Shown here: piece after piece, positions 1 to 54,506 of the stretch | Numbering within the stretch: position 1 is the stretch's first letter | How the letters are laid out: every line of letters starts with the position of its first letter | NCBI RefSeq assembly: GCF_007859855.1 | Contig: NZ_SJPK01000016.1 | Coordinates: 1-54,506 of the forward strand | Origin: Allorhodopirellula solitaria | Lineage (GTDB): Bacteria; Planctomycetota; Planctomycetia; Pirellulales; Pirellulaceae | Direction of reading: 5' to 3' | Length of the DNA stretch: 54,506 bases | Position numbers and translations under genes: made by a program | The notes under the pieces: generated by a model | Seen by the model: the letters and a program-made list of their open reading frames with translations, nothing else | Databases searched by the model: none | What the model was told of the DNA's origin: nothing

Positions 1-26
1 TCGGCCAGCGCTGTTACTCTGTCCAT
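1..26 (-). CDS. possible 5' end of an off-window gene
   Basis: An ATG on the minus strand at 26-24 opens a frame reading MDRVTALA before it leaves the window. A GGAG ribosome-binding sequence lies 8 bases upstream, which is the main reason to call it. Only eight residues are visible, so no function can be proposed and the start could be accidental. Confidence 0.3.
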
Positions 27-123
27 GCGGAAACTCCGTTCTCCGAGGTGACGAGGTTGTAATTCAAGTCACTTTATGAACGGTTTTCCGCTTTTTTTAT
101 AGATCAATCCTTAACTTGATGCC

Positions 124-353
124 TATGCGGTCAGCGCAGCGCCACCTACGGTGGTTCGTTGGCCGTGGAACGTCGACCCCGAAGTGGGTCGCAGATTCTC
201 TCATGAACGTTCTTCAACCCCATTCGGGGTTGGTTCTTGCGTCTCGCGACGTATCCGGTGGTGTTCGCTTGCGCTCAAACCACCGGCTATTTACTTCAAC
301 GCCTTCGGCGTAGGGAACTTGTAGTGAATCAATAGCCCGCCATCGTTCACTAC
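124..353 (+). repeat. multi-hairpin intergenic repeat, long copy A
   Basis: This non-coding stretch is built of successive inverted repeats: CCAC/GTGG (142-154), CGACCC/GGGTCG (174-191), CAACCCC/GGGGTTG around an ATTC loop (215-232), CCGGTGGT/ACCACCGG (255-286), ACGCC/GGCGT around TTC (299-311) and GTAGTGAA/TTCACTAC (321-353). The first four reappear in the same order near 53846-54008, with conserved loops such as CGAAGT and ATTC. Positions 249-292 are nearly identical to 40098-40140 and to the complement of 49039-49082. The last arm overlaps the stop codon of the MnmD-like gene. It may be a structured RNA, a mobile palindromic element or a terminator-like spacer; the sequence does not decide this. 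Confidence 0.8.
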
Positions 354-1138
354 GCCCCCGCGTCGAGCGAGGCATCAGATCGACGCTTGATCGCAATCAA
401 CACCTCTCGTTTGCCATCGGCGGGTCCTGCTACCCGCTGGACCTCGAAGCCGACCGCGGCCATGCGTCGACGGACGTCTCCCTTGACGCAGTAGGTGACC
501 AACCGACCGCCCGACCGCAGACAGCGAATCACATCGCCAAAGACAGTTTCGGACCAAAGGTCTGGGTTGGATGCAGGGTCGAAGGGGTCGAAATAGACGG
601 TGTCGAAGGCATCTCCAGCGGCGGTGGCCAGCCATTCTCTAGCGTCGGTCCAGACAACCTCCACGCGCCGCTCCGCATCCACATGCCAATGCAACGACCG
701 AGCTTGCTTCGGCCCTGGCTCTGGCGGCAGGCGATCGGCCGAGGCTGCCCAGCGATGCAGGAACTGATCAGCAAGGCCAGTGTTCACTAGGCCTTGCCCA
801 AGCTCCAGGTGCCGCAGAACCTCGACGGGCAGGGCGGAATTTTCCAGGGCCAGATAGTGCAGTGGACGGCTCGCTGAAATCACTCGGTCGAGCGTCCGCA
901 GCATCGCGAGACCGGTCCCGAAACCGACTTCGAGCACCGACCGCGGCCAAAACGGTGGGGGACCGTCGAAGCCACCGTTTCGCAGGTAAACGTGATCGCA
1001 TTCTGAGGCTGCCCCACATCCACTGTGAAACGATAAATCGTCATCGCGGCGAACGAGCGTACGGCTGCCATCGTCCGTCGTTTCCACCAGATACGCGTTG
1101 CCAGCGATGGGAATGCGCTGACGGATGGGGTGGCTCAT
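350..1138 (-). CDS. mnmD: MnmD-like tRNA wobble-uridine methyltransferase
   Basis: A 262-residue SAM-dependent methyltransferase of the MnmC N-terminal (DUF752) type, expected to methylate 5-aminomethyl-2-thiouridine at the tRNA wobble position. The glycine-rich SAM loop is VLEVGFGTGLAML. The family signature is clear in the second half: FDPFDPASNPDLWS, then GGRLVTYCVKGDVRRR, then a C-terminal GKREVL. The FAD-dependent oxidoreductase half of bifunctional MnmC is absent, so this is a stand-alone methyltransferase. The ATG at 1138 is the first in frame and lacks a clear ribosome-binding site. It is 70 bases downstream of the PEP-CTERM gene on the same strand. Its stop codon lies in an inverted repeat of the intergenic element. 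Confidence 0.75.
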   Translation of the reverse strand: MSHPIRQRIPIAGNAYLVETTDDGSRTLVRRDDDLSFHSGCGAASECDHVYLRNGGFDGPPPFWPRSVLEVGFGTGLAMLRTLDRVISASRPLHYLALENSALPVEVLRHLELGQGLVNTGLADQFLHRWAASADRLPPEPGPKQARSLHWHVDAERRVEVVWTDAREWLATAAGDAFDTVYFDPFDPASNPDLWSETVFGDVIRCLRSGGRLVTYCVKGDVRRRMAAVGFEVQRVAGPADGKREVLIAIKRRSDASLDAGA

Positions 1139-1208
1139 CGTTTCGACCCGAGATACCTGCCAAGCGGCCGGCCGTTTTCATCGAGGCCGGAAGGTCGCTC
1201 CGGGGAGC

Positions 1209-2165
1209 TTAGCTCCGCTGTTTGCGACGACGACGGTAGCTGACGCCACAAAAACCCGAAATTGCCAAGCCCAACAGGAGGGTGGAAGAAGGCTCAGGAA
1301 CTGCAGTCGGAGTGATGTTGGGGTCAAAGTTCGGTCCGTGGATCTCACCACCTGACTGGGTAACTGTGGCTGCGAAAACCGCACCCTCGGTTGAGGCCGC
1401 GACATCGACGTCAGCCAACGGGGCGAGCGTGGCACCTGGCACCGACGTGGCGAGCCTGACATCGGTGGCGTTGTAGTAGTTCCAAATCGTCTTCGCCTTG
1501 AAAGCTTCGTCGTTCAGTTCACTCCCCACAACATTGGCAGTGAAGTCGACCGTCGTGTCGGCGACATTGATCACAATGGCGCTGGCGGCAGCGGCGTTGT
1601 TGAACTGAATACTTTGGATCTGGTCAACTCGTGCACCGGCTGGAATCTCGAAAACTGCAATCCCATCGGGAGCTGTCGAAATTGAAAAAACATCGAAAAT
1701 AACTGGACCGGGAGGCCCCGCCGTGAACGATGCGCTGCTGTTGGCTGTCATTCCTGCGAGCGACTGTGATGTCGAGTTCAGCTCACGAGTCAATGTCGCA
1801 AGCGTTTGTTCGATACCGGCGTTGGTGATCGTGCTGCCGCCGGGCCCATTTTGAAGAGCGCCGGAGACATTGGTGGTGTCGTTGATCACGAAATTACCGA
1901 CGCTGTTGTCAGTCGCGCCAGACTGAATGTCCCCGACCACTGCCAGCGACACATCACCGGCTTGGATGAACGAATCGGAATTCGTTCCCACAATCACGGA
2001 TCCTGTCGTGTTTCCTCCGACAAATCCTGAACCTTCAATCTCGATATTGCTGTTGTAGTCACCCAGTGAAACCATGGTGAACTGATTAAACAAAGCCGCG
2101 TGCAGTTGGCTCGAACTCAGCAGGAAGACGAGCAGAGGAGCGGCGAGGCGAACGATGGGGCGCAT
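1209..2165 (-). CDS. PEP-CTERM protein with choice-of-anchor-A domain
   Basis: A secreted protein of 318 residues. The start at 2165 is chosen because MRPIVRLAAPLLVFLLSSS begins a normal signal peptide and AAGGA lies just upstream. An upstream in-frame codon (2237) would add 24 residues before the signal peptide. The body is a low-complexity beta-rich choice-of-anchor-A domain (FNQFTMVSLGDYNSNIEIEG near the N terminus). The C terminus has the PEP-CTERM tripartite signal: VPEPS, a hydrophobic helix (TLLLGLAISGFCGVSY) and an RRRRK tail. Known biology of this signal is export, then processing by an exosortase/archaeosortase-type enzyme and surface attachment. No sortase gene is in the window. 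Ligand and role are unknown. Confidence 0.85.
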   Translation of the reverse strand: MRPIVRLAAPLLVFLLSSSQLHAALFNQFTMVSLGDYNSNIEIEGSGFVGGNTTGSVIVGTNSDSFIQAGDVSLAVVGDIQSGATDNSVGNFVINDTTNVSGALQNGPGGSTITNAGIEQTLATLTRELNSTSQSLAGMTANSSASFTAGPPGPVIFDVFSISTAPDGIAVFEIPAGARVDQIQSIQFNNAAAASAIVINVADTTVDFTANVVGSELNDEAFKAKTIWNYYNATDVRLATSVPGATLAPLADVDVAASTEGAVFAATVTQSGGEIHGPNFDPNITPTAVPEPSSTLLLGLAISGFCGVSYRRRRKQRS

Positions 2166-2196
2166 ATACTTATGTTCCTTGGAGTGATTCAGTGTA

Positions 2197-2227
2197 GATA
2201 AACTAGTCACCGAGTCGGTGGTGTCAA
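2197..2227 (-). promoter_or_regulatory. candidate promoter with palindrome in a long spacer
   Basis: On the minus strand a perfect -35 hexamer TTGACA (2227-2222) is followed, 19 bases later, by TTTATC (2202-2197), about 32 bases before the PEP-CTERM start. The spacer contains the interrupted palindrome CACCGAGTCGGTG (2208-2220). A dyad inside an over-long 19-base spacer is the layout of MerR-type promoters. The -10 match is weak, so this is an inference from sequence only. Confidence 0.4.
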
Positions 2228-2287
2228 GAAACCACACGGAACCAATCGGAAGAAACGGGCCCCGCCCACCCCAAACGAGGGAAGCAA

Positions 2288-2746
2288 CTACCCTCTTGGG
2301 TCGGATGTGGATTGATAATGACGCATGGAGGGCAAGGCGACTCCCCGCTTAGCGGCTTCATAGCGAAGGGCGCGTTCGAAGTAGGGGAACGCGTAGCGGG
2401 GGTTGCGATGCAGTGCATACTTCTCAATCGCGATGACCAAGCGGGCCTCGAGCTTCTTTTGGTCGACAAGTTTGGCGACGTGGCGTAGATAGTCTGCCTG
2501 AACGGTGGTGGTCGCATGCAACCGATTGATCAACTGCTCCTCGAGCGTCGCGACGGGCGATTCGCTACCCGCCATACTGCGGGCGACCGTGATTTGGGCG
2601 GACGCGGTGTCCACCAGCAGGAAACTGGCCGCGAAGCTGGCACCGACGAGGAGTACTCGCAGCGATAAGGACATTTTCAATGATGGGAGCATGTGGGCCG
2701 ACGGCGACACGAACGTGCCGGTGTGGGTTTTTCTCAGTGGGGGCAT
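2288..2746 (-). CDS. small secreted protein of unknown function
   Basis: A 152-residue protein with no recognised domain. The ATG at 2746 is preferred over the longer frame because AGGAG lies about 8 bases upstream; later ATGs at 2692 and 2674 are possible. A long basic n-region is followed by a hydrophobic stretch (LRVLLVGASFAASFLLV) and a signal-peptidase-like DTASAQ. The mature part is alpha-helical and charged (EEQLINRLHATTTVQADYLR, then VDQKKLEARLVIAIEKYAL), so it is probably periplasmic. A pair of 12-bp repeats and the terminator of the upstream BBP7 gene lie 70-140 bases upstream, which suggests its own promoter. Confidence 0.65.
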   Translation of the reverse strand: MPPLRKTHTGTFVSPSAHMLPSLKMSLSLRVLLVGASFAASFLLVDTASAQITVARSMAGSESPVATLEEQLINRLHATTTVQADYLRHVAKLVDQKKLEARLVIAIEKYALHRNPRYAFPYFERALRYEAAKRGVALPSMRHYQSTSDPRG

Positions 2747-2816
2747 CGTCGATCTCCTGCGAGTATTCGGTGGATTTCGAAAAACGGCATGAGGCGTTGC
2801 TAACAAATTCGTCGCC

Positions 2817-2849
2817 GTTGTGGCAACTGCCAATGCAGTTGTGGCAACT
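2817..2849 (-). promoter_or_regulatory. paired 12-bp operator-like repeats
   Basis: The sequence AGTTGCCACAAC (minus strand) occurs exactly twice, at 2817-2828 and 2838-2849. The 21-bp centre spacing equals two helical turns. Each copy is partly self-complementary (GTTG/CAAC around three bases). The pair lies between the BBP7 terminator and the start of the small secreted gene at 2746. A cooperative regulator binding site is plausible; no regulator is identified. Confidence 0.4.
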
Positions 2850-2851
2850 AC

Positions 2852-2886
2852 TAAAAAAAGCGTGGTGGGTCTGTACCCACCACGCT
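2852..2886 (-). terminator. rho-independent terminator of the BBP7 gene
   Basis: Read on the minus strand, the perfect 12-bp inverted repeat AGCGTGGTGGGT/ACCCACCACGCT (2859-2886, four-base loop) is followed directly by seven T. It lies 120 bases past the stop codon of the BBP7 gene at 3006. Confidence 0.9.
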
Positions 2887-3005
2887 TGACGAAGTATCCA
2901 TTCGATTGTCGAGAGCCGAGCGAAAACCGTCTCGGTGTTCCGGACTTTTTTGAGCCGGATTTCACCCGGCAAAACCTTCTCACACGGGTTTGGGTTCGGC
3001 TCGCT

Positions 3006-4526
3006 CTAGAACTGGATGACGCAGCCCAAGTCGACGCCGTGGACGAACAGCGAATCGGTCTCTAGCCCTTGGAACGCTGGGCGTTGTGGCGGCTGGACGA
3101 CACCGGCACCATCACCCACCAGGTAGCTGGAGTTGATGCTACGATTCAAGTTGTCGCCAGCCATCAGCACGTCATTCCACATCAGGAACGTGTAGCCGAC
3201 CGAGAAGCGAATGTTCTCACGAACCCGGTAAGCGAGCTTGAGGTTGGCTTCGGGAGCGAACGTGAAGCTATCTCGGCTGATGGACGCCTGATCGGAGGGG
3301 CTGAAAATGCCTCCCTCTTGGACGCCGGCGGGAGCTGGCAGGGTGCGTGAACTCGCGTTGGTCAGGGTTTGGTCCATGTTACCCAAGTGAACCTTGGTCA
3401 ACGCTGAGAGCGTCCAAGCACCACGACCGACGGTCGTCAAGAAACCGATTTGGCCGCCATAGAACTCGTTGCTGGCGGTGTAGCTATCAAAGTAGCTGAA
3501 CCGGTTGCCTTGCCCCGGCCCCACTTCCACTTGCGTCGTCGTGGCGCTCAAGGACAGATCGTCTTCGATGTTGAAGTGCGAGAAACCGCCGATGAAGTCG
3601 CTGCGGTAGCCGTTACCACCAAGCAATCGGAGACGTCCATAGGCTTCTGCCGCATAGACTGAGAACGAGGATTTCGCCGAGACACTGCCGGTGAAGTCAC
3701 TGTCGCCAGCGCCGATGCCGTCGGCATAAGCGATGCGAATCGCATTCTCCGCTCCGGTACTGAGATCGGTATCGTAGAACGGGATGCCAATCGAACCATT
3801 CGTGCCATCGCCCCCCTGGGAGAAGCTGTCACTGTCTTGGCCGAGCATCCAAAAGCGTCCGCCCACACCAAAATCATCGCTGAGCATGAAACCGCCGTCG
3901 ACTCGGAACCCCGCTTGGAGGTTCCCTCCGAACGCGTCATTGCCGCCATAGGCAACCGACGCGCCCTGGTCGAGTTCAGGCAGAGTGCCCGCGGCCGAGG
4001 TGCTGACCAGAGGCACCGAGGAACGCACCTGGGGGAACCACAGCAACGCTTCGAGCGTGAGCCAGTGGCCGGTCTCGCAGGCCATGCTGCGAGCAGGTCG
4101 GCAAGACTCCGCGTAGGTCGGCCCACACGAACCATCGCTGCAGCCGCCTTGGCCCGACGCGTATGCGTAAGACCCGGTATCCATCACAACACCGCTGCCG
4201 AAGTCTTGCGGATATCCCTCGTGTTGAGGGTAGACTTCGTGTTCATAGCTCGGCTGTGAGTCGCCTACGAAGGCTACCGGCTCGACAGTGTTCAAAGCCG
4301 AATCGGCTTCGTCGACGTAGTCACTCTCGCTGACGGTGCCCGCGGCATTGCCGTTGGCGCCGTCTTCGTACAGGCCACCGATGTATTCGGAAGTCTCAGC
4401 GAAGTAGGCGTCTTCGCCATACTCGCTGATGTAGCCATTGTCAGCAGCAGTTGCCGCGGTCGTACCAGCCGACAGCATCGCTGCCAACGTCAACATCTTC
4501 CATTTAGTATTCATATTTTTCTTCAT
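3006..4526 (-). CDS. BBP7 family outer-membrane beta-barrel protein
   Basis: A protein of about 506 residues with a signal peptide (MKKNMNTKWKMLTLAAMLSA, cleavage near ATAADN). An acidic, low-complexity linker of about 130 residues and a Cys-rich patch (GGCSDGSCGPTYAESC) come next. From about residue 155 the BBP7 domain begins with ETGHWLTLEALLWF and runs to the end. It has the alternating aromatic strands of a beta-barrel and ends in an aromatic residue (GCVIQF), as outer-membrane barrels do. BBP7 proteins are a planctomycete-specific expansion of unknown function. ATG 4526 fits the signal peptide; 4514 is the alternative. The gene ends in a strong terminator and seems monocistronic. Confidence 0.85.
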   Translation of the reverse strand: MKKNMNTKWKMLTLAAMLSAGTTAATAADNGYISEYGEDAYFAETSEYIGGLYEDGANGNAAGTVSESDYVDEADSALNTVEPVAFVGDSQPSYEHEVYPQHEGYPQDFGSGVVMDTGSYAYASGQGGCSDGSCGPTYAESCRPARSMACETGHWLTLEALLWFPQVRSSVPLVSTSAAGTLPELDQGASVAYGGNDAFGGNLQAGFRVDGGFMLSDDFGVGGRFWMLGQDSDSFSQGGDGTNGSIGIPFYDTDLSTGAENAIRIAYADGIGAGDSDFTGSVSAKSSFSVYAAEAYGRLRLLGGNGYRSDFIGGFSHFNIEDDLSLSATTTQVEVGPGQGNRFSYFDSYTASNEFYGGQIGFLTTVGRGAWTLSALTKVHLGNMDQTLTNASSRTLPAPAGVQEGGIFSPSDQASISRDSFTFAPEANLKLAYRVRENIRFSVGYTFLMWNDVLMAGDNLNRSINSSYLVGDGAGVVQPPQRPAFQGLETDSLFVHGVDLGCVIQF

Positions 4527-4824
4527 TAGGATTCTCGTGTAGTCCGGGAACACGGGATTGATCTGCATAATGAAATCGACCATATCCACCGGACTATTCA
4601 GAGCGAACGGAGCGGTAGGAAAAGAAAACGCAAACCACCCATTTTCACACCCGCCGGTAGATCATCTTGCCTATCCCACCAGGAATCGGGCTAAAATGGC
4701 CTTTCGCAGCGATTGCACCTCGTCGAAGCCGTCGGTTTGTGCGTAAAACGAGCGCCCGTCCGATCAGTTGCCGCCGAATTCTGCTAAATTTTTCTGCTGT
4801 ATTCCCGCTGTCTCCCCAAAGTTC
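4527..4824. other. divergent intergenic region, BBP7/secA
   Basis: It holds the promoters of the divergent BBP7 and secA genes. No ribosome-binding site is seen before the secA ATG at 4825 and no clear -35/-10 pair was found. An in-frame extension back to 4768 is possible, but it reads Cys/Phe-rich and unlike SecA. Confidence 0.5.
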
Positions 4825-7026
4825 ATGTCCGATTCCACTGCCTCCCGTTCTGAATCTTCTGAGAATCCAGATCCGGCTGCGCCCTCAGCCCCCCCCCAGG
4901 AGCCAGCGGTGGACTCTCCGGCGGCGACCGGACCGCCCGACTTGGCGGCTGCGGCCGAGCTGGCCGCTGCGGCCGACAACGGTCCAGACGCCTTGAGTCC
5001 CGATGCGGCTGCTCAGGCGTCATCGAGTCCGGCTGCGCCTGACGTCGCCAATGAGCGTCGTTCGGGGGACCCGAGTGCGCGGGCGACCTCGTTCTTGTCG
5101 GCCCGGAATTTGCGCCCGCGGATGGTGCGTTGGCGGCGGCAACTCGCTCGCGTCAACGCATTCGAGCCGATCCTGCGAGAGGAATCCGACGCCGACATCC
5201 GCAAGCGTTCCCTGGCGCTGCGGTACCGGGCGATGGCGGGCGAAAAACTCGGCACACTATTGCCCGAGGGCTATGCGTTGTGTCGCGAAGCCGGACGACG
5301 GGCTCTGTCGATGCGGCACTACGACGTTCAGATCGTCGGCGGGATCGGACTCTACGAAGGGCACATCACCGAGATGCAAACCGGGGAAGGGAAAACCCTG
5401 ACCGCGACGCTGCCGCTGTATCTGCATTCACTCGTCGGCAAAGGTGCCCACCTCGCCACGGTCAACGACTATCTCGCCAAGCGGGATGCCGAGTGGATGA
5501 TGCCGCTCTTTGAGATGCTCGGCGTGAGCGTCGGGATCATCCAAACCGAAGACGACCAGGGCAGTCGGCGGAAGAGCTACGGCGCGGCGATCACTTACGG
5601 GACGGCAAAGGAGTTTGGTTTTGACTTTCTCCGTGACCGCTTGCTGCTGCGCGCCCAAAACCGCATCCAAACCGAAATGCTTGGCGGCGGCGACGGTGGG
5701 TTCTCCGATTCGGGCGACCAAGTCGTGATGAGAGGCATGCATTTTTGCCTCGTCGATGAAGCTGACAGTATTCTGATCGATGAAGCCCGGACCCCACTGA
5801 TCATCGGGAGCATCGAAGACAACGTTCGCGACCAAGTCGTCGAGACCTATCGCTGGGCGTCGGAAAATGCCCCCAGTTTTGAGATCGACGAGCACTTTGA
5901 AATCGACGACGACACCAAGAAGTATGAGCTTACCGCTCGAGGGCGCAGTCGCGTGCGATCCTTGCCCAAGAACGACTTGGTTCGCACCATGGGTCTGGTC
6001 GATCTTTACGAATACATCGAGCGATCGGTGAAGGTCCATCGGGAGTTCCTACTCAACCGTCAGTACGTGATCCGGCCGAGCGAGAAGGATCCGAACGTGG
6101 ACGAAATCGTGATCGTTGACGAGTTCACCGGGCGACTGGCCGAGGGTCGGAAATGGCGTGACGGTATCCACCAGGCCATTGAGTCCAAAGAGGGATTGGA
6201 GATCAGTGTGCCGACCGGACAAGCGGCACGGATCACGGTCCAAGATCTCTTTCTTCGCTACCCTCACCTGGCTGGGATGACGGGGACGGCCGCGACCAGC
6301 GCCAGCGAAATGCGGCGGATCTACCGCACACCGGTGGTGCGAGTTCCCACCAACCGCCCGCCGCAACGCAAGCAGTTACCGCCGCGGGTGTTTGGCACCT
6401 TGGATTCCAAGTTCGAGGCGATCGCCCGAGAGGTTGCCGACATCCATGCGTCGGGGCGACCGGTGTTGATCGGGACGCGGTCGATCGACAAAAGTGTGCT
6501 GCTGTCGAAACTGCTCGACGAACTGGGGATTGAACACGAGGTGCTCAATGCGAACAACGTGGAGCGGGAAGCTGAAATCGTCGCCGCTGCCGGGGGCATT
6601 GGACGCGTCACCGTAGCGACCAACATGGCGGGCCGGGGAACCGACATCAAACTCGCCGACGAAGTCGAGAGTCTCGGCGGGATGCATGTGATCTGCACCG
6701 AACTGCACGATGCTGCCCGGATTGACCGCCAATTGATTGGACGCTGTGGCCGCCAAGGAGACCGGGGTTCCTATCGTCAATACCTCTCGCTCGACGACGA
6801 TATCCTCAAAGGGGGTTTCGGCGTGGGCCGATCCGATAAACTGAAATCGCGTGGTGCCGCCAACACCGGCAGCGCCGATCGTCTGGCCACGACCTTCACA
6901 CGAGCTCAGCGAAAGGTGGAACGCAAGCACTTTCGTGACCGCATGGTGATGATGCACGGTGAGAAGGACCGCAAGAAAATGCAGCGCGAAATGGGCCAGG
7001 ATCCATATCTCGATACACCGGACTGA
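4825..7026 (+). CDS. secA: SecA-like preprotein translocase ATPase, C-terminally shortened
   Basis: A 733-residue SecA motor. Residues 1-90 are Ala/Pro/Ser-rich and probably disordered. The nucleotide-binding core is intact: MQTGEGKT (Walker A, Lys190), DEAD box at 311-314 followed by SILIDEARTPLI, then EFTGRLAEGRKWRDGIHQA in the preprotein cross-linking domain, TNMAGRGTDI, and GRCGRQGDRGSYRQYLSLDD in NBD2. The sequence stops soon after the start of the long scaffold helix (RAQRKVERKHF). It therefore lacks the rest of the helical scaffold, the wing domain and the zinc-binding tail found in SecA of about 900 residues. The stop is a normal TGA with no sign of a frameshift. It could be a second, specialised SecA, or an unusual housekeeping copy. 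pgsA follows 85 bases later. Confidence 0.85.
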   Translation: MSDSTASRSESSENPDPAAPSAPPQEPAVDSPAATGPPDLAAAAELAAAADNGPDALSPDAAAQASSSPAAPDVANERRSGDPSARATSFLSARNLRPRMVRWRRQLARVNAFEPILREESDADIRKRSLALRYRAMAGEKLGTLLPEGYALCREAGRRALSMRHYDVQIVGGIGLYEGHITEMQTGEGKTLTATLPLYLHSLVGKGAHLATVNDYLAKRDAEWMMPLFEMLGVSVGIIQTEDDQGSRRKSYGAAITYGTAKEFGFDFLRDRLLLRAQNRIQTEMLGGGDGGFSDSGDQVVMRGMHFCLVDEADSILIDEARTPLIIGSIEDNVRDQVVETYRWASENAPSFEIDEHFEIDDDTKKYELTARGRSRVRSLPKNDLVRTMGLVDLYEYIERSVKVHREFLLNRQYVIRPSEKDPNVDEIVIVDEFTGRLAEGRKWRDGIHQAIESKEGLEISVPTGQAARITVQDLFLRYPHLAGMTGTAATSASEMRRIYRTPVVRVPTNRPPQRKQLPPRVFGTLDSKFEAIAREVADIHASGRPVLIGTRSIDKSVLLSKLLDELGIEHEVLNANNVEREAEIVAAAGGIGRVTVATNMAGRGTDIKLADEVESLGGMHVICTELHDAARIDRQLIGRCGRQGDRGSYRQYLSLDDDILKGGFGVGRSDKLKSRGAANTGSADRLATTFTRAQRKVERKHFRDRMVMMHGEKDRKKMQREMGQDPYLDTPD

Positions 7027-7111
7027 TTGGCGGGAGCCCCTGTGTGGGATAAGTTAAGCCCCACCGACCGTTGGAAATCATTTCTCCATTCCCCACTCAG
7101 TGATCCCAGCT

Positions 7112-7711
7112 ATGGCGAATCCATCGATCTACAACGTGCCCAATGCGCTGACCGCGGTGCGGTTTGCGTTGGCGATCGCCGTTGTGGCGCTCATCCCCCT
7201 CGAGGAATTCTGGGCCGCATTGGTCGTCTTTCTAGTCGCGGTCTCCACTGACTGGATGGACGGTTATTGGGCGCGGAAGTACGGACAGGTCACGAAGCTC
7301 GGACGAATCTTTGATCCATTCGTGGACAAGATCATTATCTGCGGGACTTTCATTGCACTCGTCGGCGTCCCCGGCAGTCCCGTCAAACCCTGGATGGCCA
7401 CCATCGTCGTCGCCCGTGAGTTGCTGGTGACGAGTTTGCGAGGAATCATCGAGGGCGCCGGGGGCGATTTCTCAGCCCGCTGGTTGGGCAAGTGGAAGAT
7501 GGTCGTGCAGTGCGCCGCCGTGGTCGCCGCGATGCTGAGCTTGGCCCTTGACCCCACACCAAATTGGTTGCCCCTGACAACCCAAGTGCTGCTCTGGGGC
7601 GCCATTTTGATAACCGTCTACTCCGGTGCCGAGTACACCCTGATCGCCGGGCGCGTGATGCAGACGGATCCGCAAACGCCCGTTGATCGAGAAGAGCTCG
7701 ATGCAAGCTGA
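7112..7711 (+). CDS. pgsA: CDP-diacylglycerol-glycerol-3-phosphate 3-phosphatidyltransferase
   Basis: A 199-residue integral membrane enzyme that makes phosphatidylglycerol phosphate from CDP-diacylglycerol and glycerol 3-phosphate. The CDP-alcohol phosphotransferase signature is complete: Asp47, Asp50-Gly51, Ala54-Arg55, Gly64, Asp68 and Asp72. A PNALTAVRF N-terminal segment typical of PgsA precedes it, and four or more hydrophobic helices follow. The ATG at 7112 is preferred to a GTG 12 bases upstream because MANPSIYNVPNALT matches the family start. Its end overlaps the start of the CPBP protease gene by 11 bases, so the two are probably co-translated. Confidence 0.9.
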   Translation: MANPSIYNVPNALTAVRFALAIAVVALIPLEEFWAALVVFLVAVSTDWMDGYWARKYGQVTKLGRIFDPFVDKIIICGTFIALVGVPGSPVKPWMATIVVARELLVTSLRGIIEGAGGDFSARWLGKWKMVVQCAAVVAAMLSLALDPTPNWLPLTTQVLLWGAILITVYSGAEYTLIAGRVMQTDPQTPVDREELDAS

Positions 7712-9041
7712 AACCGCTGTCCCTGCGCCCAAGGCCAACGTCACCGCCACGACCGATGCGGCCCCGCTCAGCTCTCTCGAACTGGTCCTGTCGCTGGTCT
7801 CGCTGTTGATTCTGACGGCCTTCGTGACATCGCTGATCAAATGGGCGACACTCCTGCGTCACGGCGCCCGATTGTTCGGTGAGCGAGCCTTGGTTCCCGC
7901 CCGCCCGCGCGCTCGACCCTACTGGAACCCCGCCCTCTTTCTGTTCTTCTTCGGGGTGCTGATCATCGCCAGCATGATGCTCAACCGCTGGGCCAGCGAT
8001 GCCGGATGGATCCCCAAACCCACCGCATCGGCTGAAGCCGAGGTTGTCGCCGAGACAGCCCTGCCCGATGCGATCACTCCCGACGAAGTCATCCCCGATC
8101 CCGTCAGCCCGGTAACGATCGACCCACTGACCGACGCCGAGAATCCGCCGGCGACCGCGCCGACCTCGCCACCGGCTCAGGAGATATCGGTCCCGCATCT
8201 CTTTATCAGTTCAGCTGGAATGCTAGCGGCCACGATCGTCACGTTGTTGCTAGCGCAGACTTTCCGCCCGTCCCTGCCGACCCCATCGAGCGGGATCGAC
8301 CCGACCGTCGCCCACGAACGGCCACGCATCGGCTTAGTGCCCCGTCGAGGTGACCTATCGCTCGGTTTCCGTGCCGCGTGGTTGATCTTGCCGCCGACCA
8401 TGCTACTGATGGGATTGGTCTCGATCTTGCAAAAATACACGCACCCGGTGCTCGAGGCGCTCAAGCCAGCGGGACCGGATTCGGCTCCAGATCTGACGGT
8501 ATTTGCAGCCTTGTTCTTCACAACCGCAATCATCACGCCATTGGTAGAGGAGTTCTGGTTCCGCGGTCTCTTGCAAGGCGGCTTGCAACGACTCGCCGAC
8601 ATGGCGGTCGACTCGCAGAGGCAGTGGAACCGCCTCACCGCCAGCCGCTCGTCGAGCGACACGGAGTTTTCTCCTGACGCGTCGAACGATGTCGTCGATC
8701 ATCCCAATGCGTTGGCTACCGACGATCCCTACGCGTCACCCCGAGACTTGGCCCAAAATGAGTCAGTTGCGCAGAACCATTTGACCGCCCGTGAGCTCGA
8801 GCGAGATCAGGACACCCGTAGCGACTGGACGCCGACAGCGGTGTGGCCCATTTTGGTAACGAGCGTGATCTTTGCCGTCATGCACTGGGGCCAGGGACTC
8901 GCCCCGATCCCCTTGTTCTTCTTATCGCTGGGCCTCGGGTATTTGTACCGCCAAACCGGATCGCTGGTTCCCTCGATTGTGGTGCATTTCACTCTCAATG
9001 GATTCACGATGTGCGTGACCCTGCTGCAGATTCTACGTTGA
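7701..9041 (+). CDS. CPBP family intramembrane metalloprotease
   Basis: A multi-pass membrane protein of 446 residues from the CAAX-protease and bacteriocin-processing (Rce1-like) family. All catalytic motifs are visible: EExxxR at 283-288 (EEFWFR), the second-motif His395 in VIFAVMHWGQG, and His429/Asn433 in VHFTLNG near the C terminus. Two acidic loops (about residues 110-150 and 320-370) lie outside the conserved core and look disordered. ATG 7701 lies inside the pgsA end. The stop TGA overlaps the TTG start of uvrA in TTGA. Substrate unknown; the operon with pgsA hints at a membrane role but does not prove one. Confidence 0.85.
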   Translation: MQAETAVPAPKANVTATTDAAPLSSLELVLSLVSLLILTAFVTSLIKWATLLRHGARLFGERALVPARPRARPYWNPALFLFFFGVLIIASMMLNRWASDAGWIPKPTASAEAEVVAETALPDAITPDEVIPDPVSPVTIDPLTDAENPPATAPTSPPAQEISVPHLFISSAGMLAATIVTLLLAQTFRPSLPTPSSGIDPTVAHERPRIGLVPRRGDLSLGFRAAWLILPPTMLLMGLVSILQKYTHPVLEALKPAGPDSAPDLTVFAALFFTTAIITPLVEEFWFRGLLQGGLQRLADMAVDSQRQWNRLTASRSSSDTEFSPDASNDVVDHPNALATDDPYASPRDLAQNESVAQNHLTARELERDQDTRSDWTPTAVWPILVTSVIFAVMHWGQGLAPIPLFFLSLGLGYLYRQTGSLVPSIVVHFTLNGFTMCVTLLQILR

Positions 9042-11854
9042 CCGCACCGATACGCATTCACGGAGCTCGCGTTCATAACTTAAAGAACGTGAGCGTCGAT
9101 ATCCCTCGCAATCAGCTCACCGTGATCACGGGTGTCTCGGGCAGTGGCAAGAGTTCACTCGCGTTTGACACGCTCTTTGCCGAAGGACAGCGGCAATACA
9201 TCGACACGCTCTCCACCTACGCCCGGCAGTATCTCGACGCGATCCCGCGCCCCGACGTCGACCTGATCGAGGGCCTCGCCCCCACGCTGTCGATCGATCA
9301 AAAGAGCGGTTCGCAGTCAGCGCGCAGCACCGTGGCGACGGTCACTGAAATCTACGACTACCTGCGACTGCTCTTCGCACGGGTGGGGATACCGCATTGC
9401 ACCGAGTGCGGCAGTGCAGTCAGTACGCAGACCCCTGATGCAATCATCGAATCTCTTGGCGCATACCCACCACGCACGAAACTCACTCTGATGAGTCCCA
9501 TGGTTCGAGGTCGCAAGGGAAGACACACCGATGTGCTGGAGAAAATTGCCGCTCACGGCTTAGTCCGAGCGCGCGTCGATGGCGAAGTCTTTCTCCTCGA
9601 AGACGTCCCACCACTCGCCGTTCGCAAGAACCACACGATTGAAGCCGTGGTCGATCGCATCGTTGTCAAAGCAGGCATCGAAGCGCGCCTCGATGAATCC
9701 ACACGCTTGGCGATCCGGCTGTCCGGTGGTCTCTGTGCGGCGCTCGTCGAGACACCCGATGGCGATTCCCACTCGGAGTTATTCAGCACCACGATGGCCT
9801 GTGTTCAGTGCGGTGCGAGTATGGAAGAACTCGAACCGCGCACGTTCAGTTTTAACAGTCCCTACGGGGCCTGTCCTACTTGCGATGGATTGGGCGTCGT
9901 CGAGCAGTCGTCAGCGGACAATCGGACAGCAAGTAAACGCTCAGCGGGCAAACAAAAACCGGCCGCTCGAAAGTCTTCAAAGAAAACAGATCCCCAACTC
10001 ACGATCACCTGTCCAACATGCTTGGGTGGGCGTTTACGGCCCGAAGCGCTCGCGGTCTCCATCGCCGGAGAGTCGCTGCCCCACGTGGTTTCGATGCCGC
10101 TACTGCAGACTCAGGATTGGATGAAATCGATCACTGAGTCGCTATCGGAACTGCATCAGCGGGTCGCCGCACCGATTCAAGACGAGGTCGTTCGCCGCAT
10201 CGAGTTTCTTTGCCGGGTCGGAGTGGACTACCTCACCCTCGACCGATCGGCGGACACACTCAGCGGCGGCGAACTCCAACGAATCCGTCTGGCGAGTTGC
10301 ATCGGCAGCGGTCTGGTCAGTGTCTGCTACGTCCTCGATGAACCATCCATTGGACTGCACCCCGCCGATCACGACCGGTTGCTCGACGCGATCGGCGAGC
10401 TCAAGGATCAAGGCAATACGATTGTGATCGTCGAACATGACGAAGACACGATGCGGGCGGCCGACTATCTCATCGACATCGGCCCCGGCGCCGGCGTCCA
10501 TGGCGGATACATCGTCAGCCAGGGAACCCCCGACGAGGTCGCCAACGACCCCGCGAGTCCCACCGGCAGATACCTCGCAGGCAAAGAACCCATAGTCGCC
10601 CGACGGCTCCGCCCGTCGGAAAAAAACAACCAACAGCCCCACCCGCCGGAAGAAGCCATAGTCGACCGACGGCTCCGCCCGTCGGAAGTGGACAACCAAC
10701 AGCCCCACCCGCCGGAAGAATCCATAGTCGACCGACGGTTCCGCCCGTCGGAAGTGGACAACCAACAGCCCCACCCGCCGGAAGAAGCGATAGTCGACCG
10801 ACGGCTCCGCCCGTCGGAAAAGAACAACCAACAGCCCCGTCCGTCCACCAAGTCTTGGCTGACGCTGCGTGGGGCGAGTCTGCACAATCTCGACAACGTC
10901 ACACTGAAACTGCCGCTGGGCAATTTGATCGGCGTCAGTGGCGTGTCGGGCAGCGGCAAGAGTTCGCTCATCGTCGACACGTTGTACCCCGCCCTGGCAG
11001 CCAAACTCGGCCTCGTGGCCAAGCCACCGGGCAAGCATTCGCGATTGATCGGTGCTGAGAAGATCGACAAATTAATTCCGATCGACCAATCGCCGATCGG
11101 GCGGACGTCGCGGTCTTGTCCAGCGACCTACGCGGGCGTACTCGATCCCATCCGGAATGTTTTTGCCAGCACGCGAGCGGCCAAAACCCTCGGGTTCTCT
11201 GCCTCACGTTTCAGCTTCAACTCGCCCGCGGGCAGATGTGATCTCTGCAAAGGAAACGGATTCGAACGCATCGAGATGAACTTTCTCAGCGATCTTTTGA
11301 TCGAGTGCTCTCGGTGTGGCGGCAAACGCTTCAATCGTCAGACGCTGCAGGTGCGTTTCAAGGGAGCGACGATCGCGGATGTCTTGAACATGACCGTCGA
11401 AGCGGCGTTGGAGTTCTTTGAGAATGTGCCGAAAGTCAAAACGCTGCTCTCGTCACTCTTTGATGTCGGCTTGGGTTACGTCACCCTCGGACAATCGAGC
11501 ACAACACTGAGCGGTGGCGAAGCGCAACGGATCAAGCTGGCCACCGAACTGGCACGCCCTGGCACCGGCAGCACACTATATCTGCTCGACGAACCAACCA
11601 CGGGGCTGCACTTCAGCGACGTGCAGCGTCTGCTCACTGTCCTGGACCGACTCGTCGAGGCGGGCAACACGGTCGTCGTGATCGAGCACCACACCGACCT
11701 ACTGGCCGCCTGCGATTGGCTCGTCGACCTCGGCCCGCGCGGCGGCGAAGGCGGCGGCCGCATCATCGCCGCCGGACCGCCCAGCGACATCGCTGCCTGC
11801 CCCGACTCGCTAACAGGCGAGTTCTTGAGCAAAAAGCTAGCAGCTAAGAACTAA
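9038..11854 (+). CDS. uvrA: excinuclease ABC subunit A
   Basis: A 938-residue UvrA, the damage-recognition ATPase of nucleotide excision repair. It starts with TTG at 9038, overlapping the previous stop (TTGA). The first ABC half has GVSGSGKSS (Lys38), a zinc-binding CxxC pair (MACVQCGASM and GACPTCDGLG) and LSGGELQRIRLAS. The second half has a second GVSGSGKSS, a zinc motif (RCDLCKGNG and IECSRCGGKRFNRQTL) and LSGGEAQRIKLATE. Both halves carry the LDEP Walker B. Between the halves, residues 519-602 are a tandem repeat absent from ordinary UvrA. The gene is the last of the pgsA operon and its end overlaps hemL tail-to-tail by four bases. A second uvrA elsewhere in the genome cannot be excluded. 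Confidence 0.9.
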   Translation: MTAPIRIHGARVHNLKNVSVDIPRNQLTVITGVSGSGKSSLAFDTLFAEGQRQYIDTLSTYARQYLDAIPRPDVDLIEGLAPTLSIDQKSGSQSARSTVATVTEIYDYLRLLFARVGIPHCTECGSAVSTQTPDAIIESLGAYPPRTKLTLMSPMVRGRKGRHTDVLEKIAAHGLVRARVDGEVFLLEDVPPLAVRKNHTIEAVVDRIVVKAGIEARLDESTRLAIRLSGGLCAALVETPDGDSHSELFSTTMACVQCGASMEELEPRTFSFNSPYGACPTCDGLGVVEQSSADNRTASKRSAGKQKPAARKSSKKTDPQLTITCPTCLGGRLRPEALAVSIAGESLPHVVSMPLLQTQDWMKSITESLSELHQRVAAPIQDEVVRRIEFLCRVGVDYLTLDRSADTLSGGELQRIRLASCIGSGLVSVCYVLDEPSIGLHPADHDRLLDAIGELKDQGNTIVIVEHDEDTMRAADYLIDIGPGAGVHGGYIVSQGTPDEVANDPASPTGRYLAGKEPIVARRLRPSEKNNQQPHPPEEAIVDRRLRPSEVDNQQPHPPEESIVDRRFRPSEVDNQQPHPPEEAIVDRRLRPSEKNNQQPRPSTKSWLTLRGASLHNLDNVTLKLPLGNLIGVSGVSGSGKSSLIVDTLYPALAAKLGLVAKPPGKHSRLIGAEKIDKLIPIDQSPIGRTSRSCPATYAGVLDPIRNVFASTRAAKTLGFSASRFSFNSPAGRCDLCKGNGFERIEMNFLSDLLIECSRCGGKRFNRQTLQVRFKGATIADVLNMTVEAALEFFENVPKVKTLLSSLFDVGLGYVTLGQSSTTLSGGEAQRIKLATELARPGTGSTLYLLDEPTTGLHFSDVQRLLTVLDRLVEAGNTVVVIEHHTDLLAACDWLVDLGPRGGEGGGRIIAAGPPSDIAACPDSLTGEFLSKKLAAKN
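10592..10843 (+). repeat. 66-bp tandem repeat inside uvrA, from a palindromic element
   Basis: About 3.8 copies of a 66-bp unit begin at 10592, 10658, 10724 and 10790. The unit encodes 22 residues (IVDRRLRPSEVDNQQPHPPE plus two more) and keeps the uvrA frame. Each copy contains the inverted repeat CCGACGG/CCGTCGG with a six-base loop, for example at 10666-10685. Copies differ by only a few substitutions, so the expansion is recent. It joins the two ABC halves of UvrA. Confidence 0.95.
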
Positions 11855-13158
11855 CAGCTAGCCAGTACGTCTTTGGCGGCTTCCACGGTTTCGTCGATGA
11901 TGGCTTCGTCGTGCAGGCGGCTGAAGAACAAGGCTTCGAATTGGCTGCAGGGCAGGTAGACACCTTTTTGGATCATGCCCCAGAAGAAGCGGCCGAAGGC
12001 TTCGCGATCGCAGCGGTCGGCATCGTCCCAGCAAGTGACGGGGTCTGGATTGAAAAACAGCGTCATCATGCTGCCCACACGTGTGATCGTATGGGGGATG
12101 CCGGCGGCGGTCGCGGCCGCATCGAGTCCTGCGGCAAGTCGTGCGCCCATCTGTTCGAGTTGATCGTAGGGAGGGTTCTCTTTGAGAATCTTCAGGGTCG
12201 CGGAGCCTGCGGCGACGGCGACCGGGTTTCCGCTCAGCGTCCCGGCTTGGTACACCTTGCCCGCTGGCAAAACGTTGTCCATGATCTCTGCCCGCCCTCC
12301 ATAGGCGCCCAGAGGCATCCCACCGCCCACGATTTTACCCAGCGTGGTCATATCGGGGGTGACCCCGAAAAGCTCCTGAGCTCCGCCCGGCGCAACGCGA
12401 AACCCGCTCATGACTTCGTCAAAAATCAACACTGTGCCATGCCGCGTCGTCAGGTCACGCAGAGCACTAAGAAACTCTTGGGAGGGAACCACGCATCCCA
12501 TGTTTCCGACGACGGGTTCCAGGATCACGGCAGCGATCTGATCCCCCTCGGCAGAGAACGCGTTCTCCAATTGAGCGACGTCGTTGTATGAGAGCACGAG
12601 AGTATCCCCCGCTGCACCTGGCGTGACGCCGGGCGAATCCGGTGCACCGAGCGTCGCCGCGGCGCTGCCCGCTGCCACCAACAGCGAGTCGACGTGGCCG
12701 TGGTAGTTCCCAGCGAACTTGATCACCTTGTTCCGGCCGGTTGCACCGCGTGCCACCCGGATCGCGCTCATCGTGGCTTCGGTGCCACTGTTGACCAACC
12801 GCACCTTCTCGATGCTCGGCACGGCTTGGATGATCTGTTCGGCGAGCTCGGATTCGGCTTCCGTCGGCGCCCCGTAGCTCGTCCCACGCTGGGCCGCCCT
12901 CGTGATCGCGTCGAGCACCTCGGCTTGGGCATGACCGAGAATCATCGGGCCCCAGGAGCCGACGTAGTCGATGTAGCGATTGCCATCGATGTCGAACAAA
13001 TAAGGGCCTTCGGCCCGCTCGATAAACAACGGCGTGCCGCCCACGGCACCGAATGCTCGAGCGGGTGAATTCACGCCTCCTGGCATCAATCGCAATGCCC
13101 GCTCAAAAGCGGCTTGACTGCGGGCAGGCACGGCAGGAGTTGTGGTCGACACGGACAT
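11851..13158 (-). CDS. hemL: glutamate-1-semialdehyde 2,1-aminomutase
   Basis: A 435-residue PLP enzyme that converts glutamate-1-semialdehyde to 5-aminolevulinate in the C5 route of haem biosynthesis. The family opening LMPGGVNSPARAFGAVGG, the GSWGPMILGH block, NSGTEATMSAIR for phosphate binding, the FDEVMSGFR motif (Asp247) and the Schiff-base lysine in TTLGKIVGGGMPLGAYGG (Lys275) are all present. Length and start are as usual for HemL. It is the last of three minus-strand genes (rsmE, small unknown, hemL), 119 bases after the small gene, and overlaps uvrA tail-to-tail. Confidence 0.95.
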   Translation of the reverse strand: MSVSTTTPAVPARSQAAFERALRLMPGGVNSPARAFGAVGGTPLFIERAEGPYLFDIDGNRYIDYVGSWGPMILGHAQAEVLDAITRAAQRGTSYGAPTEAESELAEQIIQAVPSIEKVRLVNSGTEATMSAIRVARGATGRNKVIKFAGNYHGHVDSLLVAAGSAAATLGAPDSPGVTPGAAGDTLVLSYNDVAQLENAFSAEGDQIAAVILEPVVGNMGCVVPSQEFLSALRDLTTRHGTVLIFDEVMSGFRVAPGGAQELFGVTPDMTTLGKIVGGGMPLGAYGGRAEIMDNVLPAGKVYQAGTLSGNPVAVAAGSATLKILKENPPYDQLEQMGARLAAGLDAAATAAGIPHTITRVGSMMTLFFNPDPVTCWDDADRCDREAFGRFFWGMIQKGVYLPCSQFEALFFSRLHDEAIIDETVEAAKDVLASC

Positions 13159-13277
13159 ATCAAAACAGAGGGGTTGGAGTCATCGAATCAGTGCGGGTCA
13201 ATCGCTGCAGTCTAAAGCTCACAGGCAGTTCGTTCCAGGCGCGACTCGGTGGTCCTGAAAAATGGCTCATCCGCGGT

Positions 13278-13598
13278 CTACGACGGCTCGGCGAGCACCT
13301 TTCCGGTGCGGTCGTCCACCCGGTGGAAATGAGTTTCACCACCAAGTGCAGCCTCGCCGGGCTTTAGCGAGACCAACCAATAGGGTTCACTTGGAACGTT
13401 GGCGGCGACCATCGCTCGACGGATCTCTGGGTCATGCACGCCGTTCTGGCTGTACAACTTGGCGTGAAATTCCTGTTCCCGTCGAACCCTCTCGGTATCG
13501 AAAAAGACTGCAGAACACTTGGTACCCGGTGGGATGTCGCCCAAATGTTCGATCACGATCATGATCGCTGCCTTTTGATCTATTTCTCTGTTCGTCAT
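13278..13598 (-). CDS. small conserved-looking protein, function unknown
   Basis: A 106-residue protein not assigned to a family. The start at 13598 has TAGGAG seven bases upstream. The sequence is soluble and has no signal peptide or membrane helix. Recognisable blocks are MIVIEHLGDIPPGTKCSAVF, FDTERVRREQEFHAKLYSQN and a C-terminal GGETHFHRVDDRTGKVL. Codon use resembles the neighbours. It lies between rsmE (98 bases) and hemL (119 bases) and may be transcribed with them. Confidence 0.7.
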   Translation of the reverse strand: MTNREIDQKAAIMIVIEHLGDIPPGTKCSAVFFDTERVRREQEFHAKLYSQNGVHDPEIRRAMVAANVPSEPYWLVSLKPGEAALGGETHFHRVDDRTGKVLAEPS

Positions 13599-13696
13599 CT
13601 CTTGCTCCTAGCACGCGACCGTTCTCATCGACTCGAATTTCGTTTCCGCGTTATTTGCTGCGGGGACCGGACACGCCCGAACGCGGAGAGGCTGCT

Positions 13697-14413
13697 TCAA
13701 TCATCGAGCACCCGCGCCGCGACGACACAGGCGGCAGTTTCAATCCTTAGAATTCGAGTGCCGAGATCGACCGGCCGCATGCCTGCCTCGACACAGCGGG
13801 CGAGCTCGTCCTCGGTCAGTCCCCCTTCCGGACCGATCACGCAGCACACAGCTGGGTTGGCCTGCTGCGCCGCGTCTCGCAGCGGACCTCCGCCTGGCAT
13901 GGCGACCAAGTGAATCGGCGAATCGCTCTGCCCGGGGGCCGTCTGGCCGATCCATTGATCCAACGACATCACCGGTGCGATCGTCATCAATTGGTTGCGG
14001 TTGGATTGCTTACAGGCTTCGACCACGATTCGTTCCAACTTTCCGATCAAGGAATCACTTGGAGGTCGCTGGGTCCTTGCGAACGTCAGTGGAACAATTT
14101 CGTGGACACCGAGTTCGGTCAGTCGCTCGACCATCTCCTTCGCTCGATCGGGTTTGGGTATCGCGATCGCCAGGACGAGACGCCGGCCCGCTTCCCGATC
14201 CACATGCTGTGGTTGTTCGCTCAGGCATTCACATTCGCGCCGCCCCACGTTGGTGACCTCGGCGTTGGCCTGGCTACCACGACCATCGAAGAGTTCCACT
14301 GAGTCACCCGCGCGCAGTCGCATCACCTTCACTGCATGAGCGGCCTCATCGTCGGGCAGGCGGACGTGGGGGTGCTGCGTTAACAAGTCGGGAACGTAAT
14401 ATCGCCGGGTCAT
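13697..14413 (-). CDS. rsmE: 16S rRNA m3U1498 methyltransferase
   Basis: A 238-residue SPOUT-class methyltransferase that makes N3-methyluridine at 16S rRNA position 1498. The N terminus (MTRRYYVPDLL, then HAVKVMRLRAGDSVELFDGRG) is the RNA-binding PUA-like domain. The C-terminal knot carries the SAM signature VIGPEGGLTEDELARC and LGTRILRIETAACVV. Length is normal. It is the first gene of the minus-strand group that runs to hemL and is divergent from the ExeA-like gene. Confidence 0.93.
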   Translation of the reverse strand: MTRRYYVPDLLTQHPHVRLPDDEAAHAVKVMRLRAGDSVELFDGRGSQANAEVTNVGRRECECLSEQPQHVDREAGRRLVLAIAIPKPDRAKEMVERLTELGVHEIVPLTFARTQRPPSDSLIGKLERIVVEACKQSNRNQLMTIAPVMSLDQWIGQTAPGQSDSPIHLVAMPGGGPLRDAAQQANPAVCCVIGPEGGLTEDELARCVEAGMRPVDLGTRILRIETAACVVAARVLDD

Positions 14414-14939
14414 GGGAGAGATGAAATTCCGAGTGACATGATAGACGAGTGATATCGAAGACGAATCATCATGAGGACAAATGGAGCGGCAGTGCCAATC
14501 GTCTCGTCGGCGAGCTTAGGCTAACAAGATCTTTGCCAGTCGATCGAAGATTGGAACCATCCAAAGAGGCGTTATCGGCACAACACGCGCTGCGACATGA
14601 CGTCGTCCTGGGGACGCTGCAGTGAAACCCTGCCGGTAGATCCTATCGCGAAGACTGTGACGTCGGCAGGGTTTGTCTCGCAGTGCGATGGCGGCTTCGG
14701 TCGATTGGAGTCGCACAGGCAAGTGTGTCCCCGCCTCACCGAATTGGCGGGAGGTTGCTGAGATTCCATCAATTGACGCGTCAACGAGGTACCCGGCATT
14801 GAGAACCAAGCAGAGTTCACGAGATCCCCGACGCCACCATGCGGCCGGCCCCCGACGTCGGATATTTCTGTCCGGCGAGCTGCTCGGGGATGAATTCAGC
14901 AGTTATCCGGTTGAGGAAACAGCCATCCTGTCGCCCCCG
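14414..14939. other. intergenic region before the ExeA-like gene
   Basis: About 525 bases between divergent genes. The one clear structure is the inverted repeat at 14625-14674. Open frames here (for example minus 14516-14809) show no recognisable protein character. Part of the region would be coding if the ExeA-like gene starts at ATG 14688. Confidence 0.5.
14625..14674. repeat. 11-bp perfect inverted repeat
   Basis: AAACCCTGCCG (14625-14635) and its exact complement CGGCAGGGTTT (14664-14674) are separated by 28 bases. It may be a protein-binding dyad or a long-loop stem. No T-run follows, so it is not an ordinary terminator. Confidence 0.6.
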
Positions 14940-15740
14940 GTGTTGCATTACTGGGGGCTGCTCGCCTCTCCATTTGCGCAGCCACAATCACTCGCCGAGC
15001 CGCCCCGGCCAACCGAGTTCTATTACCACAGTGCTGCCCATGTGGGGGCCTGGGCGTGGGTCCAGCGTCTCGTCAGCCAGCCGGCTCGCTTGGGCATGCT
15101 GACCGCATCCGCAGGCGCTGGCACGACGACCCTGCTCCGACAGCTCACCACGACGTCCGGTCTCGGCGACACCGCGATCGCGACTGCCAAGGCGCAGTGG
15201 GGCGATCAATCGATCGATGACCTTGTTGGAAAGCTTCGCCGCACCGCCGAGGCGTATCAGGGGCCCAGCCCAGTGCGGTCGATCTGGTTCATCGATACCG
15301 CCACCAACCAAATGGGGGCCGGTTTCCAGCGCGCCGTCGCGTTTTCGAAGTGGTATGAGAATCATGCCCCCAGCCTGTCCAACGTGTCGGTGGTGATGGT
15401 CGTCCGCAAATCCGTCGATCACGTCAGACTCGTTTCCGACGCCACCCAATCGATACCGGCCCACCATCTATCGCGAACAAACAACCACGACCTTAATCAG
15501 TGCGTCTCAGCGGCGATGCGTCATGCCGGCGGAACGCGTCCGGCGTTCACCGTTGCGGCGACCTCACGATTGGCCGAAGCGGCAGCGGGATCAATCCACC
15601 GTCTCGGACTGCTCGTCCACACCGCCCTGCTGCACGGCTACCACGCGAGACTGAGGCAAGTTTCTCGAACCGACTTGGGCAGCGGGATCACCGCTGCCTC
15701 TCCGAGCGCGCAATCCGCTGAGGTCTACCGAACCGCATGA
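14940..15740 (+). CDS. ExeA-like AAA ATPase with altered Walker A
   Basis: About 266 residues from a GTG at 14940, which gives the family-typical opening LHYWGLLASPF; ATG 14688 or a codon near 14928 are other possible starts. Known relatives (ExeA/GspA, transposition regulators) are AAA+ ATPases. The layout is preserved: a Y/H-rich segment with HxxAWAWVQRL, a P-loop position, SIWFIDTAT as Walker B and an arginine-finger-like R near residue 160. The P-loop, however, reads SAGAGTTTLL, with threonine where the Walker lysine should be, so ATP hydrolysis is doubtful. The C terminus (LGLLVHTALLHGY) matches the helical lid. The kinase gene follows 151 bases later on the same strand. The role is unknown. 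Confidence 0.65.
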   Translation: MLHYWGLLASPFAQPQSLAEPPRPTEFYYHSAAHVGAWAWVQRLVSQPARLGMLTASAGAGTTTLLRQLTTTSGLGDTAIATAKAQWGDQSIDDLVGKLRRTAEAYQGPSPVRSIWFIDTATNQMGAGFQRAVAFSKWYENHAPSLSNVSVVMVVRKSVDHVRLVSDATQSIPAHHLSRTNNHDLNQCVSAAMRHAGGTRPAFTVAATSRLAEAAAGSIHRLGLLVHTALLHGYHARLRQVSRTDLGSGITAASPSAQSAEVYRTA

Positions 15741-15891
15741 GCCCGGGCTGCAGCGGTCAGGGCAAACGGAAAATCACATCCAATCGAGTGATTCTAAATG
15801 AGAGATGCGGTGGTGATCGACGCCCTCGGGCCGATGTGAGAATCTGAGGGAAACCGCACACTTCTGCCTGATTCTGCAGTATCCTAGTGCT

Positions 15892-18114
15892 ATGCCAAAG
15901 ACAGCGACCAACTACGATTTTCTCGACGCACCCACCCAAGACGGTGACTTGGGGATGCTCGGTTCGTATCGAATTCTCGGCGAACTCGGGCGCGGCGGGA
16001 TGGGGTACGTGTTTCGGGCGATCGACACGGTGCTCGAGCGGCCTGTGGCTTTGAAGGTGATGAATAAGAAAGTCGCCTCGACCCCCAATAGCCGTGATCG
16101 CTTTCTCCAAGAGGCCCGGGCGATGGCCGCGGTGCACCACGACAACGTCGTCGTGATCTTTGAAGTCGGCACGCATGGGGGAACCCCTTTCATGGCGATG
16201 GAGATGCTCCGCGGCGAAACGCTCGAGGCAATCAACAAGAAAAAAGAGCACCGGCAATACGACCGGGTAATTGACTACGCACGCCAGATCGCACGCGGGC
16301 TGGGAGCGGCTCACGCGAAAGGGATTGTGCACCGCGATATCAAGCCCGCCAACATCTGGGTGGAGGAAGGTACCGAACGAATTAAAATCCTCGATTTCGG
16401 CTTGGCTCTGGCCACGTCCCCTGATGCCGATGCGTCGGGGGTGGGGTCCGTTTGCGGCACACCGGGATACCTCACGCCCGAGCAGGCACGCAGTGACCCT
16501 CTCGATGATCGCAGCGACTTGTACAGTCTCGGGGTGGTGTTGTACGAAATGTGCACGGGCAAGCTACCGACGTCCCAACCCGCGATTCCTCAACAGTTGG
16601 TGGCTTTGCTGACGGGCTCCCCGACGCCGCTGCGCGAGCTCAACCCTGACATCCCACAGCCGCTCGCTGACCTGATCCACCAACTGCTCGCCAAGGAGCC
16701 TCGTGATCGGCCAGCCAACGCTGCCGCCTTGGAAGCACAGCTCGACGTCGTTGCCCGGGAATGCGAAGCGAAGTCGGAGACCGCCGTTTCGTTGAGTAAA
16801 CTTCAGCTCAGCCTGAAGGAGGTCGTCGACAAACAAGACGACGCGAAAACCGAATCGTTCGACATGGCGGCGTTTGACGACTTAGCGGTCCCCGCGACCG
16901 CACCGGCAGCCTTTCCCAGTTCACCCACTCCCAAACCAGGCAGCGGTGCAGCGGCGAATCGGCCAGCAGCCTCTCCGCCCACCGGCACGCATCCATCCGG
17001 CAAGCACCAGCCAGCTGCCGCCGCCAGGCCTGCCCCTGCCGGCTCGAAAACCAAGGGTTCGCCGGCCCCGGAATCCCAACCCCTCAGCCCCGTGGTGTGG
17101 ATGGGGGCAGGGATCCTGGTGACGCTGCTACTCGTGCTGGGACTGCTATGGTTCATCTTGCCCGGCCAACCGGAAAACACAGTCTCCGTCGTCCCCCCGG
17201 CTGAGGACCTCGGGAACGCGGAGTCCTCACCGGCCCCACGTCCAACGCCCGCTCCCACACCTCCAACGCCAACCGAAAAAGCCGCGCCGTCATCGTCTCG
17301 GTCGACCCCCGCGAAGAGCGAGCCCCGCAGCTCGAACGAGAACCGGACGCGGGCCCCGCGTGAGCCGTCAGCCCCTGACACGCCGGCACCGACTCAGCCC
17401 AACGCGTCGATCGCAACGGAATCAACCGATGTTGAAATGCCCGTTGAGACCACTCCCGAACCGTTGACCGAGCCTGACGTGGCGGCGGTGGAGCAAGAAC
17501 CCGCCGAGCAACCCGACCCGACCGAGCGAGTCAAAGTCAACACGACTGCAGGCATCGGTGCCGACTCCACGGTGCGAGAGGACTATGAAAGTTCGCTGGG
17601 AACCAAACCCATTCTGCTCGTCCAGAAACGCAAAGGCGATGGCGAGGACAAACAGCATGTGCACCTACGCTTTGACCTGCAGGCGGCAGGGGTTTCCCAT
17701 GCGGACGTCCAACAAGCTCGACTGGGTATGGTTCTGTCGATCCCAGGACATGAAAAGCTGCACGACACGACACTGAACCTCTATGGTTTCGACGCCAAAG
17801 GGGCCGATCGATGGCGGGAGGAGGATGGCAATCGAGCCATCCTGTGGGAGAATTCGATCTCACGAGAGGGGCTCGATTCGTTGCCCTTGCTGGCTCAGTG
17901 GAGCAGTGAAGGCCCCGAGTATGCGAACGCGCAAGTCGTCTTTTTCAGTTCTCCCGAACTCGCCGAGTTCATTCGAAAAGCCACAGGCAATTCGGTTAGC
18001 TTTGTCATCTCGGGCGGCAATTTGGAAGGCACAGCGGTCCGATTCATTAGCAAAGAGGCCGACGCTGCGAAGGCCCCGACACTGCTGCTCTCGGTCGCCG
18101 CTCCCTCCGAGTGA
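15892..18114 (+). CDS. membrane Ser/Thr protein kinase with C-terminal sensor-like domain
   Basis: A 740-residue Hanks-type kinase. The kinase domain (about 25-290) has the glycine loop GELGRGGMG, Lys55 in VALK, catalytic HRDIKPAN (Asp149), DFG (Asp168) and GTPGYLTPEQ. A Pro/Ala/Ser-rich cytoplasmic linker leads to one membrane helix at about 401-423 (VVWMGAGILVTLLLVLGLLW). A second disordered linker follows, and then a folded C-terminal domain of about 190 residues (from NTTAGIGADSTVRED) that resembles DNRLRE/CBM96-type modules. That domain should lie outside the cytoplasmic membrane. Its ligand is not known. The PP2C phosphatase at 49123 is a possible opponent but is not adjacent. Confidence 0.88.
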   Translation: MPKTATNYDFLDAPTQDGDLGMLGSYRILGELGRGGMGYVFRAIDTVLERPVALKVMNKKVASTPNSRDRFLQEARAMAAVHHDNVVVIFEVGTHGGTPFMAMEMLRGETLEAINKKKEHRQYDRVIDYARQIARGLGAAHAKGIVHRDIKPANIWVEEGTERIKILDFGLALATSPDADASGVGSVCGTPGYLTPEQARSDPLDDRSDLYSLGVVLYEMCTGKLPTSQPAIPQQLVALLTGSPTPLRELNPDIPQPLADLIHQLLAKEPRDRPANAAALEAQLDVVARECEAKSETAVSLSKLQLSLKEVVDKQDDAKTESFDMAAFDDLAVPATAPAAFPSSPTPKPGSGAAANRPAASPPTGTHPSGKHQPAAAARPAPAGSKTKGSPAPESQPLSPVVWMGAGILVTLLLVLGLLWFILPGQPENTVSVVPPAEDLGNAESSPAPRPTPAPTPPTPTEKAAPSSSRSTPAKSEPRSSNENRTRAPREPSAPDTPAPTQPNASIATESTDVEMPVETTPEPLTEPDVAAVEQEPAEQPDPTERVKVNTTAGIGADSTVREDYESSLGTKPILLVQKRKGDGEDKQHVHLRFDLQAAGVSHADVQQARLGMVLSIPGHEKLHDTTLNLYGFDAKGADRWREEDGNRAILWENSISREGLDSLPLLAQWSSEGPEYANAQVVFFSSPELAEFIRKATGNSVSFVISGGNLEGTAVRFISKEADAAKAPTLLLSVAAPSE

Positions 18115-18345
18115 GCCGATCGCCGCAGGCAACTCGCTGCAGAGATCTGCGGGCGTCGCGATGATGTATCGGCATCCAACAAGTGCCACTCGTGGAAACA
18201 TGCCTCATTATCAACAGCTACGGAGGCGATAGGCAACCTTGCCGCGATTTCGCCTAGTGATACTTCCACAGGGCTATTAGAACTAGCGAGTGCATCGCAT
18301 GTGAATGCCCCCGCCCGAACTCAGTCCTGATCGAAAGCTCCTCCC

Positions 18346-20217
18346 TTGTCTGCCCCAGCTACTTTGAATCACGCCACCTCCCCCGGCGCTTCTACCACCC
18401 GTGAAGACATTCGCAATGTGGTAATCATCGCCCACGTCGACCATGGCAAAACCACGCTCGTGGATTGCCTGCTACGCCAAAGTGGTCAGTACCGTGACAC
18501 AGAACTACAGGGCGAACGCATTCTCGATTCGAACGATCTCGAGAAAGAACGTGGGATCACGATTCTAGCGAAGAACATCGCGATTCCTTATCGGGGAGTG
18601 AAAATCAATCTCATCGATACGCCGGGTCACGCGGACTTCGGCGGCGAAGTCGAACGGGTCGTCAAGATGGCCGACGGTTGCGTGGTGCTCGTCGACGCGG
18701 CCGAAGGTCCGATGCCACAAACCCGCTTCGTGCTTGAAAAGGCCCTGCAAGCGGGCTGCAAGCCCATCGTGGTGGTCAACAAAGTCGATCGTCCCGATGG
18801 TCGCCCCCACGAGGCGCTTGACGAGGCTTTGGAACTGCTCGCTGAACTCGGTGGCGAAGAACAGTTGGACGACGTGGGGTACGTCTTCACCAGCGCCAAA
18901 GAAGGGTTTGCCACCACCGACCACGAGGTTCGCACCGACAACATGCTGCCGTTGCTCGACCTGTTTGTCGATCACATCCCGGGCCCGACGATCGATGCGG
19001 ACTCTGATTTCCAAATGATGGTCACCACACTCGACTGGAGTGAGTATGTCGGCCGGATCGCCGTGGGACGCATCAACGCGGGCACAATTTCAGCCGGACA
19101 ATCGTTTGACCTGCACTGCCTCGGTGCCGACGGTCAACCGACCAAACGCCGCGTCAAACCCTCGGCGCTCTACTTGTTTGACAATCTAGGACGGGTCGCC
19201 GCTGACTCCGCATCGGCGGGCGACATCGTGGCCATCGAAGGGCTCGACGCTGTTGAAATCGGCGACACCCTGACGGCCATCGATGCCAACAACCCCCTGC
19301 CGCGACTGAAAGTCGACGAGCCGACTCTGGAGATGGTTTTCAGCGTCAACTCTTCGCCGATGGCCGGTCGTGAAGGCAAATACGTGACCACGCGACAGAT
19401 CAAGAATCGGCTCGAAAAAGAACTCGAGCGCAACGTCGCGCTGCGGGTCAGCATGATCGAGGGCACCGAAGCCTATGCGGTCGCCGGACGCGGCGTGCTG
19501 CACCTCGCCGTCCTGATCGAAACGATGAGGCGAGAAGGGTTTGAACTGAGCGTCGGCAAACCGCGCGTCGTTTTCAAAGAAATTGACGGCAAGAAGCACG
19601 AACCATTCGAAACACTCCGAGTCGAAGTGCCCACCGATGCGATGGGCCCCGTGATGGAACTGGTCGGCCATCGACGCGGCCAACTCGAAGAGATGAAGCA
19701 ACGGGGCGATTACAGCCTGTTGAAATTCAACGTGCCCTCGCGTGGTCTGATTGGACTTCGCACGAAACTGCTCAACGCGACTCGCGGTACGGCCATCATC
19801 CACCACCGATTCGAAAGTTACCGGGTCGTCGAAGGTGATGTGCCCCGCCGAGCCAATGGCGTCTTGATCTCGATGACCGGCGGCAAGACCATGCCGTTTG
19901 CTCTCTTCGCCCTCCAGGATCGCAGCGAACTGTTGGTCCCCGCGGGCATCGAAGTCTACGAGGGCATGATCGTCGGCGAGAATGCACGCGAAGGTGATAT
20001 GGTCGTCAACCCATCACGCGAGAAGAAACTGACGAATATGCGGGCCAGCGGCAGTGACGAGAACGTGATCCTCAAGCCACCACGCGATATGTCGCTCGAA
20101 GCCGCGCTGGAATACATCGAAGATGACGAACTCGTCGAGGTCACGCCATTGTCGATCCGGTTGCGGAAAATCGCGTTGAAGGAAAACGAGCGTCGCCGGA
20201 AAGGCCGCAACGCCTAG
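18346..20217 (+). CDS. typA: ribosome-associated GTPase TypA/BipA
   Basis: A 623-residue translational GTPase involved in ribosome assembly and stress adaptation. The G motifs are clear: [12 protein letters not shown] (G1), the RGITILAKN switch (G2), [15 protein letters not shown] (G3) and [10 protein letters not shown] (G4). The domains III/V and TypA-specific C-terminal blocks follow ([40 protein letters not shown] and [18 protein letters not shown]). The start is a TTG at 18346; no in-frame ATG exists nearby and the frame upstream closes at a stop. The first 17 residues are extra relative to the usual start. It ends seven bases from the convergent zinc-ribbon gene. Confidence 0.95.
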
Positions 20218-20224
20218 TTCTCGC

Positions 20225-21232
20225 CTAACCTTTGCGTAACGAAGCGAAAAAAGCGTCGGGTTCATCGAGCTCTTTTGTTTTCTCCGGATCACGATCGAGC
20301 TTGCCCAATCCCGCGTCATGCTTAACGTTTCCCGAGACGTAGGTTAGGAGCATGATTTCCTGATCGCTGATCTTGTAGAGTTCAGCCTCCGATTCCAGAC
20401 CGTTGAGTTGCCTGAGGCTCAGATGCAGCCCATCGAGTCCCGCTCGCGAGACAGGGCGGGTCTGGCCGACGATCGCCCCCTGCCGCTTCATCATCGCAAT
20501 GAGCTGATCCAGCTCAAAATCTTGCCCTTGGATAGCGACCGGTTTCGTTGAGATAGCAAACTCGCTGTTGGTCCGGCGATGGAGAACACCGACACTCTTG
20601 ACGGAAGCTTTGCTAGAGCGATCGGCTATTTTGCCGGGCGCATCGACCGAGTAACCGGCCAGCGTGATGGTAGTTTTCGATTCGGCAGTCGCCCCGAGAT
20701 AGAAAATGACGGCAACGATTGCGACGCCGCTGAGCACCCCCAATCCCGCCAATGCTCCGCAACCGATCAGAATAGGCTTCATCGCGCCACCGGACGATAA
20801 TTTGCGTTTCCGCTTCGTGGACTGGGCTGCGTAGGGAGCTGATGGTCCAGACCGATTGCTCGACGGCGAGCCAAACCCTGCGCCTGGACCGGGAGGGGGA
20901 GGCGCCGCGATGTCGTCCCAATCGAGGTCCGGCGACGGGATGTCGGCCGCAGCGGCTAGGGCGGGCTGGCTCGCGGCGGGTCGCGATGATGGTGGCCGCG
21001 ATGATGCCGGCCGGGCGGCGGCTGACCGCTGGGCAGAGGCCGCAGCAGGCGCCCCCCCAGAGGCCCCAGACGACTGGCGAGGTGCCGCTGGACTGCCACT
21101 GGCTGCCCCGGGTGTCTTGATCCGCATCTGCTGTTGGCACTTCGGGCATTTCAGCATCGAGACTTGCCCCGTGGGCGTGAACCGCAAGACGGTGCCGCAT
21201 TGGGAGCATTTGACCTGCATCGGTGCTGACAT
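20225..21232 (-). CDS. zinc-ribbon protein with a single membrane helix
   Basis: A 335-residue protein of unknown function. The start at 21232 (MSAPMQVKCSQCGTVLRF) places an MJ0042-like zinc ribbon at the N terminus: Cys9/Cys12 and Cys29/Cys32. An Ala/Ser/Pro-rich linker of about 100 residues follows, then a membrane helix (ILIGCGALAGLGVLSGVAIV) and a folded periplasmic domain of about 140 residues (TTITLAGYSVDAPGK to the end). The N-terminal ribbon should be cytoplasmic. The arrangement is common in planctomycete hypothetical proteins. It converges on typA with a seven-base gap and has no same-strand partner. Confidence 0.75.
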   Translation of the reverse strand: MSAPMQVKCSQCGTVLRFTPTGQVSMLKCPKCQQQMRIKTPGAASGSPAAPRQSSGASGGAPAAASAQRSAAARPASSRPPSSRPAASQPALAAAADIPSPDLDWDDIAAPPPPGPGAGFGSPSSNRSGPSAPYAAQSTKRKRKLSSGGAMKPILIGCGALAGLGVLSGVAIVAVIFYLGATAESKTTITLAGYSVDAPGKIADRSSKASVKSVGVLHRRTNSEFAISTKPVAIQGQDFELDQLIAMMKRQGAIVGQTRPVSRAGLDGLHLSLRQLNGLESEAELYKISDQEIMLLTYVSGNVKHDAGLGKLDRDPEKTKELDEPDAFFASLRKG

Positions 21233-21579
21233 GAGAATGGACTCCAGGGGGTGTTGGGTTGGCGACAAACCAGAGCAAGAGGGGGCATCGAAGAGCCCGA
21301 ATGAGCGTCCCCATTCTCGCTCAGTCACTGCGCCATTTCAATCCACAAAGCGGTTGGTGGCGCGCGGAATAGTGCCGGCAAGACATGGCCGGTACAAACA
21401 GAACGAATCGTGGCCTGAGGTGTACTCAGGCAACACTGTCCCGCGGCGCTGTCGAGATTCGAATCCGATCAGCGGCAGCCCGCCCAGGACCGGACAAGCG
21501 CCCGCCCTCGCGGCCATAGATATGAGTTATAGTGGGAGGGTTCCGCTCAGCTCTAAACCAGTTTGCCATCGTTGGTCTG
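21233..21579. other. divergent intergenic region
   Basis: About 350 bases between the zinc-ribbon gene and the TPR-like gene. No repeat, strong hairpin or convincing gene is seen. A GATTCGAATC palindrome near 21455 resembles a tRNA T-loop, but no cloverleaf can be drawn. Confidence 0.5.
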
Positions 21580-22332
21580 ATGTCCGCTTCGCACCATCCC
21601 ACCGGAGATTCGCCCGAGAAATCGGCACCTCACAAGACAACGGGGAGCCCGAATCGGAGGCAATCCCTGGAACACCGCCTCAAAGACGCTCGCACCGATC
21701 GCGACGCCTACTTTGAGTTGGCGTCAATCTATCGCGAGGAGGGGCGCCCGATGCAGGCGACCAAACTCCTCAAGCAGGCATGTGAAGTATTTTCCGATGA
21801 CCGCGATCTGCTGTGGGAGTACGAAGAGGCCCAACTGGCACGTTCGATCCAGCAGCTGACGGAAGTCCGTGAGATGTCGTCGAAGGCGAAAAACGCAGCC
21901 TTTGATCAAGACCTGGAACGCTGCACGACCGATTGGGCAAATTGCCGCGTGAAAGTCTGTCGGGCGCGGCTGGAGCGGGACGATACGTTACAGCATCTCC
22001 GCCTGGTGCTTGGAGAAGCACTCTACGATCTCGAGCGACCCGCCGAAGCAATCGAGGCGATCGAACCCTTACACGAGAACGAAACGCACAGCTCGACGGC
22101 AGCCTACTGGACCGGCAAGTGCCACCTGGCGCTGGGGAGTGACATCGAAGCGATGCATTGGTTCCGACTCGCTTCGTTACGGCGAAGCGTCCCGACCCCG
22201 CCGAGGGTCCGCGTCGCGGCGCTCAAGATGTTAGTCGATCTAGCCGATCGTCACGGAGTCACGGCCACTCACGAATTCTATCAATCGACGCTCGCGTCGG
22301 CCTTGGAATCAGCCAAATCTCATCACACCTAG
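21580..22332 (+). CDS. TPR-like helical protein
   Basis: A 250-residue soluble protein. Helical repeats like tetratricopeptides are visible: RDAYFELASIYREEGRPMQA, a second around LRLVLGEALYDLERPAEAIE, and a third around AAYWTGKCHLALGSDIEAMH. A charged coiled-coil-like segment separates the first two (LTEVREMSSKAKNAAFDQDL). ATG 21580 gives a short polar N terminus; an in-frame GTG at 21532 would add 16 hydrophobic residues. It precedes the WXG100-like gene by 12 bases and is probably in one operon with it, which suggests an adaptor or chaperone role. That role is inference. Confidence 0.7.
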   Translation: MSASHHPTGDSPEKSAPHKTTGSPNRRQSLEHRLKDARTDRDAYFELASIYREEGRPMQATKLLKQACEVFSDDRDLLWEYEEAQLARSIQQLTEVREMSSKAKNAAFDQDLERCTTDWANCRVKVCRARLERDDTLQHLRLVLGEALYDLERPAEAIEAIEPLHENETHSSTAAYWTGKCHLALGSDIEAMHWFRLASLRRSVPTPPRVRVAALKMLVDLADRHGVTATHEFYQSTLASALESAKSHHT

Positions 22333-22344
22333 GAGCGTTCCAGG

Positions 22345-22614
22345 ATGACTCAAGCGATCGGTGACCCCGACCAGATCCGTCAATTTGCCGCGCAGCTGTC
22401 CCAGTTCACCGAGGAATTGCGGCAGCGCGGCGGCATGCTTGCGGCTCAGATGAATCAGCTCGAACAGAGTTGGCGTGATGAACAACAGCGTCAATTCAGC
22501 CAAGAATTCCAGGATCAGTTGCGTCAACTGCAGCGTCTCGTGCAGGCCACCGACCAGCACATCCCGTACCTGCTGCGCAAGGCCGATCAGCTCGATCAAT
22601 ACTTAGGGCGGTGA
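22345..22614 (+). CDS. WXG100-like small helical protein
   Basis: An 89-residue, all-helical protein with the size and helix-turn-helix layout of WXG100 (ESAT-6-like) proteins. The central turn reads EQSWRDEQQRQF, so the usual W-x-G is W-R-D. Both flanking helices are amphipathic and Gln-rich. A good AGGAG site lies upstream. Known WXG100 proteins are dimers exported by type VII secretion, but no EssC/EccC ATPase is in the window and planctomycete homologues may have another role. It directly follows the TPR-like gene. Confidence 0.75.
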   Translation: MTQAIGDPDQIRQFAAQLSQFTEELRQRGGMLAAQMNQLEQSWRDEQQRQFSQEFQDQLRQLQRLVQATDQHIPYLLRKADQLDQYLGR

Positions 22615-22796
22615 CAACAGCACTACTTGCAATCAGGGGGACGATCTGCAAGCATTCTCGTTCGCCGAGTCCCAGTGGGATTCAGTAGGAATCCGGCTGC
22701 GCCCCTAAGCCATTGCTAATCCCGCGGTGGGCGACGCAGGTCTTGGTGGCCTCTCCAGCGTTCACCCCTTTCCTCTCTCCAATGATTTTGAATTAG

Positions 22797-23849
22797 ATGA
22801 ACCAACATCCTCATACTTATCCCAAACTGCACAATGCAGCTTGGCCTGGCGTGGTCGGAAAAGGTGACGACGACGAGAATCCGGTGATTTCACTTGTGGA
22901 GATTCTGGACCTGACGGCGGCGGCCGAAGTGGACGGACGCAAATTTGACGGTGTTGACATCTTTCTGTCTGAGCCTCACATCTCGATCGATGCCACCGAC
23001 GAAGACCTCGAACAGGTCGCCGAAGAAGTCCGCAGCCGCGGCTTGGATATCGGCACCGTCGTCGCTCCCGTTTGGACACCCACCGGCGGCGGGAGCGCCG
23101 CGGGAGGCCCCGAGGAAGTCGAAGCCTTCCTCACCCAGGTGCGCAAAGGTTGCGAGATCGGGCGCAAACTGCGTCAACTCGGCGTCCGGCCTCACGGCGT
23201 CGTGCGGATCGATAGCGCCACCCCGACAGCCCAGTGGTTCGAAGATCCGGAGAAAAATCAAAGCACGATCGCTGATACGTTCAAAGCCGCCTGCGATATT
23301 GCCGAAGAGTACGACGAACGGCTCGCTGCCGAAGGTGAAATTTGTTGGGGCGGAATGCACAGCTGGAAAGCCATGGTTGATCTGCTGGAAAAAGTCGGTC
23401 ACCCAGAACGACTCGGCTTCCAAGCCGACATGGCCCACACACTGCTGTATTTGCTCGGCTACAACGCCCCGGAAGACGCCATTCTCCCTCGCGACTTTGA
23501 TTGGCAGAACGAGGAGAAAAAGACCGAAGCGCTCCGTGAACTCACGCATGCCTTGCGGCCGTGGACCATCGATTTTCACGTCGCTCAAAATGATGCCACC
23601 GTTCATGGCACCGGCAGCCACGACAAGACGGGACGGCACTGCTTGCCAAACGATCCCAACGGGAAACTGAACATCCCTGTCGATGCAGCTCACTGGTTGC
23701 GAGACGAGCACGGTGATGTGCTGCAGGTCTGCAAGCATATCTGTTGGGACGGCTGCATGTTCCCCAACGATGTCATGCACCAACCAGAAACCTGGAACGA
23801 TATCCTCTCGGCGATGCTGAGCGTCCAAGACGCTCATGGTTGGAACTGA
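22797..23849 (+). CDS. sugar phosphate isomerase/epimerase family TIM-barrel protein
   Basis: A 350-residue protein of the xylose-isomerase-like TIM-barrel superfamily. Barrel-strand ends rich in metal-ligand residues are visible: KFDGVDIFLSEPHISID, IGTVVAPVWTPTGGG, EGEICWGGMHSW, RLGFQADMAHTLL, TIDFHVAQNDATVHGTGSHD and VCKHICWDGCMF. No signal peptide is present. A Gfo/Idh/MocA oxidoreductase follows 91 bases later, a pairing common in carbohydrate or inositol catabolism, so the two probably act on the same sugar. The substrate cannot be named from sequence. Confidence 0.8.
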   Translation: MNQHPHTYPKLHNAAWPGVVGKGDDDENPVISLVEILDLTAAAEVDGRKFDGVDIFLSEPHISIDATDEDLEQVAEEVRSRGLDIGTVVAPVWTPTGGGSAAGGPEEVEAFLTQVRKGCEIGRKLRQLGVRPHGVVRIDSATPTAQWFEDPEKNQSTIADTFKAACDIAEEYDERLAAEGEICWGGMHSWKAMVDLLEKVGHPERLGFQADMAHTLLYLLGYNAPEDAILPRDFDWQNEEKKTEALRELTHALRPWTIDFHVAQNDATVHGTGSHDKTGRHCLPNDPNGKLNIPVDAAHWLRDEHGDVLQVCKHICWDGCMFPNDVMHQPETWNDILSAMLSVQDAHGWN

Positions 23850-23940
23850 GTATCGAGCCCAGCAGCGTCGGCGGGGTGCCGTCCCCATGGCAGACGATTA
23901 CTGAAAACCTATCCCTCTCTCGAAATCAAATCACAAGAGT

Positions 23941-25071
23941 ATGAAACCACTCAACATCGGCATGATCGGTTACGGCTTCATGGGCCGTACACACAGCAAC
24001 GGGTATCGCCAGGCCAACCGATTCTTTGACTTGGAATACCACCCGGTACTCAAAGCGGTGTGCGCCCGCAGTGCGGACAAGGCTCAAGCGTTCGCCGACC
24101 AACAGGGCTACGAGTCCATCGAAACGGACTGGCGTCAATTGATTGCACGCGATGACATCGACGCCATTGACGTTTGCACACCGAATAATCTGCACAAAGA
24201 AATTGCCATCGCGGCAGCACAGGCTGGCAAGATGGTTCTCTGTGAAAAACCTCTGGCCATGAACGTGGCGGAGGGTGTGGAGATGTGTGAGGCGATCGAG
24301 AAGGCCGGCGTGCCCAACATGGTTTGGTATAACTATCGCCGCGTACCCGCTGTCGCTCTGGCGAAACAACTGATCGACGAAGGCCGGCTCGGGAAGATTT
24401 TTCACTACCGTGCCAACTTCCTCCAGGATTGGACCATCAACGCGGACGTGCCCCAGGGCGGCGCGGCAACGTGGCGACTCGACGCCGAAGCGGCCGGCAG
24501 CGGCGTGACTGGCGATTTGCTCGCCCACTGCATCGATACGGCTCTGTGGCTCAACGGTGGTATCCAAGATGTCTCGGCGATGACGGAAACGTTCGTGAAA
24601 GAACGCGTCCACGCCGAAACAGGTGCCAAACAGGCGGTAACGATCGACGATGCCTGCATGTTCCATTGCCACTTCGATAATGGATCACTCGGGATCTTCG
24701 AATCCACGCGTTACGCTCGCGGTCACAAAGCGATGTACACGCTCGAGGTCAACGGTGAAAACGCGTCCCTGCGTTGGGACCTTCACGACCTGCATCGTCT
24801 CGAATACTTCGATCACAGCGACGACTCGATTGTCCGGGGCTGGCGAAGTGTCCACGTCAGCGATGGCGACCAACCCTACATGGGCAACTGGTGGGTTCCA
24901 GGACTGCAGATCGGCTACGAACACACCTTCATCCACCAAGTCGCTGACTTCCTGAAATCCCTCGAGTCGGGTGAGCCAGTGCAGCCTAATTTCCGAGCCG
25001 CTCTGGAGACCCAAAAAGTCTGCGATGCGGTCCTGGCGAGTGCCAAAGAGCGCTGCTGGAAAGACGTCTAA
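23941..25071 (+). CDS. Gfo/Idh/MocA family NAD(P)-dependent oxidoreductase
   Basis: A 376-residue dehydrogenase. The N-terminal Rossmann fold opens with [17 protein letters not shown]. The family active-site motif CEKPLAMN follows at about residue 101. The C-terminal alpha/beta domain contains [17 protein letters not shown], where the His is the usual catalytic partner of the EKP lysine. No signal peptide is present, unlike many planctomycete members of this family. It is in line with the isomerase gene upstream and is followed by a strong hairpin (25105-25135). Likely role: oxidation or reduction of a sugar or cyclitol. Confidence 0.88.
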
Positions 25072-25104
25072 GCAACGTTTTAAAATTAGAGAACGATGAT
25101 CTCG

Positions 25105-25135
25105 GTAGCGGTCGTGGCGTCCCTGACGCCGCTAC
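25105..25135 (+). terminator. hairpin after the oxidoreductase gene
   Basis: The arms GTAGC and GGCGTC (25105-25109, 25116-25121) pair with GACGCC and GCTAC (25125-25135) around a three-base loop, with a six-base bulge on the left side. It lies 34 bases past the stop codon. There is no T-run, so it may act as a transcript-end stabiliser rather than an intrinsic terminator. Confidence 0.45.
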
Positions 25136-25174
25136 AGTGAGCCGAGATGCGTCACGGGCTGTCGATTCATTGAG

Positions 25175-25400
25175 CCAAGACGCGTCAGCGGCCGGGTGGG
25201 CGGCGTTACCCGGGGCCTTACGGCCAATGCCAACTACTTCCGACCGCGAAGCGGTCTTGGTAGCCCGACGCGTCAGCGAGGATCACTTGTTCGCCACGCA
25301 AAACACTGCATTTTCCTCGCTGACGCGTCGGGTTGCCATCGTGATGATGCCCCGAACGGGGGCAGAATCGATGGCCCTGGCCTGACGGCCCTCGGCTCAA
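25175..25400. repeat. multi-hairpin intergenic repeat of the GACGCGTCAGC type
   Basis: The core GACGCGTCAGC occurs at about 25177 and 25267 and inverted at 25321. The last two form a 19-bp perfect inverted repeat: TCCTCGCTGACGCGTCGGG at 25314-25332 matches the complement of 25264-25282, with 31 bases between. A further hairpin GACCGC/GCGGTC with a GAA loop lies at 25242-25256. Its sequence differs from the 124-353 family. No coding character is seen. Confidence 0.75.
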
Positions 25401-25502
25401 CGCTGCGGAGCCAACATCGAATAAATCGATAGCCTGCAAGCCGCGGGGGGAACTTGCTCCCACTTCTTGCTGAGCGACTCCACCGGAAACCCGGCTGCAG
25501 CA

Positions 25503-26015
25503 CTAGTTCGCTTCGACGAGCTGGCGTCGCGCGTCGATCTCGTCCGCGGCCAGCCCCGCGTCGCTGAGCTGTTGCATGACGGCGGCTTCGGCCGAGGCAA
25601 CCGCGTTGGGCGTCCGCGCAACACGGACGCGTATGCCACTCTCCTCGCCGTCAACGGTCGACGCCATCGCGACGATCTGGTCGAGCGTCATGGGTTCGCG
25701 GGTCGCCTCACCGGCCTGCACGATCACCAGGTACAAGCTGCCGTCGATCAGAATGTCTACAACGTCAGGCGGTGATGGTTCGGGTGTTTCAGCGAACGAG
25801 GGAATCGAATCCTCGGCGGCTTCATCCCGCGTTGACTCACGTTCGCTCTGCGATGGGGATGGAGTGATCGTCGGGTCCATCGAGACCTGGGCGTTCGGGT
25901 CGCTCGTCGCTCCTGGTCCGTCGCCCTCTTGGAAACCCAAGCCAAAGTCTAAGAACTGACTGGCGGCCAGCAACGCAATACCAGCACCGACGATAATGGG
26001 ACCACGTTTTTTCAT
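25503..26015 (-). CDS. membrane-anchored protein, function unknown
   Basis: A 170-residue protein with an N-terminal membrane helix (IIVGAGIALLAASQFLDFG, preceded by MKKRGP). A Pro/Ser/Glu-rich linker of about 55 residues leads to a folded C-terminal domain (DVVDILIDGSLYLVIVQAG to the end). The anchor-linker-domain layout recalls ExbD/TolR proteins, but the match is only general. ATG 26015 fits the signal-anchor; an in-frame GTG lies nine bases upstream. No ribosome-binding site is evident. Confidence 0.7.
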   Translation of the reverse strand: MKKRGPIIVGAGIALLAASQFLDFGLGFQEGDGPGATSDPNAQVSMDPTITPSPSQSERESTRDEAAEDSIPSFAETPEPSPPDVVDILIDGSLYLVIVQAGEATREPMTLDQIVAMASTVDGEESGIRVRVARTPNAVASAEAAVMQQLSDAGLAADEIDARRQLVEAN

Positions 26016-26239
26016 TCGATACACCGATAGGAAGAACCGCCGAATGGATCGGCAGACGGGCAGGGGGCAGACACGCCGTTTTCGACCGTGGAGTTACTCA
26101 CCGACGGTCGCAGGGAGGGGCAGCGGTCTAGAGGGCTGCCCTCATATTACCAGCAGAGCGAAGATGATGCTTGCCCAGTAATTGTACTGGTTATGGCCCT
26201 GTGCGATTAATTGAACTGTGCGATTACTGCCCTGCGCGA

Positions 26240-27016
26240 TTACAACAACCCAGCAAACAGGCGCGAACCGATTCGCACCATCGTAGCGCCTTCGGCAATG
26301 GCAGCGGCATAGTCCCCGCTCATTCCCATCGATAGCTCTGGCAGGACCAGCCCGGTTTGTTGAGCAAGGGCATCGCGAAGCTCGCGGAGGCGAGCGAACT
26401 GAGGGCGGGCTTGCTGTGGATCAGTCCCCCAGCCCGCCATGGCCATCAAACCGGCGATCCGCACCCCTGACGGTGCGGAAGATGCTGGCTGTTGAGCGAG
26501 AAATCGCTCGACCAGTTTGGTGAGTTCGGCTGCGGGCAGTCCCGTCTTAGCGTCCTCGTCACTGACGTTGACCTCGATCAAGACATCCACTTGGTCGCCA
26601 CGGCGCTGCGCGTGATCGGCTACCTCCACGAGCAAACGCTCGCTATCGATCGAATGGATCCATGGTGAGGCGGCGAGCAAGCGTCGCACCTTGTTGCGTT
26701 GCAGGTGACCAATTTGATGCCAATGCAAACCCTCGACCAGATCTTGCCGATGCTCGGCGAACCAATGAACTTTCTGATCGAGTGCTTGAGGGCGGTTTTC
26801 TCCCAGGTCACGACAGCCCGCCTCGACCAACCAGCTCGTGATTTCGGCATCGACGTATTTCGAAACGCCAACGATTCGCACCTCGCTCGGCGTTCGCCCA
26901 GCATCCGCTGCGGCTTGGGCCACATCACGGCAGACACCGTTCCAATTCTCTGCGATTCGCTGTCGTGCCTCGTCGGCGGTACCGGGGAGCTGTGGGGTGG
27001 AAATGGGGGTGACCAT
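26240..27016 (-). CDS. YggS family PLP-binding protein (PLPBP)
   Basis: A 258-residue PLP homeostasis protein of the YggS/PROSC family, with a single alanine-racemase-like barrel domain. The PLP lysine is in VGVSKYV (Lys53). DLGENRPQALDQK, HWHQIGHLQRNK, HSIDSERL, VLIEVNVSDEDAKTG and the C-terminal LSMGMSGDYAAAIAEGATMVRIGS are all family blocks. It starts six bases after the stop of the 661-residue gene at 27023-29008, so the two are almost certainly co-transcribed. That pairing may give a clue to the unknown gene. Confidence 0.92.
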   Translation of the reverse strand: MVTPISTPQLPGTADEARQRIAENWNGVCRDVAQAAADAGRTPSEVRIVGVSKYVDAEITSWLVEAGCRDLGENRPQALDQKVHWFAEHRQDLVEGLHWHQIGHLQRNKVRRLLAASPWIHSIDSERLLVEVADHAQRRGDQVDVLIEVNVSDEDAKTGLPAAELTKLVERFLAQQPASSAPSGVRIAGLMAMAGWGTDPQQARPQFARLRELRDALAQQTGLVLPELSMGMSGDYAAAIAEGATMVRIGSRLFAGLL

Positions 27017-27022
27017 GTTTAC

Positions 27023-29008
27023 TCACTCGCTTTCGTCGACGGTGACAAGCTCTTCCATCCCACCGTCGCCGGGGTGAAAGCGGGCAGCAAAGAAGTCAGC
27101 GATCAAGTGCTTGCCCATGACCGAACGCGGCCCTCGCCCGGACATCGAGCGGTACAAGAACCAGTGTTCACTGCCAATTTGGACTCGGAAAGCGGCGGCA
27201 ATGTGCCGCTGGATCTCGGTAAGGTCCTCAGCGATCGTGAGCTGCCGCCAGGTTCGCTTGCGACGGAACCGACGCGTCTGAAAATCCAGCCACAGCGGTG
27301 AATAAACCGCGTCCCTGCCCGTCGTCGTGACCACGAGATGTTGATCTTCGGAGAGAAAGACGTGGCATGCCGAAGGGCCGACCTTCCATTCGCTCGAAGC
27401 CAACGGCATCACCAAGCCGCGTTTCTTCTTGCCGTCGCTCAAGACGAGCTCCCGGGTCTGGTCATCTTCGATCACGTCCACGCCCGCGGCCAAGGGCAAG
27501 CGACTGACACAGCGAATTTCGCGACCATCACGCCCAGTGCTTCCTATCTGCTTGGGATCGCTCATCCGCGCGGGCAGCACGGCATCGGAGACCATCACGC
27601 AGCAGTCGTCCCGGACCACCATCCATTGCCGCTGCAGCACCACATCGCCGCTGTGGGGTTGCTCGAGTTCGATCAGGTGCACGTCGTCGTCGGTGTATTC
27701 ACACGTGCATTCCCAGGCCCCTGTCGGTTCCTGCAAAACACCGTCGACATGGACCATTGTTTCGTGTGTGCCTTGCAAAATGGATCGGCGACCGCCCATC
27801 ACATCCACAGCGAAATCGTCGCCAGCATAGTTCAGAAAGGTGCGTCCCCGCCGCACATCCCATTCCGGTAGCATCGCGACGACTCCACTCGTTTCGCTGT
27901 GCCACATCGCCTCGGGGAGTGAGACTTCCCAGGCCAACCGCCCGCCCGAATGGCCCTGGCCGAGCGCAGCCCCCATCGCGGGCTGCAGCGTTTCCGGATC
28001 AAACCTGCTGGCCGCTTGCATCAACCCTTGCAACTCGGTTTGCTCTTTCTTTTTCTTCTTCGTTGCTGATTCCCCCGAGTGATTCTGGACATCGAGGCGA
28101 CAGTGAGCGGCATCGGCTTGGGAGAACACCTGCGTGCCATCGTGCCTTGTCAGCGCCGCCATCCAGGTCGCCATTTCGGCAGCGATTTCACGTTCTCGCT
28201 TGGTGAGCTTTTTAACAGCGGTCTGGGGGTGTTCTGGCAGCCGGGTGGGCTTCGCCAGCACAGTGAGCAACCGATCGCAGCGGACGAGCGAGGCAACCAC
28301 GAGTCGCAATTCTTGAGGGCGAACCAAACACCGGTCAATGGATTCTGCCTCGCCCTGCAAGAAAACCGTGATGGCTTCCCGCGCGGACTTCGCGAGCTTG
28401 CCGCAGGAGGGCATCGAGGCGAGTCGCCACGCCAGGGTGAGACCGAGTTCGCCGGCGAGCAACAGATGCAGCGGCGAAGTCGCATCGGATCGCAGCGAAG
28501 CATCGGCGCGAAGCTGCAGGAGTTGCTCCCCGCATTGCCACCATGTTTCGGCCGGCAAGACATCGCTGAGTCCGGGCATTGCGGCGGCCCACAGCACCGC
28601 CTCACTCGCCACGACGCAGCTTATCGAGTCACGGAAGACTTGATCGATAAATCGATCGGCCTGATCGATCCACCACTGACGCTCCGATGCGGAGACTTGG
28701 CCGCCCTGCCCGCCATCATCGCGACTGGCTAGCCCCGCGAGTTTTTGCTGCAAAGCGGTATCCGGCCCCTCGACCGCAACCGCCTCGCCCCAGCGATAAA
28801 TCGCGTCTTCGTTGAGCGCATCAGCAAAAACGGTGGCCGCAGAGCGGCTGGACAACTCCCCGCCCAGCAGGGTTCGTTTCAACGCATCCCACTGGGAAAG
28901 ATCCAACGGATTGCCGAAATCGGGCAATTTCCCACCCGCCGCTGGGGACTGCAGTGATGCCTTTTTGGTGCGTTTACGTTTCTTCGCGGGCGTGGGGGTC
29001 AATGTCAT
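27023..29008 (-). CDS. large protein of unknown function
   Basis: A 661-residue protein not assigned to a family. The start at 29008 (MTLTPTPAKKRKRTKKA) gives a Lys/Arg-rich N terminus without a signal peptide; the frame extends to 29092 but that part overlaps the divergent gene. Residues 40-310 look alpha-helical. A Lys run (ATKKKKKEQTE) marks a linker. The second half is beta-rich with blocks such as TFLNYAGDDFAVDVMGGRRS and EPTGAWECTCEYTDDDVHLI, slightly like the beta-sandwich part of heparinase II/III proteins. That likeness is too weak for a call. It is the first gene of an operon with the YggS-type gene. Confidence 0.7.
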   Translation of the reverse strand: MTLTPTPAKKRKRTKKASLQSPAAGGKLPDFGNPLDLSQWDALKRTLLGGELSSRSAATVFADALNEDAIYRWGEAVAVEGPDTALQQKLAGLASRDDGGQGGQVSASERQWWIDQADRFIDQVFRDSISCVVASEAVLWAAAMPGLSDVLPAETWWQCGEQLLQLRADASLRSDATSPLHLLLAGELGLTLAWRLASMPSCGKLAKSAREAITVFLQGEAESIDRCLVRPQELRLVVASLVRCDRLLTVLAKPTRLPEHPQTAVKKLTKREREIAAEMATWMAALTRHDGTQVFSQADAAHCRLDVQNHSGESATKKKKKEQTELQGLMQAASRFDPETLQPAMGAALGQGHSGGRLAWEVSLPEAMWHSETSGVVAMLPEWDVRRGRTFLNYAGDDFAVDVMGGRRSILQGTHETMVHVDGVLQEPTGAWECTCEYTDDDVHLIELEQPHSGDVVLQRQWMVVRDDCCVMVSDAVLPARMSDPKQIGSTGRDGREIRCVSRLPLAAGVDVIEDDQTRELVLSDGKKKRGLVMPLASSEWKVGPSACHVFLSEDQHLVVTTTGRDAVYSPLWLDFQTRRFRRKRTWRQLTIAEDLTEIQRHIAAAFRVQIGSEHWFLYRSMSGRGPRSVMGKHLIADFFAARFHPGDGGMEELVTVDESE

Positions 29009-29079
29009 GGACCGATGGGCGGACAACGGGGATACTGGGGCGGTCACGCAGTTTAACCGCCCGCCGATGGGAACCGAAG

Positions 29080-30390
29080 ATGCACACTCCAAATTTCACA
29101 TTCCGGGCACAGCCCCGCCGCGCCCTCATGCTCTCACTGGCAATCTCCTCGCTCGTTGCGATCGGGCCAGGCTGCCAGCAGAAAGCGAGCGAAGCGCCTG
29201 TCGAACCTGCCCCCGCCGCCAAGTCACCTTCGGCGGGCGACGCGAGCGAACCCCAAAGCCCTCAAGCCAAAAGCCCCCAAGCCCCAACTGCATCGTCCCC
29301 AACCGCATCGACCCCGGATCCCTCCAGCCCGGCATCACAACCGCAGCCAAACGAGGACGGCGGTGCCGATGGCGACAGCCCCACTCAACCCATGGGCAAA
29401 CTGCAACTCCAACCGCCACCGAAGACCGACGCGGATCCGGCCCCGACAAACGCTTCCTCCGAGACAGCCTCAGCGGACAGCTCCGCCGAGGAATCCGAAT
29501 CTCCCAACGTGGGGGACGCGACGGAGGAGGACGATTACGAGATCGATCCTGAGATCCTGGCACACATCGAGGCCCAGAAACGCGCCCTGCGACGGATCGC
29601 TGACACCTATGCAGCTCCCCCTGAGGCCAAACAGCTCGGCAAGCAACCTGATCTCTGGGTCGATATGAATGCCAAGCGAGTTTATGTCGATGGCTATGTC
29701 ACGATGCGTCGTGGTCCGCTGGAAATGTTTGCCTGCCCGATCGGAACGAAGGAGCACGAATCCGTCGTCGCCGTGTTTGCTAAAAGTAGCGAGGTTCACG
29801 CGGCGTTGCTCGCGATCGGTGCCCAAAGCGGCACGCCGGTGCGTTGGAACCCAGAGTTCTTACCACCGACGGGGCAAACAATCTCGGTCTGGGTGGCATG
29901 GCGTAGCCCAGAACCTTCGTCTGCACCGGAACCCGCCGACGACAGTGAGCCTGCATCGCCCCAGGAGTTTGTACCGAGTGATGAATTCCATGTCGCCGAC
30001 GCGCGGAAATGGGTTCGCAACATGAAAACGCAAACGGAACTGGAGGAGCCGTGGGTCTTTGCCGGCAGTATGTTTTGGTCCGATCCCGAGGACGATATGG
30101 AACACTATTCCGCCGATGCAGGTGACATGATCTGCGTGTCGAACTTTTCCTCGGCCATGCTCGATGTTCCCTTCAACAGCAGCGCTGACGCAGGCAGCTT
30201 GCTCTTCGAACCTTTCAGTGATCGCATCCCCGAGCGGGGCACCCCGGTACGTTTGGTGCTCGTCCCCCAGCCCATCCCTCGCGACGAGCCCGCCCCCCCG
30301 CAGCCTGTCGACCCGACGACAGCACCGGATCAGGCGATCTTGCCGATCGCTGACTCAGCCCCCAAAGATGCAGCGGTGACAACGCAATGA
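29080..30390 (+). CDS. YdjY domain protein, exported
   Basis: A 436-residue exported protein. ATG 29080 starts a signal-like segment (RRALMLSLAISSLVAIGPGC); the Cys could be a lipobox cysteine but Pro at -2 is atypical. Residues 30-170 are Pro/Ala/Ser-rich and disordered. The YdjY-type domain follows: LWVDMNAKRVYVDGYVTMRR, PLEMFACPIGTKEHESVVAV, VHAALLAIGAQSGTPV and a C-terminal WVFAGSMFW block. Function of the domain is not established. The stop overlaps the next start in ATGA, so it is coupled to the hydroxyacyl-CoA dehydrogenase gene. Confidence 0.8.
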   Translation: MHTPNFTFRAQPRRALMLSLAISSLVAIGPGCQQKASEAPVEPAPAAKSPSAGDASEPQSPQAKSPQAPTASSPTASTPDPSSPASQPQPNEDGGADGDSPTQPMGKLQLQPPPKTDADPAPTNASSETASADSSAEESESPNVGDATEEDDYEIDPEILAHIEAQKRALRRIADTYAAPPEAKQLGKQPDLWVDMNAKRVYVDGYVTMRRGPLEMFACPIGTKEHESVVAVFAKSSEVHAALLAIGAQSGTPVRWNPEFLPPTGQTISVWVAWRSPEPSSAPEPADDSEPASPQEFVPSDEFHVADARKWVRNMKTQTELEEPWVFAGSMFWSDPEDDMEHYSADAGDMICVSNFSSAMLDVPFNSSADAGSLLFEPFSDRIPERGTPVRLVLVPQPIPRDEPAPPQPVDPTTAPDQAILPIADSAPKDAAVTTQ

Positions 30391-31649
30391 GCGAAACGCA
30401 GCAGAATCCAGTGACGTCTTGCTGTGACCATGTTCTGCTCGTCGGAGCGGGGGTGGTCGGCCGCGCGATCGCGGTCGATCATCTCAGGGCGGGTGTGCCG
30501 GTGTGGCTGGCCGATCGCGACGAAGACGTCCTCCGAGAGAGCTGCGACCGCGTGCTCGAGCACTCCGACTGCGTCGCGGTATCCGCTTCCCCCTGGGGTT
30601 CACGGTTGCCACTGCCCGTCGTGCATCTGAGCCCAACACACCCGTCTGCGGGTGAACCCACGGCCGAGTCCGCTCCCGCCGGCATCCCGAGATGGCTGCT
30701 GATCGAGTCCATCGCGGAGCGACTCGATATCAAGCAAGATTTTTTTGCGGAGGCTGAGCAGTGGTTTGAGCGGGATGCGATCCTGACGACAAACACGTCG
30801 ACGCTATCGATCGCTTCGATTGCAGCCAACATGCGTTCCCCCGAGCGACTCTGCGGATTGCATTTTTTCATGCCCGTCGTCGATCGGCCAGCAGTCGAGA
30901 TCATCCCGCATCGCAGCGTCCCGGCCGCTACCGAGCAGCGTCCGGGGACGACTGCGGAAGTGATCGAGGCGTGTTGCACACATGCCCGCGCACTCGACAA
31001 AACACCGCTGTTGGTTCGAGATGCACCGGGGTTCGTCGTCAACAGGCTGCTGGCGCCCTACCTCAACCTGGCCATGAACCTGCTTTGCGGCGGGGTACCT
31101 GCGGAAACAATCGAGCGAGCGGCCCTGATGTATGGGATGCCGATCTCGCCGCTTCAACTCGTCGACTTGATTGGTCCGCGGACCGCGTTCGATGGCGGAC
31201 GTGTGGTCTGGAGTGCGTTCCCGACACGGATGGATCCGTCCCCGCTGCTGCCCGCGATGGTGAAGGCCAAGCTAACAGGCGTTGCCTCTGGGGAGGGCTT
31301 CTATCGGTACGACGCCAGTGGTCGGCGTTTGGAACGGTCCTTGGCAGATCGCGCCGCGGCCATCGCCCAAAAATACCAACACGATCAATTCGCCGGTTTT
31401 CCCGAATCCGAACCGGAGCGAACGGCGCTCGTTGCCGACCTATTTGCCGCCGTGCTGCGGATCGAGGCGATCGCGATCGAGCGTGACGCTGTGGCGGATT
31501 CCGAAACGATCCACGCGGCGATGCGAGGTGGATTACGATGGCGGGCCGATGGCTCCCACGCGGGGCCGACGAATTGCTTGACGAGCGATCGCGCCGCTCA
31601 ACTGGCCAGCGAGTTCTCGCATCTCAAATCGATTCAACCTTGCCACTAA
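30387..31649 (+). CDS. 3-hydroxyacyl-CoA dehydrogenase family protein
   Basis: A 420-residue NAD-dependent dehydrogenase. The Rossmann loop is VLLVGAGVVGRAIA, followed by the catalytic NTSTLSI (Ser), GLHFFMPV with a downstream VEII (His/Glu pair) and RDAPGFVVNRLL (Asn). The helical dimerisation domain contains GMPISPLQLVDLIGPRTAFD. The usual GLHFFNP motif has Met for Asn. The C-terminal 90 residues look like a second, partial helical domain. No fused hydratase is present, so it acts alone or with a separate enoyl-CoA hydratase. It is translationally coupled to the YdjY gene (ATGA) and precedes the amidohydrolase by 18 bases. Confidence 0.85.
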   Translation: MSETQQNPVTSCCDHVLLVGAGVVGRAIAVDHLRAGVPVWLADRDEDVLRESCDRVLEHSDCVAVSASPWGSRLPLPVVHLSPTHPSAGEPTAESAPAGIPRWLLIESIAERLDIKQDFFAEAEQWFERDAILTTNTSTLSIASIAANMRSPERLCGLHFFMPVVDRPAVEIIPHRSVPAATEQRPGTTAEVIEACCTHARALDKTPLLVRDAPGFVVNRLLAPYLNLAMNLLCGGVPAETIERAALMYGMPISPLQLVDLIGPRTAFDGGRVVWSAFPTRMDPSPLLPAMVKAKLTGVASGEGFYRYDASGRRLERSLADRAAAIAQKYQHDQFAGFPESEPERTALVADLFAAVLRIEAIAIERDAVADSETIHAAMRGGLRWRADGSHAGPTNCLTSDRAAQLASEFSHLKSIQPCH

Positions 31650-31667
31650 CCCGGGTGTATTTTTTTC

Positions 31668-32915
31668 ATGAGATTGGCTTTCGTTTGCTTTCTCGGTTCA
31701 TGTGCCGCTGCACTAGCGGTACCGACTCTTGCCGGCGACGGCACTGATTCCAAGGATGGACCTCAGGCGGCCACGACCGCGGATCGGCCGACGCCCGAGC
31801 CGCCCCTCGATGGCTGCGACGGTCGTGAACTCTCGGTGCGTCACTTCGATCCGGTGCCTCAGCTCCAGGTCAAAGCCACACTGTTGACGCGGGCGAAAAC
31901 CCCGGTCGTCAACGTTCACACGCACCTGTTCTATCGGCTACGCCAAAACGAACAGGCTCTCGCGGACTATGTCTCGGAAATGGATGCCAACAACATCGCG
32001 GTCTCGGTGTCGCTCGATGGCAAGCTCGGCAGCCAACTTGACGAGCATCTCAAGCAACTCTGGAAACGCTACCGCGACCGGTTCGTAGTCTTTGCCAATG
32101 TCGACTGGCAGGGAGACGGAGCTACCGACAACCCAGCCACCTGGGCCTGTCACCGACCCGGTTTCGCCGAGCGGACTGCCGAGCAACTGAGAGCCGCGGT
32201 CGATGACGGCGTTTCGGGATTGAAACTCTTCAAACGGTTTGGGCTGGGGTATCGAAACCCCGATGGATCGCTCGTCGAGATCGACGACCGACGTTGGGAT
32301 CCGATCTGGGCCGCCTGTGGCGAACTCGGGATCCCAATCATCATCCACACCAGCGACCCGGCCGCATTCTTTGAGCCCATCGACTCCGCCAACGAACGCT
32401 GGGAGGAACTCTCTCGCCATCCGAATTGGAGTTTCCACGGGGACGAATATCCCTCGCGGGAGGCACTGCTCGCGGCCCGCAATCGGGTCATCGCCAGACA
32501 CCCGAAAACGCAGTTCATCGGTGCCCACATCGCGAACAATGCCGAGGACCTCGCCACGGTTTCGAAGTGGCTCGACGAGTATCCCAATCTGTGGGTCGAG
32601 CCCGCCTCTCGGATCAGCGAACTGGGTCGGCAACCGTACACGGCACGGGACTTTTTTCTCCGCCATGCCGACCGGATTTTATTCGGAACCGACGGCCCCT
32701 GGCCTGCCCAGCGGCTGCACTACTACTGGCGTTTTCTGGAAACGCGGGACGAGTACTTTCCCTACAGTGAAAAATCCCCGCCACCGCAAGGTTTGTGGCG
32801 GATCTACGGCATCAATCTGCCCGACGAGGTACTCAGTAAAATCTACCACGAAAACGCTGCGAGATTGATTCCAGGCGTGGCCCAACGTCTGGAGAAATAC
32901 GAAAAGCGTCGCTGA
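31668..32915 (+). CDS. exported amidohydrolase family protein
   Basis: A 415-residue metal-dependent hydrolase of the amidohydrolase-2 type. A signal peptide (MRLAFVCFLGSCAAALAVPT) precedes the barrel. Metal ligands are visible: His84 and His86 in VVNVHTHLF, the strand GVSGLKLFKRFGLG, His in PIIIHTSDP, His in FIGAHIANN and the final Asp in RILFGTDGPW. The substrate is unknown; relatives include decarboxylases and lactonases. It is the third gene of the plus-strand group beginning at 29080 and is the only one with a clear signal peptide. Confidence 0.87.
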   Translation: MRLAFVCFLGSCAAALAVPTLAGDGTDSKDGPQAATTADRPTPEPPLDGCDGRELSVRHFDPVPQLQVKATLLTRAKTPVVNVHTHLFYRLRQNEQALADYVSEMDANNIAVSVSLDGKLGSQLDEHLKQLWKRYRDRFVVFANVDWQGDGATDNPATWACHRPGFAERTAEQLRAAVDDGVSGLKLFKRFGLGYRNPDGSLVEIDDRRWDPIWAACGELGIPIIIHTSDPAAFFEPIDSANERWEELSRHPNWSFHGDEYPSREALLAARNRVIARHPKTQFIGAHIANNAEDLATVSKWLDEYPNLWVEPASRISELGRQPYTARDFFLRHADRILFGTDGPWPAQRLHYYWRFLETRDEYFPYSEKSPPPQGLWRIYGINLPDEVLSKIYHENAARLIPGVAQRLEKYEKRR

Positions 32916-32947
32916 CTTAAGTGATGTATCCGCTGGCACCCGCGTCA

Positions 32948-33709
32948 CTACTCACGGTTGTCATAGCTCTCCTGTTTGACCTGTTCGAGCAGTCCGATCT
33001 GATACTTCAACGCCGGGCGAACGCGGTCGTTGACCCGTACCCGGCGAGATTGATCGGCGGGGCCGACGACGCCGTGGTTCAGCTCCAGATCAATGCGAGC
33101 CTTGGGGAAGCGTTTGAGGGTCGGATCGGAAAACTCCAAGCGGACGCACTCGACCTCGTCGGTCTCTTTGCAAAACTCGGCGATGCCGCCATCGGTCTCG
33201 GTTGCCCAGTCATAGTGCCGTTCGTCCAACAACGCCTTGCGGAGGTGTCCGAGACCGGGAAATGCCGTCAGTTCAACCGGTTCAAAATCGCTACCCTCGA
33301 GCGGCAACAACATCACGTGATCACCGAGCTGGAGTGCTTCGATTGTGGGCTTCCCCCAAAAGCGTGTGGTTTCGACCAAGCGTGTCCGCCGCGCGTAGAT
33401 ACTGGCAAAGGTAAACAAGGTGGCACCAACGAGGACCGCGACCACACCCAGCCACGCTCGGGCGCCAAAGTGCACACGTGGGTCGTTGTACTTGTCCGCA
33501 TGTGGATCGACCGCCGTCGGGTCACCGCTGGGCGTACTCGCAGCGGGTTGCATCGCCTCAGAGGGTGGGATCGTCTCAGCGGGTTGCGAAGGCTGAGCGG
33601 GTTGCGAAGGCTCATCGGGGGGCGAATTGGGCGTGTCGGGCAAGTTGGAATCCGTCCGTAGTAGGGCAGGCGAGTGGGAGTGGAACGAGACAGGTCGCTC
33701 AATCGGCAT
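32948..33709 (-). CDS. single-pass membrane protein, function unknown
   Basis: A 253-residue protein. Residues 1-80 are Pro/Ser/Glu-rich and disordered, with QPAQPSQPAE-type repeats. A membrane helix follows at about 85-106 (AWLGVVAVLVGATLFTFASI). The C-terminal 145 residues are a soluble alpha/beta domain containing ALQLGDHVMLLPLEGSDFEP and AFPGLGHLRKALLDERHYDW. The start at 33709 is 59 bases from the divergent aroB start. It is not recognised as a known family. Confidence 0.72.
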   Translation of the reverse strand: MPIERPVSFHSHSPALLRTDSNLPDTPNSPPDEPSQPAQPSQPAETIPPSEAMQPAASTPSGDPTAVDPHADKYNDPRVHFGARAWLGVVAVLVGATLFTFASIYARRTRLVETTRFWGKPTIEALQLGDHVMLLPLEGSDFEPVELTAFPGLGHLRKALLDERHYDWATETDGGIAEFCKETDEVECVRLEFSDPTLKRFPKARIDLELNHGVVGPADQSRRVRVNDRVRPALKYQIGLLEQVKQESYDNRE

Positions 33710-33768
33710 GGTCGAGGTTAGGATAGACGACCCATTCTTGTCACTACCCTCGTTTTTGCATACTCACC

Positions 33769-34935
33769 GTGTCGATCCCTCCCCGCTCTGAATCAACCTC
33801 TGCCAGGACACGCCCAACGAACAACGCCACAGAAATCACTGTGGATCTGGGCCAACGGAGCTACCCCATCTGTATCGAGAGTTCTGCGACCGGTCGACCC
33901 GATGAATCGGGGTTTGCCGGCCGGTTGCGGGCCGCACTCGGTGACTGCACTCACGCGATCGTGATCCAGGACGCCGCGATCGCCACGTCGGCGGGGCAGC
34001 AAATCCTGGATTCGCTCGCAGGGGAAGACATTCGAATCAGTGAGATCGAAGTCGCCTCGGGCGAGACGAGCAAATCAACCGATCGGCTCGCCGAACTCTG
34101 GAGCGAACTGCTCGATTGTGGGGCGGATCGTCGCAGCGTGGTGATTGCCGTTGGCGGTGGCGTGATCGGTGACCTGGCCGGCTTCGCAGCCGCCACGTTC
34201 ACTCGCGGCCTGCGATTCGTGCAAGTCCCCACCACCCTGCTGGCGATGGTCGACAGCAGCGTCGGCGGAAAAACGGGGATCAACCTGCCCGGCGGCAAGA
34301 ATATGGTCGGTGCATTCTGGCAACCGCACCTGGTCTGGATCGATACCGATTTCCTCGCCACGCTACCCCGGCGTGAGTATCTCAGCGGGTTGGCGGAGGT
34401 GATTAAATACGGCGTGATCGAAGACGCGCCTTTCTTCGACTACCTCGAGACCAACATCGCTGCCATCCTCGAGCGCGAGCCGCAGACGACCCGCCATGCG
34501 ATCTCACGAAGCTGCCAATCCAAAGCCCGTGTGGTCGCCGATGACGAGCGAGAAACGACAGGACGCCGCGCTATCCTGAACTATGGTCACACGTTCGCCC
34601 ACGCAATCGAAGCAACCGCCGGCTACGGCGTGATGCTGCACGGAGAAGCCGTCGCGATCGGGATGCAGATGGCCGCGAGCCTCGGCGTGGACCTCGGTCT
34701 GTGCAGCGACGAGCTGTTGAGGCGGCAGACCGCATTGATCCAAGCTGCAGGATTGCCACGGAGCTGGGCCGAGGCGGATCCCGCCAAGATGGTTCCAGTC
34801 ATGGCTCACGACAAGAAAGTCGCTCACGGTAAATTGCGTTTCGTGCTTCCCCAGGAAATCGGTAGCGTCGGACTGATCGCTGACGTCCCCCAGGAAAAAG
34901 TCGTGGCGGCGATCCGATCCTGGAGCGACCGCTAG
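33769..34935 (+). CDS. aroB: 3-dehydroquinate synthase
   Basis: A 388-residue NAD- and metal-dependent enzyme, second step of the shikimate pathway. The family blocks are complete: GGGVIGDLAGFAAATFTRGL, VPTTLLAMVDSSVGGKTGIN, PGGKNMVGAFWQP, the LAEVIKYGVIED glutamate ligand, ILNYGHTFAHAIE and LHGEAVAIGMQ with both His ligands, and HDKKV. The start is GTG at 33769; the first in-frame ATG is too far downstream. The N-terminal 20 residues are an extra polar extension. It converges on the phosphatase-like gene with a four-base overlap of stop codons. Confidence 0.95.
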   Translation: MSIPPRSESTSARTRPTNNATEITVDLGQRSYPICIESSATGRPDESGFAGRLRAALGDCTHAIVIQDAAIATSAGQQILDSLAGEDIRISEIEVASGETSKSTDRLAELWSELLDCGADRRSVVIAVGGGVIGDLAGFAAATFTRGLRFVQVPTTLLAMVDSSVGGKTGINLPGGKNMVGAFWQPHLVWIDTDFLATLPRREYLSGLAEVIKYGVIEDAPFFDYLETNIAAILEREPQTTRHAISRSCQSKARVVADDERETTGRRAILNYGHTFAHAIEATAGYGVMLHGEAVAIGMQMAASLGVDLGLCSDELLRRQTALIQAAGLPRSWAEADPAKMVPVMAHDKKVAHGKLRFVLPQEIGSVGLIADVPQEKVVAAIRSWSDR

Positions 34936-35516
34936 CAGTCCGCTTCGATCAATTGCCAGTTGCCTGCATCGGCTTCCACTTTCCACATATCCGGCATCGC
35001 TTCGTCGTTGAGCTGAGCCGCCACGAGGCTGGCCAGCGGATCGGGAATCACCAATGCGATGACTTGGTTGCGGCCCTTGCGGAGCACTCGGTGAATCGCT
35101 TTCATCGCCCGAGCGGCAGCGGCTTGCAGGGACTCGCCACCCGGAGGGCAAACGGTCTCGGGATTCTCGGCGACGCAACGATACAGACGCGGTTGGTTGC
35201 GGCGGATCTCGTCGATGAGTTTGCCATGCCACAATCCGTGGTCGATATTGCGGAAGCCGTCGATCGCTTTGGGACGCAGTTCGCGGCCTTCGACGAGCAG
35301 CGCAGCGGTTTCACCAGCTGACTCGCAGGGGGCGTGATAGACAGCATGGAACCGGACCCCAGCCAATTCCTCGGCGAGATTCTCCGCTTGCTCACGGCCG
35401 CGTTGGCTCATCGGCATATCGAGCGAGCCTTTCATGCGGCCCTGTTCGTCAAACGTGGTGGCACCCGGTCGAATCAGGATCACTTTGGATCGGGCGGCGG
35501 CTTTGAGAGACATCAT
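34932..35516 (-). CDS. histidine-phosphatase-fold protein without catalytic histidines
   Basis: A 194-residue member of the phosphoglycerate mutase/histidine phosphatase superfamily by its overall pattern. It has VILIRPGATTFDEQGRMKGS, then SQRGREQAENLAEEL, VYHAPCESAGETAALL, FRNIDHGLWHGK and ALVIPDPLASLVAAQL. The catalytic motif is normally R-H-G, but here it is Arg16-Pro17-Gly18. The second histidine (normally H in a vsH block) is also Pro in VIPDP. It is therefore expected not to be a phosphatase by the known mechanism. The start at 35516 has AAGGAG upstream and overlaps the rpe stop in TGATG, so it is translated together with rpe. Confidence 0.78.
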   Translation of the reverse strand: MMSLKAAARSKVILIRPGATTFDEQGRMKGSLDMPMSQRGREQAENLAEELAGVRFHAVYHAPCESAGETAALLVEGRELRPKAIDGFRNIDHGLWHGKLIDEIRRNQPRLYRCVAENPETVCPPGGESLQAAAARAMKAIHRVLRKGRNQVIALVIPDPLASLVAAQLNDEAMPDMWKVEADAGNWQLIEADC

Positions 35517-36211
35517 CACTTGGCTCCTTGGTTGGAGGCCATCGCATCATTCAAACCGGCAATGGCTACACCGTAGTCGTCACTGGAAAAAATCGCTGAA
35601 CCGACGACAAAAAGATCACATCCGGCCTGCCGTGCGGGACCGATCGTCGAGGCATTGATGCCACCATCGATCTCCAACAACAGATCGGGAAAGCGAGCGC
35701 GGAGATCGCGGATTCGGTCGAGCGCCACCGGATTGAAGGACTGGCCCCCAAAACCGGCCTGGACGCTCATCACGAGCACCATATCGACACCGTCGAGGGC
35801 TCCGTCGAGCTGGCTCATCGGTGTGTCTGGATTGATCGCCAAACCGACACCGACGCCGAGATCGCGGATTTGCCCAGCGACATCGACGGCATCGTCAACG
35901 GCTTCGACGTGGAAGGTCAACATATCGGCACCGGCATCAACCATCGCTTTGGCGTATGCCAATGGATCGCTGATCATCAGGTGAACGTCGAGTGGCAGGC
36001 TCGTGTGCCGGCGCAGCCCTGCAACGATCGGCATTCCGTAGGTCAGGTTGGGCACAAAATGCCCGTCCATGACGTCGAGATGCAGCACCGACGTGCCCGC
36101 CTGGCTCAGGCGTTCGACTTCCGACTGGAGATTACCGAAATCACATTGCAACAGGCTCGGCAGAATTGCCGGGCCCGCTTGGCGAATCGAATCGAGCTCG
36201 GCTCGGTTCAT
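35516..36211 (-). CDS. rpe: ribulose-phosphate 3-epimerase
   Basis: A 231-residue TIM-barrel metalloenzyme interconverting ribulose 5-phosphate and xylulose 5-phosphate. The family motifs are present: ILPSLLQCDFGNL, VLHLDVMDGHFVPNLTYG, PLDVHLMISDP, TFHVEA, VMSVQAGFGGQSFNP and LEIDGGINAST with GSAIFSS phosphate binding. The start at 36211 is chosen because GGA lies just upstream; 36220 would add three residues. The stop overlaps the start of the histidine-phosphatase-like gene. Confidence 0.94.
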   Translation of the reverse strand: MNRAELDSIRQAGPAILPSLLQCDFGNLQSEVERLSQAGTSVLHLDVMDGHFVPNLTYGMPIVAGLRRHTSLPLDVHLMISDPLAYAKAMVDAGADMLTFHVEAVDDAVDVAGQIRDLGVGVGLAINPDTPMSQLDGALDGVDMVLVMSVQAGFGGQSFNPVALDRIRDLRARFPDLLLEIDGGINASTIGPARQAGCDLFVVGSAIFSSDDYGVAIAGLNDAMASNQGAK

Positions 36212-36556
36212 ATAGTCCATTCCAACGAGAATTGAATACCGGCAACACGTGTGCCGGGTGTCCAGCTGCAAGGTTGGACAGTCCGAGCGACGTTGTCAAT
36301 CGCTTGATTTTTCGGCAGTGGCGGCTGAATCCGCTTGAATATCACGTCGACAACGCGTTTTCAGGCCAATGAGCGGTTCGGAAATGAGGATTTGGTAAAA
36401 TATTCCGCCGCTAAAAAATCAGCCTTCGCGGCATCCCGGGGACATTCACCCTTGGGAGATAGGCCCCAACAGGTTATACCTACGTGGAAACTACCCCCTA
36501 CAACAGATCGGCGGTGTATTTCCCACCGCCCGATTCTCATCGGATTTCCACTCCCC
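36212..36556. other. divergent intergenic region, rpe / disordered protein
   Basis: About 345 bases. It holds the palindrome at 36239-36257 close to rpe and otherwise no repeat or gene. The frame of the downstream gene is open back to 36335, but that part does not look like the protein. Confidence 0.5.
36239..36257 (-). promoter_or_regulatory. near-perfect palindrome in front of rpe
   Basis: CCGGC, an unpaired A, ACAC, then GTGT and GCCGG form a nearly perfect dyad centred on CACGTG, 28 bases before the rpe ATG. In RNA it would be a stem close to the start codon; in DNA it could be an operator. Nothing identifies a regulator. Confidence 0.35.
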
Positions 36557-38278
36557 ATGCCCGACAATTGGAACATTCTCGCCAGCCTCCTGGGTACACC
36601 TCGCCCTCCTGAGCCGGCTGAAGTCAAGAAAGAGAAGGCCCCCGCGGCCTCCACCCCCGCTGAAAAGGATTCGGCCCCACCGCCCGCGGAGGCCGCTGGC
36701 GACAGCAAGGCTGACCCAGCGGACACCGGTCGCTCCGAGCAGGGTTCGGACACCTCCGGTGCTGACGCCGCAAAATCCCCAACGAGCTCATCAGCGAAAT
36801 CGGACGAAGCGGGAGCTGAGGTTCTCGACGCGTTAACCGCAGTCGAACCGCCTCCAAAGTTACCCGGCTTTGGCGTTCCCGCAGACGAACCGACCACTGC
36901 TCCAGAAGCTCCCGCGAAAGCAAGCGGATTCGGCTCGGCCGAAGAGGAAATCGAGCAGCGGGAATCGCAGCTCGGTGCCGGCCGCCGCGGCCGCTCATCC
37001 GCCGGACGCGACGAATCGTCCTCAGATCGCTCGTCGCAGCCCAGCGACAACCGCAAACGCCGAGGTGGCGGCTCAGGCTTTGCCGATGGCCTCGGGGTCG
37101 ATGCATTCGACGACGACACCTCCGACGACGATGCCTCCGACAGTGACGACGAGCTCGAAGGATTCGCTGGGTTCGTGGGCGATGAACTCGATTCCGACGA
37201 TGACAGCGATGCCGCGGCCGACACCAGCCCTTCACGCGGCGAATCACGGGGTCGCCGATCCCAAGACCGCCGGTCACGGGACGGCCGTTCAGAGAGCCGC
37301 GACCCACAGCCGAACGAATCGCGGGGCAACGACAATCCCCGCGGACGCGGCAAAGGCGAAAGCGCCAACCGTGGACCCTCCCAACGGGCTGAACAGGCCG
37401 ACTCCTCGGAAGAGGAAGCCCCTCGCTCGCGACGCGGTGGACGCCGTGGTCAACGTCAACGCATGAGCGAAGAGGATGTGACCGAAACCTCCTCGCGGCC
37501 CGCTCGCCGCTCGAACTCCCGCGAGGATGAAGTCGTCGCCGAAAGCGATGACTCGCCACGCCGCTCACGCGGCCGCCGCGGTGGACAACGCGGCGAGTCC
37601 CGCCGTGCTGACTCTCCACGCAGCGACCGGGAATCGAACCAGCCCCGGGCTGCGAGAACCCGCGAACCCATCCTCGATGACGAAGATGACGATGTCGGAT
37701 TCGCCTCAGAGCTATTCGATGATCTCGACGAAAGCGACGGCTCCGATTCGGGATCGGACGATCCTCGTGCAGCGGATCGCGGCGAAAAAAGCGATGACGA
37801 CGGCCCCCGTGCCGGACGCCGGTCGCGACGCGGTGGTCGCCGACGAGGACGCCGGGGCGCTGGCAGCAGCGACTCCAGCGACCGAGACGCCGCCCCCCGG
37901 GACAGCAAGAAATCAGACGATTTGCCTCGCTCCGCTTTCGACGACGACCTGGAAGACGACGATGAAGCGGAAACTCTTCGCCGACGCCCGCGTGGAGACG
38001 CCTCGCGTCGCTCCGAGGGCGAGGACGAAGACCGACGTGATCGATCACGCCGAGGCGGGCGTGGCCGCAGCCGACAGCGTGACTCGCGTAGCGATTCCCC
38101 AGCCCCTAACCAGGATTTCCCCAGCTGGAACTCGTTGGTCAATTCAATGGTCGACAAAAACCTCAGCGGTCGCCGCGGCGGCGGGAACTCCCGTGGTAAC
38201 AATGGCAATGGCCGAGGCAACTCAGCCGGTAGCGCGTCGGGCGGTTCGTCCGGAAACTCGCGCGGCCGCCGCCGATAG
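36557..38278 (+). CDS. intrinsically disordered RG/SR-rich polyampholyte protein
   Basis: A 573-residue protein with almost no hydrophobic core. After MPDNWNILASLLGTP come Pro/Ala/Ser and Glu-rich sequence. Then basic blocks rich in RGG, RRG and SR (for example SRRGGRRGQRQR) alternate with acidic Asp/Glu/Ser blocks (for example DDDTSDDDASDSDDE). A second short hydrophobic motif, FPSWNSLVNSMVDKN (Trp524), precedes a Gly/Asn/Arg tail. The start at 36557 is chosen because these conserved-looking residues begin there. RGG/SR composition suggests RNA binding or condensate formation, but this is inference from composition. Coding direction is supported by the plus-strand frame having regular acidic/basic alternation, while long opposite frames are Arg/Ser artefacts. 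Confidence 0.75.
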   Translation: MPDNWNILASLLGTPRPPEPAEVKKEKAPAASTPAEKDSAPPPAEAAGDSKADPADTGRSEQGSDTSGADAAKSPTSSSAKSDEAGAEVLDALTAVEPPPKLPGFGVPADEPTTAPEAPAKASGFGSAEEEIEQRESQLGAGRRGRSSAGRDESSSDRSSQPSDNRKRRGGGSGFADGLGVDAFDDDTSDDDASDSDDELEGFAGFVGDELDSDDDSDAAADTSPSRGESRGRRSQDRRSRDGRSESRDPQPNESRGNDNPRGRGKGESANRGPSQRAEQADSSEEEAPRSRRGGRRGQRQRMSEEDVTETSSRPARRSNSREDEVVAESDDSPRRSRGRRGGQRGESRRADSPRSDRESNQPRAARTREPILDDEDDDVGFASELFDDLDESDGSDSGSDDPRAADRGEKSDDDGPRAGRRSRRGGRRRGRRGAGSSDSSDRDAAPRDSKKSDDLPRSAFDDDLEDDDEAETLRRRPRGDASRRSEGEDEDRRDRSRRGGRGRSRQRDSRSDSPAPNQDFPSWNSLVNSMVDKNLSGRRGGGNSRGNNGNGRGNSAGSASGGSSGNSRGRRR

Positions 38279-38364
38279 TCTGCTCGCGGCTTCCGCATTC
38301 GCATCGCCGTATCACCCCAGAAAACTCAAACTCTCTCAATCATTTAGTCAAGGAATTTAACCAC

Positions 38365-39276
38365 GTGTTTAAGAATTTTTGCCCGCAAGCACTTGGCATC
38401 AACGGACGCCAAAGCGAATTGATCGAACTGGCGTTGACCTATGCTTTCCGTGGCATGGATATCGACATGCACGATATGCTTCGCCGCTCGCAACGGTCCT
38501 CCTTCGAAGAAGCCTCGAAATACCTCCGGGCCGCTGACATTCGGATCGGCACCTTCGCGTTGGCAATCGATCTCGACGCTGACGATGATGCCTTCACTGC
38601 CGGCGTCGCCACCCTGCACCCGCTCAGTGAAGTCGCTCAGCAATTGCAAGTCGATCGCGCCCTGATCCGCGTGCCCGCCGCAACCGATCGTCTCCCCTTC
38701 AATGAATTCTTTGACATCCAGCGTCAACGAATCACCCAAATCGCCGAAGTCCTCGCTGCCCGAGACATCAAGCTCGGCGTCGGGTTCCGAGCAGGCAAGG
38801 AGCATCTGGAAGAGAAGCAGTTCCCGTTTGTGTCCAATGTCGAAACGTTCCGCGCTCTCGTCGACGCCATCCCCGAGGTCGGATACCTCATCGACACCTG
38901 GGATTGGGTCGTTGGCGACGGTGGCATGGACCAGTTCGGAGAAATTCCAGGCGAGAAAATCGTCGCCGTTCGCTTGGGCTCGATCCCCGAAGACATCGAC
39001 CCGAGTTCCGCAACCACGCACGATCGTATCCTGCCCGAACTCAACGGGCCACTCGATCACGTCAAGGTTGTCCAGCACCTCGATGAGGGCCAATTCTCAG
39101 GACCGCTCAGCCCCACCGCATCGACGATGCAGTACAAGGGCGAAACCCGCGAATTCTTGGTACAGAAGGCCCAGGAAGCCATCGACGGGATCTGCAAAGA
39201 AGCCGGATTGACCGTCGCACCTCTGCCGATGGAACTGATCGAGGACATCCCTTACGAACCCACCTCGATGATCTAA
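38365..39276 (+). CDS. TIM-barrel sugar isomerase/epimerase family protein
   Basis: A 303-residue protein of the xylose-isomerase-like superfamily, distinct from the one at 22797. The start is GTG at 38365 with AAGGA about 10 bases upstream. Barrel blocks include RGMDIDMHDML, RIGTFALAIDLDADDDAF, VDRALIRVPAATDRLP, IKLGVGFRAG, VGYLIDTWDWVVGDGG and KIVAVRLGS. Some metal-ligand positions are less clear than in the 22797 protein, so activity is uncertain. It follows the disordered-protein gene by 86 bases on the same strand. Confidence 0.78.
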   Translation: MFKNFCPQALGINGRQSELIELALTYAFRGMDIDMHDMLRRSQRSSFEEASKYLRAADIRIGTFALAIDLDADDDAFTAGVATLHPLSEVAQQLQVDRALIRVPAATDRLPFNEFFDIQRQRITQIAEVLAARDIKLGVGFRAGKEHLEEKQFPFVSNVETFRALVDAIPEVGYLIDTWDWVVGDGGMDQFGEIPGEKIVAVRLGSIPEDIDPSSATTHDRILPELNGPLDHVKVVQHLDEGQFSGPLSPTASTMQYKGETREFLVQKAQEAIDGICKEAGLTVAPLPMELIEDIPYEPTSMI

Positions 39277-39307
39277 GCAGGTCGGGATAGGGCGATGCCA
39301 AAGGTTT

Positions 39308-40045
39308 TTATCCCCGCAGGGCTTTCGCCAGCGGGCAGTGGGCCATGGCGTCGGGCGCCCCGCGACGGTACTTCTCGAGCAAGCGTCGCGATTGGGCGGC
39401 GAGTTGCCGGCGGACCTCTCTCCGCTCGCCTTTGACCCTCGCGATCGACATATCGTCGTAAGCGGTGGTCTGGTGACGCATCCACGCGATCACAGCGGAC
39501 TCCGCCCGCTGCTGGATCGGGATCCGCTGCGTTCGCGCCACCGTGCCGCTGCCAACGGGCGTGGCATGCTCCGTGACGGCTTGAGCGAGCCGTTCGGCGA
39601 TGCTGCCATACGATTCATCAAAGGCGAGAAACTCGACGACAGCCGCTTGGAAATCTTCCACGTACTCGCCCTGTTTCTCGTCGCGGCGGACCTTGGCGGC
39701 GGCTTTCGCCTTGGCGTACTGGGCTGTACTGCGGGTGGCCTCCATCGATGCCCGAGCCTGTTGAATTTGGGCCCCGTCGGCCCACAGGCCCTGCGAGAAT
39801 TCACGCCGCCCCTTTCGCTCCTTGACCGTCCAGGTCGGTCCGGCCGCTTTGACCCGCCGGGTCACGCCAGCATCGCCTGGAGGCAGCAACTCCCAAGTGT
39901 CCGGCACGGGCACGATGTCGCCCGAGGGCAACTTGACAGATCGATCCCTGCTGGCAGGACCGACCACCAAGGTCTGTTCGCAGAGAGGTTGGCTGGGGTC
40001 AGGATCCGGGTGACGAGACGTTTTTTTGGGTTTCGTTTTAGGCAT
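39308..40045 (-). CDS. DUF2293 domain protein
   Basis: A 245-residue soluble protein. After a Lys/Pro-rich start (MPKTKPKKTSRHPDPDPSQP) and a small beta segment (KLPSGDIVPVPDTWELLPPG), the DUF2293 domain fills the C-terminal 100 residues. Key blocks are AVTEHATPVGSGTVARTQRI, PIQQRAESAVIAWMRHQTTA, YDDMSIARVKGERREVRR and a final CPLAKAL. The function of DUF2293 is not known. ATG 40045 fits the family start; an extension to 40126 would run into the repeat copy. It is convergent with the isomerase gene (31 bases). Confidence 0.88.
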   Translation of the reverse strand: MPKTKPKKTSRHPDPDPSQPLCEQTLVVGPASRDRSVKLPSGDIVPVPDTWELLPPGDAGVTRRVKAAGPTWTVKERKGRREFSQGLWADGAQIQQARASMEATRSTAQYAKAKAAAKVRRDEKQGEYVEDFQAAVVEFLAFDESYGSIAERLAQAVTEHATPVGSGTVARTQRIPIQQRAESAVIAWMRHQTTAYDDMSIARVKGERREVRRQLAAQSRRLLEKYRRGAPDAMAHCPLAKALRG

Positions 40046-40097
40046 GGGCTGCGGGTTGGAGGTGCGGAGGCTTGGAGGTTCGGCGATTGGGTTTTGT

Positions 40098-40199
40098 CGT
40101 ATCCGGTGGTGTTCGCTTGCGCTCAAACCACCGGCTATTTTCTAAAACGCCTTCGGCGTGGGCGAAATCATGGGTAACTGATAGCTCGTCGCCTCGTCC
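40098..40199 (+). repeat. intergenic repeat, copy B (both short modules)
   Basis: The first module (40098-40140) is identical to 250-292: arms CCGGTGGT and ACCACCGG around a loop with CGC/GCG, then GGCTATTT. A hairpin ACGCC/GGCGT with a TTC loop follows. The element ends with GCTCGTCGCCTCGTCC (40184-40199), also found on the minus strand at 48949-48964 and 53781-53796. It lies upstream of DUF2293 and in the leader region of the giant surface-protein gene. Confidence 0.85.
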
Positions 40200-40699
40200 A
40201 AAGCGGTTCTGTCGTACACAAATTCAAGCATGGCGAATCAGGTTCGGGAAACAGCATCCCTTTAGCTCATGGCACGGCATTGCTGCCCCCCCCAAACAGG
40301 CAGGTTGTCGCGGTGCGAGGGAACCAAACAGTCACTCTCAGCGTCAAAACTGGCAATGTCGGCACAGAGGTCAGCTTATGAAAACCAATTAGTTGTGTCG
40401 GATAAACTCAGTCGATCGTCATCTTGGATTGTGCTCGATGGCGATCCTAGGAACGTTAATAACGTGTTTTCGGTCCACGCGGGACTCATCCGAGTGCTAG
40501 AGTTTTTTTGCTCGCACAACTGGACCTTCCCGGGGCGTCTGCGAAGACTGAGGCGAGTTTCCCGGTTGGCGAAAGCTGTCCGGCTGTACTGAAATACCTT
40601 GTTAATCCAACTATCGATCGTCGACTTTTCCGATATCTCCTGCATTTCCACACTGTGGTGGTTGCCGGATTCGAATCATCCTATTGAACGCGTTTATTG
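40200..40699. other. leader region of the giant surface-protein gene
   Basis: About 500 bases with no gene that can be supported. A 91-residue minus-strand frame (40376-40651) has no recognisable pattern. The promoter of the surface-protein gene must lie here, but no clear -35/-10 pair stands out. Confidence 0.45.
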
Positions 40700-43600
40700 A
40701 TGAATCTCGCTCAAAAACTACGCCAACGTCTCGCTCGCCTGATCGCTTTGGACGCCCGTGGTGGCGCCGCGAGAACCTCGGCCGATCGCGGACGGCTGCT
40801 GCTCGAGACGCTCGAGGCGAGGCAATTGATGGCGGGTGACGTCGGCATGTGGTTTACCGATCCGGCCCCCACGACGGCCGATGACGTGTCGGTCGTGACG
40901 GACACCTCGGCGAGCGATCGCGGCAGTTCTCAAATTGCGGCCGAAGGCGAAGCGCCAGTCGATCTCGTTGAGCTGGCCAAACATCTCGACCAGGAAGGGT
41001 TTGAATTCTATGGGGCGTACTGGTGTGCCGCCTGCACGCAGCAGAAAGACCTCTTCCAGGACGGCCAGGAATACCTGCCCTTCACCGATGTGACGCTCGA
41101 CAATGCCGAACAATCGCAAGATCCGCAGTACGCGGACCTGAATATTACCGAGTACCCGACGTGGGTCTTCCCCGATGGCACCCATCACAGCGGCGTGCAA
41201 TCGATTGAGTCGCTGATCGAAGCAAGTGACTACGTCAATCCGGCCGAAGCTCTCCCGACGTTCCAGCAGATCGGCCCGCAAACGGTTGCCATCGGCTCTC
41301 CCCTGCACATCCCCATCGACGCCTATGATGCCGATGGTAGTCCGCTGACGGTGACCGTGTCGGTGGAAGACCAAGCGATCTTGTCAGGGACCGTCCTGAG
41401 CGGGAATCGTTCACTGCGATTGGACATGGAAGGCTACGGCGACATGGTGTTCGAGTTATTCGAACAACGTGCTCCCGAAGCGACAGGCCGCATCGTCGAA
41501 TTGACTGAGGATGGTTTCTATGACGGAATCCTGTTCCACCGCGTCGTCGACGATTTTGTGATCCAAGCCGGCGACCCACAGGGCACTGGCACGGGCGGGT
41601 CGGATCTGGGCTCTTTCGACGATGAATTCCACCCTGACCTGCAGCACAACCGATCGGGCGTGCTGTCGTTCGCAAAGTCGTCCGACGATACAAATAATTC
41701 ACAGTTCTTCATTACCGAGGTCCCCACTCGGTTTTTGGACTATCAGCATTCCGTCTTCGGACAACTCGTCGAGGGTGACGACGTCCGCGAGGCGATCAGC
41801 GAAACCTACCTCGACGCCAACGACAAACCCGTCAATCCGGTCCGGATTGGTAACGCCACGATTTTCAATGACACCGAAAACAGTGTCGTGATGCTCAAAG
41901 CCCTCGGCGGTACTGGCACGACGAACGTGACCTTCACGGTCACCGACAGCGATGGCAATCAGCACCAAGAGGTCGTGGAGGTGACGGTTACCGAAGACCT
42001 GGACGCCAACGGCAACGAGATCAACAGCCAACCCTATTTGAAACCCATCGATGACCCGATCGTCTCCAGCGGAACTGGGCCAGCGACACTGCAGCTCGAG
42101 AGCGTTGACGTTGAGGGCGACCCAGTGAGCTATTTCGTCGGCGGCACGAGCTCGGATGATGCCACGGCCTCGGTCGATCCCGCAACTGGTCTGGTTACCG
42201 TGACTCCCGCGGCCGGTTTCCAGGGCAGCGTGGATGTCGGCGTGGGCGTCTTTGCCACGACCGGAGCTGGGGATGCTGCCGACACGCAGGTCGTCACGTT
42301 TACCTTCGATGATTCCGCGATCGCCGTGCCCACTTCCATTGACCTGCGAGCGAGCAGCGACTCAGGAAGCAGCAACACGGACAACATCACCAATCTCGGC
42401 TCGATGACGTTTGACGTCACCGGTGTGACCGATGGTGCAACGGTGCAGATCATTGATACCTCTGACAACACGGTCATCGGTGTGGGTACCGCTAGTGGCA
42501 GCACGATCTCCATCACCACCAACAACATCGCGGCCATCGGCCAGGGCACCTATACCCTGGCGGCGCGGCAGGTGGTCAGCGGAACCGCGGGCGAGGCGTC
42601 GGCACCGATTACACTGATCTACGACACCAGCTCACCGAGCTTCGACACCAGTGCGGTCACGACGACGGGCAACGTCAACACACCCTACCAAACCAACCTC
42701 GTCAGTTCCGAGGAAGGCAGCGGGGTCACCTACGCGTTGACGACCCGCCCCAGCGGCGCGACCATCGTCGCCGGCACCGGCGTGATCAACTGGACGCCGA
42801 CGGCCGCCCAAGTCGGAGCCAATGCGTTCACAGTCACCCTCACCGACCAGGCCGGCAATGTCGAGACGCAGTCCTTCAGCGTCAACGTCGCCGACGAACC
42901 GGTAGCGGGGATCCAGCTCGAAATTACCGACCTCGATGGCAACCCCGTCAGTTCGCTCGACGTCGGCGACCAGTTCTTGCTGAAAATGTACGGTACCGAC
43001 GAACGCGCTCGAGGCGAGCAGGGAGGCATCTATGCTGCCTACGCGGACATCGTGTTCGACGGCACACTGGTACGTGTCGTCCCCGGCACCTCGATCGATC
43101 ACGCGGTGCAGTTCGCCAACACGCCCTCCGGGACAATCAATACTGGATTGATCGACGAACTCGGTGGCGTCAACACAGGCACGACACCTACCAACGAGGA
43201 AAAATCGCTAATCGCCACGCTGCAGATGGAAACGCTCGCTGCCGGATCGGTCAATTTCGTGACCAATCCCGCCGATGGTTCCAATCGCGAAGTGCTGCTG
43301 TTCTTCAATAATGAGAACGTGCCGACCGAAGCTGTCAACTATCGCAGTGCGTCCTTAGCCGTGGGGCAGGGCTTCACCGCCAACCCGGATAGCTTTACCG
43401 TCGCTGAGGACAGCGGTGCGACGGAACTCGACGTGCTCGCCAACGACGAGATCGTCTCGGGATCCGGATCGCTGTCGGTCGTCAGTGTGACGCAGCCGAG
43501 CAGCGGCGGCAGCGTATCGCTCGACAACGGCATCGTCAGCTTCACACCCGCCCCCGATTTCGTGGGCACTGCCGAGTTCACCTATTTGGTCGCGGGGCCC

Positions 43601-45586
43601 GGCGGCGTCCAGAACACGGTCCCGGTGACCGTGACCGTCACCGGTGCTAACGACCCTCCCGTCGGTGTCGACGATACGTTCCAGGTCGATTCCGACTCGG
43701 GCGAGAACCGGCTCGACGTTTTGGCAAACGAACTCGATACCGCCGATCCTGGTGAGACACTCAGCGTGACCAACGTGACCACACCGACTTCGGGCGGGAC
43801 GGTGACGATCACCGCAGACGGCGACGCGGTGAACTACACGCCGCCCGCATCCTTTGTCGGCACCGATACGTTTGAGTACACGCTCAGCGACGGAACGAGT
43901 ACTGATACGGTATCGGTCACTGTGACTGTGCAACCAGCCGATGCACCGCCAACAGCCGTGGATGATTCGTTCCCAGTCGAGGGCGACCCCGCGATCAACG
44001 AGGATGCCCCGCAGGCCAGCTACGATGTGCTCGCCAATGACACGGCCGATGCCGACGGCCAAACGTTCGAAATCACAGCCTTGGGCACACCGTCCGCTGG
44101 CGGGTCGGTCGCCATCGGTAGCGATGGCACGTCACTGTTGTATCAACCCGTTGCCAATTTCCACGGGGTCGAAACCGTTACCTATACGATTCGCGACAGT
44201 GGCGGTGGCCTGTCGACGGCAACGGCGACCTTCAACGTCACCAGCGTGAACGATGACCCACCGATCTCCGACAGCGAGCTGACGATTTCCAAGGGCAGTG
44301 GAACCTCGACAGTCCTGTCCATCTCGGACTTGCCCGCCAACGTCGACACGGGTGAGACGCTCCAGTTCGTTGACCTGAGCACGCCGACGAGCGGCACGGT
44401 GTCCGTGTCCAGCGATGGGCAATCGATCCTCTTCACTCCCGACGACGCGGACTTTACGGGCGAAGTGACCTTTGATTTCTCCGTCGAAGACTCCGGTGGT
44501 CTGACCAGTGGCCCAGCCACCATGACGATCACGGTCGCGGAATACCTACCGCGCTCAATCGAGGTGTTGTTCGATACGAACTCATTCGCCCTGCTGAGCG
44601 GTGATCTCTCGCAGTTCATTTTGACGGGCACGGATATCCAGAACCAATCCATCAGCATCCCACTGAGTGACAGCAGTGTCGAAATCACCGATCAAGGCGT
44701 TCGCGTGCCCGACCTATTGCCCGGATCCTACCAACTCAACGTGCCCGCCATCCCGTTCCTACATGAGGGCGAGACGGCCCAGGAAATTGACATCGAAAGC
44801 GGTGTCGATGAGGGCGATGAAACCGTCGAGCTGAGCTTCGGCAGCGTGAAAGCGGAGTACTACAGCGTCGCCGATTGGCTGGGCTCGGCACCGCGGTTGT
44901 CGGTCATGGCAGCGGTCACGCCTGGTAGCCCAGCGGTCTTCGCTCAATCCAGTGGGCCGACCGCCGGGGCGGTCTCGGACGTGCAGGTCGGTCTCGATGA
45001 AACTGGCTCAGCGATTACGGTCGATGCACTCGCCCCAGCTGCCGCCGATGCCACGGATCAATCGCCGGTGCCTGTGAGCCTGTCGGCGAACATCAACGAC
45101 AACACCGTCATCCAAGTGATGGGCCAAGAGGACGAGATGCAGTTGATCCGCATCAGCCTGGAGAATAGTGATGGGGAACTGAATCTCAACACCGGTGACT
45201 CCAGTGGATCTTCGTCCGCTGCTGCAGCCGCCTCGACCTTGATCGCCGACAACGCCGCTACCGCGGATGACTTGGCCACGGCGGATGGCAGCGACGAAAT
45301 AGTGCCGCAGGCTGCCGGCGATCTGGTGACGGCCAGCGGAGAGCCGCTTGCGGAGAGTGTCGATGCGACGGGCTCCTCGATCGATCTCCAGCCAGCCGGA
45401 GAGCCCTTGCCAACCTCGTCGCAAACCGATTCCCATGCCAGCGTGGACGCCGCCATGGCGGACGTCACCGACGGTTTAAAGCGGGTTTCGCAGGCGGGAG
45501 ACCAGGTCGCTGAAGCGATTTCCGGATCGGTTGAGACGTTCTCCGAAGCGGTCGATCGGGTGTTGACAGCCGACTCGGATGCCTGA
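40700..45586 (+). CDS. giant surface protein: thioredoxin-like, cyclophilin, cohesin-like and cadherin-type repeats
   Basis: A 1628-residue exported protein. The N terminus has a basic segment then LLLETLEARQLMAGD, a variant of the planctomycete LEPR-x-LL motif found on large surface proteins. Residues about 95-180 match the thioredoxin domain attached to VKOR proteins: FYGAYWCAACTQQKDLF (Cys109, Cys112) and EYPTWVFPDG with GVQSIESL. Residues about 240-390 are a cyclophilin with FHRVVDDFVIQAGD (Arg281) and NSQFFITEVP. Two Ig-like/cadherin-like domains follow, then a cohesin-like domain (about 735-890). Four repeats with DDTF..DVLANE-type blocks (about 893-1282) and an acidic Ser/Ala-rich tail complete it. 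ATG 40700 is used (TTG 40697 also possible). No C-terminal sorting signal is evident. Confidence 0.85.
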   Translation: MNLAQKLRQRLARLIALDARGGAARTSADRGRLLLETLEARQLMAGDVGMWFTDPAPTTADDVSVVTDTSASDRGSSQIAAEGEAPVDLVELAKHLDQEGFEFYGAYWCAACTQQKDLFQDGQEYLPFTDVTLDNAEQSQDPQYADLNITEYPTWVFPDGTHHSGVQSIESLIEASDYVNPAEALPTFQQIGPQTVAIGSPLHIPIDAYDADGSPLTVTVSVEDQAILSGTVLSGNRSLRLDMEGYGDMVFELFEQRAPEATGRIVELTEDGFYDGILFHRVVDDFVIQAGDPQGTGTGGSDLGSFDDEFHPDLQHNRSGVLSFAKSSDDTNNSQFFITEVPTRFLDYQHSVFGQLVEGDDVREAISETYLDANDKPVNPVRIGNATIFNDTENSVVMLKALGGTGTTNVTFTVTDSDGNQHQEVVEVTVTEDLDANGNEINSQPYLKPIDDPIVSSGTGPATLQLESVDVEGDPVSYFVGGTSSDDATASVDPATGLVTVTPAAGFQGSVDVGVGVFATTGAGDAADTQVVTFTFDDSAIAVPTSIDLRASSDSGSSNTDNITNLGSMTFDVTGVTDGATVQIIDTSDNTVIGVGTASGSTISITTNNIAAIGQGTYTLAARQVVSGTAGEASAPITLIYDTSSPSFDTSAVTTTGNVNTPYQTNLVSSEEGSGVTYALTTRPSGATIVAGTGVINWTPTAAQVGANAFTVTLTDQAGNVETQSFSVNVADEPVAGIQLEITDLDGNPVSSLDVGDQFLLKMYGTDERARGEQGGIYAAYADIVFDGTLVRVVPGTSIDHAVQFANTPSGTINTGLIDELGGVNTGTTPTNEEKSLIATLQMETLAAGSVNFVTNPADGSNREVLLFFNNENVPTEAVNYRSASLAVGQGFTANPDSFTVAEDSGATELDVLANDEIVSGSGSLSVVSVTQPSSGGSVSLDNGIVSFTPAPDFVGTAEFTYLVAGPGGVQNTVPVTVTVTGANDPPVGVDDTFQVDSDSGENRLDVLANELDTADPGETLSVTNVTTPTSGGTVTITADGDAVNYTPPASFVGTDTFEYTLSDGTSTDTVSVTVTVQPADAPPTAVDDSFPVEGDPAINEDAPQASYDVLANDTADADGQTFEITALGTPSAGGSVAIGSDGTSLLYQPVANFHGVETVTYTIRDSGGGLSTATATFNVTSVNDDPPISDSELTISKGSGTSTVLSISDLPANVDTGETLQFVDLSTPTSGTVSVSSDGQSILFTPDDADFTGEVTFDFSVEDSGGLTSGPATMTITVAEYLPRSIEVLFDTNSFALLSGDLSQFILTGTDIQNQSISIPLSDSSVEITDQGVRVPDLLPGSYQLNVPAIPFLHEGETAQEIDIESGVDEGDETVELSFGSVKAEYYSVADWLGSAPRLSVMAAVTPGSPAVFAQSSGPTAGAVSDVQVGLDETGSAITVDALAPAAADATDQSPVPVSLSANINDNTVIQVMGQEDEMQLIRISLENSDGELNLNTGDSSGSSSAAAAASTLIADNAATADDLATADGSDEIVPQAAGDLVTASGEPLAESVDATGSSIDLQPAGEPLPTSSQTDSHASVDAAMADVTDGLKRVSQAGDQVAEAISGSVETFSEAVDRVLTADSDA

Positions 45587-45614
45587 ATCAGTCGCTTTTT
45601 GGCATCAATTGGGT

Positions 45615-45641
45615 AAAAACACGTGAAAACACACGGTTTTT
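45615..45641 (+). terminator. candidate terminator after the surface-protein gene
   Basis: AAAAAC plus CGTG (one bulged A) pairs with CACG plus GTTTTT around a six-base loop, 28 bases past the stop. The T-run is part of the stem and would work on both strands. It probably separates the surface-protein gene from HU. Confidence 0.45.
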
Positions 45642-45764
45642 GTCGGTCAAGTGGGTTGCGGGTTTTAGAGTGCCGACATAACACTTGGAACGCAACGAAG
45701 TAGAAACGTTTGTTGATTTCTCTCGTTTTTTCCTGTCTCGATTTCCATTTCACAGGTTCAGCCC

Positions 45765-46085
45765 ATGCCCGCAGCCATTCCACCCAAAGCGCCCACCAAG
45801 ACCCAAATTCTCGCTAACATCGCCGAAGAAACGGAGTTGAGCAAGAAAGACGTCGCCGCCGTCCTCGACGCCTTGGCAGGCGAGATTGGCAAGTCGCTCC
45901 AGAAGGGTGGCCCCGGCCAGTTCGCGATCCCTGGTCTGTGCAAGATCGTCCTGAAGGACGTGCCTGCCAAGCCGAAGCGAAAAGGTCGTAACCCCGCCAA
46001 CGGCGAAGAAATCTGGTTGGCCCCGAAGCCCGCTAGCAAGAAGTTGACCATCCGCCCACTGAAGGGCCTCAAGGAAATGGTCTAA
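45765..46085 (+). CDS. HU family DNA-binding protein
   Basis: A 106-residue histone-like protein. The HU core runs from about residue 12 (TKTQILANIAEETELSKKDV) through FAIPGLCKIVLKDVPA. The DNA-binding arm carries KRKGRNPANGEEIW, the usual R-N-P DNA-kinking motif. The C terminus ends with KKLTIRPLKGLKEMV. The gene has a terminator on each side (45615-45641 and 46125-46171), so it is a monocistronic unit, as expected for an abundant nucleoid protein. Confidence 0.95.
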   Translation: MPAAIPPKAPTKTQILANIAEETELSKKDVAAVLDALAGEIGKSLQKGGPGQFAIPGLCKIVLKDVPAKPKRKGRNPANGEEIWLAPKPASKKLTIRPLKGLKEMV

Positions 46086-46124
46086 GCGATTCCGCATTGA
46101 CCCCTCTCCTCCTGAGTTCGCGCG

Positions 46125-46171
46125 ACTGCCTTCCTCTCGATACCAATCGGGACGGAAGGCAGTTCTCTTTT
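46125..46171 (+). terminator. rho-independent terminator of the HU gene
   Basis: A perfect 10-bp inverted repeat, ACTGCCTTCC (46125-46134) and GGAAGGCAGT (46154-46163), is followed by TCTCTTTT. It begins 40 bases after the HU stop codon. Confidence 0.85.
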
Positions 46172-46282
46172 GGGATGGAGCTGCCGCGACCTATTTGCTA
46201 TTGAGAACCTGGCTCGGGATCGATATCCCTAGCCATTCAAGCGGTTGCCGGCCGAGCCAAAGGACCCAACGGAGTTGACGGC

Positions 46283-47104
46283 ATGATTCTCAAACGAGGC
46301 CAACGCACTCGACGCTGGCTACCCAGCGGTAACTGGATCATCGGCGGTTGGTTGATCGGTGCCATGGCCATCGCGGCCTCCCTCCCAGCGACCGCGGAAG
46401 AGACCCTCGTCTCAACAGCCCCTCCTCCAACATGGTCGGCGCTGACGAAGGTCTTCCAGGGCGATGCCCAGCGTCCGGCCGAGACCCATCAAATTGCCTA
46501 TCAGAACGGGGTCTACTACGATTTCTCTGCGGCGGAAAGCCAGCCGTGGGTGATTTTTGATCTCGGACAATCCCGCGTGATCATGCTCGATCGGGAACGC
46601 CAGCAACGCACGAGCATCGCCACCGGGGACCTCGTCCGACTCACCGCTCGCGCCGAATCCGAGATCACCGACGAGCAGCAGCGAGCCCGGTTCGGGATGG
46701 ATGCCCAGCCGATGCGAACGAGCGATTTGAACTTCGCACTCGATTACGAGGGCACGCGGTACCGCATCTCGGGCATGCGTGCGAGCAATCCCGACGTGGC
46801 GGCTCAGTACGGGCGATTTGTTGACTGGGTCTGCCGTTTGAATATCGCTCGTCCACGGGGCGTTCCACCGTTTGCCCGGATGAAGCTCAACGAAATGATG
46901 ACGAGTCATGATGTCCTCCCCGAGGAAACCAAGGTGACGCTAACACGGTATCTCGGCGCCGATCGCATCGCCGCAACCATCCGACTGCGGTCATCGATGT
47001 CACTGCAAAACGAAATCGACGACGCGATCGCATCGCAAATTCAAGATGCACAGACGATGCGCGTTGTTTTCGAAGAAGTTCCCTGGGATCAGTACGAGCA
47101 TTAA
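46283..47104 (+). CDS. exported protein, function unknown
   Basis: A 273-residue protein with a signal peptide (basic RTRRW, hydrophobic core WLIGAMAIAASLPA, cleavage after about residue 38, TAEE). The mature part is beta-rich at first (QIAYQNGVYYDFSAAESQPW, VIFDLGQSRVIMLD) and helical later (MSLQNEIDDAIASQIQDAQT). No known family is recognised. Its TAA is immediately followed by the ATG of the acyltransferase gene, so the two form an operon. Confidence 0.8.
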   Translation: MILKRGQRTRRWLPSGNWIIGGWLIGAMAIAASLPATAEETLVSTAPPPTWSALTKVFQGDAQRPAETHQIAYQNGVYYDFSAAESQPWVIFDLGQSRVIMLDRERQQRTSIATGDLVRLTARAESEITDEQQRARFGMDAQPMRTSDLNFALDYEGTRYRISGMRASNPDVAAQYGRFVDWVCRLNIARPRGVPPFARMKLNEMMTSHDVLPEETKVTLTRYLGADRIAATIRLRSSMSLQNEIDDAIASQIQDAQTMRVVFEEVPWDQYEH

Positions 47105-47878
47105 ATGAATCCTTCCCAGCCCCACGATCGAGCGGCCGCCAAGACGACGCGCCGTCGGAATCGAACCCCAAAACTGTCCTGGGCCAAACGCTTGGAACGC
47201 CTGGGCGTGCTCGGATACTTCACGCTAATGCGGCGTACCGTCCGGATCCGGGTGACCAATGATCGCCGTGACGAGATCTGCCACCAATCGGATCGGCAGT
47301 TCGTGTACGCACTCCTGCACGCTCACCAAGCAGCGGCGATCGCTTTATCAGACCCCAATACCGGAGCACTGGTGTCGCGTTCTCGCGACGGAGAACTCCT
47401 CGTCCCGCTTTTGAAGTCATGTGGATGCGTTCCCATCCGCGGTAGCAGCGGCGGTAGCAAAGGTGGCGCCACCGCACTGACACAAATGATCCGGCACTGC
47501 CAGGACGGGCACCCAGCGGTGATTGCCGTCGACGGCCCCAAGGGGCCCCGCGGGAAGGTCCAAAAAGGCGTTGCGAAGCTGGCTCAAAAGGCCGACATTC
47601 CAATCGTCCCCGTGGTGCTTGTTCCCAAACGCCGGTTTCTATTCGCCAAGGCCTGGGATCGGATGCAACTGCCGTGGCCTTTCACCCAACTCGATTGCCG
47701 CTTTGGCGATCCGATCTCCGTAGCTGCCGACGACGATCTCGACGACGTCGCCAGCCGCTTGGAGGTGGAGCTGGCGAAGCTCGAATTAGCCGCCGACCCC
47801 CAAGAGGCTGAGCGCTCGCAAGAGAAGTCTTCGATTGAGCTCCCAGCCGACGCGACGGGGCTGAACCGGGCCGCCTGA
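47105..47878 (+). CDS. DUF374 lysophospholipid acyltransferase family protein
   Basis: A 257-residue membrane-associated acyltransferase of the DUF374 type, related to LpxL/PlsC enzymes. Family blocks: YALLHAHQAAAI with the His-rich active site, VSRSRDGELLVPLLKSCGC, PIRGSSGGSKGGATALTQMI, AVIAVDGPKGPRGKVQKGVA and AQKADIPIVPVVLV. It begins directly after the previous stop (TAA ATG). In related organisms DUF374 proteins act on lipid A or other envelope lipids; which lipid is used here is not evident. Confidence 0.88.
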   Translation: MNPSQPHDRAAAKTTRRRNRTPKLSWAKRLERLGVLGYFTLMRRTVRIRVTNDRRDEICHQSDRQFVYALLHAHQAAAIALSDPNTGALVSRSRDGELLVPLLKSCGCVPIRGSSGGSKGGATALTQMIRHCQDGHPAVIAVDGPKGPRGKVQKGVAKLAQKADIPIVPVVLVPKRRFLFAKAWDRMQLPWPFTQLDCRFGDPISVAADDDLDDVASRLEVELAKLELAADPQEAERSQEKSSIELPADATGLNRAA

Positions 47879-47936
47879 GCACACCCAGTATCGATCGCGC
47901 TCGCAGTGACGCACAGGAACGACGGATGACTTCATC

Positions 47937-47981
47937 GCTCGGCAGTATATTGCTCGGCAGTCTTCTGCTCGGCAGTATCCA
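47937..47981 (+). repeat. 15-bp tandem repeat, three copies
   Basis: GCTCGGCAGT occurs at 47937, 47952 and 47967, a strict 15-bp period, with variable 5-base spacers. It lies between the acyltransferase and esterase genes and ends 57 bases before the esterase start. It may be iterated binding sites or a small slippage repeat. Confidence 0.7.
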
Positions 47982-48037
47982 AGGAAAACCTACTCAGCGG
48001 ACTGTTCCCGGCCCGCCACTGTCCATACAATGAGGGC

Positions 48038-48928
48038 ATGATCCACCTCATAAAACACTCCATGCTCGCGATCACGCTGAGCACATCCACGACGCTGGCG
48101 GCGCCGCCCGCAACGAGCACCTCCGATACCGAGACGGTCCCGATCGAGGCCTCGGTGACGTACAAACAGGTGCCGCTCGACGCTCCATCCGCCTCCGACA
48201 AGCGAAGCTTGCGGATCGACTGGACACGGCCAGCGGATTGGCAGGCCTCGGATGCTCGCGGAGCCGTTGTATTCTTTCACGGGGGTGGCTGGGTAGGCGG
48301 GAAACCCGGCCAGTTCGCTGAGCACTCCACGGCTCTCGCGGACCTCGGGTTGGTCTGCTTCCGAGTCGAGTATCGCTTGCTGGACCGCAAAAACGGCGAA
48401 CCGCCCACAGACTGCGTTGAAGATGCCTCCGATGCAATGCGGTTCATCCGTGGATCGGCGAAACGTTTCGGAATCGATCCCCACCGCATTGCGTGCGGAG
48501 GAGGGTCCGCAGGCGGCCACCTGGCGGCTTACCTAGGCATGATGGACGATGAAGAGGTCGATGGGGTATCACGCAAAGCCGATGCACTCCTGCTCTTCAA
48601 TCCCGTCTACGACAACGGTCCAGGACAATGGGGGGCCAAACGCGTTGGCGAGCAAACGGATCAATATTCACCCGCCCACAATATCACCTCCGACGACCCA
48701 CCGGCCATCGTGTTCCTGGGCGAAAGCGATGCGTTGATCCCCATGGCGACCGCCGAGCGGTTTCAGCAACGCAGCCAACAGGCAGATTTGGTTAGCGAGC
48801 TGCACACCTACCCTGACCAGCCTCATGGTTTCTTCAACGTGCATGTCGCCGACGGTAAATACTTCGACGACACGCTCGGGAAATCAATTGCATTTCTAAA
48901 ACGCCTCGGCTGGATGGACGCTAAGTAA
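48038..48928 (+). CDS. exported alpha/beta-hydrolase (esterase/lipase type)
   Basis: A 296-residue hydrolase. The N terminus has a signal-like helix (MLAITLSTSTTLAAPPA). The HSL/BD-FAE-like oxyanion motif is VVFFHGGGWVGG, the nucleophile elbow is GGGSAGGHLAAYLG, and the acid and base are in LGESDALIPM and DQPHGFFNVH. The arrangement is that of small-ester or xylan-side-chain esterases, often active on polysaccharides in planctomycetes; the substrate is not known. It ends beside repeat copy C. Confidence 0.88.
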   Translation: MIHLIKHSMLAITLSTSTTLAAPPATSTSDTETVPIEASVTYKQVPLDAPSASDKRSLRIDWTRPADWQASDARGAVVFFHGGGWVGGKPGQFAEHSTALADLGLVCFRVEYRLLDRKNGEPPTDCVEDASDAMRFIRGSAKRFGIDPHRIACGGGSAGGHLAAYLGMMDDEEVDGVSRKADALLLFNPVYDNGPGQWGAKRVGEQTDQYSPAHNITSDDPPAIVFLGESDALIPMATAERFQQRSQQADLVSELHTYPDQPHGFFNVHVADGKYFDDTLGKSIAFLKRLGWMDAK

Positions 48929-48948
48929 ATCGCGAATCATCCCGTAAC

Positions 48949-49082
48949 GGACGAGGCGACGAGCCCATGCGACATCCGTAGTAAACCAGACGAGCAGTTA
49001 ATTACCCACAAGCCTACCTCCGCCGACGGCGGCCTGGAAAAATAGCCGGTGGCCTGAACGCAAGCGAACACCACCGGATACG
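48949..49082 (-). repeat. intergenic repeat, copy C
   Basis: Read on the minus strand this copy has CGTATCCGGTGGTGTTCGCT, a loop with CGC/GCG, CCACCGG and GGCTATTT, like copies A and B. It is followed by a hairpin with arms CCGCC and GGCGG (loop GTC), then TTGTGGGTAAT and finally GCTCGTCGCCTCGTCC (48949-48964). About 35 extra bases separate the last two. It fills the gap between two convergent genes. Confidence 0.85.
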
Positions 49083-49122
49083 ACTTCGCAGTATCGGCCG
49101 ACGGGGCGGCACTCTCGATCGT

Positions 49123-50517
49123 CTACAGATCCACTGCCGTGTCGCTGGCCGAATCGTCCTGTTGCTTTCGCAGTAGCGTCATGGCTTGCAGCGCCGCGTC
49201 GCATTCATGCTCGATCGCTGATTTCCAGTTGCCCGCTGCAGCGGCATCGGACGCTTGACTGGAAAACACATCGACTCCGCTCCAATCCAGGTCCCAGTGA
49301 TGCTGCTCGGACGAGCGGTGGATTTCAGAAACGACTTCCACGAGTCGCTCAAAGACCGCTTTGTGTTGATCGACGGGGTAGTGGCGGTAGGGCCCGGTGC
49401 CAGCCGCGATTTCGGAAGCCTTCAGTCCCGAGTCGTAGCTTCCCTGGACCGGCTGATCGGCATGCTTGCTGGAGTGGCGTCGTCGCACGCTTAAGGGTCG
49501 CCGGCGATCATCAGTGACCAACACACCGCTGGCCCAAATCCCCAGCGAGATGGCACCGAGCAGGAAGGCCACGATCGCCGACCCAGCCCACTTGGAGCCC
49601 CCTGAGTAGGCTGCGATAGCCAAGCCGATCGCTCCCAGCCAGCAAACCGTGGTGGCCGCCAGCAGCGAACTGGAGGAATGCACACTGCTCCAGCGGAACC
49701 CTTCGCTGCTCGAAGCGTTCTTGGGTGCGGGGGATGGATCGATCAAGTTTTCGCTGGTCACATCCACCGCGATGACGGTGATGTTGTCCGGCCCGCCGCG
49801 CAGGTTTGCTAGATCAACGAGAACGGGCGTGAGTTTTTCTAGCGGCAGGCTATCCATCAACACGCCGAGATCCTCATCCTCGACCAGACCGGTCAAGCCG
49901 TCGCTGCAAAGCAGGTATCGGTCGCCGAGCTCGAGTGAGAAAGGCCCTTCCAAGTCCACCATCACGTGAGCCCCCGGCCCCAGAGATCGCGTGATGACGT
50001 TCTTCGGGATTGCTTTGCCGAGTGGGCTATCGCTGCTGACCTGGCCGCTCGCCTCCATCTCCCAGACGAGTGAATGATCGAAGGTGAGCTGTTCGAGCAA
50101 CCCGTTTCGCAACCGATAGACGCGCGAGTCTCCGACCTGCGCGACATAACCTCGGCCCTGGACGAGCACCAACGAACTGGCAGTCGTGCCCATATTGTGG
50201 AATTCGGGGTTGCTTTGGCCTCGCTCAAAAATGGCGGTATTGGCTTGATGAACCGCCTCCCCTAAGGCTTGCCCGACATCACTTTCTTGCGAGCCGATGT
50301 ACCGCATCGCGATCTGTTCGCATGCGATCTTCGACGCCAATTCGCCCGCAGCGTGAGCCCCCATGCCGTCGGCGACGACAAATAAGTGCCCGCGTCGATC
50401 GAACCGATCCTCCGACTTCGCCACCATCACCGCGTAGGAATCCTGGTTATTGGCCCGGCGCATCCCCACATGGGTTAGCTCGGCGACATTCACTCCAGGG
50501 TGCCAAGAATCAGACAA
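49123..50517 (-). CDS. PP2C-type Ser/Thr protein phosphatase with membrane helices
   Basis: A 464-residue phosphatase. The catalytic domain (about 10-260) has RRANNQDSY, FVVADGMGAHAAGELAS (metal Asp), MGTTASSLVLV, YVAQVGDSRVYRLR, YLLCSDGLTGLVEDEDL and GGPDNITVIAVDV. Two membrane helices follow (LLAATTVCWLGAIGLAIAA and AIVAFLLGAISLGIWASGVL). The C-terminal 130 residues are a soluble, basic then helical region. It probably reverses Hanks-kinase phosphorylation; the kinase at 15892 is one candidate partner. Confidence 0.93.
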   Translation of the reverse strand: MSDSWHPGVNVAELTHVGMRRANNQDSYAVMVAKSEDRFDRRGHLFVVADGMGAHAAGELASKIACEQIAMRYIGSQESDVGQALGEAVHQANTAIFERGQSNPEFHNMGTTASSLVLVQGRGYVAQVGDSRVYRLRNGLLEQLTFDHSLVWEMEASGQVSSDSPLGKAIPKNVITRSLGPGAHVMVDLEGPFSLELGDRYLLCSDGLTGLVEDEDLGVLMDSLPLEKLTPVLVDLANLRGGPDNITVIAVDVTSENLIDPSPAPKNASSSEGFRWSSVHSSSSLLAATTVCWLGAIGLAIAAYSGGSKWAGSAIVAFLLGAISLGIWASGVLVTDDRRRPLSVRRRHSSKHADQPVQGSYDSGLKASEIAAGTGPYRHYPVDQHKAVFERLVEVVSEIHRSSEQHHWDLDWSGVDVFSSQASDAAAAGNWKSAIEHECDAALQAMTLLRKQQDDSASDTAVDL

Positions 50518-50675
50518 GCCAAAAGCTCGTGGGGTGAGGGTGGTGGAGGATCCGACTGCGCGCGATGCATGTCGTGAAGGACAAGCAGGGAAAGCTGGTG
50601 TTCGCCGCCGTCGCGTTCCCCACGTTCAATGCCCCCCATTATAGACCGCTCGCAGTGCGCAACCTAGTACCGGTG

Positions 50676-51902
50676 CTACGATTTCGCGACCAAGATCGAC
50701 GAAGCCAAGCGGCAGGCATCGAGATAATCGGCGACCACGAGGTACTCCTCATCCGTATGGATCATCGCCTGACCACACCCCAACGTCACCGCAGCGATCC
50801 CATGCCGGAAGAGCCAATTCGCATCGAGACCACCGTTGGCGACCTCGCAGATGGGATCGCGTCCAAGCTTGCCGACCCAGTAACGCGCCGCCTGCACGGA
50901 GGGGTGATCCAAATCCAATGCGAAGGCCTCGTAGTCGACGTGGCTGCTCCACTCAATCCGCCCGCAGCGACCCTTGACATCGGTCACCTCGGTGGCGGCC
51001 CGCTGCAGCGCGTCGTGAATCTGGTTGACGATCCAACCTCGAAACTCAGCATCGTGGCTGCGGGCTTCGATTCGTAGCAGCACCTCGGGCGTGACCACAT
51101 TGGTCGCTTCACCACCCTCGATGACACCCACATTGGCGGTTCCTCGCTTGCCATCGATGTCCACCTCCCCGAGCAACCCAGCACCATGGAGGGCGGCGAT
51201 CGCTTTCGCTGCGATCACGGTCGCGCTGACACCTTTCTCAGGTGCAGCGCCGGCATGCGAAGCGAATCCGTGGACCACGGCCTGCATCCGCTCACCACCG
51301 ATGGCGCCGTGGCGGATCATGTTCATGCTCCCACCGTCAAAATTGAACGCCTGGTCCACCCGCCCTATCTTTTCAGCGTCGAGGTGACAGGCTCCCGCTA
51401 AGCCTACCTCCTCTTGAATCAAAAACGTGATCACCGCCGGTGGCAGACGCGTTTCGGGGTGCTCGGCAGCAAACCGGAGTCGCTCCAGAATCGCCGTCAG
51501 GATAATCGCACAGCCAGCCCGGTCGTCGCCTCCCAAGCCGGTCTCGCCCTCAGCGGCAATTATCAGACCGAGTTCGGGATCGTCTTTCTGTATCGGCTTG
51601 GCGCCCACGCAAATCGGCACCGTGTCCATGTGCGCCGAAAGCATGGTCCGGGGCAGACTCTCGTCGCCGGGAAGACTGACGATGAGATTGCCGCAGTCGC
51701 CGCGAAGACGTGTCCGCTCGTGAGCATCATCCTGGACGATCATGGCGGGATCGATCCCCGCCTCGACCAACGTCTTGGTGATCGCCGCAGCCACGCCGGC
51801 CTCCTCTCCACTTCGGCCCGCAATCGCCGTCAACCGCATGAATCGCTCCAAGGCAGCATCGGCATCAACATCGAGAAGTGGGTTTTCATCGTTCGAGGAC
51901 AT
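50676..51902 (-). CDS. M20 family metallopeptidase (PepT-like)
   Basis: A 408-residue zinc aminopeptidase-like protein. Metal and catalytic positions: LSAHMDTVP (His, Asp), GLGGDDRAGCAI (bridging Asp), FLIQEEVGLAGACHL (Glu pair), FNFDGGSM (Asp) and the last His in QAMIHTDEEYL. A dimerisation lid lies around HGFASHAGAAPEKGVSATVI. It is closest to peptidase T and similar tripeptidases. ATG 51902 (MSSNDENPLLD) is chosen; an in-frame ATG 15 bases upstream is possible. It lies 158 bases upstream of the PP2C gene on the same strand. Confidence 0.88.
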   Translation of the reverse strand: MSSNDENPLLDVDADAALERFMRLTAIAGRSGEEAGVAAAITKTLVEAGIDPAMIVQDDAHERTRLRGDCGNLIVSLPGDESLPRTMLSAHMDTVPICVGAKPIQKDDPELGLIIAAEGETGLGGDDRAGCAIILTAILERLRFAAEHPETRLPPAVITFLIQEEVGLAGACHLDAEKIGRVDQAFNFDGGSMNMIRHGAIGGERMQAVVHGFASHAGAAPEKGVSATVIAAKAIAALHGAGLLGEVDIDGKRGTANVGVIEGGEATNVVTPEVLLRIEARSHDAEFRGWIVNQIHDALQRAATEVTDVKGRCGRIEWSSHVDYEAFALDLDHPSVQAARYWVGKLGRDPICEVANGGLDANWLFRHGIAAVTLGCGQAMIHTDEEYLVVADYLDACRLASSILVAKS

Positions 51903-52186
51903 CGCAACAGGTCTCATCGAGGAGGCAGGAATCAAAAGACTTTTCGGATCATCACCCTGCAATCCTATCGGGTATCCAAAAGGCTGCAATACTCGCTCGC
52001 CGCAGGCCGATGAGAGGGCGAGCGACAATCAACGAATCGCGTTGTAACGCCTCTACCAGTTGCGCGGCCACGGTGGCGAACAAAGCAAACTTTGCCGATT
52101 GATCCGCTGGGGGAAGATGAATCATCTCGACGATGAGGCTAGCAAGTTGAACTACTCCGCTCGCCTCTTTTCGGGTTGACGACATC
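51903..52186. other. divergent intergenic region
   Basis: About 285 bases between the M20 peptidase and the GAF-protein genes. An 80-codon minus-strand frame (51952-52194) is protein-like in composition but covers the start of the next gene and is not recognised. No strong hairpin or repeat. Confidence 0.45.
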
Positions 52187-53746
52187 GTGTCCACATCATT
52201 GCCAAGCTATCTGAAAATCCACTGCGCTGACCACGAAACCGATCGCGTAGCGGAATCGCAAGTCGAGTCCGAAGCGAAATGGGAGCAGACCGAACTGGCC
52301 GTCCAGGCGACCTCGGTTCTCATCAACGCAGCGGCAAAAAAAGGCAGCGACCAGGTCGACCAAGTGCTCGCCGACGCGTTGCTCGCCACTGACGCGACAG
52401 CCGCGGCCGTCTACCTGCTCGATGACGCGACCGAACAGCTCAACACCCGGTTCGTCTTCGGCATGCTACCGGCACACCGACTCGGCACATCGCGTCCACT
52501 GCGTGGCGCTCGCGGTGATCTCGAAGCGATGGTGCAAGGAACCTTCACGATGCAGGACCTGCCTGCCAATCGAATGGACCAGCACTCCATTCCGGAGCCC
52601 TTCGCCTCGGCGATATGCCTTTGTTTGAACGGCACTGAATTGCCGATCGGCACCCTGTGGCTCTATAGCAACGCCCCGCATGCCTTCGACGAAAAGGCAA
52701 CCGCCGCCGCTCGGTTGGCTGCCACCGACATCTGCCACACCCTCGTTTCACTCCATCGCCTGTCGTCCCCTGCCAATGGCTCGTCTGCCCCTGCATCCGC
52801 TCGGGGACGCGACCTGATTGATGAAGAGAACGCGGCACCCGATTTTGATGCTGATCGTTTCGTCGAAGCCATGGAACCACTCCCCGGACACACACCTCCG
52901 GCCATCGACGACGCCCCTTCCGCAATGCACGAGTGGGAGAAACAAATCTCCGATTGGCAATGCGATACTTTGCCACTGGGAACCCGGTTGGCCCGGGACT
53001 GGATGGTGGATGGGATGGTAGAGTCCCCGTTGGCGGTCGCCCAAAGCTGGCACCACTGGGATGTGCTTCCCGATGGTATTCTGGCGATCGCGATGTGCCA
53101 ATTCGGACACGCGTGGGCCCCCCAAGGTGATCTGGGCGATACACTCGATGCGACCGTAGCCCGCGCCGCACTCCAGGCTCATCTGGGCTATCGACATACG
53201 CCGCAGGAAGCATTGATGCGAACCTTGCACAGTCTCCTGCAGGTACGAGATGCCGCCATTGATGAAAGCGGACGGCCCAGCCTATCGCTGCTTTATGCCC
53301 ACGTGGATCCCCAATCGGGACGGGCCGCGATCTCGTCGATTGGCCAGTGGTCGAGCCTCATTGCCTCCCCTCAAGGCTATCGCTCGCTCAATCTCGATCG
53401 CGCTGCCACGATCGCGGCCGAGGAGATCCCCGGCGAGTTGCCGATCATGAGTCATGAGACAACCCTGCTCGACGGGGAAGCCCTGTTGGTGACGAGCGCC
53501 CAGTGGATGGGGATCGCGTCCGAAGCACCGCCGCTCACACCACGCCTCGATGAAACCATCCGCCGCGACGGCATCGACCACGATAGCGAATCGGTACGCC
53601 ATCAGATTGGAGCGTCGCTGCAGAAAGCCATGATGGAGGGCGAACGCAGTCCACTCGCAGCCCTCCGCCGACACACCGCTTCAATCCCCCTGAACCGAGA
53701 ACGCGCCGCACTGGCCCTGCTGCACCAAGCGAATCCAATATCGTAG
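52187..53746 (+). CDS. GAF-domain protein with a degenerate SpoIIE/PP2C-like domain
   Basis: A 519-residue soluble protein starting with GTG at 52187. Residues about 35-190 look like a GAF sensor domain (LADALLATDATAAAVYLLDD, SAICLCLNGTELPIGTLWLY, FDEKATAAARLAATDI). A disordered linker follows. From about 265 the pattern suggests a SpoIIE-type phosphatase (SWHHWDVLPDGILAIAMCQF, SLSLLYAHVDPQSGRAAISS, IGQWSSLI, GEALLVTSAQWM). The usual metal-binding GDVSGHG is replaced by CQFGHAWA, so catalysis is doubtful. The stop lies inside the start of repeat copy D. The second-domain call is moderate. Confidence 0.7.
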   Translation: MSTSLPSYLKIHCADHETDRVAESQVESEAKWEQTELAVQATSVLINAAAKKGSDQVDQVLADALLATDATAAAVYLLDDATEQLNTRFVFGMLPAHRLGTSRPLRGARGDLEAMVQGTFTMQDLPANRMDQHSIPEPFASAICLCLNGTELPIGTLWLYSNAPHAFDEKATAAARLAATDICHTLVSLHRLSSPANGSSAPASARGRDLIDEENAAPDFDADRFVEAMEPLPGHTPPAIDDAPSAMHEWEKQISDWQCDTLPLGTRLARDWMVDGMVESPLAVAQSWHHWDVLPDGILAIAMCQFGHAWAPQGDLGDTLDATVARAALQAHLGYRHTPQEALMRTLHSLLQVRDAAIDESGRPSLSLLYAHVDPQSGRAAISSIGQWSSLIASPQGYRSLNLDRAATIAAEEIPGELPIMSHETTLLDGEALLVTSAQWMGIASEAPPLTPRLDETIRRDGIDHDSESVRHQIGASLQKAMMEGERSPLAALRRHTASIPLNRERAALALLHQANPIS

Positions 53747-54010
53747 TGGACGAGGCGACGAGTCCTCCCAGCGCCGTACTGGACGAGGCGACGAGCTGTT
53801 GATTACCCACAAGTATCCCGAAAGGGATGATAGAAAATAGCCGTATGGTAAGCGCAGCGCCACCTACGGTTGTTCGTTGAAGATGGAGCGTCGACCCCGA
53901 AGTGGGTCGCAGACCTTGTCGTCAATGATCTTCCACCCCATTCGGGGTTGGCACGCGTATTTCGCGGAGGTTCCGGTGGTGTTCGCTTGCGCTCGACCAC
54001 CTGCTATTTT
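53744..54010 (-). repeat. composite intergenic repeat, copy D
   Basis: GGACGAGGCGACGAG occurs at 53748-53762 and 53781-53796, the first touching the stop codon of the preceding gene. On the minus strand the second is preceded by TTGTGGGTAATCAACA and a hairpin ATCCC/GGGAT with a four-base loop (53815-53828). From 53846 to 54008 the plus strand repeats the order of copy A: GCGCAGCGCCACCTACGG, then CGACCC/GGGTCG at 53892-53909, CCCC/GGGG around ATTC at 53936-53947, then GGTGGTGTTCGCTTGCGCTC and GCTATTT. Two units in opposite orientation are thus joined. Confidence 0.85.
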
Positions 54011-54373
54011 CGGTTCATCCGACGGAAGCGTGCGCAGACCACAGCGGAAGGTTTTTTGAGTACTGTCATATCCAGAACGAAAATTTGCAGTGCGCGCGTA
54101 CGCTCAGCGGCACCACCAATAGGGTAGCTTTTTCGACACTCAAAGTCCACTGTTTGTCGGCCAGCCAGCACGGCTCGGTTAGCTTTGGTGGTTCAGTCTC
54201 GCCACCCTGGTAGATATCCGAAGCTCTGAGAGCCCCACACTGTCTCATCCGGCGTTTGAACCGCTAACAGAGCATCTCACTCTAGCACGGGCTTGCTCAG
54301 CAGAGCTACGCTCCACCGATACCCTCGGCATGCGACGACGTTGTTAGTGTGCTTGGCAGCACGACAATTCAGC
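54011..54373. other. non-coding right flank
   Basis: About 360 bases with no gene that can be supported and no repeat shared with the rest of the window. Confidence 0.4.
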
Positions 54374-54505
54374 CTAAGACTTCAGAGCTTCGGACGGTTT
54401 CGATTCTACAGTGTTTTCCTGGTTCACTCCAAGACGAATTAGTAAGCCGATCAGCAAGTCGCCGATCGATTGAGGGCCTCGACGCTTCTTGCCAGCGAGA
54501 AGCTG
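54374..54505 (-). CDS. partial gene entering from the right edge, DUF721/DciA-like
   Basis: A minus-strand frame open to the window edge encodes 43 residues before a TAG at 54376-54374. The readable part KKRRGPQSIGDLLIGLLIRL resembles the N-terminal block of DUF721 (DciA-type) proteins, in which such a block is normally followed by about 70 more residues. Here the stop comes after only about 20. It may be a truncated copy or a chance match. Confidence 0.3.
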   Translation of the reverse strand, partial: QLLAGKKRRGPQSIGDLLIGLLIRLGVNQENTVESKPSEALKS

Positions 54506-54506
54506 C

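Follow-up and report, generated by a model that had tools for sequence, protein, structure and literature searches.

The short hairpin that recurs in four copies of a repeat in Allorhodopirellula solitaria is likely to be the outer hairpin of a two-hairpin end, belonging to a non-autonomous, REPIN/MITE-like mobile element that would move as single-stranded DNA. Its mover is probably a TnpA transposase of the type described as subclass 1.2. The original prediction had taken the arms of these copies, different from one another and yet complementary, as direct covariation evidence for a selected nucleic-acid structure. The sequence comparisons presented here bear out the structure, which selection has maintained among related loci, though on other grounds than the one given.

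In the window, that is, the whole stretch of 54,506 nucleotides analysed, a check of the sequence confirmed the outer hairpin in all four copies, A to D, with loops of 3 or 4 nt. On the plus strand lie those of copy A (ACGCC TTC GGCGT, 299-311) and copy B (ACGCC TTC GGCGT, 40147-40159), and on the minus strand those of copy C (CCGCC GTC GGCGG, 49020-49032) and copy D (ATCCC TTTC GGGAT, 53815-53828), the last forming a left end when read on the plus strand. Copy B (40098..40199, plus strand) represents the right end of the element on its own. Its large hairpin (40103..40134; arms CCGGTGG, 40103-40109, and CCACCGG, 40128-40134) carries at its foot the tag CTA (40135..40137; TAG on the other strand), followed by a conserved C(T) at 40142..40143, which is a putative cleavage site, by the outer hairpin and by an inverted terminal extension, AGCTCGTCGCCTCGTCC (40183..40199), all on the plus strand. 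Copy A (142..311, plus strand) is an element without its left outer part, with middle hairpins at 175-190 and 216-231, a large hairpin at 255-286 and a tag at 287-289. Copy C (48949..49077, minus strand) is a right end with a large hairpin at 49046-49077, a tag at 49043-49045 and an extension at 48949-48965. Copy D (53748..53979), a left end read on the plus strand, comprises an extension (53748-53797), a tag and large hairpin from 53838, a middle hairpin (53893-53908) and the arm of the right large hairpin from 53973, and its right outer part is replaced by other sequence. Copy D had been counted as a copy of the same kind as A to C, which does not hold, since it is a left end, on the opposite strand and beside a different large hairpin. 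The conserved GGCTATTT is indeed common to all four copies, and occurs five times in the window against 0.34 expected from shuffles. The other parts said to be conserved are so in some copies: TTGTGGGTAA is exact in C and D (49002 and 53803), while B has CATGGGTAAC and A is without such a motif, and the GCTCGTC part is present in B, C and D but missing from A.

The repeat is an interspersed element with a core of about 270 nt and a left and a right end, the order of its parts being drawn from 42 full or near-full copies in 40 stretches fetched from the same genome. The left half consists of an inverted terminal part ending ATTACCCACAAG, the outer hairpin ATCCC/GGGAT, AATAG and a large hairpin, CCGTAGG../..CCTACGG; the middle holds the hairpins GACCCCGAAGTGGGTC and AACCCCATTCGGGGTT; and the right half runs from a large hairpin, CCGGTGG../..CCACCGG, through CTATTTTCT to the outer hairpin ACGCC/GGCGT and an inverted terminal part starting CTTGTGGGTAAT. 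In full elements, about 9 nt separate the outer hairpin from the tag on both sides (TAG on the left, CTA on the right). The inverted extensions are variable, reaching up to about 65 nt in copies of this genome, and truncation or a mosaic make-up is seen in some copies. Allowing one mismatch, CGGCTATTTTCT has 263 sites in the genome (6.8 Mb) and its reversed pattern 21. When one full element was folded as single-stranded DNA, it gave a single long hairpin with the two outer hairpins protruding from it (z -3.40; 0 of 100 shuffles as stable), and copy B folded alone gives a z of -2.33, with 4 of 200 shuffles as stable.

Other repeats were seen beside the element and elsewhere in the window. A second module, GTAGTGGACGAGGCGACGAG, and near copies of it are appended to element ends (window 53743-53797 and 48944-48965), with two consecutive copies at copy D. 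The module seems to be a tagged repeat in its own right and, in copies from this genome, is lengthened into an inverted repeat, about 65 nt long, with GCTTAGCAACGC at its end. A CATCCGACGGAAGCGTGCGC-like module replaces or abuts element ends in the window (about 54000-54060) and at loci L001, L021, L155, L165 and L166, suggestive of recombination between the element and a different repeat family. Within the long open frame 8843-11854, a 66-nt unit is present in three tandem copies (10584-10843), and a 25-nt inverted repeat, 92% complementary and with its halves 31 nt apart, lies outside the element family at 25258-25338. A search of the window against Rfam gave 0 matches at gathering score, and a search for intrinsic terminators (hairpin plus T run) around copy B gave 0 in 39900-40700, the shuffles giving 0.8.

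Pairing of the outer hairpin within this genome was assessed in 107 ends with a recognisable large hairpin, obtained from 143 anchors in the fetched loci. All five pairs are formed in 92 of the 107 ends, against a mean of 44.9 and a maximum of 56 when the downstream parts were dealt out among the copies in 500 shuffles. The arms fall into few classes: ACGCC in 58 ends, 56 of them fully paired; ATC-type in 39, of which 36 are fully paired and 35 of these are ATCCC/GGGAT; and other arms in 10. The large arm CCACCGG stands with ACGCC 49 times, with other arms 3 times and never with the ATC type, and CCTACGG stands with the ATC type 18 times, with another arm once and never with ACGCC. Arm type therefore tracks the side of the element, so that the difference between copies A and B and copy D is that between the right and the left end of one element, and only copy C (CCGCC/GGCGG) differs from A and B on the same side. 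With arm type set by side and almost no compensatory change, the argument from covariation between the copies fails. The type of mismatch was tried as a discriminator between RNA and DNA and rejected, there being just 6 single mismatches (G-T 1, A-C 2, other 3). Nothing found here points to RNA in particular, and the association with an HUH/Y1 transposase would suggest single-stranded DNA.

There are 16 Y1_Tnp matches in the genome. One gene (C2:422008-422451) is intact and encodes an HUH/Y1 protein of 147 aa, its frame open and its HUH, Y and Q residues kept; it sits inside a repeat unit, and after it the 234-bp unit recurs 9.6 times in tandem. The other 15 loci showed no tagged stem with an outer hairpin within 500 nt. 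In the tandem array, the outer hairpins are ATCCC/GGGAT on the left and ACCGC/GCGGT on the right. The right arms of the interspersed copies, on which this TnpA is predicted to act, are ACGCC and thus differ from those of the array (ACCGC), a caution for the preferred explanation. The protein contains the motifs DHVH, WQ and YIANQRAHH, scores 68.2 bits against the IS200 model NF033573 (cut-off 55), matches transposase structures of the ISHp608/ISDra2 type, and scores 23.1 bits with the REP_Tyr_transpos model, below its cut-off of 80. It is probably a member of subclass 1.2, as judged by motifs (DH[IV]H, WQ, Y---Q--HH, about 148 aa) rather than by a published HMM. Two more relatives of TnpA occur in the same genome, L207 (C8:108340, with one TAA inside) and L217 (C7:181084); they have hairpin arrays of their own, whose arms are GTCCC/GGGAC and GCCCC/GGGGC and which lack the TAG tag, an observation that counts against a tagged two-hairpin element moved by TnpA.

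Support for a selected structure whose arms change while the pairing is kept comes from TnpA-linked loci of other genera and phyla. Of at least 579 loci in named genomes, 80 were kept, by title 28 Planctomycetota, 21 Verrucomicrobiota, 19 Bacteroidota and 12 others, with Cyanobacteria absent; a fixed gene end (3438) was used for most of them, true ends lying up to about 20 nt off. Hairpins cover 12.9% of the sequence within 400 nt of TnpA, compared with 3.3% after shuffling and 4.0% further away, and coverage exceeds all of 20 shuffles at 57 of the 80 loci. At 59 of 76 loci the two flanks are mutual inverted repeats that exceed the 95% level of the controls (152 mispaired flanks), and at 36 they exceed the highest control. 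After stems of at least 7 bp, CTA was found 117 times against 8.8 expected, the next-ranked triplet (among those without N) being enriched 1.6-fold. Tagged ends numbered 140, in 62 of the 80 loci, and 108 of them have an outer hairpin, with 41 arm sequences between them (shuffled mean 10.5, maximum 18). Near TnpA (77 kb, gene excluded) there are 133 tagged ends, 107 with an outer hairpin, against 25 and 6 far from it (128 kb). Tag and outer hairpin occur together at 23 of 28 loci in Planctomycetota, 17 of 21 in Verrucomicrobiota and 12 of 12 in the other groups, but at only 2 of 19 in Bacteroidota, which counts against the preferred explanation. The exact end sequences, scanned as a pattern in the named genomes, gave no match. 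Similarly shaped ends that differ in sequence, lying beside this little-studied gene in several other bacterial groups, suggest a family of hairpin-marked mobile DNA.

Closer relatives give a similar picture. DNA relatives of the element are present in 11 of 13 genomes of the genus (own genome included), with about 70% identity over long matches, and TnpA homologs were found in all 13 genomes of the genus and in 85 of the 149 from the family. The arms of the large hairpin change in step (CCGGTGG, CCGGCGG, CCGGCAG, CCGTAGG, CCGCAGG, CCACAGG, CCCCAGG and others), and among 77 ends, taken from 33 loci of 17 genomes, 67 have the outer 5-bp hairpin (shuffles: mean 2.0, maximum 7), 20 of these loci having been found by likeness to the element itself and 13 by protein. 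The tag is AATAG or ATAG in the own genome; among relatives TAG is kept, and some have GTAG. Among 57 TnpA loci taken, ATCCC hairpins lie within 1.5 kb of all 13 whose protein is at least 51% identical to the partner (13 genomes, 7 genera), and of just 2 of the 44 less similar ones. One of the 13 close genes has an internal stop (L224) and another is without the second His of HUH (L222). Hairpin arrays with other arms occur in several other lineages (18 loci read). The end pattern, searched in 59 relatives besides the own genome, had a sole match, one site in G039 that looks like chance. Three equal-scoring TnpA matches (L193, L201 and L212) stand in tandem about 1 kb apart in another genome (G002:C1:6437933-6440367), so the gene-bearing unit itself can apparently be tandemly amplified.

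The position of the outer hairpin relative to the tag was compared in one tagged end per locus, chosen blind to the outer hairpin, with sequences unweighted for relatedness. In the named loci, the best of 22 centres tried lies 18 nt past the first tag base, and a hairpin with this centre gives a pairing of 0.78 in 55 of the 80, against at most 0.47 at other centres and a mean of 0.52 (maximum 0.58) when the 3' arms were shuffled. The same 18-nt centre in the genus and family loci gives 0.83 in 47 of 57, with neighbouring centres at most 0.35 and a shuffled mean of 0.53 (maximum 0.60); these figures use located TnpA genes, 8 of the 57 having been off their assumed place (6 through contig edges or short hits, 2 through a neighbouring tandem copy that scored first). 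All five pairs are formed at 35 of the 55 named loci, with 16 arm sequences, and at 34 of the 47 genus and family loci, with 13. Position 7 is a conserved C at 42 of the 55 named loci and at 36 of the 47 from genus and family. In ends chosen for having an outer hairpin, it begins 8 or 9 nt past the tag in 82 of 94. Copy B has the same geometry, with CTA at 40135, C at 40142 and the hairpin at 40147-40159. Between lineages, the outer hairpin holds its register while its arms change and the pairing is kept.

The TnpA_REP of Escherichia coli has been described as recognising single-stranded REP via GTAG and a hairpin and cutting at CT (PMC8266576), and REP doublets as acting like mobile units, with compensatory changes (PMC3116915). 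By analogy, the TnpA considered here should act on tagged hairpins and cut at C(T). It would bind them on single-stranded DNA, cut close to this conserved C(T), which lies between the tag and the outer hairpin, and move or copy the element, while the outer hairpin would present or limit the cleavage site. In the syntenic region of the genome G007, both flanks of copy B are there and the element is missing, which is consistent with insertion of copy B; loss in G007 is also possible. The exact insertion ends could not be defined from G007, and the comparison gave no transposition, junction or target duplication; in the case of copy C, the two flanks match different contigs of G007. The TnpA of G007 is 84% identical, and there are 8 matches to its own unit in that genome, so the large element population appears to be specific to its own genome.

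An element that was once mobile could now be an inert relic, or be copied by another enzyme, the pairing within the genome reflecting recent descent only. There is almost no variation inside each arm class in this genome, many copies are truncated or mosaic and copy B is a solo right end, as such a relic would have it; with the open frame and kept catalytic residues of TnpA, and with arms that change between lineages while still pairing, we nevertheless consider it unlikely. REPs have been described as frequently following genes, with an RNA-level action suggested for some of them (PMC3733652). The position of copies A, C and D beside the 3' ends of ORFs would suit a repeated cis-acting RNA element such as a terminator or mRNA stabiliser. 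Such a role is nonetheless very improbable, given the lack of Rfam matches in the window and of a terminator-like site in 39900-40700, the two ORFs flanking copy B, which, as read, both have it on their upstream side, and the two-sided, inverted design around a transposase gene. Slightly less credible again is the view that the element is a DDE-transposase MITE, with long terminal inverted repeats as its defining feature and the hairpins as by-products. The inverted extensions of up to about 65 nt in this genome would agree with it, but they are missing from the tandem array and from most of the relatives' copies shown, in which the tagged hairpins remain.

A two-hairpin element moved by TnpA as single-stranded DNA, the reading that we prefer, resembles several known systems. 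IS200/IS605 elements are defined by subterminal hairpins without terminal inverted repeats. Like them (subclass 1.1), the present system has a short HUH/Y1 TnpA and hairpins at its ends; in contrast, its ends are inverted repeats of several hairpins, as in the flanks of the 59 of 76 loci above, and a single gene goes with numerous repeats. Their CT-type cleavage and guide sequences, as described (PMC8266576), provide the model for the mechanism proposed. PATEs (palindrome-associated transposable elements) are likewise reported as ends-only IS200/IS605 derivatives moved in trans (PMC7290912), whereas the ends here are two hairpins with a tag between them, in large numbers. In class 3 TnpA_Y1 and the TIRYT 'TIRtrons', too, a Y1 gene is accompanied by repeated hairpins of atypical form or by long inverted repeats at the termini, and class 3 includes Planctomycetes (PMC6006769, PMC3733652); class 3 differs from the element by the foot CnGA and the motif Y----Q, and the TIRYTs are placed near the RAYT-like subclass 2.1. 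REP families of the GTAG/CGTC kind, with published consensus sequences, are also known from Rhodopirellula baltica.

With the TnpA_Y1 of subclass 1.2 the partner shares a length of about 148 aa, DH[IV]H, WQ, Y---Q--HH and a low copy number (PMC6006769). That survey gives 'no' for REP in this subclass, and generally no IS200-type end structures; the flanking repeats are clear here in Planctomycetota and Verrucomicrobiota. Since the surveyed members were mostly from Cyanobacteria and Bacteroidetes (PMC6006769), 'no REP' may be right there. In the texts available to our literature searches, no publication tying subclass 1.2 to repeats was found. The present results provide a likely DNA substrate, delimited closely enough for natural oligonucleotides to be ordered, for transposase-like proteins surveyed as having neither REPs nor insertion-sequence properties. 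They would also account for many intergenic hairpin repeats of planctomycetes and their relatives, and would give populations of repeats a second means, next to the RAYTs, of spreading through the genomes of bacteria.

The REP/REPIN (BIME)-RAYT systems, as described, are alike in having an inverted pair of tagged hairpins, many intergenic copies, compensatory changes and a tandem cluster beside one Y1 transposase gene (PMC3116915, PMC6006769, PMC3733652). They are unlike in that the tag is ATAG here and GT[AG]G in RAYT systems, that the partner has Y---Q--HH (YIANQRAHH) instead of Y---NP, and that a second, outer hairpin stands past the tag in a fixed register. We tentatively propose that, in Planctomycetota, Verrucomicrobiota and some other phyla, each subclass-1.2-like TnpA might keep a private population of two-hairpin repeats, with a TAG-tagged large hairpin, an outer hairpin in fixed register and the cleavage site between them; these could form a separate single-strand mobile class between IS200/IS605 and REPIN-RAYT, with arms co-evolving with the enzyme. 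By analogy, the element system would work like REPIN-RAYT, yet it departs from it in two defining features, the GT[AG]G tag and the Y---NP partner.
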